This document shows, in pieces, positions 1 through 36,080 of a stretch of 36,080 nucleotides of DNA. The notes under the pieces were generated by a model. That model saw only the letters and a program-made list of their open reading frames with translations, was not told the origin of the DNA and ran no database searches. Source of the DNA: Desulfobacteraceae bacterium (lineage in GTDB: Bacteria > Desulfobacterota > Desulfobacteria > Desulfobacterales > Desulfobacteraceae); NCBI GenBank assembly GCA_003353855.1, contig PIVS01000005.1, positions 1-36,080 of the forward strand, given 5' to 3'. How positions within the stretch are numbered: the first letter of the stretch is position 1; each line of letters begins with the position of its first letter. Both the position numbers and the translations under genes were made by a program.

Positions 1-182
1 ACAGATACAATTAAAAAGGACTTTGACCCGATAAACTCAATTTCCTTTATCAGCCTGGATAGTCTGAAGGGCGGAGTAAATGCCTGGCAAACAGCAATAA
101 ACAAAAAAAGGCCGCTCTTTCCCAGAGCCTGTATTCTGTTCAGTGTGGATCGCCCGATGAGCGCCGGGATATCAAAGTTCAT
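1..182 (-). CDS. mlaE: MlaE-family ABC permease, N-terminal part (cut by window edge)
   Basis: The reverse strand from 182 gives an open reading frame of about 60 codons running off the window. It begins MNFDIPALIGRSTLN and continues with a QALGKSGLFLF segment and a later EFIGSKSFLIV segment, which is the N-terminal pattern of MlaE/Ttg2B permeases. These sit in the inner membrane and, with the MlaF ATPase, move phospholipids to or from the MlaD shuttle. The ATG at 182-180 has a purine-rich GGAGTAGGA just upstream, overlapping the end of the mlaF homologue, so the two genes are translationally coupled. mlaD and other partners would lie beyond position 1. Only the N-terminus is visible. Confidence 0.8.
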   Translation of the reverse strand, partial: MNFDIPALIGRSTLNRIQALGKSGLFLFIAVCQAFTPPFRLSRLIKEIEFIGSKSFLIVS

Positions 183-184
183 TC

Positions 185-970
185 CTACTCCATTAAAAGT
201 TCGTCGAGATAGTTTTTATCGGTGCGGGTAAAGGGAATCGGTCCTTCAGGTTCCCCATTGATAAATTGTTTTACCCGCAAATCTTCAGAGTTCCTTATCT
301 CGTCAACGGTTCCCTCGGCAATAATATCCCCGTAAAAAAGGATGATAATCTTGTCGGCAATTCTGAAACAGGATTCAATGTCATGGGAAACCACCACAGA
401 GGTAATATTTAATTTTATGTTCAGATCCTTGATGAGTTTATCAATCACCCCGGTTGAAATAGGATCAAGGCCCGAGGTGGGTTCGTCATAAAAGATAATT
501 TTAGGATCCATGACAATGGCCCGGGCAAGCCCCACCCGCTTCATCATTCCACCGGAAAGCTGGGAGGGCATCAAATTCTCTGTTCCCCTCAATCCAACCA
601 TTTCAAGCTTCATGGTAACAATGGTCTTGATCACATTTTCTGCAATTTTAGTGTGCTCCCGCAAAGGAAATGCGATGTTTTCAAAAATATTCAGATAATT
701 GAACAGAGCAGACCCCTGGAAAAGCATGCCCATTTTTTTTCTTTTCTCATAGAGTCTTTTTTTGCTTGCAACTGTCAGGTCGATGCCGTCAAAGAAGACA
801 GAGCCGCTGTCAGGTTTTTCAAGGCCTGTGATCTGTCTTAAAAGGGTGCTTTTGCCAGACCCGCTTCCTCCAAGAATAACCGTGATTTTTTTTTCTTCAA
901 AGCGGCAGTTCAGGCTGTTTGATGCCACAACATTGCCATATTTTTTGACGAGATTTTCAACTCTGATCAT
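185..970 (-). CDS. mlaF: MlaF/Ttg2A-family ABC transporter ATPase
   Basis: A 261-residue ABC ATPase, the usual length for MlaF. Walker A GGSGSGKST lies at residues 34-42, the Q-loop Gln at 85, the signature LSGGM at 138-142, Walker B IIFYDEP at 158-164 and the switch His at 196 (VVVSHD). The LSGGM signature, with Met in place of Gln, and the following permease start are typical of the phospholipid-trafficking Mla/Ttg2 family rather than of solute importers. It would act at the cytoplasmic face of the inner membrane, powering MlaE. It is followed three bases later by the mlaE start. The neighbour upstream at 1131 is divergent. Confidence 0.92.
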   Translation of the reverse strand: MIRVENLVKKYGNVVASNSLNCRFEEKKITVILGGSGSGKSTLLRQITGLEKPDSGSVFFDGIDLTVASKKRLYEKRKKMGMLFQGSALFNYLNIFENIAFPLREHTKIAENVIKTIVTMKLEMVGLRGTENLMPSQLSGGMMKRVGLARAIVMDPKIIFYDEPTSGLDPISTGVIDKLIKDLNIKLNITSVVVSHDIESCFRIADKIIILFYGDIIAEGTVDEIRNSEDLRVKQFINGEPEGPIPFTRTDKNYLDELLME

Positions 971-1130
971 ATCGGTTCACTTGATATAAATTTACAATTG
1001 ACCTCCATAAATAACGTAAGGGGTCTGCCCTGTCAACGATAATAAAACCAAGGTTGCAGGTAATTTCTCACGGCAATGATTGACAAACCGGGTGAGGCTT
1101 TATATAAAATTTATGACAAGGATAAAAGAT

Positions 1131-1541
1131 ATGGCATCAGAAAATATACAATTAAGCATTCCTTCCCATCCCAAATATCTGCAATTGGTGCGGAGGGTGA
1201 TGGAAAAAGTCACCCATATAATTGGTTTTTCAGAGGATGATTCCGGCCATATCACCCTGGCGGTTGACGAGGCCTGTTCCAATATCATCAAGCACAGTTA
1301 TATGAATGACCCCGAAAAGAAAATTGATATTTGTGTTGAAATTCACAAAAAAGAACTCAAAATTAACATCATGGACTATGGAAAACAATGTGAAATCAGG
1401 GAGATGCAGCCCAGGGAACTTGATGATATCAGACCAGGGGGCCTTGGCGTTTATATCATGAATCAGGTGATGGATTCTGTGGAATATGACTGTAGTTCTG
1501 CCAGGCAAAACCAAGTCAGTATGATCAAACGAATGGTTTAA
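1131..1541 (+). CDS. RsbW-like ATP-binding protein (anti-sigma factor/serine kinase family)
   Basis: A single HATPase_c_2 domain of 136 residues. The N-box is visible as AVDEACSNIIKHSY, and the G-box region as DDIRPGGLGVYIMNQVMD. Proteins of this type bind ATP and act as anti-sigma factors or serine kinases of STAS-domain antagonists in partner-switching systems. The frame is open from a TTG at 1080, but the ATG at 1131 is preferred: it has AAGGAT upstream at good spacing and starts at the point where the family fold starts. No STAS partner, phosphatase or sigma factor gene is adjacent, so the partner is unknown. The gene converges on the flavodiiron gene with 30 bases between stops. Confidence 0.82.
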   Translation: MASENIQLSIPSHPKYLQLVRRVMEKVTHIIGFSEDDSGHITLAVDEACSNIIKHSYMNDPEKKIDICVEIHKKELKINIMDYGKQCEIREMQPRELDDIRPGGLGVYIMNQVMDSVEYDCSSARQNQVSMIKRMV

Positions 1542-1571
1542 TAAAGTAACTTTGGGGAGAAGTCCCAGCTG

Positions 1572-2759
1572 TTATTTGACTGCGGCGGCAAAGTGTTTCC
1601 CGTAGGCAACACATTGTGCCATGCTCTCAGCATCAGGATCCCACAAGGCCTTGATGCCCTCATCCACCAGTTGGAAACCCGATTCTTTCAAGGCTGCTGT
1701 GATTAGCTTTACTGATTCACCGCTCCATCCGTAGCAGCCGAAGGCTGCGGCTTTCTTCTTTTTGAATCTCAGCCCCTTGATCTCCTCCAGCATACCGGCA
1801 ACCGAGACCAGAATTCCCCGGTTGATGGTAGGAGACCCCGCAAGAACCGCCTTGGATTTAAATATTTCGGTGATAACATCATTTTTATCGGAACGGGCAA
1901 GGTTAAAAAGTTTAACTCTCACATCCGGATCTGAAGCTGAAATGCCAGAGGCAATCTGTTCAGCCATGACCCGGGTGCCGCTCCACATGGTATCGTAAAA
2001 TAATGTGATCTGATTTTCCTGGTAATCATCGGCCCACTCAAGGTATTGCTCGACAATCTTTGAAGGATTGTCCCGCCAGATAATTCCGTGGCTGGTGCAG
2101 ATCATGTCCAGGGGCAGCTTAAAGGAGAGTACCTCCTTGATTTTTTTGATGACCATTGGGCTGAAAGGGGTCAGAATATTGGCATAATATTTTATGCACT
2201 CGGCTTTCAGCTTGGCCTGGTCCACCCGGTCATTGAACATAAATTCAGAGGCATAATGCTGGCCAAAGACATCGTTGCTGAACAAAACATTGTCCCCTGT
2301 GAGATAGGTAAGCATGGAATCGGGCCAATGGAGCATGGGAGCTTCCACAAAAATTAATTCCTTGTTGCCCAGGCTTAATTTATCACCGGTTTTCACCACC
2401 TTGAAATTCCAATCCCGGTGGTGGATGCCAGTCAGGGATTTGACCCCGTTTTTTGTACAATAGATGGGGGTGTCAGGGATGTGCTGCATCAATTCCGGCA
2501 ATGCCCCGGAATGATCTATTTCAGCATGGCTAGCAATAATATAATCAATTTTATTAAGATCGATTTGGTTGGACAGGTTCTGTACAAATTCCTTTGCAAA
2601 GGGTTTCCAGACTGTGTCAATCACCGCCACTTTATCTTCTTTAATCAAATAGGAGTTATAGGAAGATCCGTTATGGGTTGAATATTCATCCCCATGAAAC
2701 CTCCTCAGCTCCCAGTCAATTTTTCCGATCCAGTGAATATTATTTTTTACTTGCACCAT
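1572..2759 (-). CDS. fprA: A-type flavodiiron protein (FprA/ROO), copy 1
   Basis: A 395-residue protein with an N-terminal metallo-beta-lactamase-like domain and a C-terminal flavodoxin domain. All diiron ligands are recognisable: H78-x-E80-x-D82-H83, H144 (MLHWPD), D163 and H224 (TSHGIIWR). The FMN-binding flavodoxin domain starts near residue 251 with the phosphate loop at about 255-261 and an [10 protein letters not shown] segment further on. Family members reduce O2 to water, or NO to N2O, in the cytoplasm with electrons usually supplied by rubredoxin. It follows an unknown gene by 14 bases and is probably co-transcribed with it. The ribosome site is weak (GGAAGAG very close to the ATG), and a GTG one codon inside is an alternative start. 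A paralogue lies at 20729-21925. Confidence 0.95.
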
Positions 2760-2773
2760 GCTCTTCCATTAGT

Positions 2774-3328
2774 TTATTTTTTGTTCAGGGCCGAGGCAAT
2801 CACCTCGAAGGAAAAAGGTTGGGAGATCTTTTTAGCACCGGCTGAAATGGGTTTGTCCAGTGGTTTGTGGCCGGATCCGGTGAAAACTATTACCTCCTTA
2901 TTGGAATAATGAACCTGATAGTTGGGCCTGATTCCTTTTCCTGTGGTGCCAAAGCAGACAGCTGCATCGGCATCCTTGGCCATGTTTGTGAGAAGTTTTT
3001 TCAAAAAGGCAGGGGACAGTTGTCCCACCCGTTCTTCATCCCAGACAATGCCGGTTGGCCCTTTCCTCTCGCCTTTTATTTTTGGCTTCTTGGCCGGCTT
3101 CAACTTGGCGATACGCATTGACAATCCATTTATTTTTACACTCAGGTTTTTTACAGACCGTTCCTGAATTTCACCTTCTGCCTGGGGGTTCAGAGTTTCC
3201 CATTTGGCATATACCTCTTCGTAGATCTCCTTTGAACCTTCCAAAGATTTTTCTTCAATCAAATTATCAATATTTTTGCACAGTCGGTTTATTGCCTGTC
3301 TGGATTCTCTAAACTTGTTGGGCTCCAT
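2774..3328 (-). CDS. Unknown protein in operon with flavodiiron gene
   Basis: A 184-residue protein I do not recognise. Residues 1-70 are charged and probably helical, with EEKSLEGSKEIYEEVYAKWE as the clearest stretch. A Lys/Pro-rich linker follows near 78-92 (KPAKKPKIKGERKG). The C-terminal half looks like a compact alpha/beta domain, with VCFGTTGKGIRPNYQVHY and EVIVFTGSGHKPL. There is no signal peptide or membrane segment and only two cysteines. The ATG at 3328 has a strong GAAGGAGAAAAG site, better than that of the flavodiiron gene 14 bases downstream. This suggests that it is the first gene of the operon and that translation of fprA may be coupled to it. Function is unknown; the arrangement suggests a role connected to oxygen reduction. 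Confidence 0.7.
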   Translation of the reverse strand: MEPNKFRESRQAINRLCKNIDNLIEEKSLEGSKEIYEEVYAKWETLNPQAEGEIQERSVKNLSVKINGLSMRIAKLKPAKKPKIKGERKGPTGIVWDEERVGQLSPAFLKKLLTNMAKDADAAVCFGTTGKGIRPNYQVHYSNKEVIVFTGSGHKPLDKPISAGAKKISQPFSFEVIASALNKK

Positions 3329-3662
3329 CTTTTCTCCTTCTCATAAAAAAATTTATACTCACTCAAACCACTTAGCAGGTGAGAAGCTTATCCAATTTCA
3401 GGCAAACCACAAACGGATCTGACATGAACCGGTCAACGGCAAACTATAGTGATCAAAGATACACATATACAAACAGGCCTGGTTTTTTTTAAAACACAAT
3501 CCATCCAGACCGAATCCTCAAAGTCTACACTGCCTGGACACATAATTCAAGGATTTGTCAAAATCAAATTTAAGGTTTCTTCTAAAAAGGGACGGCAGTA
3601 AGGTTTGGGGGGTGATTAAAAATTGCAGCACAAAGAACCCGGGCCTATGCAAAACAGGAAGA
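3329..3662. other. Intergenic, 334 bases, no gene seen
   Basis: The stretch lies between the unknown gene (start at 3328, minus strand) and the 3' end of the RNase H gene. It must contain the promoter of the unknown-fprA operon. I see no convincing open reading frame, strong hairpin or repeat in it. Confidence 0.5.
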
Positions 3663-4370
3663 TCAGGGATTATCCTCCGGAAAGGAGCGGATACTTTTTA
3701 AATATCCGATATCATCGGGCATTCCTTTCTTTTTTGCTGTTCCGTTTGCCAGCTCATCACATCGTTCATTTAAAGGGTTGCCGGCATGGCCTTTTACCCA
3801 TTTGAAGGTGATGTCAAGTCCGGCCTGAAGATCCAGGAGAAGGGCCCACATGTCTGCGTTTTTGGCTGGGTTGCCATCTGATTTGACCCAGTTCTTTTTT
3901 TTCCAGTTTCGGGCCCAGCCCTTGCTAAGTCCATTAATGACATATTTTGAGTCTGAATGTAGGACAATGGGGGCTTTTTCTTTTTTGAGGGCTTCCATGG
4001 CTATCATCACGGCCATAAGTTCCATGCGGTTGTTGGTGGTTAAATTGTACCCGCCACTCAGTTCTGTTTTATCTTTTATCACGACCCCATATCCGCCGGG
4101 TCCTGGATTTCCAATGGCGCCGCCGTCGGTATACACCACAATGGTGCCGCTGGGATAGTTTTCTTCTGCCGGATACACCTTTTTGATTTTATTTGATCCG
4201 GACTTACCTGTAGATGGAAATGAAGGGTTCTTAAGAAAGGCTTCTGCTTGCTCTTGTGTCTTAAAACTTTTAAAAATAGCGTTGGTAAATCCCCTGACCT
4301 GCTGTTCAGTTTCTGGCCAGCTGGTAAATATTCCTGTTTTACGCCCCTGGGCGATTGCATAGTATTTCAT
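3663..4370 (-). CDS. rnhA: Ribonuclease HI with N-terminal viroplasmin/hybrid-binding domain
   Basis: A 235-residue enzyme that cleaves the RNA strand of RNA-DNA hybrids. Residues 2-47 (YYAIAQGRKTGIFTSW...) form the small caulimovirus viroplasmin-type domain that binds hybrids in eukaryotic-type RNase H1. After a Ser/Lys-rich linker (about 50-75) comes the catalytic domain with D82 (YTDGGAIGNPG), E117 (NRMELMA), D140 (HSDSKY) and D205 (CDELANG), plus H195 in the flexible loop (KGHAGN). The frame stays open to 4433, but residue 22 of that frame (4370) is the natural domain start and is chosen. No clear ribosome site precedes either start. The two-domain form is less common in bacteria than single-domain RnhA. 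Confidence 0.9.
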   Translation of the reverse strand: MKYYAIAQGRKTGIFTSWPETEQQVRGFTNAIFKSFKTQEQAEAFLKNPSFPSTGKSGSNKIKKVYPAEENYPSGTIVVYTDGGAIGNPGPGGYGVVIKDKTELSGGYNLTTNNRMELMAVMIAMEALKKEKAPIVLHSDSKYVINGLSKGWARNWKKKNWVKSDGNPAKNADMWALLLDLQAGLDITFKWVKGHAGNPLNERCDELANGTAKKKGMPDDIGYLKSIRSFPEDNP

Positions 4371-4604
4371 CGGGATAATATAGACCGAGAATCTTAGCCT
4401 GTAAATACCCTGAACCAATAAAATCTGTGCCATGGTTTGAAGGTAATCTTGTCAGTATGAGAGCCGGAATCATGGTATGACAAGAACTATTAGGGTAAAT
4501 AGTATTCGGCCCTTTCTTCTATCTTTACATTTGAATCACGGTATTTTGGGGGCAAATAAATTTAATCAAGGTGTGCGTTAGCCAAGCACTTCTTCATCCA
4601 TTTG

Positions 4605-5123
4605 TTAAGCATTTTTTTCGAGTCCTAAACTGCATAATAATTCACTAACGCTTTCGGCTATAGATTTTCCGGCGGTATCAATAACGACCCTATCATTTTC
4701 CCACGAATGATATTCACGACTGGTAACGTCTTTCCATGTGGATAATTTGAGGCCCCTTACAGTTGATTTTCGATTTTCAACTCGATACTGATGTTCGGTT
4801 GAGTCTGAGCATAAAACTTCTATATTTACAAAATTTGCGTTTGATTCTGTTGCAACTTGATTCCATTCATTCCGAGTTAGTTCAATTGGATTACATGAAT
4901 CAGCAGTGACACTTATACCAAGTTTTAAATTGTCATGAACAATTCGATAGGATAACCGATACCCCTCTCCTTCTACCTTGAAATTGCAAAGATCTCTAAT
5001 TCCTTGCTCTACAGTATCAATTTTCAAATATGCAAGGCCTACTATTTTTGACAATTCTTGCGCAAGGGTTGATTTGCCTGATCCAGGTAAACCTGAAAAT
5101 ATGTACAGTGTCGGTTTCTTCAT
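4605..5123 (-). CDS. P-loop kinase-like ATP-binding protein (AAA_33 type)
   Basis: A 172-residue protein with Walker A GLPGSGKST at residues 11-19 and, after it, LKIDTVEQGIRD, the pattern of small-molecule kinases of the AAA_33/zeta-toxin-like superfamily (gluconate kinase-like and chloramphenicol phosphotransferase-like proteins). Later segments (SVTADSCNPIELTRNEW and NIEVLCSDSTEHQYRVENR) match the mid-domain layout in which an Arg-rich lid follows the fourth strand. The substrate cannot be told from sequence. The gene is AT-richer than its neighbours, stands alone with a weak ribosome site and lies beside a decayed gene piece, so recent acquisition is possible. Confidence 0.75.
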   Translation of the reverse strand: MKKPTLYIFSGLPGSGKSTLAQELSKIVGLAYLKIDTVEQGIRDLCNFKVEGEGYRLSYRIVHDNLKLGISVTADSCNPIELTRNEWNQVATESNANFVNIEVLCSDSTEHQYRVENRKSTVRGLKLSTWKDVTSREYHSWENDRVVIDTAGKSIAESVSELLCSLGLEKNA

Positions 5124-5149
5124 TTTGCTTCATAAATTGATTACGAGTT

Positions 5150-5377
5150 TTGAATATCATTCATGATTCATATAAACCACACTTAGCCGGGAAGTGCCAT
5201 ATTTTATTTAAAAATAAAAACCATTTCTCAGGTCCTGCAAATATCATTCGTGTTCAGCAGTGGCGTGAACAAAATCCAGGTTACTGGAAGCGCAAAAAAC
5301 CTGATTGGCCAAAAAAAGGGGGCTCAATATGGGCAAATACTTTTCTTCCCGGGAACTTTATAAGTTACGAAATTTAA
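5150..5377 (+). pseudogene. Remnant of a small conserved hypothetical protein
   Basis: The frame encodes 75 residues. The segment FSGPANIIRVQQWREQNPGYWKRKKP closely recalls the central pattern (YFRGPEN..RVR.WR..NPGYWRR) of a family of zinc-ribbon-like hypothetical proteins common in proteobacterial accessory regions. The Cys-rich N-terminal part expected before it is missing, and there is no ribosome site, so this is probably a truncated remnant. The family match is from memory of the motif and is not checked. The stretch could instead be a short real gene. Confidence 0.35.
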
Positions 5378-5794
5378 TACCAATAGATATGGTAATGATC
5401 TGGCACAAAACAGGATTTGTTGACAGCGTAAAATATCTGCAAAAATTTTTATCATGAAAAAAAGCAAGAAATGTTTGGCGATCTGTTTCATCGATTAAAT
5501 AGCTTGCTAAATCGTTATTTATTGTCAAACCCTCTTTAATTATTTGTTACCCATAGCAAATAAACTCACTGTCTCCCCACTGGGCATTTAGCCTTTCCCT
5601 TTTATTTTAAGAATAATGCGTGTTATTGATTCTTTGGAATATTTTTTCTGACGTTCAAAAAAAAATTTGAATTGGGCTATGGTGTTGTATTTGCCGGAAT
5701 GGTGCCAAAGAGGTTTATAACTTTTCTTAAGAAAGGGTCTCTCCTGTTTTTTTTTCGGATTTGTGATATTTTCCTGAAAAAAGGGAAATTAAAA
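5378..5794. other. AT-rich intergenic, no gene seen
   Basis: About 420 bases between the hypothetical-protein remnant and the YbaK start. An upstream in-frame extension of ybaK is open from 5672 but encodes a low-complexity, Phe/Lys-rich run without family similarity, so I treat it as non-coding. The ybaK promoter should lie here. No hairpin terminator or repeat stood out. Confidence 0.45.
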
Positions 5795-6265
5795 ATGACG
5801 CCGGCTATACAAAAGATGAAAAAAAACAAAATACCATTTACCCTCCATGAATATGACCATGACCCAATCGTTCGGGCATATGGAGAAGAGGCTGCCAGGA
5901 AACTGGGTATTGCCCCGAACCAACTATTTAAAACCCTTGTTGTTTCAACGGACAACAGAGGACTTGCGGTGGGGGTGGTACCGGTATCCGGACAGCTGGA
6001 CCTGAAGGCAATTGCCAAAGCTCTGAAGGCAAAAAAGGTGGCAATGGCGGAAAAAAAACAGGTGGAACGATCCACAGGCTATATTTCAGGGGGTATTAGT
6101 CCCATTGGACAAAAAAAACAATTGCCAACCATTATTGATGCATCGGCATTGGATCTTGATATTATTTTTGTCAGTGCCGGCCGCCGGGGACTGCAGGTTT
6201 CCCTTTCTCCAAGGGATATAGCCGATCTGACCCGGGCAATATTCCATCCGATATCCAAAGAATAA
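5795..6265 (+). CDS. ybaK: YbaK-family Cys-tRNA(Pro)/Cys-tRNA(Cys) deacylase
   Basis: A 156-residue protein, close to the usual length of YbaK. It removes cysteine wrongly attached to tRNA(Pro). The YbaK/EbsC fold is visible from the N-terminal TPAIQKMKKNKIPFTLHEYDHDP through FKTLVV, with the conserved Lys at residue 46 (the catalytic Lys position in the family), GQLDLKAIAKALKAKKVAMA, and the GGISPIGQKKQLPTIID loop. The ATG at 5795 is chosen because it has AAGGGA upstream and matches the family start; the longer frame from 5672 is not supported. It stands alone on the plus strand, with the DUF1456 gene 156 bases downstream. Confidence 0.9.
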   Translation: MTPAIQKMKKNKIPFTLHEYDHDPIVRAYGEEAARKLGIAPNQLFKTLVVSTDNRGLAVGVVPVSGQLDLKAIAKALKAKKVAMAEKKQVERSTGYISGGISPIGQKKQLPTIIDASALDLDIIFVSAGRRGLQVSLSPRDIADLTRAIFHPISKE

Positions 6266-6421
6266 AGCCTTGGGGTATGAATATGGGTCTATCAGAGCAC
6301 TTTGATTATTTATTTTTTCATGGTAGACTGAATTCATCATAAAAGGTACCAAGACAATCTGCCCGGTGCGTCACCGTGACATGAATTGTGACATAATTTT
6401 AGTTTTGAGAAGGGAAATAGT

Positions 6422-6886
6422 ATGACCAATAATGATATTCTGCGTCGCATTCGCTATATTTTTGATTTGAGCGATTCGAAAATGATTGATGTGTTTGGCC
6501 TGGCAGATCTCCAGGTAACCCGAAGCCAGATCAGCGATTGGCTGAAAAAAGAAGATGACCCGGCATTCCAGGAATGCAGCGATGCCCTTTTGGCTGTTTT
6601 TCTAAATGGGTTGATCAACGATAAAAGGGGCAAGAAAGAGGGGCCTAAGCCCAGTCCAGAGCAAGTATTAACCAATAATATCATTTTCAGAAAATTAAGA
6701 ATTGCCTTGGATCTGAAAACCGATGACATCATTGAGATCATGGGGCTGACGGATGTGCGTATCAGCAAGCACGAGCTAAGTGCATTTTTCAGAAAGCCGG
6801 ATAACAGACATTACAGGGGATGTAAAGACCAGGTTTTGCGTAATTTTTTAAAGGGTGTTCAGAAAAAATATCGTCCTGGAATTTAA
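6422..6886 (+). CDS. yehS: DUF1456 family protein (YehS-like)
   Basis: A 154-residue protein with two similar halves of about 70 residues. The first begins NNDILRRIRYIFDLSDSKMIDVFGLA and the second NNIIFRKLRIALDLKTDDIIEIMGLT. Each is followed by an S-x-L/W-x-(R/K)K pattern (SDWLKKEDDP and SAFFRKPDN). This duplicated helical arrangement is the hallmark of DUF1456/YehS, a cytoplasmic family of unknown molecular function. The ATG at 6422 has AAGGGAAA at good spacing. The next gene starts 16 bases after the stop, so the two are probably co-transcribed. Confidence 0.9.
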   Translation: MTNNDILRRIRYIFDLSDSKMIDVFGLADLQVTRSQISDWLKKEDDPAFQECSDALLAVFLNGLINDKRGKKEGPKPSPEQVLTNNIIFRKLRIALDLKTDDIIEIMGLTDVRISKHELSAFFRKPDNRHYRGCKDQVLRNFLKGVQKKYRPGI

Positions 6887-6901
6887 ACTTAAAGGGAGAT
6901 A

Positions 6902-7213
6902 ATGATGAGCCTTTATTGGACGAGTGTTGAGTTTGATATTGTGGATCCTTCGGCCTATGAAAATTGTGTGGGCGGTTTTGTCTATTTGTTTTTAAAAGCC
7001 AGGGATGTTAGGGAAGCCATTCCTGAAATTGAAAAAGCCATTGAAGCAGAAGGCCTTAAGATCGATACCATTGAATTTGTGGCCCAGTATGATGAAATTC
7101 CCTGGGATTCAAAAGAAGAACAAATTCAATATGATTCATTGGCCAGACAAGCAAAGGAGAGTGAAGAGGTTGTCTGGGACGAAATAGTTGCCTATGAATC
7201 AAAAGATGAGTAA
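6902..7213 (+). CDS. Small acidic unknown protein
   Basis: A 103-residue, strongly acidic protein beginning MMSLYWTSVEFDI. It has one cysteine, no signal peptide and no membrane segment. It has an N-terminal strand, a segment FVYLFLKARDVREAIPEIEKAIEAEG that looks like a strand followed by a helix, and an acidic tail. I do not recognise a family. The upstream site AAAGGGAGATA supports the start at 6902, or the second ATG at 6905. It sits between yehS (16 bases) and the epimerase gene, whose first in-frame ATG overlaps its stop, so the three genes form an operon. Translation through this gene should feed the repeated starts described for the next gene. Confidence 0.7.
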   Translation: MMSLYWTSVEFDIVDPSAYENCVGGFVYLFLKARDVREAIPEIEKAIEAEGLKIDTIEFVAQYDEIPWDSKEEQIQYDSLARQAKESEEVVWDEIVAYESKDE

Positions 7214-7265
7214 AATAAAGATGAGTAAAATAAAGATGAGTAAAATAAAGATGAGTAAAATATTG
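7206..7265 (+). repeat. Four-copy 15-bp tandem repeat carrying start codons
   Basis: The unit ATGAGTAAAATAAAG occurs at 7206, 7221 and 7236, with a fourth copy at 7251 ending TTG instead of AAG. Each unit is five codons (MSKIK), so all four ATGs are in frame with the epimerase gene. The first copy includes the TAA stop (7211-7213) of the upstream gene. Copy-number change by slippage would leave the reading frame intact but alter the number of start sites. Confidence 0.95.
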
Positions 7266-8171
7266 ATTGCCGGCGGATCAGGTTTTGTGGGGAAATATCT
7301 TGCAAACCGCTTTCTTTTTGAGGGCTTTTCTGTAACCGGTCTGGGCACCTCTGTGCACCATCCTTTTGAGCATCAATCTGGACAGCAATTTGAAAATTTT
7401 AAATGGATCAGTGCCGATACCTCAAGGGAAGGGGGCTGGCAGGAGGATGTATCAACTGCAGATGTGGTGATTAATCTGGCAGGTAGAAATATTCTTAAAC
7501 CATGGACAAAAAAATACAAACAGGCAATCTATAATTCCAGAATTATGACCACAAAGCATCTGGTGGATGCCATGGAAAAAACAAAGCCGGTCAAACTCTT
7601 GAACGCATCGGCGGTGGGGTATTATGGTGATCAGGGTGAAACACTATTGTCTGAGACAAATCCGGGCGGATCTGATTTTTTGGCAAAGGTGTGCAGAGCC
7701 TGGGAAGAGGAGGCCCTTAAAGCGGTAAATAAAGAGGTGCGGGTCTGTCTCATGCGGTTTGGTGTGGTGCTGGGGAATGAAGGTGCCCTGTCTGTTATGA
7801 CCCCGGCTTTTAAATGGTTTGTCGGAGGGCCCCTGGGTAACGGACGCCAATGGTTCCCCTGGATACATATCCATGATTTGTATCGGGCCGTTAAATTTCT
7901 CATGGATGATTCAGAACTTGAGGGTATCTTTAATTTTACAGGGCCGGGGCTGGTGCGGCAAAAAGAGTTTTCAACGTTATTGGGGCGGGCGCTGAACCGG
8001 CCGGCCATCTTGCCGGCACCGGCTTTCATGGTGAAGCTTCTCATGGGAGATCTGGGATCTTCCCTGCTCCAGAGCCAGAAAGCTCTTCCCCAAAGACTGG
8101 CAGAACTGGGATTTGGATTTAATTTCAAGACTCCCGGGGATGCCCTGGCCGATATTTTTAAAAAACCATAA
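7206..8171 (+). CDS. TIGR01777 family NAD(P)-dependent epimerase-like protein
   Basis: A short-chain dehydrogenase/epimerase-fold protein of the TIGR01777 (YfcH/SulA-type) family. The dinucleotide motif GGSGFVG follows directly after the last repeated Met. Further family marks are DVVINLAGRNI, the LLNASAVGYYGDQGE active-site region with its Tyr-Tyr-Gly, the RFGVVLGNEGALSVM strand and the PWIHIHDLYRAV segment. There are four in-frame ATGs at 7206, 7221, 7236 and 7251. The last gives the length usual for the family, while the first overlaps the upstream stop and gives 15 extra residues (MSKIK three times). I list the longest; which is used is not decidable here. A SRPBCC-fused paralogue lies at 22352-23725. 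The substrate is unknown. Confidence 0.88.
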   Translation: MSKIKMSKIKMSKIKMSKILIAGGSGFVGKYLANRFLFEGFSVTGLGTSVHHPFEHQSGQQFENFKWISADTSREGGWQEDVSTADVVINLAGRNILKPWTKKYKQAIYNSRIMTTKHLVDAMEKTKPVKLLNASAVGYYGDQGETLLSETNPGGSDFLAKVCRAWEEEALKAVNKEVRVCLMRFGVVLGNEGALSVMTPAFKWFVGGPLGNGRQWFPWIHIHDLYRAVKFLMDDSELEGIFNFTGPGLVRQKEFSTLLGRALNRPAILPAPAFMVKLLMGDLGSSLLQSQKALPQRLAELGFGFNFKTPGDALADIFKKP

Positions 8172-8289
8172 AAATCTCTTCCATGGGGTCTTTAAATTTT
8201 TAAAATTTTGGTATACAATTTGCTTATTTAAATAATTTATTTTTAAAAAGATAAATACTAATTAACCCCCAACCAGGAGGAAAACCAAC

Positions 8290-8751
8290 ATGAAATTCGG
8301 ATCAGTTGATGAAATACTAACCTTTGCCATTGATAGAGAAAAAGAAGCGGTTGAATTTTATGCGTCCCTTGCAAAGGAGGCAACCCATGCCTCCCTCAAG
8401 GAAACCTTTGTAAATTTTTCAAAGGAAGAGGAAAAACATGTGACCCTTCTATCCGATATTTCCGGCAACAAAGAAAAAATTGGTTCCTATAAATTTAAGA
8501 AAATTACGGATCTTAAAATCAGCGACTACATGGTCGAAAAAGAATATGAAGAAGGTATGCCAATGCCTGAGATTTTGAAACTTGCCATGAAAAAGGAAGA
8601 GGTTGCGGTTAAGCTTTATAAAGATCTTGCCAACCAGACAGAAAACGAAGATGCCAAAAAAGTTTTTCTGATCCTTGTACAGGAAGAAGCCAAGCACAAA
8701 CTTGGCCTTGAAACTATGTATGACGATTACCTGGCTGACCAGGATAATTAA
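8290..8751 (+). CDS. Rubrerythrin-type ferritin-like diiron protein, no rubredoxin domain
   Basis: A 153-residue four-helix protein. Two helix pairs each supply carboxylate and histidine ligands: REKEAVEFY with KEEEKHV in the first half and KKEEVAVKLY with QEEAKHK in the second, the ExxH-type pattern of rubrerythrin diiron sites. The rubredoxin-like C-terminal domain of classical rubrerythrin is absent, as in the shorter ferritin-like relatives. Such proteins reduce peroxide or bind iron in the cytoplasm of anaerobes. A very good ribosome site (CCAGGAGG) precedes the ATG. The stop codon lies inside the first unit of a 12-bp tandem repeat. The gene appears monocistronic. Confidence 0.9.
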   Translation: MKFGSVDEILTFAIDREKEAVEFYASLAKEATHASLKETFVNFSKEEEKHVTLLSDISGNKEKIGSYKFKKITDLKISDYMVEKEYEEGMPMPEILKLAMKKEEVAVKLYKDLANQTENEDAKKVFLILVQEEAKHKLGLETMYDDYLADQDN

Positions 8752-8794
8752 TCAGGCAATTAATCAGGCAATTAATCGGGCAACTAACCGGATA
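8747..8794 (+). repeat. 12-bp tandem repeat over the ferritin-like gene stop
   Basis: The unit ATTAATCAGGCA is present at 8747 and 8759, with one change at 8771 (ATTAATCGGGCA) and a more diverged copy at 8783. The first copy contains the TAA stop of the ferritin-like gene. Function unknown; replication slippage is the simplest origin. Confidence 0.9.
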
Positions 8795-8954
8795 ACGAAT
8801 TAAGACAATTCGTTCCAGGATCATTGATCCGGCAATGCAGGGGAATTGATTATTCTGTCAATTCTTCTGCGTTTTTTAAGGGAGCGTCTGTCCTCTTTGG
8901 CCTCTTTTCTTTCGGGATTGTGATGAAATAATTCTAATCAAAAAAGGGAAAACA

Positions 8955-10322
8955 ATGGATCTCAAATATCTTTTCAGGCCGTCCTCAATGGCGGTGATAG
9001 GCGTGTCCAGCACCCAGGACAGCCATCCGGCCAATGTGATTTACATGAAAAATCATTTAAGGTATCCGGTTTTGACCTATGCCGTGAATCCCAAGGGGGG
9101 ACAGATTAACAGGGAACCCTTGTATCAGCAGTTAGAGGATATTGACGGCGATGTGGACATGGCTGTCATTGTCGTACGGGCCCAGTTTGTTCCCGGCGTG
9201 GTTGAACAATGCATTAAAAAAGGGGTGAAAGGGGCTGTTATTATTTCAGGAGGTTTTTCCGAGTCCGGCAATCATGAACTGCAAAAAAAGGTAACCGATA
9301 TTGCCAGGGAGGCAAATTTTCCCTTTGTGGGGCCCAATTGCCTGGGTATTTATGCTCCGGATCTTGTGGATACTTTTTTTCTTCCCGGGGAACGGATTGT
9401 CCGGCCTAAAAAAGGGAATGTCGGGTTTGTTTCCCAGAGCGGAGGCGTTCTCGTGGATCAGATGGTAAAGTTTGCAGGCCAGGGCATTGGGATCTCTTTG
9501 GGGGTGAGTATCGGTAATAAGGCATATCTCAGGGAAACCGATCTAATTGACTGGTTTGAAAAAGATCTTGAAACCAAGGTGATTGCCTTTTACATTGAAG
9601 GGTTTGAGCGCCGGGAGGGCCGGGAATTTATCAAACGGGTCCAAACCTGCTCCAAACCTATTGTGGTGTTAAAGGCAGGCAAAAGCCCAAAAGGTATTGC
9701 CGCAGTTTCCAGCCATACGGCCTCCCTGGCCGGAGATTACCGGGTCTTTTCAGAGGTCATGAAACAATATTGTGTGGCCGAAGCAGATAATGAATATGAA
9801 CTGACCTCCATTTGTGAGGTCCTCAGCTGTTATTCCAAGGGGAGTCGGGGAAATGTGGGGATTGTCTCAGTGAGCGGTGGTCATGGGGTAGTGGCGGCGG
9901 ATGCCTGCAGTGCACAGGGGGTGAATATCCCTGGGATCAGCTCTCAAACCGTTGGGACTATCCGGGAAAAACTATCCAGGGAAATCAAAGAGATTGCCTG
10001 TCTTACCAATCCCCTGGATCTGACCGGTTCCTGTGTGGACAGCGATATCGTGGCATCTGTGCGACATCTTGCCCGGGATGAAAATATTGATTGTATCCTG
10101 ACCCTGCTGCTTCCGTATTCCCCCGGTATTTCCGCTGATATTGGCGCCAAACTTTCCCAGGTGGCCAGGAATGAGGGAAAGCCTTTGATTGCCTATGTCC
10201 CCAATGAAGACAAGTACAAGATTATCATAGAAGGGTTTGAACTGAACAATGTTCCCGTGGCATCTTCCGTGGAAGGCGGCGTACTCATGGCAAAGGCTTT
10301 AAAGAGGTGCAGACCATGTTAA
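8955..10322 (+). CDS. ADP-forming acyl-CoA synthetase, alpha subunit
   Basis: A 455-residue protein with a CoA-binding Rossmann domain (LFRPSSMAVIGVS at the start), a succinyl-CoA-ligase-like domain (VGPNCLGIYAPD and VGFVSQSGGVLVDQ) and the SSHTASLAGD motif, whose His254 is the expected phosphohistidine of NDP-forming acyl-CoA synthetases. The enzyme converts acyl-CoA, ADP and phosphate into acid, CoA and ATP, conserving energy during fermentation or acid oxidation. The beta subunit gene follows with overlapping ends, so the enzyme is split as in archaeal ACD I rather than fused as in many bacteria. Which acyl-CoA is used (acetyl, branched or aryl) cannot be read from sequence. The short ribosome site is AAAAGGGAAAAC. 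Confidence 0.92.
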   Translation: MDLKYLFRPSSMAVIGVSSTQDSHPANVIYMKNHLRYPVLTYAVNPKGGQINREPLYQQLEDIDGDVDMAVIVVRAQFVPGVVEQCIKKGVKGAVIISGGFSESGNHELQKKVTDIAREANFPFVGPNCLGIYAPDLVDTFFLPGERIVRPKKGNVGFVSQSGGVLVDQMVKFAGQGIGISLGVSIGNKAYLRETDLIDWFEKDLETKVIAFYIEGFERREGREFIKRVQTCSKPIVVLKAGKSPKGIAAVSSHTASLAGDYRVFSEVMKQYCVAEADNEYELTSICEVLSCYSKGSRGNVGIVSVSGGHGVVAADACSAQGVNIPGISSQTVGTIREKLSREIKEIACLTNPLDLTGSCVDSDIVASVRHLARDENIDCILTLLLPYSPGISADIGAKLSQVARNEGKPLIAYVPNEDKYKIIIEGFELNNVPVASSVEGGVLMAKALKRCRPC

Positions 10323-10996
10323 GCAAATCAGACAGCATTATCATTGAGAATTCAAAGCCCAGGGGCTGGGTCCTTGAACCCGAAGCCAAACAGATCATGG
10401 CCAACCAGGGATTTGATGTTCCGAATTTTGTTCTCACCGATTCCATTCAGGTTGCCAATAATTTTTTAAAATTATCCGGCCCGGTTGTGGCCAAGGCTGT
10501 ATCGGAAAAAATTCTTCACAAAACCGAATTTGATGCTGTTGTCACGGGCATCTCAGAAGAAAAAACCTTAGAGCGGGAGATGACACGGCTTAAAACCCTC
10601 CAGGGGTGTGAACAGATCCTGGTGGAGGAGATGGTGGAAGGCCTTGAAATAATCATTGGTGCCAAAAATGATTTCCAGTTCGGGCCGGTGATTGTTCTGG
10701 GGCTGGGCGGGACATCGGTGGAAATTTATAATGATACTGCCATCCGCATGGCCCCGGTAAATCAAGGAGATGTGTATTCCATGGTCGATTCCCTCAAGGC
10801 CAAGAAGTTGTTTAAGGGGTATCGTAAAAAGCCGGGGGTGAATATGGATTTGCTCGTCTCTCTTGTGGTAAAATTTTCATCCTTGACCATGGATATGGAG
10901 GAGCAGTTCCAGTCCATTGACCTGAATCCGGTCATCTGTACAAAGGGCAGGTGTGTCATCGCCGATGCCAGGATCATGCTTAAGTCCTCTACATGA
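10316..10996 (+). CDS. ADP-forming acyl-CoA synthetase, beta subunit (ATP-grasp)
   Basis: A 226-residue ATP-grasp_5 protein. VVAKAVSEKILHKTEF contains His68, which corresponds to the second phosphorylated His of ACD beta subunits. The nucleotide-binding part shows ILVEEMVEGLEIIIGAKND followed by GPVIVLGLGGTSVEI, and near the end SIDLNPVIC supplies the Asp-x-Asn metal site. The ATG at 10316 overlaps the alpha stop by seven bases and has AGAGGTG upstream; a GTG at 10307 is less likely. Alpha and beta together form the phosphate-relay enzyme described for the previous gene. Confidence 0.92.
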   Translation: MLSKSDSIIIENSKPRGWVLEPEAKQIMANQGFDVPNFVLTDSIQVANNFLKLSGPVVAKAVSEKILHKTEFDAVVTGISEEKTLEREMTRLKTLQGCEQILVEEMVEGLEIIIGAKNDFQFGPVIVLGLGGTSVEIYNDTAIRMAPVNQGDVYSMVDSLKAKKLFKGYRKKPGVNMDLLVSLVVKFSSLTMDMEEQFQSIDLNPVICTKGRCVIADARIMLKSST

Positions 10997-11038
10997 CCCC
11001 TATTCCTTAACTTTAAAAAACGCCAGAAAGTATTTTCC

Positions 11039-11312
11039 ATGCCAAAAGACAAAAAACAAATAAAACTGATATCCTGGAATGTGAATGGTCTTAGGGCAGT
11101 GCTGAAAAAAGATTTTTTTGCTGCAGTTGAGACCATGGACCCTGATATTCTGATGCTCCAGGAGACCAAACTCCAGGAAGATCAGCGCACCCATGAGATG
11201 ATTTTTATCCCCCCCTTTGAGTCCTTCTGGAATTATTCAACGGTGAAAAAAGGGTATAGCGGGGTTGCAGCCTATTCAAAACTTGTTCCGGCAAAGGTGA
11301 TAACTAATTTTG
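11039..11312 (+). pseudogene. xth: Exonuclease III (xth), 5' stub only
   Basis: About 91 codons match the N-terminus of exonuclease III/AP endonuclease: KLISWNVNGLRAVLKKDF, PDILMLQETKLQ (with the metal-binding Glu) and YSGVAAYSK. The match stops near ITNFE at about 11312. The rest of the open frame (to 11410) is antisense of an isocitrate dehydrogenase fragment and unrelated. The catalytic Asp, Asn and His residues of the C-terminal two thirds are missing, so the product cannot be active. The junction is abrupt, implying a deletion or inversion breakpoint rather than slow decay. Confidence 0.85.
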
Positions 11313-11816
11313 AAACTCAGAACATTTTAACTCAATTGCCCCGGGGATCTGCCGGGTCAGGTCATAGGTTACCCGTTTGTTTAAGATTGCCTTCTGCATG
11401 GCTATTCTGACAAGTTCTGCAGCCGGCTGCCATCCCATGTGGTCCAGCATCATGGCCCCGGACAGGATCTCAGGCCCAGGATTCACCTTGTCCAGGCCGG
11501 CATATTTTGGGGCGGTTCCGTGGGTGGCTTCAAACACGGCGCACCCGGACCCCACATTGGCCCCGGGAGCCAGGCCCAAACCGCCGACCATGGCTGCCAG
11601 AAGATCCGAGATATAGTCTCCGTTCAGGTTGGGGCAGGCAATGACATCATACTCTGCCGGCCGCAGCAATACCTGCTGGAACATATTGTCTGCAATCCTG
11701 CTCTTTAACACGATTTTTCCTGTGGGAATTTTGCCGTCAAATTTGTCCCAGAGATCCTGCTCTGTGATAATTTTGGAAAATTCATCCCCCACTTCAAGGC
11801 CCCATTTTAAAAAGGC
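11304..11816 (-). pseudogene. icd: Isocitrate dehydrogenase (icd), internal fragment truncated at both ends
   Basis: On the minus strand, codons from 11816 to about 11313 match the C-terminal 40 percent of NADP-type isocitrate dehydrogenase: [53 protein letters not shown] and [19 protein letters not shown] stop codon (TGA at 11819-11817) precedes the fragment in frame, so the catalytic N-terminal part is gone. At the other end the family's C-terminal tail is lost right after KCSEF, where the xth stub begins. The sequence itself is well conserved with no internal stop, so truncation is recent. A GTG at 11792 could start a 162-residue product but it would not be active. Confidence 0.88.
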
Positions 11817-11837
11817 TCACCTCCGGGGTAAAATTGA

Positions 11838-12443
11838 TTAATCTTTGAATACCAGTTTCCCGCCGATATGACCGGCAATGCCGGCAGATGCGATCATGAC
11901 AATATTTACCAGAATAAAAATCCAGGCCTTGGATGATGACAGCACCTGGGGATTAATCAGGTACCACCCCACAGATATCAGGCAGGTCGCGGCCGTGAGG
12001 GAGGCTGCCACAAGTTTTATTTTAAAAATTGTGGTAAGGGCCTGGCCATATTTATTTTTCCATTCAATGATCCCGGAAAACAAAACAAAGGGCAGGGCCA
12101 GGATTACAAAGATCAGGTTGATAAATCCGGCTTTGACAAAAAGTTCGCTATCAAAAGCCCAGGCCAGAAGGAACAGAACCACTGTAACGGGCAGGATGCC
12201 GTTGGGGATATGGACGGAGACCGGGTGGGTATGGTGTTTGACCATGAGCCCGGTGACTTTTTCATAGACGCTGGCAGGAGCTGCAAAAGAAGCGGGTTCC
12301 GAGGGCTGGGCGTCACCATCGGCGTTACTCTCTGCTTTAAAGAGCACAAATCTATCACCGCTGACCCCGCATATTGGACATTTATCCGGGGGGGTATCTC
12401 CCCTATGAATATATCTACAAACACTGCACTGCCATTTTTTCAT
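11838..12443 (-). CDS. Rubredoxin-like domain fused to a histidine-containing membrane domain
   Basis: A 201-residue protein. Residues 1-32 are a short rubredoxin-like zinc/iron ribbon as at the end of rubrerythrin, with C6-x2-C9 and C22-x2-C25. A Pro/Ala-rich linker (about 40-58) leads to a four-helix membrane domain (about 80-98, 102-122, 138-158, 172-195). Just before the first helix sits VKHHTHPVSVHIPNG with His at 70, 71, 73 and 78, like the heme or metal-binding starts of DUF2231-type and cytochrome b561-like domains. This suggests electron exchange between a cytoplasmic rubredoxin-like site and a membrane cofactor. It lies between citrate synthase and the icd fragment. The domain family assignment is tentative. 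Confidence 0.75.
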   Translation of the reverse strand: MKKWQCSVCRYIHRGDTPPDKCPICGVSGDRFVLFKAESNADGDAQPSEPASFAAPASVYEKVTGLMVKHHTHPVSVHIPNGILPVTVVLFLLAWAFDSELFVKAGFINLIFVILALPFVLFSGIIEWKNKYGQALTTIFKIKLVAASLTAATCLISVGWYLINPQVLSSSKAWIFILVNIVMIASAGIAGHIGGKLVFKD

Positions 12444-12481
12444 TATTTATTTTCCTCTATTGTAAAAATAACCGGTAAAGC

Positions 12482-13660
12482 TTACCGTTCATCAATCTCT
12501 GTATAGGTGCATTCGTCCGGCCCGCAATAATCCCCCACGTAGGAGGCTCCCGGCCGGTAAAGGGAGGGCTTGGGAGCCGCTATGGCAAATTGTTCCTCAA
12601 TGACGTGGGCACTCCATCCACTGACCCGGGATATGGCGAACAAGGGTGAAAACAGATCCGTTGCAATGCCCATGGCATAAAACAGGGAGGCTGAATAAAA
12701 ATCAACATTGCAAAATATTTCCCGCTGCTTTCGTTCCATGAATGCTTTTTTGCCCCTTATTTCCAGTTCCTTTGACAGCTCATACCAGAGGGTATCCCCG
12801 GACAATTCCCCCATGCGTTTGCACATGGGATTTAATATAATGGCCCGGGGGTCATCTGTCTGGTATACGGCGTGGCCAAGGCCCATGATCAGACCGCCTT
12901 TATCCAGAATACCATTAATATATCCGTCAATTTTATCAATGGCCTTTATCTCCTTTAACATTTTCATGACCCGCACATTGGCCCCGCCGTGGAGGGCGCC
13001 CGAAAGGGAACCTATGGCCGCAGATATTGAGGCATAGATATGGGCTTTTGTGGAAGCCACCTGACGGGCCGTAAATGTGGATGCATTAAAGGAATGTTCT
13101 GCATGGAGAACCAGGCTTACATCAAAGAAATGGCTGGTTTCCTTATCTGGTTTTTTTCCATTGAGCATATACAGAAAATTGGCGGCATGGTTCAGGTTGC
13201 TGTCCGGTGCAACAGGTTCCCTATTGTTTCTAATACGATCCCAGGCTGCTGTGATGGTGGGCATGCCTGCAATGAGATTTTCCGCACTGTAAAGAGTGTT
13301 CTCCATACCTTCTTTTCCGGCCTTGGCATCGGTTTGCATCAGCAGGGGGGTGGTCATCTGGAGGACATCCATGGGATTCATGTCCCGGGGCAGGGATTTT
13401 AAAAATGAAAACAGGTTTTCAGGAACCCGGCGTTTGGCTTTAAGGCTCTGGTCAAAATCGCTTAGTTCTTGGCTTTGGGGCAGTCGTTCGTAGAGGAGTA
13501 AAAAGCAGATTTCTTCAAAGCTTGCATTTCCAGCCAGCTCCTCGATTAAATAACCCCGGTAGATGAGTTTACCTTCTTTTCCCCGGACATCACAGATCTT
13601 GGAACTTGCGACCTCAATTCCTCTAAGGCCGGTATTTAAGATAGGCGTACATTCATTCAT
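12482..13660 (-). CDS. gltA: Citrate synthase (bacterial short type)
   Basis: A 392-residue enzyme condensing oxaloacetate with acetyl-CoA. Catalytic positions are visible: H224 in GALHGGANVR, H263 in GLGHAVYQTDDPRA and Asp320 in NVDFYSASL. Length and start (DVRGKEGKLIYRGYLIEELA) match the short citrate/2-methylcitrate synthase group, so methylcitrate synthase activity cannot be excluded. The ATG at 13660 has a strong AAGGAGATAATC site; the frame extends 24 codons further upstream without support. Sixteen bases separate it from the upstream FTR gene, so it is probably co-transcribed with the glutaredoxin-FTR pair. Confidence 0.94.
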   Translation of the reverse strand: MNECTPILNTGLRGIEVASSKICDVRGKEGKLIYRGYLIEELAGNASFEEICFLLLYERLPQSQELSDFDQSLKAKRRVPENLFSFLKSLPRDMNPMDVLQMTTPLLMQTDAKAGKEGMENTLYSAENLIAGMPTITAAWDRIRNNREPVAPDSNLNHAANFLYMLNGKKPDKETSHFFDVSLVLHAEHSFNASTFTARQVASTKAHIYASISAAIGSLSGALHGGANVRVMKMLKEIKAIDKIDGYINGILDKGGLIMGLGHAVYQTDDPRAIILNPMCKRMGELSGDTLWYELSKELEIRGKKAFMERKQREIFCNVDFYSASLFYAMGIATDLFSPLFAISRVSGWSAHVIEEQFAIAAPKPSLYRPGASYVGDYCGPDECTYTEIDER

Positions 13661-13676
13661 GATTATCTCCTTGACA

Positions 13677-14006
13677 TTAGAACATTTTTTCAGGGGGTCT
13701 TCTTTCCGGAACATATTGGGCCACGATTTCATTGTTGTTCAGGGCGGCGGATACATAGAGAGCGCAATAACAGGTGCCGAACTCTTCCAGGTCCGGCTCC
13801 CTATAATCACAGGGGCAGAGAATATCTTTGTCTTTTTCTCTGTCTTTGCAGGCCAGCCGGCAGGGGCAGGCCATATACCCATAGCGCTCCTTATTCAGCA
13901 AAAGCGCTTCCAGTAATTCAAAGACCAGCTCCTTGTCTTTGTTAAAGTAGATACCGCGGGTTTCCTGTGATTTTTTCAATGCCTGGTAGAGTTTTTCAAC
14001 GTTCAT
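13677..14006 (-). CDS. Ferredoxin:thioredoxin reductase, catalytic subunit
   Basis: A 109-residue protein with the seven-cysteine signature of the FTR catalytic (beta) chain: C47-P-C49, C53, C64-P-C66 and C79-Y-C81, where plant and cyanobacterial enzymes have CPC, CPC and CHC. The family uses a [4Fe-4S] cluster next to a redox-active disulfide to reduce thioredoxins with ferredoxin electrons. In non-photosynthetic bacteria and archaea the variable subunit is absent, as here. The gene start overlaps the end of the upstream glutaredoxin gene by 11 bases, suggesting that the glutaredoxin-like protein is its direct substrate. The cytoplasm is the expected location. Confidence 0.92.
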   Translation of the reverse strand: MNVEKLYQALKKSQETRGIYFNKDKELVFELLEALLLNKERYGYMACPCRLACKDREKDKDILCPCDYREPDLEEFGTCYCALYVSAALNNNEIVAQYVPERRPPEKMF

Positions 14007-14262
14007 TGTTTATCCCCAACGCCTCTTTGATTTCTTTTTCTTTGTAGCCTATAATCACTGTTTCATTGATCTTGATGGTGGGAAAGGAGCATCGTGGGTT
14101 CAATTCTTTGATATCTGCTAAAATGGCTTTGCGTTCCTCTCCCTCCAGGTCATCCACTTCTACGTAATTATATTCCACATCACATTCAGTTAATAGCTTT
14201 TTTGTTGATTTGCAATGGCTGCAGGTGCTCAGTGCATATAGTGTGGGTTTTTCCGTGGCCAT
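13996..14262 (-). CDS. Glutaredoxin-like thiol protein
   Basis: An 88-residue glutaredoxin-fold protein. The active site is TCSHC (C14 and C17), followed by KKLLTECDVEYNYVEVDD, the cis-Pro segment CSFPTIKINETVIIG and a final helix KEKEIKEALG. A two-cysteine active site with this size is like NrdH/thioredoxin-like glutaredoxins reduced by reductases rather than by glutathione. The ATG at 14262 has AAGGAGATCATA; the frame is open to 14319 without support. Overlap with the FTR gene makes an FTR-glutaredoxin relay likely. It is probably the first gene of the operon leading into citrate synthase. Confidence 0.92.
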   Translation of the reverse strand: MATEKPTLYALSTCSHCKSTKKLLTECDVEYNYVEVDDLEGEERKAILADIKELNPRCSFPTIKINETVIIGYKEKEIKEALGINNER

Positions 14263-14463
14263 TATGATCTCCTTAACTAAGATCGATTTGTTAAAACGGG
14301 TTGAACCATCAGAATCCATGGCGTTGATTTGTCCTAAATTTTAGACTTTTGGTATTAATTCTTCTCACATAATTGCATACTAGTTGCATATTTTGTGCCG
14401 CTTTGGCAAGATTAAAGTCATTCATCAGGGGAGCCCCTTGATTTCCTAAAAAAAATAAAAATG

Positions 14464-14496
14464 GTCTATTTTTTGCTTCTATATTTAAAAATAGAC
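14464..14496. repeat. Inverted repeat, 10-bp arms
   Basis: GTCTATTTTT at 14464-14473 is perfectly complementary to AAAAATAGAC at 14487-14496, with a 13-base spacer. The right arm is the first copy of a tandem repeat, so each later copy could also pair with the left arm. It lies in the 338-base divergent gap (14263-14600) between the glutaredoxin and korA genes, where no gene is seen. Confidence 0.85.
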
Positions 14497-14536
14497 TAAA
14501 AATAGACTAAAAATAGACTAAAAATTAGATTAAAAA
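14487..14536. promoter_or_regulatory. Phased A-tracts (11-bp period), probable curved DNA upstream of korA
   Basis: A5 runs start at 14487, 14498, 14509 and 14520, exactly 11 bases apart, and a fifth starts at 14532. The first three belong to an exact repeat AAAAATAGACT and the fourth to a diverged copy. A-tracts in helical phase bend DNA, and the stretch ends about 65 bases before the korA start, where it could act as an upstream promoter element or protein-binding site. Curvature is known for such patterns; the regulatory role is inferred. Confidence 0.6.
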
Positions 14537-14600
14537 CATAAAAGGCATACTAAAGACACAAGATGTAAAACAAGAAAAACCACAGAAAATAGGTGAGGCC

Positions 14601-16304
14601 ATGGGAAAAGATATCACAATTTTGATCGGGGGCAGGGCGGGGCAGGGGATTCAGACAATTGGCTCCATCCTGGCGGAGATTTGTCACAATGCCGGATTAT
14701 TTGTTTTCAGTGTTGATGATTTTGAATCTCGTATCCGGGGAGGGCACAGCTTTCATTTGCTGCGCATCAGTACCCAACCGCTGAGTGCTCCGTCCCATCG
14801 GCCGGATATCCTGGTGGCCCTGGATGAAGATACCCATAGGATTCACAGGGATAAATTGTCTCCTAATGGAATTACCCTCTTGAATAAAGAGGTTCCCCAT
14901 CTGCCTGAATCCGGCCTGTTTTATATCCCTTTGGAAAAACTGGCCAGGGAATCCGGGGGGATCATTGCCTCCAGCACCGTGGCCGTGGGAGTGGTGGCAG
15001 CCATTATGGGGGCGGGCAGGGAAGCCATAAGAGAATTGATTACCCGGCGGTTTGTTGACAAAGGGGACAAGGTTCTGGCATTGAACCTGGCTGCCTGGGA
15101 AAAGGGATTTCTTGCCGCCCGGGAAATCCAATTTGATGGGGGATTGTGTTTTGAAGCAACAGCCCATGACCATGTGCTGATGAGCGGCGCCAAAGCAGCG
15201 GCCCTGGGAGCTTTGGCAGCAGACTGCCGGTTTTTCCCCTACTATCCCATGAGTCCGGGTACCGGTATTATTACCAGCGTTTCAGCCTTTGCCGACCAAT
15301 TACCCATTGTTATAGAGCAGGCCGAGGATGAAATAGGGGCTGTGAACATGGCCATTGGGGCTTCCTATGCCGGTGTGAGATCCCTGGTAGCCACCTCCGG
15401 GGGCGGGTTCAGTCTGATGGTGGAAGGTCTGGGCCTTTCGGCCATCACGGAAACCCCCATTGTGATTATTAATGCCCAGCGTCCCGGTCCCGCCACAGGA
15501 CTTGCCACCCGCACGGCCCAGGCAGACCTGTCCTTTGTCATCCATGCCTCCCAGGATGAATTTCCCCGATTTGTCTTTGCACCGGGAAGTGTGCTTGAAA
15601 CATTTAAAATTGTTAAAAAAGCATTTATGTTATCGGAAAAATATCAGGTGCCGGCCATCATCCTCATGGATCAGTTTTTGGCAGATTCTGCTAAAACAGA
15701 AACAGAAGTCTTTGATATAGGTCATGAACATGACTCATTGCTGGTGCAAGATACAAAGTTGTATCAGCATGAGACGTATCAGCGATACAAGTTAACCGAT
15801 ACCGGAGTCTCTCCCCGGTGTGTTCCATGCACCTCCCATGGTCTGGTCCGGGTGGCCGGCAATGAACACACCCCCGACGGTCTTCCCAGTGAAGACCCTG
15901 ACAACCGGAACGCCATGGTGGAAAAACGGTTTAAAAAGCTGGCTGCCATGAAAAAGGAGATGGCCCTCCCTTCTGTCTTTTGTGCCGATAGTAAGATTTT
16001 TCTCACCGGTTGGGGATCTTCCAAGGGCAGTATCATGGAGGCCTGCCTCCAGCTAAGGGAAGAGGGGATTGATGCCGGCTGGATCATATTTGAAGATCTC
16101 TGGCCCATGGATGCTCATAAGCTCACGGGGTTGCTGAACCATAAGAAATTGATCATGGTGGAGGGAAACGTAACCTGCCAACTGGGAAGTCTGATCCGAT
16201 CCCTTACCGGCATCGATTATATATCTTCTGTTCTCAAGTATGACGGCAGGCCCATTTTTCCTGAATTTATTATTAAAAAAGTCAAACAGATTGTGGGGTC
16301 ATAA
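14601..16304 (+). CDS. korA: 2-oxoacid:ferredoxin oxidoreductase, fused gamma-alpha subunit
   Basis: A 567-residue protein. Residues 1-180 are the gamma domain (ILIGGRAGQGIQTIGSILAE, SRIRGGHSFHLLR). From about 195 comes the alpha (pyrimidine-binding) domain with GAKAAALGALAADCRFFPYYPMSPGTGI, AEDEIGAVNMAIGASYAG, ATSGGGFSLM and RPGPATGLATRTAQADL. A gamma-alpha fusion with a separate small beta subunit is the layout of the KorAB/TIGR03710 group, which oxidises 2-oxoglutarate or related 2-oxoacids to acyl-CoA with ferredoxin as acceptor. Proximity to citrate synthase favours 2-oxoglutarate, but the substrate is not readable from sequence. The ribosome site is weak (TAGGTGAGGCC). korB follows one base after the stop. 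Confidence 0.88.
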   Translation: MGKDITILIGGRAGQGIQTIGSILAEICHNAGLFVFSVDDFESRIRGGHSFHLLRISTQPLSAPSHRPDILVALDEDTHRIHRDKLSPNGITLLNKEVPHLPESGLFYIPLEKLARESGGIIASSTVAVGVVAAIMGAGREAIRELITRRFVDKGDKVLALNLAAWEKGFLAAREIQFDGGLCFEATAHDHVLMSGAKAAALGALAADCRFFPYYPMSPGTGIITSVSAFADQLPIVIEQAEDEIGAVNMAIGASYAGVRSLVATSGGGFSLMVEGLGLSAITETPIVIINAQRPGPATGLATRTAQADLSFVIHASQDEFPRFVFAPGSVLETFKIVKKAFMLSEKYQVPAIILMDQFLADSAKTETEVFDIGHEHDSLLVQDTKLYQHETYQRYKLTDTGVSPRCVPCTSHGLVRVAGNEHTPDGLPSEDPDNRNAMVEKRFKKLAAMKKEMALPSVFCADSKIFLTGWGSSKGSIMEACLQLREEGIDAGWIIFEDLWPMDAHKLTGLLNHKKLIMVEGNVTCQLGSLIRSLTGIDYISSVLKYDGRPIFPEFIIKKVKQIVGS

Positions 16305-16305
16305 A

Positions 16306-17151
16306 ATGGAAACATTTGATACAGACAAAGAGATCACCTGGTGCCCGGGTTGTGGTAATTTTGCCATTCTCAAGGCCATGAAAAAAGCCTTTACAAGTCA
16401 GGGGCTTGCCCCAAAAGACCTGCTCCTGGTGGCCGGTATCGGTCAGGCAGGCAAAACCCCCCATTATATCCAAGGGAACCTGCTCCACGGTCTCCATGGC
16501 CGGGCCCTTGCCATGGCCACGGGTGCCAAAATTGCCAATCACAACTTAAATATTGTGGTGAATTCAGGTGACGGGGATTGCTACGGAGAAGGGGGAAATC
16601 ATTTTTTGGCAGCTATTCGCCGCAATGTGGATCTTACCCTTCTGGTTCACAACAACCAGGTATACGGATTGACCAAGGGGCAGGCATCCCCCACATCCCC
16701 CCTGGGTATGAAAACCAAACTTCAGGCCCATGGAACCACTTCTCCCCCCTTTAATCCCATTGCCATGGCCCTCACGGCAGGGGCAGGGTTTGTGGCGAAA
16801 GGTTTTTCCGGTAATCTGGACCAATTGTCCGGCCTGATTGTTGCTGCCATGTCATACAAGGGTTTTGCCATGATTGACATACTTCAGCCCTGTGTCTCCT
16901 TTAATAAAATCAATACCCATTTGTGGTATAAGGAGAGGGTCTTTGATTTGGTTCAACAGGGACATGATGTCACAAACTTTCAAAGGGCACTTGCCCTTTC
17001 CCTGATGGATGAAGAAAAGATTCCAACGGGAATTATTTATAAAAAGAAAAAGAGTTGCTTCCATGAAAAACTGGCGGTATTAAAACACATGCCCCTGGTT
17101 GAATATCCCTTTGCCAAGGGTCAAATTGGTGATATCTTGAGCCAGGCCTGA
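16306..17151 (+). CDS. korB: 2-oxoacid:ferredoxin oxidoreductase, beta subunit
   Basis: A 281-residue TPP-binding subunit. TWCPGCGNF near the start holds C13 and C16 of the proximal [4Fe-4S] site. The TPP/Mg motif runs from GDGDCYGEGGNHF (88-100) to LLVHNN. PTSPLGMKTKLQAHGTTSPPFNP is the beta-subunit loop typical of Kor/Vor type enzymes, and ILQPCVSFNKINTH carries a further conserved Cys. No ferredoxin-like delta domain is present, so electrons pass directly from the single cluster to ferredoxin. One base separates it from korA, implying translational coupling. The frame is open 22 codons further upstream inside korA, which is not supported. Confidence 0.9.
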   Translation: METFDTDKEITWCPGCGNFAILKAMKKAFTSQGLAPKDLLLVAGIGQAGKTPHYIQGNLLHGLHGRALAMATGAKIANHNLNIVVNSGDGDCYGEGGNHFLAAIRRNVDLTLLVHNNQVYGLTKGQASPTSPLGMKTKLQAHGTTSPPFNPIAMALTAGAGFVAKGFSGNLDQLSGLIVAAMSYKGFAMIDILQPCVSFNKINTHLWYKERVFDLVQQGHDVTNFQRALALSLMDEEKIPTGIIYKKKKSCFHEKLAVLKHMPLVEYPFAKGQIGDILSQA

Positions 17152-17196
17152 ATTATTTGTTCGACCGCTTCGAAATTTAAAGGAGAAAATCAATGA

Positions 17197-17383
17197 GCCT
17201 TTGGTGTTGCTCTGGGTGCCGATGCCGTGCTCCTGGGCAGGGATATTATCCGGGCGGCTGTGGGGGGGGGCGACTATTGGGGTCAAGCTCCATCTGGAAC
17301 ATATTTACAACACATTGAAAAAAGCCATGTTCATGACCGGTACAAAAACTATTAAAATGGCCGATTCAAACATACTATTCTAA
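17197..17383 (+). pseudogene. FMN-dependent alpha-hydroxy-acid dehydrogenase, frameshifted C-terminal remnant
   Basis: From 17197 one frame reads AFGVALGADAVLLGRDIIRAA and then, after a run of nine G, another frame continues GVKLHLEHIYNTLKKAMFMTG with a TIKMADSNILF end. Together they match the C-terminus of FMN_dh family (lactate/glycolate oxidase-like) enzymes. One G fewer in the run at 17262-17270 restores a single frame. The N-terminal 80 percent of the enzyme is missing, so it is a remnant whatever the G count. A good ribosome site and ATG at 17193 precede it but in a different frame, giving a meaningless 41-residue product. Confidence 0.65.
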
Positions 17384-17402
17384 ACTATTTTAAGGAGGAA
17401 AC

Positions 17403-17837
17403 ATGGGGAAAATTTTGATCGTTTTTGCAACAAGATCCGATGAAACAAAGGGCATTGCAGATCTTATTGGTGAAGGAGTTCGCATGGCCGGACATGAAGC
17501 AGATGTCAAAAAAATTAACAAGGTGAAAAATGAGGAAGACTTAAAGGGATATGAGGGGTATGTTTTTGGATCGGCCACCTATCATGGAGAGATGATTACC
17601 TCCATGAAACAGCTGTTGTTTATTGCGGAAAGAGCAGAGCTAAAGGGAAAACCCGGCGGGGCCTTTGGTGCTTTCGGCTGGAGCGGGGAAGCACCGGGAA
17701 GAATTTTTGATACCATGGCCAATATCTATGGAATGAACATGGTCCCGGCAGGCCCACTGATGCTCAAGGCAAGCTGGGTGGAAGGCGGAATGAAGGCTGC
17801 CCAGGATTATGGGAAGAGTATTGCGGTCTTGATATAA
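17403..17837 (+). CDS. Flavodoxin domain protein
   Basis: A 144-residue stand-alone flavodoxin-fold protein. The FMN phosphate loop is FATRSDETKGIA (residues 8-19), the second loop is FGSATYHGEMITSMKQ and the third is GAFGAFGWSGEAPGR. The last is close to the same loop in the two flavodiiron proteins of this window ([20 protein letters not shown]), so it may derive from, or act like, a detached flavodiiron flavodoxin domain. It probably carries electrons in the cytoplasm. The start has a textbook AAGGAGGAAAC site. The kinase-like gene follows 26 bases later. Confidence 0.9.
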   Translation: MGKILIVFATRSDETKGIADLIGEGVRMAGHEADVKKINKVKNEEDLKGYEGYVFGSATYHGEMITSMKQLLFIAERAELKGKPGGAFGAFGWSGEAPGRIFDTMANIYGMNMVPAGPLMLKASWVEGGMKAAQDYGKSIAVLI

Positions 17838-17863
17838 GGGGGAGATATAATTGGAGACAGTCA

Positions 17864-18844
17864 GTGAACAAATTATTTGAAACAAGGGATCCTGCTTTTC
17901 TTCAATGGATGAAGGAGCAATGGGGAATTGAATTTGAGAGGGTGCGCCAATCCTTTGATATTCAGGGAAGTCCCGAGCGCTCCCTTTCCCGGGCAGTCAT
18001 TGAAGATGTTCCAGGAAGGCTTTTTCTCCTGGAAAAATTTCCCAGGGAAAAGTTTGCTGTCAGAGAAAGAGTCTCCCTCACCATTGAACATTTAAACCGC
18101 CATGGGCTTACGAAGGCATTGGGTAGCCAAAAAACAAAAAAAGGCGAGTTTCTTCCCTTCTTTAAAGGGGAGGCTTTTCAAATCTCCACATTTCTGGACA
18201 GTACCGGGCTTTCGCGGCCCGGCTGGCTGGAATCCGCCGAGATCGGGAAGAACATGGCCCTGTTTTTGATCCAAATGGCCGATGCATCCCAGTCTCTTTT
18301 GGGGCAAATTTTCTTTTCTCCGTTTTCCATAAAAAACTATATTTTGAAATTGTTCATAGATATGAAAGCTCATGAACCGAAGATGTATGATCGGTATTCT
18401 CCGTTTTTGGAATTTCTTGAACAAGAGTTCATGGATGCCCACCATGGTTTGCCCCAAACACTTTGCCATGGGGATTTTCATCCTCTGAATGTGCTTTGGG
18501 ACCAGAACCGTATCAGGGCAGTCATTGACTGGGAATTCACCGGTTTGAAGCCGGATTGTTATGATGCTGCCAATCTGGTGGGATGTGCCGGGATTGAAAA
18601 TCCAGAAGGACTTGGCATGCCCATGGTAACGAGCTTTTTACGCCGGGTCCGAAAAGCCGGGATCATCAGCCCGATTGGATGGCAGTATTTTCCCGAGTAT
18701 ATTCTGGCCCTCCGTTTTGCCTGGCTATCCGAGTGGCTTCGAAAAAAAGACCGGGAAATGCTGAAATTAGAGGCTGCCTATATGGGTCTCCTTATCCAGC
18801 ATATGGAAGAGCTGCGCAGTATCTGGGAGATAGACTATAACTGA
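17864..18844 (+). CDS. APH-fold phosphotransferase (choline/aminoglycoside kinase superfamily)
   Basis: A 326-residue protein with the Brenner motif LCHGDFHPLNVLWD (H202, catalytic Asp204, Asn209) and the metal-binding IDWEFTG (Asp222), diagnostic of the APH/choline-kinase superfamily. The N-terminal nucleotide-binding lobe is less clear; VPGRLFLLEKFP may be the lysine strand. It resembles the homoserine-kinase/spore-coat CotS-like branch more than drug-resistance enzymes, so antibiotic modification should not be assumed. It begins with GTG at 17864 preceded by TTGGAGACAG. It lies 26 bases after the flavodoxin gene and could share its mRNA. The substrate is unknown. Confidence 0.8.
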   Translation: MNKLFETRDPAFLQWMKEQWGIEFERVRQSFDIQGSPERSLSRAVIEDVPGRLFLLEKFPREKFAVRERVSLTIEHLNRHGLTKALGSQKTKKGEFLPFFKGEAFQISTFLDSTGLSRPGWLESAEIGKNMALFLIQMADASQSLLGQIFFSPFSIKNYILKLFIDMKAHEPKMYDRYSPFLEFLEQEFMDAHHGLPQTLCHGDFHPLNVLWDQNRIRAVIDWEFTGLKPDCYDAANLVGCAGIENPEGLGMPMVTSFLRRVRKAGIISPIGWQYFPEYILALRFAWLSEWLRKKDREMLKLEAAYMGLLIQHMEELRSIWEIDYN

Positions 18845-18906
18845 TCCATTCCAAGGGGGGGGGCAAAAGAATTCGGGAATTAACAGCAGAATAATTGGAG
18901 CAGTTG

Positions 18907-19056
18907 ATGGCTGGCACCAGGGAAAAAGCGTTTTTAATTGTGGATGTACGTCGGGCTGAGGAATACCGGTTGGACCATATCCCGGGCAGAGGCGGCCCAT
19001 GCAAAGATCATATTCCAGATGCTGGATGCCCAGGAACCCCGTGGCTTACCCTTTGA
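18907..19056 (+). pseudogene. Rhodanese-domain remnant
   Basis: Forty-nine codons from an ATG with GGAG seven bases upstream. FLIVDVRRAEEYRLDHIPG is the typical N-terminal half of a rhodanese domain. After HIPG the similarity stops, and the active-site Cys loop is not found in any frame downstream. Another frame stays open after the break (reading AAHAKIIFQMLDAQEPRG and ending FLPGFW), consistent with a frameshift and deletion. Confidence 0.55.
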
Positions 19057-19409
19057 TGAATTTTTTGAGATAAACAAAAAATTCCCCTTGATTTTTTTGC
19101 CGGGGTTCTGGTAGCATGCGAATCAGTCATTCTTCCCCTATTCTATTTTCCTGTTTAATAAACTTTGTGTCTGTTACAGTTTTGTATTGGGTTGAATGAG
19201 TCATTGATACGATTTTCCGAGACAGGTCTGTATCTCAATATGCCCTCTTCATTGGCAATGCTTTTCCAAAAAGGCCTGTGAATTAGCATCACTTTTATTA
19301 TTTTAAAAAAAAGAGAACAAAAATTTATTTGGTATGATGTTTGCTCTTGCCTATATAGTAAAACACATGGTGTTAAGACATTAAGACAGATAATCCAGGA
19401 GAGATACAC
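19057..19409. other. Intergenic, no gene seen
   Basis: About 350 bases between the rhodanese remnant and the small gene at 19410. The first part carries the out-of-frame tail of the remnant; the rest is AT-rich and must hold the promoter of the next gene. A short direct repeat TTAAGACA occurs at 19372 and 19380. Confidence 0.4.
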
Positions 19410-19655
19410 ATGTCTGAATCAAAAAATAGGAAATCAAAAAACACACACACCACAGGAAAAGAAAAAGATGCCCATGTGCAGTCTGTAAATTTTTATGGAG
19501 CGTTAAAATCCAAAAATGAGATATATTTTCAAATGGCTTCTCTTTTTAAAGAGGTAATCCAGGATGGGGGAGACTTGGAAAACATGTGGATTGAACGAAT
19601 TTTAACGGTAAATCCTTCAGATACTTCTGGTAAAATTTTTATTAGTAACATATAG
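19410..19655 (+). CDS. Small unknown protein
   Basis: An 81-residue protein, Lys/Ser/Thr-rich in the first 25 residues (SESKNRKSKNTHTTGKEKDA) and then probably helical (GALKSKNEIYFQMASLFKEVIQDGG). No cysteine, signal peptide or membrane segment. The start has a clear CAGGAGAG site. I do not recognise a family. It precedes the desulfoferrodoxin gene on the same strand by 92 bases and might share its regulation. Confidence 0.5.
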   Translation: MSESKNRKSKNTHTTGKEKDAHVQSVNFYGALKSKNEIYFQMASLFKEVIQDGGDLENMWIERILTVNPSDTSGKIFISNI

Positions 19656-19747
19656 AATTAATAATTCTATTTTTGATCTATGGCTTTCCCCAGTCGGGAA
19701 TAATGAATGTTCTTAAATATAACCCCAGGAAAAAAGGAGTGAATTAA

Positions 19748-20128
19748 ATGGCAGAAAAACTTGGTATTTATAAATGTGAAAAATGCGGCAATATCCTACA
19801 GGTACTCCATGGAGAAAAACCACCGGTCATGTGTTGCGGTCAGGTAATGGACAGATTGGTGGAAAATACCGTTGATGCGGCAGTGGAAAAGCATATACCG
19901 GTTATTGAAAAAGTGGATGGCGGATACATGGTAAAGGTCGGCAGTGTGGCCCACCCCATGACTCCAGACCATTGGATCCAATGGATTGAGCTTGTCAGTT
20001 GTGATGGCAACTATGTACAGCGGATGATGCTGACGCCCACAAGCACCCCTGAAGCCACATTTAAAACCGATTCTGATAAGGTTGTTGCATTGGCCTATTG
20101 TAATCTTCACGGCCTTTGGAAAGCCTGA
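19748..20128 (+). CDS. dfx: Desulfoferrodoxin (two-iron superoxide reductase)
   Basis: A 126-residue class I superoxide reductase. The N-terminal desulforedoxin-like Fe(Cys)4 site is C10-x2-C13 with C29-C30. The catalytic site uses H49 (EKHIP, with the conserved Glu47 and Lys48), H69, H75, C118 and H121 (YCNLHGLW). It reduces superoxide to peroxide without making O2, taking electrons from rubredoxin, and acts in the cytoplasm. It faces the rubredoxin-flavodiiron-rubrerythrin operon and shares a bidirectional terminator with it. The ribosome site AAAAAGGAGTG is strong. Confidence 0.97.
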   Translation: MAEKLGIYKCEKCGNILQVLHGEKPPVMCCGQVMDRLVENTVDAAVEKHIPVIEKVDGGYMVKVGSVAHPMTPDHWIQWIELVSCDGNYVQRMMLTPTSTPEATFKTDSDKVVALAYCNLHGLWKA

Positions 20129-20156
20129 TTCTTTTTTCAATTAATTCAGCTGAATG

Positions 20157-20191
20157 AAAACCGCCTGGTTTCCATTGTACCAGGCGGTTTT
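20157..20191. terminator. Bidirectional intrinsic terminator
   Basis: Perfect 13-bp stem: AAAACCGCCTGGT at 20157-20169 pairs with ACCAGGCGGTTTT at 20179-20191, with a nine-base loop. It is flanked by T-rich sequence on the plus side and A-run on the other, so it can end both the desulfoferrodoxin transcript and the convergent ferritin-like gene transcript. Confidence 0.92.
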
Positions 20192-20229
20192 TATTTTATA
20201 ATCCTGAAGCTGCTTTGGTTGAATTCAGC

Positions 20230-20703
20230 TTATTTGAATTCAACAAGTTTTCCTGCAAGCATTTGGATGTGGCTCATCTCTTCTTTGATAATATCATTAA
20301 TTTTAGATTTGCCCATTTTTTCAGAAACCAGCTCTTTCATTCCAAGATAAAAGGCAATGGAGTCTTTTTCTGCGGTGATTGCAGAGGCAAGAATGCCCTT
20401 CATGGTGGTTTCCGGCTGATCTTTTTCAAAAAACACCCGGGTGTCTGCAAGGGCTTTTAAGTAAAGCGCACTCTCATCTTCCGGATCAAATGCCGTATCA
20501 CAGATTTCTGAATTTCCAAGATTTTTTTGCATGGCGGCAAAGGTTTGTTCATGGGTATCTTCCATGTTTGCAAGCCCCAGGAGAAATTGTTTGTGTTTTT
20601 CTTCATCCACCCGGTTGGCTGCCTCACGGTAGAATTTTGCACCGTTTATTTCAATCTGTTTTGCTATTTCGAAAATATCATTTGCATTGAACTCGTTAGC
20701 CAT
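20230..20703 (-). CDS. Rubrerythrin-type ferritin-like protein, third gene of rubredoxin-flavodiiron operon
   Basis: A 157-residue four-helix diiron protein. Ligand segments are QIEINGAKFYREA and MEDTHEQTF in the first half and ITAEKDSIAFYLGMKE and KEEMSHIQML in the second. The C-terminal rubredoxin domain of true rubrerythrin is missing. It probably reduces peroxide or handles iron, drawing electrons from the rubredoxin encoded two genes upstream. Only 25 bases separate it from the flavodiiron gene, and CGGAGGAAAG precedes the ATG. It differs clearly from the ferritin-like protein at 8290, so the two are not a recent duplication. Confidence 0.9.
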   Translation of the reverse strand: MANEFNANDIFEIAKQIEINGAKFYREAANRVDEEKHKQFLLGLANMEDTHEQTFAAMQKNLGNSEICDTAFDPEDESALYLKALADTRVFFEKDQPETTMKGILASAITAEKDSIAFYLGMKELVSEKMGKSKINDIIKEEMSHIQMLAGKLVEFK

Positions 20704-20728
20704 TCTTTCCTCCGAATTTATTAGATCT

Positions 20729-21925
20729 TTACGATAATTTTTCTTTAAGTGCTTTTGCCAGTTTTACGCCTAACTCAAAGCATTTTTCTAAATCTGCTTC
20801 ATCCGGGACATATTGAACCTTAACACCGGGATCAATGATGTTCATCTTCATTTCCTCGAAGTCTTTGTTTAATATTTTAACGGCTTCGCCGCTCCAGCCG
20901 TAGGAACCAAAGGCCGCCGCAATTTTGTTCTGGGGACGAAGTCCCTTGATATAGGTCATGACATCGGCAATGACAGGGAAAATACTATTGTTCAGGGTGG
21001 GAGAACCCACGGCAATGGCACCTGCTTCCACTATTTCTGTCATTATATCGCTTCGATGCCACTTCCGGGTGTTCATCAATCTTACATTTACCTCTTCGGA
21101 TTCAATTCCGCTGGTAATGGCCCGGGCCATTTTAGTGGTGCTTTCCCACATGGAATCAAAGATGACCACAACTTTTTTGCATGGGGCCTGTCTGGACCAT
21201 GTGTCATAGGCCTCAATGATCTTGGACGGGTTTTCCCGCCACAAAATACCGTGGTCCGGACAGATCATGTCGATTTTCAAGTTCATCTTGGTCATGTCTT
21301 TGAGCAATGCCTGGACCCTGGGTGAAAAATGGAGCAGGATATTGGCATAGTACTTCCGGGCGTGGGGCATGATTTCATCCCCGATTTCATCATCAAAGAA
21401 CATGTCTCCGGCGTAGTGCTGACCAAAGGCATCACTTGAAAAGAGGATGGCTTCTTCGGGCAGATAGGTAAACATACTGTCCGGCCAGTGGAGCATTTTA
21501 GTATCAAGAAAGGAAAAGGTCCTGTTGCCTATGGTCAGCGTATCCCCGCTTCCCACCACCTGGAAATTGAATTCCCGGTTAAAGTGGCTTTTCAGGTTCT
21601 TGGCTCCCATTTTGGAACAATAGATGGGTTTGTCTTTTCCAATTTTATGCATGATCTTTGGAATGGCACCGGAATGGTCCATTTCCGCATGGTTGCTGAT
21701 GACAACATCAATGAGTTTCGGATCGATGATTCTGCTGATATTGGCCAGCAATTCATCTCCAAAGCTCTCTTTGACAGTATCAATGAGAATATTTTTTTCA
21801 CCCAGCACCAGAAAGGCATTGTAGGTGGTGCCCTCATAGGTCGAATATCCATGGAAATCACGGATATCCCAGTCCCGGCACCCAACAGAATATATCCCAT
21901 CTGCTATTTCAATGGGTTTGTACAT
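20729..21925 (-). CDS. fprA: A-type flavodiiron protein (FprA/ROO), copy 2
   Basis: A 398-residue flavodiiron protein with all ligands in place: H79-x-E81-x-D83-H84, H146 (MLHWPD), D165 and H225 (PDHGILWR). The C-terminal flavodoxin domain has VIFDSMWESTTKMA and AAFGSYGWSGEAVK. It reduces O2 to water or NO to N2O. Its position 32 bases after a rubredoxin gene is the classic rubredoxin:oxygen oxidoreductase arrangement known from Desulfovibrio gigas, so rubredoxin is the likely donor. The ribosome site is AAAGAGGTAAC. It is clearly diverged from copy 1 at 1572, which lacks a neighbouring rubredoxin gene. Confidence 0.96.
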   Translation of the reverse strand: MYKPIEIADGIYSVGCRDWDIRDFHGYSTYEGTTYNAFLVLGEKNILIDTVKESFGDELLANISRIIDPKLIDVVISNHAEMDHSGAIPKIMHKIGKDKPIYCSKMGAKNLKSHFNREFNFQVVGSGDTLTIGNRTFSFLDTKMLHWPDSMFTYLPEEAILFSSDAFGQHYAGDMFFDDEIGDEIMPHARKYYANILLHFSPRVQALLKDMTKMNLKIDMICPDHGILWRENPSKIIEAYDTWSRQAPCKKVVVIFDSMWESTTKMARAITSGIESEEVNVRLMNTRKWHRSDIMTEIVEAGAIAVGSPTLNNSIFPVIADVMTYIKGLRPQNKIAAAFGSYGWSGEAVKILNKDFEEMKMNIIDPGVKVQYVPDEADLEKCFELGVKLAKALKEKLS

Positions 21926-21957
21926 GTGTTACCTCTTTAAAATATAGTCATCAAAAT

Positions 21958-22119
21958 CTAGTCATCCAGTTTTTCAAAATCTTCCTGGGCAGCGCCGCAA
22001 AGGGGGCAGACCCAATCTTCGGGAAGGTCGTCCCATGAAGTTCCCGGATCTACACCATTATCGGGGTCTCCTTCCGCTGGGTCATACACATATCCGCAGG
22101 GGCATTCATATTTAGCCAT
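21958..22119 (-). CDS. rub: Rubredoxin with shortened Cys-x-Cys first knuckle
   Basis: A 53-residue rubredoxin beginning [18 protein letters not shown] and ending with [14 protein letters not shown]. It is otherwise canonical ([23 protein letters not shown]), but the first metal knuckle is C6-P-C8-G instead of the usual C-x2-C-G, one residue short. The second rubredoxin in this window has CGPCG at the same place. The gene has a strong GGAGGATATG site and leads the operon with the flavodiiron and ferritin-like genes, so it is expected to be the electron donor to both. If the reading is right, the iron site geometry and potential may differ from normal rubredoxins. Confidence 0.92.
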
Positions 22120-22192
22120 AGTCATATCCTCCAAAAAGTTAAAAAATTAATAAACCATCTCCATCAATCCATTGTATTGCTGTTTTAATTAA

Positions 22193-22223
22193 AATCAGAT
22201 TTAAACCTAATTCAAATCTGATT
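22193..22223. promoter_or_regulatory. Inverted repeat in divergent promoter region (candidate operator)
   Basis: AATCAGATTT at 22193-22202 and AAATCTGATT at 22214-22223 are perfect 10-bp inverted arms with an 11-base spacer. They lie in the 232-base gap between the rubredoxin operon (minus) and the SRPBCC-epimerase gene (plus), about 75 bases upstream of the rubredoxin ATG. The lack of a T-run and the AT-rich arms fit a regulator-binding site better than a terminator. It does not match the PerR or Fur box I know. Confidence 0.5.
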
Positions 22224-22351
22224 CAATTCGAAATAATGCAAAGGCCGTGCCGAAAAATGAGAGCCTAAGATGGATGATAAAAAGGGTTTCAACTTGCCTG
22301 GTATTATTATAGTATAAGAGCTTCAAAATCAATGAATATAAAAGAGATATC

Positions 22352-23725
22352 ATGGCAGATCGGATATATACAAAAAAAACCACAATCAATGTACCGGTTG
22401 AACAATTGTTTGCCTGGCATGCCAGAAACGAGGCCATTCTTAGGCTGACTCCGCCCTGGACACCCCTTAAACTGATTTCCCGGAAAGGCCACGGAATCGA
22501 TAAAGGCGTCCAGGTCCGGTTCCAGATGAGCCTGTTTAAAATCCCAATGATCTGGGAAGCCGAGCATATAGATTACCAGGAAAATGTCCTTTTCAAGGAT
22601 CACCAGACAAAGGGGCCCTTTGGTAAATGGGTTCATACCCACCTGTTCCATGCCCAGGGTAAAAATTATTCCATTATGGAGGATCGGGTGGCCTTTAAAC
22701 TGCCCCTGTCTTTTTTGAGTCTTCCCTTTTACGGCCATGCCAAAAAGCAATTGGCAAGGGTCTTTGATTACCGTCATCGGGTATTGAAGCATGACCTGGA
22801 ACATCGGGCAGACAAAGTTAAAAAACAGCGAATCATGATTTCCGGTGCCAGCGGCACCATAGGGTCGATTCTGGTGCCTTTTTTGCGTACCTGCGGACAC
22901 GAGGTGATCCGCCTGGTCCGAAACCAGTCAAACCTGGCCGATGATGAACTTTACTGGGACCCCTACAAAAATATCCTGGATATGGAAAAAGCCGGGCCCA
23001 TTGACGGAGTGATCAATTTGAACGGAGTGGATATATCCAGGGGCAGATGGACGGACAAGCAAAAGCGGTTGATCATTGATTCCCGGGTAATTCCCACAAC
23101 CTTTTTGACTGAAAAAATCAGTGAGATGGAAAAACCCCCATCGGTGTTTATCTCCTCCTCTGCCATTGGATTGTACGGAGACGGTAAGGATCGGGTGCTC
23201 ACGGAAAATGAGGAAAAGGGTGACTCCTTTATTTCCTCTGTTTGTGACCAATGGGAGGCAGCCTCTTTAAAGGCGGAAGCTGCAGGTATTCGAACAGTCC
23301 AGCTGCGTATCGGGGTGGTCCTGACCCCGGCCGGCGGTGCCCTTGCCAGGATGATGCTGCCCTTTTCCCTGGGGCTTGGCACCCGGCTGTCCCATGGCAA
23401 CCAGTACATGAGCTGGATCAGCATGGATGATGCCCTGGGCGGAATCCTCCATGTCCTGGAAAACCGAGCCATTAAAGGGCCGGTCAACCTGACTGCCCCC
23501 CATCCGGTTACCAATAAAGAATTTGCCCGTTCCCTTGGCAGAGTATTCTCACGGCCGGCATTTTTTGTCATTCCCCGGTGGCTGGCCATGGGGTTGTGGG
23601 GGACTATGGGAAAAGAGACTCTTTTGACCTCTGCCAGGGTGGTCCCTGAAAAATTGGTCAAAAGCGGTTTTGTTTTTGAGCACAATGACCTGGCCCCGGC
23701 ATTGAAAGATATGCTGGGAATGTGA
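22352..23725 (+). CDS. SRPBCC domain fused to TIGR01777 epimerase-like domain
   Basis: A 457-residue two-domain protein. Residues 1-150 are an SRPBCC/START-like ligand-binding domain (TTINVPVEQLFAWHARNEAILRL, with GPFGKWVHTHLF and a YSIMEDRVAFKLP strand). From about 160 comes a TIGR01777 dinucleotide-binding domain with ISGASGTIGS (165-171), GVINLNGVDISRGRWT, VFISSSAIGLYGDGK and LRIGVVLTPAGGALARM. This fusion is known in several bacterial groups, but its substrate is not established. The 7206-8171 gene is the epimerase domain alone. The start at 22352 has AAAGAGATATC. It may head an operon with the membrane protein and phosphoesterase that follow. Confidence 0.88.
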   Translation: MADRIYTKKTTINVPVEQLFAWHARNEAILRLTPPWTPLKLISRKGHGIDKGVQVRFQMSLFKIPMIWEAEHIDYQENVLFKDHQTKGPFGKWVHTHLFHAQGKNYSIMEDRVAFKLPLSFLSLPFYGHAKKQLARVFDYRHRVLKHDLEHRADKVKKQRIMISGASGTIGSILVPFLRTCGHEVIRLVRNQSNLADDELYWDPYKNILDMEKAGPIDGVINLNGVDISRGRWTDKQKRLIIDSRVIPTTFLTEKISEMEKPPSVFISSSAIGLYGDGKDRVLTENEEKGDSFISSVCDQWEAASLKAEAAGIRTVQLRIGVVLTPAGGALARMMLPFSLGLGTRLSHGNQYMSWISMDDALGGILHVLENRAIKGPVNLTAPHPVTNKEFARSLGRVFSRPAFFVIPRWLAMGLWGTMGKETLLTSARVVPEKLVKSGFVFEHNDLAPALKDMLGM

Positions 23726-23782
23726 TATGAGAATAATCCAAGACAGCAGACAACCTAAATCGGATAGGGTAAAACTAACTTA

Positions 23783-24922
23783 ATGAATAATAAATTAAAA
23801 ACCTTGTTTTCTTTTCTGATGATCACTGCCCTGGCATTCGGGTTTATCAATATATATTTTCCGGTCCAAAATTACAGCTTTGAACGGCTTCATATCTTTT
23901 TGTTCAATTTATGCACAGGCGGCTCTATTTTATTGTACTATACCCAGGGACGGGTAAGGGTGTCCAAAACCGTGCGTCTTTTTTTTCTGGGATCGCTTAT
24001 CTATGCCTTTTCCGCCTTTTTTTTGTTCTATCCATTAACCATACTTGTTTCTGTTCTTCTTTATGTATTGGTGGAAAAGGTGAGAATCGAAAATTTTTCT
24101 CTTTTTCCTATTCAGTTTTTTCAAAGAAAAGTCAGTGTGGCCGATAAATTCCACCAGGCCTCCTTGTTATGCCTTTCCTCGGGCATTGTAATGGCCTCCC
24201 TGGTTATTTTAAATAATGAATACTTTAAATGGGTGACCATGGAAAAGTTGACCTTAAATACCTTTTTTCTGGGTTTTTCTTTTCCTTTGTCCCTGATCAC
24301 TCTTTCCCTTGTTTTTTCAATGCTGAAAAAAATTGAAGGGTCCGGCCGGAAAGTCATTATGGAATTTTGTTTCTGGACCATCACCCTGGGGGTGATCATA
24401 TTTTTCATTTTTATCCTGTTTGAAAAATTCATCCCCCAGATATTTGTCACAACGGCCTTATTCATAGCCGTTGTAACGGTATTCTACCTGTACTCAACAT
24501 TTGCAGACAAGATGCAGCAAAAGATGTTTTTAACCTCTGGTATCGGTTTTCTGATTTTCACGGCCATTTCTGGTATCCTCTATATTTTTCTACAGATGGG
24601 AGATGACTATAATCCGGAAAAAACAAAATGGTTGCTCCACATGCATGTTTTTGCCTCCCTTTACGGCTGGAATCTTTGCGGTCTGTCAGTGATTTGCCGG
24701 TTTGATGATTTTCCCATTAAACTGCATTCACCCACGGTTATTTGTATCCATTGGCTCACGGTCATTGTTTTGGCTCCCATGGGAGTTTTTTACGGCTGGT
24801 TTGCCCTGCTGGCCATTGCAGGTTACGCCTTTATAACGATTACCTTGTTTTTCAGCAGCAACCGCAGGGAAACACCCCTTCGGAGGGAGGTGGGGAGAGA
24901 CGCCAATGGAAAGGATCAATAG
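23783..24922 (+). CDS. Polytopic membrane protein of unknown function
   Basis: A 379-residue protein with about twelve hydrophobic segments spread over residues 8-360 and a basic C-terminal tail (SSNRRETPLRREVGRD). Histidines are clustered in the last third: LLHMHVFASLYGWNLCG, then KLHSPTVICIHWLTV and a following FYGW, which could bind heme or metal as in NnrS-like or oxidase-like membrane proteins, though I cannot assign a family. The ribosome site is weak. Its stop is immediately followed by the ATG of the DHH phosphoesterase gene, so these two are translationally linked. Function unknown. Confidence 0.75.
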   Translation: MNNKLKTLFSFLMITALAFGFINIYFPVQNYSFERLHIFLFNLCTGGSILLYYTQGRVRVSKTVRLFFLGSLIYAFSAFFLFYPLTILVSVLLYVLVEKVRIENFSLFPIQFFQRKVSVADKFHQASLLCLSSGIVMASLVILNNEYFKWVTMEKLTLNTFFLGFSFPLSLITLSLVFSMLKKIEGSGRKVIMEFCFWTITLGVIIFFIFILFEKFIPQIFVTTALFIAVVTVFYLYSTFADKMQQKMFLTSGIGFLIFTAISGILYIFLQMGDDYNPEKTKWLLHMHVFASLYGWNLCGLSVICRFDDFPIKLHSPTVICIHWLTVIVLAPMGVFYGWFALLAIAGYAFITITLFFSSNRRETPLRREVGRDANGKDQ

Positions 24923-25912
24923 ATGCAGAATTTTGATAAAATAAAGCTGTTTTTATCCCTGTTTACCAAGGGAGACCGGGTGTTGGTGGTTATCAATGCA
25001 GATCCTGATGCCATTGCCAGTGCCATGGCAATCAAACGTATACTCTGGCGAAAGGTATCAGAGGTTTCCATTGCCCATTTCAACCGGATCAGTCGTCCGG
25101 ATAACCTGGCCCTCATTGAGTTGACCGAGTCCAGTCTTATATCCCTGGAATCCATTGACGAAAAATCCTTTGACAGGTTTGTGGTGGTTGATTCCCAACC
25201 GGATCATAATGAGGCTTTCTCGGCCTTTGCTTATGATGCTATTATTGATCATCATCCTCTCTCCTGTGACAAGGCTGTTTATGCAGATATTCGGCCAGGC
25301 TACGGGGCCTGTTCCGTCATCATGACTGAATATTTAATGGGTTTGAAAATCAAACCGTCGGCAAAACTTTCCGCCGCTCTGATGCTGGGCATTAAGACGG
25401 ATACAGCCGATTTTACCCGTAATACCTGTCTCAAGGATATTCGGGCATTCCAGTATCTGTATCGGTTTGCAGACATGAATATTGTCACAAAGGTTGAACG
25501 GGCATTGATAACAGAGGAAGACATGGATTTTTTAGGAATTGCCATAAAAAAAAGAAAGGTCATCAACAACCGTGCCTTTTTCCATGCCGGCACTATTTTA
25601 AAACCCGATGAACTGGTGGTTGTAGCTGATTTCTTTTTAAACATTGCCCGGGTAAACTGGAGCATTATTTCAGGAGTGGTGGAAAAAAAATTGATCATTA
25701 TTCTGCGCAATGACGGGTTGAGAAAAGGCGCGGGAAATACAGCCAAGGAGGCCTTCGGGAAATTTGGATCAGCCGGGGGGCACAAGACAATGGCCCGGGC
25801 CGAACTGGATCTGAAACTTATCCGAAAAAGTATTAAACGGGTGAATAAAAAATCCCTTGGAGACTGGATTGTCGGTCGTATTGAAAAAACTGCCGGAAAG
25901 AAAATAGAATAA
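24923..25912 (+). CDS. DHH-family phosphoesterase (NrnA-like)
   Basis: A 329-residue protein with the DHH and DHHA1 domains. Motif I is NADPDAIASA (25-34), where the usual His is Asn; motif II is VVVDSQP (Asp90); the DHH motif is IIDHHPL (109-111); motif IV is GIKTDTADF (Asp160). The C-terminal DHHA1 signature is FGSAGGHKTMARAEL. Members degrade nanoRNA, pAp or cyclic dinucleotides with Mn2+. Replacement of the first metal His by Asn is seen in some family branches and may alter substrate or metal use. The start ATG directly follows the TAG of the membrane protein gene. Confidence 0.88.
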   Translation: MQNFDKIKLFLSLFTKGDRVLVVINADPDAIASAMAIKRILWRKVSEVSIAHFNRISRPDNLALIELTESSLISLESIDEKSFDRFVVVDSQPDHNEAFSAFAYDAIIDHHPLSCDKAVYADIRPGYGACSVIMTEYLMGLKIKPSAKLSAALMLGIKTDTADFTRNTCLKDIRAFQYLYRFADMNIVTKVERALITEEDMDFLGIAIKKRKVINNRAFFHAGTILKPDELVVVADFFLNIARVNWSIISGVVEKKLIIILRNDGLRKGAGNTAKEAFGKFGSAGGHKTMARAELDLKLIRKSIKRVNKKSLGDWIVGRIEKTAGKKIE

Positions 25913-26148
25913 TCTCGGGAGCAGGAGAAGCATGTTTTGGAAGAGCAGATGTCCTTAGATGTTCTGGAGCGTGTGCTTAGAACACCTGGGGAAAAACTCC
26001 GATTTCACCGGAAAAATCATTCATTCCAAGTATTGCAACGATTACCTTTGTTTCATCCAAAGTGTAAGATATGTCAATTGTTCAGGAATCAATCTAATAT
26101 AGAGGCCTTGAAGATTCTTTCCTGGTTTTCAGCTCTGCATATCCTTTT
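25913..26148. other. Intergenic, no convincing gene
   Basis: A plus-strand frame is open from inside this stretch to 26296 (starting EEQMSLDVLERVLRTPGEKL), but it has no ribosome site or family similarity and its second half is antisense to the small minus-strand frame. The first codons look protein-like and might be a gene remnant; I cannot assign it. Confidence 0.35.
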
Positions 26149-26358
26149 TTATCTTTTATCGGAACCCTCTATTTGCTTAAGCGTTTCGGCCAGCGCTTCC
26201 ACGCAGGCCTGCATGGCCTCTTCTTTGGCTATGGTAATCCGGATGCTTTTGTCATCGACAATTTGGGCAAAACGTTCTGCGATGGTTTTTAACTGATCGT
26301 CTAGAATAGAGATGTGACCCTCGGCCTTTTTTTGCTGCTCGATGAAATCAATCAACAT
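26149..26358 (-). CDS. Possible small helical protein
   Basis: A 69-residue frame with protein-like composition: IEQQKKAEGHISILDDQLKTIAERFAQIVDD followed by EEAMQACVEALAETLKQIEG, suggesting two amphipathic helices or a short coiled coil. No clear ribosome site precedes the ATG at 26358, and the neighbours on both sides are plus-strand genes. It could be a real small gene or a remnant of a longer one. Confidence 0.35.
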   Translation of the reverse strand: MLIDFIEQQKKAEGHISILDDQLKTIAERFAQIVDDKSIRITIAKEEAMQACVEALAETLKQIEGSDKR

Positions 26359-26426
26359 GATCGGGTCAAGAGAAAACCAGATTGATTTCTATACTAATTA
26401 GCCGGTAGCAATGAAAGAGAAAAAAT

Positions 26427-27311
26427 ATGGATAGTTTTTTTGAGCTTCTGAACAATGCTGTATTGATGTTGGTCCTTTGTGTTATCTATGACACATTCGG
26501 CATCTATGCAATTTCAAAAAGAAATCTGCAATATTGTGTTACAGGAGCCCTGGTAGGCTTCATAGGTATTGTTGTCATGTTAAATCCGTGGAGCTTACAA
26601 CCCGGAGTGTTTTTCGATACCAGGTGGGTTCTTCTCAGTCTGTGCGGGTTGTTTTTCGGGTTAACTCCCACAGCAATTGCAGTAATCATCACAGGATCAT
26701 TTCGGCTCTACCAGGGTGGACCAGGCGGAATTGTGGGAACTGTTGTTATAGTGGTGACCGCATGTGTAGGCCTTGCCTGGAGGTATTGGAATACAAAAGA
26801 TGACAAACTCCTGGGGTGGAAGCAACTCTATGCTTTCGGTGTGCTGGTCCAATTAGCAATGCTCTCCTGCATGTTTCTTATGCCCGCCAATATGCGCATC
26901 CCCATAATCAAGGCCATTGCGCTTCCCATCCTCATCATTTATCCTGTACTTACGATGCTTATCGGCCTGGTATTGAAGAGGCAGGAAGATCGCAGGAATG
27001 CTGAAGAAGAACTTATGGGAAATCGCAGAACTTTAAGCAATGAACGCGGACTGCTTCGCGGGGTTATCAATTCGATACCTGATTTAATTTTTTTTAAAAA
27101 TACCCAAGGAGCATACCTTGGGTGCAATAAACCCTTTGAGTCATTTGTCGAAACTAAGGAACAAAGCCTGGTGGGGAAAACAGATTTTGATGTGTTCGAT
27201 GGGAGAACCGCCGAATTTCTTGAAAAAGAAGATGACCATATGTTTGCAATTAAAAAACCTATTACCAATGAAAAATGGCCCATGATTTTAATAATATTTT
27301 GGGCATTATAA
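26427..27311 (+). pseudogene. Hybrid histidine kinase, N-terminal part (5TM-LYT and PAS), broken by deletion
   Basis: Residues 1-180 hold a 5TM-LYT sensor domain (segment LQPGVFFDTRWVLLSLCGLFFGLTPTAIAV and the YQGGPGGIVG turn), a helical linker near 185-205 and a PAS domain start (LRGVINSIPDLIFFKNTQGAYLGCN). The PAS domain is cut after PITNEKW, where the sequence jumps directly to the H-box of the kinase in another frame and ends 10 codons later. The missing stretch would be the PAS C-terminal half and the start of the HisKA helix. The product would be a membrane sensor without a kinase, so a pseudogene is the best reading. Confidence 0.8.
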
Positions 27312-28248
27312 TGGGGAATACAGAACTCTCACTTCTTGATTGCAGGGAGGCTGAAACAAGAAAAACACTGGAGATAGTATTTGAGCAGACTGTACGGGGA
27401 AAAAATCTAACAAAGAATCTTATTGCATTTGCCAAAGACCAGGAACCAAGGCAGGACTTTTTCAGAATCAGTGAAAAAATTGATCTTGTTGTAAATCTGA
27501 TGAGAAAGGATCTGGAGGGAATTGAAATTATAAAGGAAGACAGTCCTGGGGTGCCCGAGTTGCTTGCGGATCCTGGAATGATAGAACATGCACTTGTAAA
27601 TCTAATACAAAATTCAATCCATGCCACAAGTATGAGTGCATATCCCCAGATATTTATTCTGACCTATTGCCAAGGCGATAATATCTGTTTTGAGGTTGCA
27701 GACAACGGATGCGGAATCCCCAAAGAATATCTTGAAAATATTTTTGAACCCTTCTTCACCCTGAAGGGAACCCGGGATGTGACAGATTCATATGAAATCG
27801 GTATTAAGGGAACCGGTTATGGAATGGCCAATGTAAAAAAATATATTGAACAGCATAAGGGCAAGATGTCAGTTGAGTCTGAATTTGGATCAGGTACAAA
27901 ATTTATCATCAGCCTGCCTGTTATCAAAAAAGAATTAACAATTGAAGAAAAAATCAAAATCCGGGAAGAAATAACACATTTTGGAAAGTATATTCTTCTT
28001 GTTGAAGATGAAACAGCTATCACAGATGTACAATACAGGTTGCTGACACAAGATCCCTGTAACCACAAAGTCGATATGGCCAACAATGGGCAGGTTGCAA
28101 TTGATTTGTTTCCGGCAATATCGAATTTTTAGAATCCATAAAAGGGTTGAAACAAAAAGATGCCAATATTGACCATTTGTCAAAGCCCTGTCAGAATAAA
28201 GAGTATTTAAATGGTATAAATGAATTGTTCGGAAAGCCATTGGAATGA
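27275..28248 (+). pseudogene. Hybrid histidine kinase, C-terminal part (HisKA, HATPase, broken receiver)
   Basis: From 27275 a frame begins directly at the H-box (MAHDFNNILGII) and runs through an intact HATPase domain: N-box ALVNLIQNSIHA, G1 DNGCGIPKEY, F-box IFEPFF and G2 IKGTGYGMANVKKY. A receiver domain starts (YILLVEDETAITDVQYRLL) but ends at a stop at 28132 after AIDLFPA. The receiver tail DHLSKPCQNKEYL appears in another frame up to 28248. The phospho-acceptor Asp region between the two is gone. The kinase thus has at least two deletions, both frameshifting. ATG at 27276-27278 could still start a soluble kinase core of about 285 residues. Confidence 0.8.
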
Positions 28249-28383
28249 TGCCGGGCAGTTTGCCGGGATCCGTAAAAATGCCAAAAGAGCCCAGGTAACC
28301 ATTAAAATGATGGAACTCAATCTGAGAGATCTTGTCTCATTTGCCTTCATTTCAGAAAACATAGGGGAATGCCCTAAAAAAAC

Positions 28384-28412
28384 TTGACAATTTATGTGAA
28401 TGACTCTATTTT
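28384..28412 (+). promoter_or_regulatory. Predicted sigma-70-type promoter of MarR-GNAT gene
   Basis: TTGACA at 28384-28389 is a perfect -35 box; 17 bases later TATTTT at 28407-28412 is a fair -10 box. The start of transcription would fall near 28419, directly before the inverted repeat and 40 bases upstream of the ATG at 28460. Confidence 0.6.
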
Positions 28413-28424
28413 TCCCTCTTTATT

Positions 28425-28444
28425 AAGCACTAATGTAAGTGCTT
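28425..28444 (+). promoter_or_regulatory. Candidate MarR-family operator (inverted repeat)
   Basis: AAGCACT at 28425-28431 and AGTGCTT at 28438-28444 form a perfect 7-bp inverted repeat with a six-base spacer. It lies just after the predicted transcription start and before the ribosome site of the MarR-GNAT gene. Size and position match the roughly 20-bp palindromes used by MarR regulators for autorepression. Binding is inferred. Confidence 0.6.
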
Positions 28445-28459
28445 GAATTGGAGAGTTTG

Positions 28460-29410
28460 ATGAAGGTATATGAAATGGCCGGGGAGTTGATTATCGGTTC
28501 CAGGCTGAAACGGTTGAGCGAAAAGTTTCTTTCCGATGTGTCAAAGGTGTATAAATCCCAGGGCATACCCTTTGAGACAGCCTATTTTCCTGTTTTTTAT
28601 CTTTTGAATCTCCATGGAACCCTGACGGTTTCCCATGTGGCCCGGGAACTGGAAATCACCCAGTCCGGTGCCAGTCAGATGATTAATGCCCTTGTGAAAA
28701 AGGAACTGGTCCGCTATGACAAAGACAGGGATGATAAACGGATCAGGATAGCTTCCTTCACCCCCATGGGAGCTCAATTGCTGGATCAGGTGGAACCTGT
28801 TTGGGAGTCCATTGGGAAGTGTTTCAGACAAATTTTGGAGGAGGGGGATAACAGCCGCTACCTTTTCCAGGCCATGGGTGAAATTGAAGAAAGCATCTCT
28901 CAAGAAAATCTTTATTCAAGGATTTTCAAAGATTTAAATAAAAGGCAGCTTTTAAAAAATGTGGTTTTTTTTCCCTACGATCCCAGCCTGGAAGAAGGGT
29001 ATAAGGCCCTGGCCCTTTCCTGGCTTGTTGAGAACAGCTTTGCCAAAACCAATGATACTGATTTTATAAATAAAACCGGCCAGATGGTGGAAACCGGCCA
29101 GGGTATTGTAAGGCTTGCAAAAATAGAAAATGATGTGATCGGAACCTTTTATCTGTCAAAAATTGCCGGGGACAGGGCTGAGATACTGCTTTTTGGTGTC
29201 GATGATTCCCGGCGTCACCTGGATCTTGCACAACTGCTTTTGTCACTATTATTGGAAACAATGAAGGAAGAAAAAATTACCAGGGTTTCCATAAAACTTA
29301 ACAGACGACTGGCCCCTTTGATCAAGTTGTTCATGGGAGCCGGGTTTTCCCTGGACTGCCTTGAAAAAAGCAAGGAAGATGAAACCGGTTTTGTGTTAAC
29401 CAAAGGCTGA
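28460..29410 (+). CDS. MarR-type regulator fused to GNAT acetyltransferase-like domain
   Basis: A 316-residue protein from the ATG at 28460 (GGAGAG upstream; a GTG at 28439 is also in frame but lies inside the palindrome). Residues 1-150 are a MarR winged helix: TLTVSHVARELEITQSGASQMINALVKKELV is the helix-turn-helix and RYDKDRDDKRIRIASFTPMG the wing. The C-terminal part, from about 165, looks like a GNAT fold (FFPYDPSLEEGYKALALSWL, GIVRLAKIENDVIGTFYL, AEILLFGVDDSRRHLDLAQLLL and KLFMGAGFSLD). MarR-GNAT fusions are known; targets are not. The amino-acid transporter operon starts about 100 bases downstream on the same strand and may be regulated by it. Confidence 0.88.
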   Translation: MKVYEMAGELIIGSRLKRLSEKFLSDVSKVYKSQGIPFETAYFPVFYLLNLHGTLTVSHVARELEITQSGASQMINALVKKELVRYDKDRDDKRIRIASFTPMGAQLLDQVEPVWESIGKCFRQILEEGDNSRYLFQAMGEIEESISQENLYSRIFKDLNKRQLLKNVVFFPYDPSLEEGYKALALSWLVENSFAKTNDTDFINKTGQMVETGQGIVRLAKIENDVIGTFYLSKIAGDRAEILLFGVDDSRRHLDLAQLLLSLLLETMKEEKITRVSIKLNRRLAPLIKLFMGAGFSLDCLEKSKEDETGFVLTKG

Positions 29411-29418
29411 TGACGTTA

Positions 29419-29445
29419 AGCCGGGCTCTTGTATGGCTCCCGGCT
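29419..29445 (+). terminator. Possible weak terminator
   Basis: AGCCGGG at 29419-29425 pairs with CCCGGCT at 29439-29445 around a 13-base loop, followed by GATTTTAT. It lies between the MarR-GNAT gene and the transporter operon. The long loop and short T-run make termination uncertain. Confidence 0.45.
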
Positions 29446-29511
29446 GATTTTATAGAATCGGAGTGTATCCCATTCCATTCATACTAAACTAAAAGAAAAA
29501 GGAATTATAAA

Positions 29512-30264
29512 ATGTTTAAAAGAAATTTGGTGATTCTGGTTGGTATCATGGCACTCCTCCTTGCAGGAAGCAGTCAGGCCCTGGCGGGAAAGAAAATTGT
29601 AAACGGATTCGATGCAAACTTTCCTCCCTTTGCTTTTGTTGATAAAACAGGCACCCCCAGCGGCTTTGACGTTGAAGCCGTGAACTGGATCGCAAAGGAA
29701 ATGGGCTATGAAGTAGAACACAAGGCCTTTGACTGGGACGGGATAGTGACCAGCCTGCTCACCAAAAAAATTGACATGATTGCATCGGGTATGAGTATTA
29801 CATCGGCCCGTCTTAAAATGGTTGCCTTTACCAACCCCTATTGGAAAATTGAACAGGTGATGGTGGTTAAAAAAGAGTCGAATCTGACCCTGGACGACCT
29901 GCTGAAAGGTAATAAACTCGTTGGTGTCCAGCAGGGAACTTCAGAGGCCAAATGGCTGAAGGAAGAAGCCAAGAAAAACGGATGGAATCTGGAACTTCGA
30001 TACTATAACTCCTCTCCTTTGGCGGTTGAAGATATTCTTAACGGAAGAATTGCCGCTGCTGCCATGGACGATGCCCCGGCAAAGGATGCTGCCGGTAAAA
30101 AAGCGGTTAAGACCCTTGGCACATTCGGCATGCATTCAGAAGATTTTGGATATGCCATCCGCAAAGATGATACGGGGCTCATGATTGATATGAACGAAGG
30201 GCTGAAAAGACTGATCGCCTCTCCCCATTGGAAAGAGCTTGTTAAAAAATACGATATAAAATAA
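29512..30264 (+). CDS. Polar amino-acid ABC transporter, periplasmic binding protein
   Basis: A 250-residue SBP_bac_3 family protein. Residues 1-25 are a Sec signal peptide (basic MFKRN, hydrophobic VILVGIMALLLAG, cleavage after QALA). The mature part starts KKIVNGFDANFPPFAF and has the conserved SGFDVEAVNWIAKEMG, FDWDGIVTSLLTKKIDMIASGMSIT and VGVQQGTSEAKWLKEEA segments. It captures an amino acid in the periplasm for the two permeases and ATPase encoded next. Ligand identity is not readable. It is the first gene of a four-gene operon; a stem-loop follows its stop. Confidence 0.93.
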   Translation: MFKRNLVILVGIMALLLAGSSQALAGKKIVNGFDANFPPFAFVDKTGTPSGFDVEAVNWIAKEMGYEVEHKAFDWDGIVTSLLTKKIDMIASGMSITSARLKMVAFTNPYWKIEQVMVVKKESNLTLDDLLKGNKLVGVQQGTSEAKWLKEEAKKNGWNLELRYYNSSPLAVEDILNGRIAAAAMDDAPAKDAAGKKAVKTLGTFGMHSEDFGYAIRKDDTGLMIDMNEGLKRLIASPHWKELVKKYDIK

Positions 30265-30274
30265 TTATCAAAGG

Positions 30275-30293
30275 CCCAGGGCTATGGCCCGGG
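30275..30293 (+). promoter_or_regulatory. Intercistronic stem-loop after binding-protein gene
   Basis: GGGC at 30279-30282 pairs with GCCC at 30287-30290 with loop TATG, extended beyond one mismatch by two further C-G pairs. There is no T-run. Such hairpins between a binding-protein gene and its permease genes commonly stabilise the upstream mRNA so that more binding protein is made. Confidence 0.4.
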
Positions 30294-30308
30294 TTGCAGA
30301 GATATAGA

Positions 30309-30986
30309 ATGATAGAAAGCTTAAACGCGATAAAAGAATCTTTGCCCTATCTTCTCCAGGGGGGTGTGATCACCATGGTGATTGTGATGGGTGCCATGGG
30401 GCTGGGACTGATTCTGGGGCTTTCCATGGCCGTGGGGCAGGTTTACGGCCACCCGATCCTTAAACGGCTTATAGGTGTTTACATCTGGTTTTTCCAGGGG
30501 GTCCCGATTCTGGTTCTCCTTTTCCTGTTTTATTTCGGGCTGTTCAATTACATTGGACTAAACTTAAGCGCTGTTGCCGCGGTCATGGTGGTTCTTGGAA
30601 TGACCACGGCGGCTTACCAGGCAAACATATTCAGGGGGGGCATTCTTTTACTCCCCCAAGGCCAGTTTAAAGCAGCCAGCGCCATCGGTATGAGTGATTT
30701 TCAGGCGATTACCACCATCATACTTCCCCAGGTATTGCGTCTGTCCATACCAGCCTGGTCCAATGAATTTTCCATTGTCCTGAAGGACTCGGCCCTGGCA
30801 TTTGTCCTGGGCGCACCGGAAATCATGGCCCGGGCCAAGTTTATTGCCTCCCGGACCTACCAGCACCTTCCCATGTACATTATTGCTGGACTCATCTATT
30901 TTGCCCTGACATGGGCCGGTGTCAGGGCCCTGTCAAAACTGGAAAAAACTATCAGAATACCCGGCTATTCGAATAAAGGAATGTAA
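30309..30986 (+). CDS. Amino-acid ABC transporter permease 1
   Basis: A 225-residue HisM/GlnP-type inner-membrane permease with about five hydrophobic segments. VYIWFFQGVPILVLLFLFYFGL is the family's conserved region, and the EAA loop that contacts the ATPase is visible as GMSDFQAITTIILPQVLRL. The ATG at 30309 is preferred over an upstream in-frame TTG at 30294. It works with the permease at 31744, the ATPase at 30992 and the binding protein at 29512. Only five bases separate it from the ATPase gene. Confidence 0.92.
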   Translation: MIESLNAIKESLPYLLQGGVITMVIVMGAMGLGLILGLSMAVGQVYGHPILKRLIGVYIWFFQGVPILVLLFLFYFGLFNYIGLNLSAVAAVMVVLGMTTAAYQANIFRGGILLLPQGQFKAASAIGMSDFQAITTIILPQVLRLSIPAWSNEFSIVLKDSALAFVLGAPEIMARAKFIASRTYQHLPMYIIAGLIYFALTWAGVRALSKLEKTIRIPGYSNKGM

Positions 30987-30991
30987 AACCC

Positions 30992-31744
30992 ATGGGTGAT
31001 CCCATTCTAAGAGTGGAAAATATAGGTAAATCGTTTAATGGCGAGGTTATTCTCAAGGGCGTGGATTTATGCCTGAACAAGGGGGAGATCAAAATTCTCA
31101 TCGGGCCTTCAGGGGGAGGAAAAAGCACTCTGCTCCAGTGTATGAACTGCCTGGTGCACCCGGATTCAGGCAAAATCTGGCTGGAAGAAAAACCCGTGGA
31201 TATCGCCACTAAAAAGGAACTCTATGCTTTTCGGCAGCAGGTGGGGATGATTTTTCAAGATTTCAATCTGTTTGACCATTTGACAGCCCTGGATAATCTG
31301 ACCATTGCCCTTCGCAGGGTTAAAAAGATGGGCATAAAAGCGGCAACAGCCCGTGCCATGACAGAACTTACCCAGGTGGGCCTGGCTGACAAAACACATT
31401 TGTATCCGGCAGAACTTTCCGGGGGGCAAAAGCAGCGGGTTGCCATTGCGAGGGCATTGGCCATGGATCCTAAGGTGCTTCTTCTGGATGAACCAACCTC
31501 GGCTTTGGACCCGGAGGTGATGGGGGAGGTAATCGATGTAATCCGAAACCTGGCAAAAAAGGGGATGACCATGATTATGGCCACCCACCAGATTAACCTT
31601 ATCAGCACCCTGGCCGATGAAATTCTCTTCATGGAAGCGGGATCTGTGGTGGAACAGGGACAGCCCAAAGATTTGCTGGTCCAGGGGACCCGAAGCCAGG
31701 ACTTCTGCAATAAACTCAACAGTCTCACCGGAGAAGGCAAGTAA
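30992..31744 (+). CDS. Amino-acid ABC transporter ATPase
   Basis: A 250-residue ATPase of the GlnQ/HisP group. Walker A GPSGGGKST at 38-46, Q-loop IFQDFNLFDHLTALDN, signature LSGGQ at 142-146, Walker B VLLLDEP at 162-168 and switch His199 (ATHQ). It energises import by the two permeases on either side of it in the operon. Its stop overlaps the ATG of the second permease by one base (TAATG). All motifs are intact. Confidence 0.95.
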   Translation: MGDPILRVENIGKSFNGEVILKGVDLCLNKGEIKILIGPSGGGKSTLLQCMNCLVHPDSGKIWLEEKPVDIATKKELYAFRQQVGMIFQDFNLFDHLTALDNLTIALRRVKKMGIKAATARAMTELTQVGLADKTHLYPAELSGGQKQRVAIARALAMDPKVLLLDEPTSALDPEVMGEVIDVIRNLAKKGMTMIMATHQINLISTLADEILFMEAGSVVEQGQPKDLLVQGTRSQDFCNKLNSLTGEGK

Positions 31745-32406
31745 TGCTCTCCCCTTTTTATCAGGAACTTTTTGAATCCTTGAACCGTGGGCTTATCATG
31801 AGCATCGGGCTCATCGTCCCTTCCGCCCTGGGCGGTGTTTTAATCGGTATCATTGTAGGAGTCCTCAGGGCATTTGGAGATTCCTTTGTCCGGAAAATCT
31901 GCAACATCTATGCTGCCATTTTCCGGGGTACCCCCCTGGTGGTTCAGCTTTTTATCCTTTACTTTGGTCTTCCCAACATCGGGATTTACCTGAGCCCTTA
32001 TACGGCGGCGGTGATCGGATTCATGTTGTGCAGCGGTGCCTATCAATCGGAATATATCCGGGGGGCTCTTCTTTCCATCAAGCAAAACCAGTATCTTGGG
32101 GCCCAGGCCTTGGGATTCTCCAAGTTTCAGTCCATTTTCTGGATCATCATTCCCCAGGCCGTGCGAAAGGCGCTGCCCGGGTGCGGGAATGAGATTGTTT
32201 ACCTGATCAAGTACTCTTCTTTGGCATATGTGGTGACCTTCATGGAGTTGACCGGAGAGGGGAAGACCCTTGCCACGGAATACTTTCGCTTTACCGAGGT
32301 GTTTGCCATCATCGGGCTTTATTATCTTCTTCTGGTTTCCCTGGCCATCCTGGCCTTAAAGAAGATCGAAAAGGCCATCCACGTTCCGGGATTCGGGAAA
32401 TCATAA
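31744..32406 (+). CDS. Amino-acid ABC transporter permease 2
   Basis: A 220-residue HisQ/GlnP-type permease. FRGTPLVVQLFILYFGLPNIG is the conserved family segment and GFSKFQSIFWIIIPQAVRKALPG the EAA loop. It starts within the stop codon of the ATPase gene (TAATG). The 3' end is marked by a 15-bp sequence (32389-32403) repeated directly after the stop. It is the last gene of the operon; an AEC permease remnant lies downstream on the same strand. Confidence 0.93.
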   Translation: MLSPFYQELFESLNRGLIMSIGLIVPSALGGVLIGIIVGVLRAFGDSFVRKICNIYAAIFRGTPLVVQLFILYFGLPNIGIYLSPYTAAVIGFMLCSGAYQSEYIRGALLSIKQNQYLGAQALGFSKFQSIFWIIIPQAVRKALPGCGNEIVYLIKYSSLAYVVTFMELTGEGKTLATEYFRFTEVFAIIGLYYLLLVSLAILALKKIEKAIHVPGFGKS

Positions 32407-32425
32407 ACAAGGATTCGGGAAATCA
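32389..32425 (+). repeat. 15-bp direct repeat across permease stop codon
   Basis: GGATTCGGGAAATCA occurs at 32389-32403 and again at 32411-32425, separated by seven bases, with the permease stop TAA just after the first copy begins to end (32404-32406). It is probably a small duplication at the edge of the deletion that left the downstream gene remnant. Confidence 0.9.
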
Positions 32426-32484
32426 GGCATAGAGCAGGGAAGCTCTTCCGCAAACTACCGGTATTCCCGGGAAATACCCCCCAG

Positions 32485-32695
32485 GTGCTGAATCAATATG
32501 TGATCTGGATTTCATTTCCGGCAACCGTGCTGCTTAAACTCAACGGGTTTGTCTTTGATACCTGCTGGTATTGTCTTTGGTTCCCTGGCCACCTTCGTCA
32601 CCATTGTCATGTCGGTTTACGGAAGGTCAACAAGGGTATCGGTGAAAACAATTTTGCTGCGGATCGTGAGTTTTCCGGCCTTGCTCCCACCCTGA
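32485..32695 (+). pseudogene. AEC-family (auxin efflux carrier-like) permease remnant
   Basis: One frame reads LNQYVIWISFPATVLLKLNG and resembles the second helix of AEC transporters (LNRFVIYVALPALLFL). About 30 codons later, in the next frame, AGIVFGSLATFVTIVMSVYG and TILLRIVSFPALLPP resemble a later membrane segment and the loop before it. The order fits an AEC protein with a large internal deletion and a frameshift. Start and end of the gene are missing. The family call is from pattern recognition only. Confidence 0.45.
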
Positions 32696-32756
32696 AGTCC
32701 ATGGCGAAAAAAAGATAATTTCTTCATGGTCTTCATGGTGGGAGTTGCAAAATTAA

Positions 32757-32915
32757 TTATTCTTTATCAAACTCATCTTTTGATGCGCCGCAGATGGGGC
32801 AGCACCAGTCATCGGGAAGATCTTCAAATTTGGTTCCCGGATCGATGTCATTGTCAGGATCACCGTCTGCAGGATCATACACATAACCGCAGGGTCCACA
32901 TACATATCTGTCCAT
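32757..32915 (-). CDS. rub: Rubredoxin (canonical), downstream of cytochrome bd genes
   Basis: A 52-residue rubredoxin with both knuckles in standard form: C6-G-P-C9-G and C-C-P-I-C-G, plus [17 protein letters not shown] and FEDLPDDW. It carries one electron on an Fe(Cys)4 centre in the cytoplasm. The ATG at 32915 has TTAAGGAAAG upstream. It lies 82 bases after a 30-codon membrane-peptide gene and 238 bases after cydB, all on the minus strand, so it may be the last gene of the cytochrome bd operon, which would be an unusual partner. Compare the variant at 21958. Confidence 0.93.
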
Positions 32916-32997
32916 AATAACTTTCCTTAATTATTGATTAAAATATAGCCTATAAAATAGATTGCAACAAATCAATGCAAAGTAAAATAATGATCCC

Positions 32998-33090
32998 TTA
33001 CAATAGATCTGTTTTTTTAAGAGCAAGTATGGCACCTTTATAAGATGCAATTATCAAAACGACATAGAGTATCAAAAGTATTGCGCTCAT
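32998..33090 (-). CDS. 30-residue single-helix membrane peptide after cydB (CydX-like role?)
   Basis: A 30-codon frame (MSAILLILYVVLIIASYKGA then ILALKKTDLL) with one transmembrane helix and a short basic tail. The start has a clear AAAGGAAAG site seven bases before the ATG. It lies 62 bases after the cydB stop on the same strand. Small single-helix subunits such as CydX, CydS and CydY stabilise cytochrome bd oxidases, usually encoded just after cydB. The sequence has no similarity to E. coli CydX that I can see, so the role is inferred from size, topology and position. Confidence 0.6.
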   Translation of the reverse strand: MSAILLILYVVLIIASYKGAILALKKTDLL

Positions 33091-33152
33091 TAATATCTTT
33101 CCTTTATTTATAATAGTTTATCCATCTTCTTGTATTCAGAGGGACAAAACAA

Positions 33153-34301
33153 TTAGTATGATTCCTCATTGGTTACTTCTTCCACCGTCAGTTTTTTTGA
33201 ATCCATCAGTTTCCAGACATAGACGACATAGGCAAGGACAATGGGTATTCCCAGTGCAACATAGGTCATGATAGTCAAGGTGAACATGCTGGAGGATGAA
33301 TTATATATGGTTAGACTTGATTGGAGATCAAGTTTTGACGGATAAAATGCCGTGTTATTAAATGCCGGCAGAATAAGGACAACAAGACCTACAAATACAG
33401 TGCCCAACCCACTGAACCATATTCCTTTATTACTTGTTTTGAATGAGGATGAAACAACACCGTATAATACAAGAATAATTCCCAGAAGCAGCATTATCAG
33501 CAGGTGGGGCATGGCCAGAAGATTTGACAAATATTTAGAAGCAACCAGGGAAACCACCCCTGCATCATCCACACCAAATCCTTTCATCAAGAGAAGGCAG
33601 ATGAGCACATAAAGCAGAAAGGGCAGCGCAATGAGAAAATTACTCCATGCACCCTTTCGTAGTCTTGATTCGAGATCCGGGGTTGAACTGAGATCAATGC
33701 TGTTTAAAAGGTATAATGCGCCCAAAACCCTGGCATTAAATACCAGGAAAATTCCAAGAGAAAGATTGAAAAGGGAAAAAGCCGCTTCAAGTCCCCTCAG
33801 GTTGATCCCCAGCAGGGTATAATCCCAGGTGACCTTGTTGTATAGATCAAGTGTGAAATTTGAGCCGGTATAAAAAGTTCCCACGGCAGCCCCTATGAGC
33901 AAAATACCCACGGATCCGTTTATAAAAAGAAATCCTTCATAAACCGTTGATCCCAAAAGGTTGTTGGGTTTTTTTCGATATTGATAGCTGACAGCCTGAA
34001 TGATAAATGAAAAAAGAATCAGTATCCATACCCAATAGGCACCCCCGAAACTGGTTGCATAAAACTTGGGAAAAGCGGCAAACAAGGCACCGCCGAACAG
34101 GACAAGGGTTGTAAAGGGCATTTCCCATTTGCGCCCAAGGGAAGTGACGACTAAGGATTTTTCAATATCAGTTTTAGCGATTTGCCACAGAAGGGTCTGG
34201 CCCCCCTGGACAAAGGTGAGAAACAGGAAAAGAGCGCCCACAATGGAGGCAATTATCCACCAAAGCTGCTGCAAGGTTGTATAGTCGAGATTTGAAATCA
34301 T
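33153..34301 (-). CDS. cydB: Cytochrome bd-type quinol oxidase, subunit II
   Basis: A 382-residue protein with about nine hydrophobic segments, the normal CydB length. YTTLQQLWWIIASIVGALFLFLTFVQGGQTLLW is the conserved first helix and GRKWEMPFTTLVLFGGALFAAFP the next. The ATG at 34301 (AGGAGGG upstream, spacing slightly long) follows the cydA stop by one base, so the frame extending to 34325 is not needed. With CydA it forms the membrane-bound oxidase that reduces O2 to water with quinol electrons. In a sulfate reducer it would serve oxygen removal and possibly some energy conservation. Confidence 0.94.
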   Translation of the reverse strand: MISNLDYTTLQQLWWIIASIVGALFLFLTFVQGGQTLLWQIAKTDIEKSLVVTSLGRKWEMPFTTLVLFGGALFAAFPKFYATSFGGAYWVWILILFSFIIQAVSYQYRKKPNNLLGSTVYEGFLFINGSVGILLIGAAVGTFYTGSNFTLDLYNKVTWDYTLLGINLRGLEAAFSLFNLSLGIFLVFNARVLGALYLLNSIDLSSTPDLESRLRKGAWSNFLIALPFLLYVLICLLLMKGFGVDDAGVVSLVASKYLSNLLAMPHLLIMLLLGIILVLYGVVSSSFKTSNKGIWFSGLGTVFVGLVVLILPAFNNTAFYPSKLDLQSSLTIYNSSSSMFTLTIMTYVALGIPIVLAYVVYVWKLMDSKKLTVEEVTNEESY

Positions 34302-34302
34302 T

Positions 34303-35835
34303 TTAACGGCCCTCCTCCGGTCCAATGGATATTTGTTTGAGCATGATTGATATCTCCGCAGCCAGTAAAAGTGTAAATAATCCTAAAAACATGAAGAAAG
34401 TAATTTGAACATTGCTGGCTGCAAGATTTGTTGTTGCCACCTTAACAGGTAGGAGGCCGTTAATAGCCCAGGGCTGCCGACCCACCTCTGCCACAACCCA
34501 TCCGGACTGCTGGGCTATTAAACCAAGAAAACCCGATATCAAGCCAATGGGAAGCAGCCATTTTTTCTGGGTAAGGGTATCTTTCAGACCGTAAAAAAGA
34601 AAGAGGGCAAAAAGAACAGGGAAGAGACTGCCCAGGGTGATCATGATATGAAAAGCATAATAGGGAATCGCCACCGGTGGTACAGCTTCTTCAGGCTTGT
34701 CAAGATATCCGTAACCCATGTAATCTTGGTTCACCTTGAATTTTGCCAAGGACGTTTCAGCCTGTTGGCTGTTGTTTTCTTTTTGGGCCTGTTTAAATGC
34801 GGCAAGATCATTTATTGCCAATTTACCCTTGGCCATTTTTGATGCCACCCCTTCTATATTTTGTTCTTCATTGCCGTAAACAAGATCATCAATTCCCGGT
34901 ACAAATGAGTTAAGGGAACGATTTGCCAAAAGAGAAAGAATATAGGGGATTTTCATTTTTATGAGAAAAGCCTCCTGATCATCCCCGGGTTTTTTATTGG
35001 GATTGAGAATTCCGGCTTCAATGCTGGCCTTTGTCTCTCCTTTATACAGCCCCTCAAAGGCAGCAAGCTTCATGGGTTGCTTTTGAGCAACCTCATAGGC
35101 GGATTCATCTCCGGTAAGACCGACATAGCTTGCAGAAAGAAAGCCAAATACAGAGGCCACAATAATTGATTTTTTCGCCATTTGAATATGTCTGCCTCTT
35201 ATAAGGTACCAGCAGGAAATTGAGAGTACAAACAAAGAGGCCATTAAAAATCCGGAACTGGAGGTATGGACAAATTTAGAAATAGCCACAGGATTAAAAA
35301 CAACTTGGGCAAAGTCGTGCATTTCAAACCTTGCTGTTTCCGGATTGAAGATCATCCCCACCGGGTTTTGCATCCAGCCATTGGCCACAAGGATCCATAC
35401 GGCGGAAAGGTTTGAACCGATGGCCACCATCCATGTGGAAAAAAGATGAAATCGTTTTGATACCCTGTTCCATCCGAAAAACATGACTGCAAAAAAGGTT
35501 GCTTCAAGAAAAAAAGCAAAAATTCCCTCAATGGCAAGGGGGGCACCAAAGATATCTCCTACTATCCATGAATAGTTGGACCAGTTTGTTCCAAATTGAA
35601 ATTCAAGAATGATCCCCGTTGCAACGCCAATGGCAAAGTTGATGCCAAACAGGGTCATCCAGAATTTTGTAATGGACCGCCATTCCTTATTTCCGGTACG
35701 TACATAAATGGATTCAAAAAAGGCGCACAAAAAGGAAAGCCCCAATGTTAGCGGTACAAATATCCAGTGGTACATGGCGGTAAGTGCAAATTGAGCTCTG
35801 GCCCAGTTTACCATGCTCAAATCAATATCGATCAT
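34303..35835 (-). CDS. cydA: Cytochrome bd-type quinol oxidase, subunit I
   Basis: A 510-residue heme-bearing subunit. Heme ligands can be placed: H23 (AMYHWIFVPLT, b595), H190 (KFVHTSSSGF, b558) and M398 (FHIMITLG, b558). The quinol-binding Q-loop includes QKQPMKLAAFEG (252-263) and the GRQPW motif stands near residue 460. It has GTNWSNYSW and WVVAEVGRQPW as further family marks. A strong AGGAGGG site precedes the ATG. It lies directly downstream of a DUF4492 gene and one base upstream of cydB. The oxidase lies in the inner membrane. Confidence 0.96.
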   Translation of the reverse strand: MIDIDLSMVNWARAQFALTAMYHWIFVPLTLGLSFLCAFFESIYVRTGNKEWRSITKFWMTLFGINFAIGVATGIILEFQFGTNWSNYSWIVGDIFGAPLAIEGIFAFFLEATFFAVMFFGWNRVSKRFHLFSTWMVAIGSNLSAVWILVANGWMQNPVGMIFNPETARFEMHDFAQVVFNPVAISKFVHTSSSGFLMASLFVLSISCWYLIRGRHIQMAKKSIIVASVFGFLSASYVGLTGDESAYEVAQKQPMKLAAFEGLYKGETKASIEAGILNPNKKPGDDQEAFLIKMKIPYILSLLANRSLNSFVPGIDDLVYGNEEQNIEGVASKMAKGKLAINDLAAFKQAQKENNSQQAETSLAKFKVNQDYMGYGYLDKPEEAVPPVAIPYYAFHIMITLGSLFPVLFALFLFYGLKDTLTQKKWLLPIGLISGFLGLIAQQSGWVVAEVGRQPWAINGLLPVKVATTNLAASNVQITFFMFLGLFTLLLAAEISIMLKQISIGPEEGR

Positions 35836-35882
35836 TATTTTTCCCTCCTATTATAAATGAAGTACTATTTGTATTGTAGAGA

Positions 35883-36080
35883 TCATTTGCTTGGGTCAGC
35901 ATTCCTTGTGATTTGTTCAAGAACGTAATTTCCTTTTTCTTTATCGGTGTGAAAACTTGTATTCAAAAAGTTTGGAAAGAAAAAAAGCTTAAGGATCACA
36001 AACATCACAAAAAGCTTTATCAGGATGATTTTCCAGAGTTTTTTTCCCAGAGTCATCCCCTTAAACCCATCGCGATAAAA
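35883..36080 (-). CDS. DUF4492 family membrane protein (start cut by window edge)
   Basis: The last 65 codons of a minus-strand gene ending at 35883. FYRDGFKGMTLGKKLWKIILIKLFVMFVILKLFFFPNFL is one basic-flanked transmembrane helix and is the DUF4492 signature; the tail reads HTDKEKGNYVLEQIT. DUF4492 proteins are short single-helix proteins encoded just upstream of cydAB in Bacteroidetes and epsilonproteobacteria, where they are thought to belong to the cytochrome bd complex. Here the stop is 47 bases before the cydA start. Only the first few residues lie outside the window. Confidence 0.85.
   Translation of the reverse strand, partial: FYRDGFKGMTLGKKLWKIILIKLFVMFVILKLFFFPNFLNTSFHTDKEKGNYVLEQITRNADPSK

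Follow-up and report, generated by a model that had tools for sequence, protein, structure and literature searches.

How is a gene translated when its start codon, together with the preceding gene's stop codon, has been copied four times in tandem? The question is raised by a locus in a 36,080-nt stretch of contig PIVS01000005.1, hereafter called the window, from a sulfate-reducing bacterium of the Desulfobacteraceae. An initial annotation had proposed that an in-frame 15-bp repeat copies the start codon of an epimerase gene four times, and that slippage in the repeat might tune coupled translation, or create a variable N-terminal tail, in a phase-variation-like manner.

A perfect array of stop and start codons

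The repeat itself was borne out. Tandem Repeats Finder (TRF) reports a perfect 15-bp tandem array with 4.1 copies of the unit AAAGATGAGTAAAAT (period 15, 100% matches), whose score of 122 is the highest among the 20 rows for the window, and four identical units were confirmed by a script. The TRF limits, listed in Table 1 with the other features of the locus, replace the span 7206-7265 first given. All four ATGs are in the epimerase frame, which translates as MSKIK-MSKIK-MSKIK-MSKIL; the N-terminus described as repeated MSKIK thus holds that peptide three times, encoded ATG AGT AAA ATA AAG, and the last unit gives MSKIL instead. The frame of the upstream gene reads KDE*N per unit, i.e., an in-frame stop is repeated in every unit, a feature absent from the initial annotation. 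The third frame is closed. The first ATG had been said to overlap the upstream stop codon; the two open reading frames do overlap, but the ATG and the TAA share no base.

Table 1. Features of the locus. Starts are numbered along the array; spacing (nt) is to the upstream stop, and energies are for Shine-Dalgarno (SD) duplexes.
Feature	Position	Strand	Remarks
DUF1456 (PF07308) gene	6422..6886	+	PF07308 E 1e-60; 15 nt before next ORF; first of probable operon
Upstream gene, 103 aa, uncharacterised	6902..7213	+	TAA stop at 7211-7213; neighbour of epimerase across the genus
Array	7202..7262	+	AAAGATGAGTAAAAT x 4.1; each unit with upstream-frame stop TAA and epimerase-frame ATG
TIGR01777 (YfcH/SDR39U1-like) NAD-dependent epimerase family protein	7206..8171	+	321 aa from ATG 1; 306 aa from ATG 4
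8-nt ORF overlap ATGAGTAA	7206..7213	+	First start codon and upstream stop
ATG 1	7206..7208	+	Spacing -8; no SD; +0.4 kcal/mol
ATG 2	7221..7223	+	Spacing +7; only a weak GAG; -2.2 kcal/mol
ATG 3	7236..7238	+	Spacing +22; weak GAG; -2.2 kcal/mol
ATG 4	7251..7253	+	Spacing +37; SD pairing -2.2 kcal/mol; aligns with the congeners' native epimerase start

The array is real, well preserved and unusual. Chance origin is excluded, the naive expectation being about 4^-45 for any one site. Across 257,398 bases of its own genome (the window plus 40 stretches), 336,900 bases of congener G002 and 42,050 bases of congener G003, it is the sole array with a TRF score of at least 100 (at least 2.9 copies, period 6-60). 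The two-unit sequence occurs nowhere else in its own genome, where three overlapping matches are this one array. Among 128 repeat rows with a period divisible by 3 in 636 kb of the same three genomes, two had at least two in-frame ATGs at the start of an ORF: the present array and one of 2.2 copies at an ORF of 88 aa (L068). A wider search covered 86 genomes of the family, its own included, with one genome per species. The exact two-unit sequence was found in its own genome only. Of the other 85, 83 gave no match within three mismatches, and G044 and G073 gave one three-mismatch match each, which look like chance; a reversed control pattern had one hit, in G001. An exact two-unit search of viral contigs gave no matches.

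Genes of the locus

The DUF1456 gene, the 103-aa gene and the epimerase gene form a probable operon, judging from the 15-nt gap between the first two and the 8-nt overlap between the last two. The PF07308 match to the first gene was found in two stretches. The 103-aa protein had no Pfam or NCBIfam match at E 0.001, and it was found beside the epimerase in all five congeners (G001 to G005) with 74-83% identity. Its branch dN/dS was 0.08-0.39 in 11 of 12 estimates, the remaining value of 5.5 being degenerate with a dS near zero. By these comparisons the upstream ORF appears to be a genuine translated gene.

The epimerase belongs to the TIGR01777 family, with a score of 303.6 bits against a cut-off of 207.35 and a match to model positions 1-292 of 292. 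Its Pfam domains are PF01370 and PF08338, and its best sequence relatives in the PDB are 3oh8 and 4b4o/SDR39U1. With its start in the array, the protein has probably acquired a short tail of repeats. Modelling the 321-aa form on a 4-row alignment gave a poor prediction (mean pLDDT 47.3) in which residues 1-14 are below 50 and the first strand begins at residue 18, and the model gives no hint of tail structure. Desulfobacula sp. S2_67 and other Desulfobacteraceae MAGs are among the named relatives, and we accordingly regard the bacterium as a sulfate reducer resembling Desulfobacula. A second, distant epimerase match lies at 22808-23713 of the window, within a 470-aa open frame; it is 33% identical to the array's epimerase, and a similar second match is present in many of the 36 matching genomes.

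Congeners keep a spacer and a Shine-Dalgarno sequence

In all five congeners the gene order is the same and a strong SD precedes the epimerase ATG, with pairing energies of -9.9, -6.4, -8.4, -9.3 and -9.8 kcal/mol in G001 to G005, respectively. In the same order, 67, 33, 59, 67 and 145 nt of spacer separate the epimerase from the 103-aa gene, and none of the five has the 15-bp array. Farther afield, AAGGA- or AGGAGG-like sequence was seen by eye before the epimerase start in four of five more distant genomes (G022, G017, G023 and G020), the exception being G009, whose start is unsure. Duplex energies were computed with the usual bacterial anti-SD. In the window they are -4.8 kcal/mol for the DUF1456 gene, -7.7 for each of two candidate starts of the 103-aa gene, -10.3 for a ferritin-like gene downstream, and -4.6 and +0.2 for two further putative ORF starts. 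By this measure, the epimerase start is now without a usable SD (Table 1). The native start is represented by the fourth ATG, whose MSKIL aligns with the congener starts MKKIL, MKKIV, MKNIL and MGKVL. When the array is reduced to one unit, the junction looks by eye as if the region of the upstream stop had been spliced to the start of the epimerase at ATGA..AA. The 15-bp duplication, also judged by eye, has only about 1 base of flanking microhomology.

The reading that we favor, at a probability of about 0.6, is that loss of the spacer and SD fused stop and start, that the fused junction was then amplified, and that the epimerase is now translated by coupling with an MSKIK tail, the amplification having been roughly neutral. 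A deletion in an ancestor of the species would have removed the spacer along with the epimerase SD, joining two similar sequences, one around the upstream stop (GATGAATAA-like) and the other around the start of the epimerase (ATGAAAAAAATATTG-like). This fusion would have made the 8-nt stop/start overlap, and tandem amplification of the fused junction would have followed, to four perfect 15-bp copies. Deletion before amplification is the simplest order of events, because the one-unit junction looks like such a fusion and because the congeners keep both spacer and SD, and so show the likely earlier state. Spacer loss is placed by parsimony, since the epimerase tree (with G002 left out) leaves the genus as a fan without resolved branching; the SD-like sequences in four of the five distant genomes help the placement. 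The locus thus seems to catch a step in the origin of overlapping coupled genes, with spacer and SD lost, stop and start fused, and the junction amplified.

Coupled translation and the choice of start

Because the epimerase start lacks a usable SD, termination-reinitiation is the most likely route of epimerase translation, as judged from sequence. Ribosomes ending the 103-aa gene would restart at ATG 1 or ATG 2, both of which lie within the spacing of about -8 to +10 nt that PMC10666635, in the part bearing on this point, gives for coupled pairs; -8 is there among the commonest gene overlaps. In three native E. coli pairs described in that source, a spacing of +14 nt cost 40-80% of the coupling and one of +38 cost all or nearly all of it, though one E. 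coli pair tolerated 15 nt in another construct. Since coupling falls with distance in these pairs, ATG 1 and ATG 2 are predicted to take most coupled starts whatever the copy number, with the native ATG 4 little used. This dominance is not certain, because other work, cited in PMC10666635 and PMC12548453, reports a longer reach for reinitiation. Most epimerase would then carry three or two MSKIK units ahead of the native N-terminus.

The output of such coupling may be low or modest, given that SD removal hurts reinitiation in E. coli: among the pairs covered in the relevant part of PMC6728339, reinitiation was abolished in one of five E. coli pairs and cut by 60-90% in three, and it was never abolished in seven pairs of H. 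volcanii. Alternatively, expression of the epimerase could come from an unmapped promoter or from initiation at the A-rich array that needs no SD. In structure prediction the single ATG of a one-unit version has an unpaired probability of 0.46, the epimerase starts of the congeners have 0.38-0.46, and with four units the values are 0.75, 0.82 and 0.71 for ATG 2, ATG 3 and ATG 4 (up to 0.85 across analyses). The predicted accessibility of the later ATGs rises with added units and saturates at 3-4; ATG 1, at 0.47, gains nothing from the array. Amplification was probably near neutral, though a start region that is A-rich and less structured may have brought a slight advantage.

Since each unit copies a stop along with a start, the first spacing, the frame and the upstream protein stay constant at any copy number; the computed first spacing is -8 for one to seven units. 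As the initial annotation held, gain or loss of a 15-bp unit does not break the frame, and a variable N-terminal tail is the natural consequence of slippage in such an array. Slippage would alter N-terminal length and not an on/off state, and a copy-number change at two or more units should affect tail length more than expression. Of the proposed tuning of coupled translation, the role in coupling is likely; the idea of a start merely duplicated for the sake of tuning is unsupported, because the comparison with congeners indicates loss of spacer and SD, with the native start as the fourth ATG. The locus offers the design of a natural copy-number series, with constant stop-start geometry and varying restart sites and tails, suited to asking how far post-termination ribosomes reach and whether output rises with a repeated natural MSKIK start.

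The arrangement resembles the termination-reinitiation pairs treated in the pertinent parts of PMC6728339, PMC10666635 and PMC12548453 in that the genes share a strand, overlap by -8 and have a start within reach. It differs in that start and stop are here repeated four times in a perfect array, without a usable SD. Literature searches for tandemly repeated stop/start codons returned nothing on point among the titles listed, from which absence from print does not follow, and searches for Desulfobacula with tandem repeats returned nothing relevant by title.

Alternative readings

If SD loss had lowered epimerase expression, the array could be debris at a locus that is losing its function. The G002 orthologue beside the 103-aa gene is indeed broken, with 42 codons from start to stop (L052 3364-3489, G002:C217) and only pieces that match, so the genus seems able to do without the epimerase. 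In two of four trios dN/dS was also higher on the window branch (0.36 and 0.48 against 0.14-0.17; bootstrap 0.93 and 0.95), but not in the other two (0.24 and 0.23; bootstrap 0.47 and 0.58), and control genes were as noisy. Against decay, the 321-codon ORF has no internal stops and is 79-82% identical to the four intact congeners, with pairwise dN/dS of 0.15-0.24; the six pairs among those congeners gave 0.145-0.18. These comparisons point to an intact ORF under purifying selection overall, with a partial relaxation of selection possible, and we consider decay unlikely.

In simple-sequence contingency loci, slippage in a perfect run of short repeats at the gene's 5' end gives rise to phase variation. 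The present array has such repeats in such a place, and it might be a frame-safe locus of this kind, in which slippage varies how many reinitiation sites there are and how long the MSKIK tail is, and has been selected as a graded tuner of the level or a property of the epimerase. Four identical units fit recent or ongoing slippage, and the rise in predicted accessibility of later ATGs up to about 3-4 units would suit a tuner. The repeat lies in or near expression signals, but repeat number switches neither frame, promoter spacing nor start: the 15-bp unit is in frame and holds both stop and start, which leaves frame and first coupling distance fixed under slippage. The phase-variation-like tuning first suggested has weak support. 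Further, ATG 3 and ATG 4 lie at distances where coupling is weak in the native E. coli pairs described in PMC10666635. The tail also bears on the point. MSKIK is identical to the published SKIK tag, which in E. coli raises protein output at the level of translation and, as PMC10192921 reports, gave about 20-28 fold more of a test antibody fragment, independently of codons. The peptide stands directly at the start, three times in the window, but here it is natural, arising from the fusion, and any enhancement by it is putative. The congeners' MKK falls in the SKX/KKX/AKX class, which in that source also enhanced a test protein, so that a change to MSK would bring little; the cancelling of ribosome arrest proposed as the action of SKIK is disputed in what PMC11190716 reports on it. 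All told, a selected tuner is a rather improbable account.

A related reading, still less probable, makes the array a self-copying 'stop-start-enhancer' cassette: once the ribosome-binding site had gone, selection would have favored amplification of the 15-bp unit, with its stop, restart codon and MSKIK, as a way of rebuilding initiation, giving frame-safe, graded control adjustable by slippage. The array, with the coupled epimerase and repeated tail that it would make, is best taken as a side effect of spacer loss and tandem duplication. Tuning is possible but unproven, and the locus has the look of a tidy evolutionary accident, not of an established switch.

The repeated TAAAAT, which is -10-like, could also represent a new epimerase promoter, replacing one lost with the spacer. 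One weak promoter-like sequence matching at 9 of 12 positions, TTGCCT-17-TAAAAT at 7188-7216, does end in the first unit, but it is the only match to end in the array, the 15-bp period has no repeated -35, and eight such matches occur on both strands of 6200-8350 against 4.7 (sd 2.1) in shuffles, which makes a transcriptional role very improbable. That the copy number is an assembly artefact is very improbable, even in a draft genome of 1,269 contigs with 6.69% estimated contamination, as the 61-bp array is shorter than usual reads and repeat collapse alone would not give rise to a spacer-less stop-start fusion.

Arrays on stop codons in the genus

The favored reading, spacer loss followed by roughly neutral amplification, was set beside an exploratory survey of tandem arrays in the fetched DNA, using ORF-based gene proxies and TRF arrays with a score of at least 40, a period of 6-60 and at least 1.8 copies. 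Expected numbers are those for arrays placed at random on sites that touch non-coding DNA. In the window's own genome 5 of 38 arrays lay on stop codons, as did 5 of 58 in G002, 2 of 3 in G003 and 10 of 63 in G001, together 22 of 162 against about 11.2 expected. Arrays on start codons numbered 5 in these four genomes against about 10.4 expected. The stop count was reached in 1 of 200 placements for its own genome, 55 for G002, 5 for G003 and 9 for G001; G002 alone shows nothing. With a looser test, counting any overlap and placing arrays without restriction, the stop counts were 5 of 38 against 1.1 expected (own), 8 of 58 against 1.7 (G002) and 2 of 3 against 0.2 (G003). The two outgroup stretches had 0 of 46 (G014) and 2 of 37 (G020) on stops, with 1.7 and 2.9 expected. 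In this exploratory material, stop arrays look about twofold over-represented and start arrays under-represented in the genus, and not so in the two outgroup stretches; the excess is biased upward because its own sample includes the array at issue and some of the relatives' contigs were chosen for holding the locus. Stop arrays can accumulate because duplication across a stop leaves the first stop, hence the protein, unchanged. The excess fits a mostly neutral origin of the 7202-7262 array: the upstream stop would already have been fused to the start, so that a stop array became a start array.

A ferritin-like/rubrerythrin gene at 8290-8751 of the window has its own stop in a tandem array (8746-8787), whose 12-bp units each carry an in-frame stop. 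It reads DQDN*SGN*SGN*SGN* in the window, DQDS*SDS*SGS*SDS*SGN*SDK* in G004 (L049), DQDN*SDN*SDNQSGN* in G002 (L052/L109) and DQDN*SDN* in G001 (L006/L161); G003 (L050/L113) has units of about 13 bp, which do not keep the frame. Copy number thus differs between species. These arrays share with the epimerase array an in-frame stop copied in each unit with the product unaffected, and they differ in unit length, in their variation in copy number by species and in having no downstream start.

At the stop of the 103-aa gene, G001 has a degenerate 12/24-bp repeat (G001:C40, about 30890-30960; L042), GAATCAAAGGAT-GAACAAGAGGAC-GAATAAGAGGCT-..., of another unit length than the 15-bp array of the window. 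Lag analysis at this stop was clear in G001 (best lag 24, reached in 0 of 1000 letter shuffles) and not above shuffles in G002, G003, G004 and G005 (247, 991, 486 and 372 of 1000). A genus-wide repeat hotspot at this stop was rejected, since only G001 of the five stood above shuffles. A further tandem array in the window, at 14486-14536, has 4.5 copies of the 11-bp unit TAAAAATAGAC.
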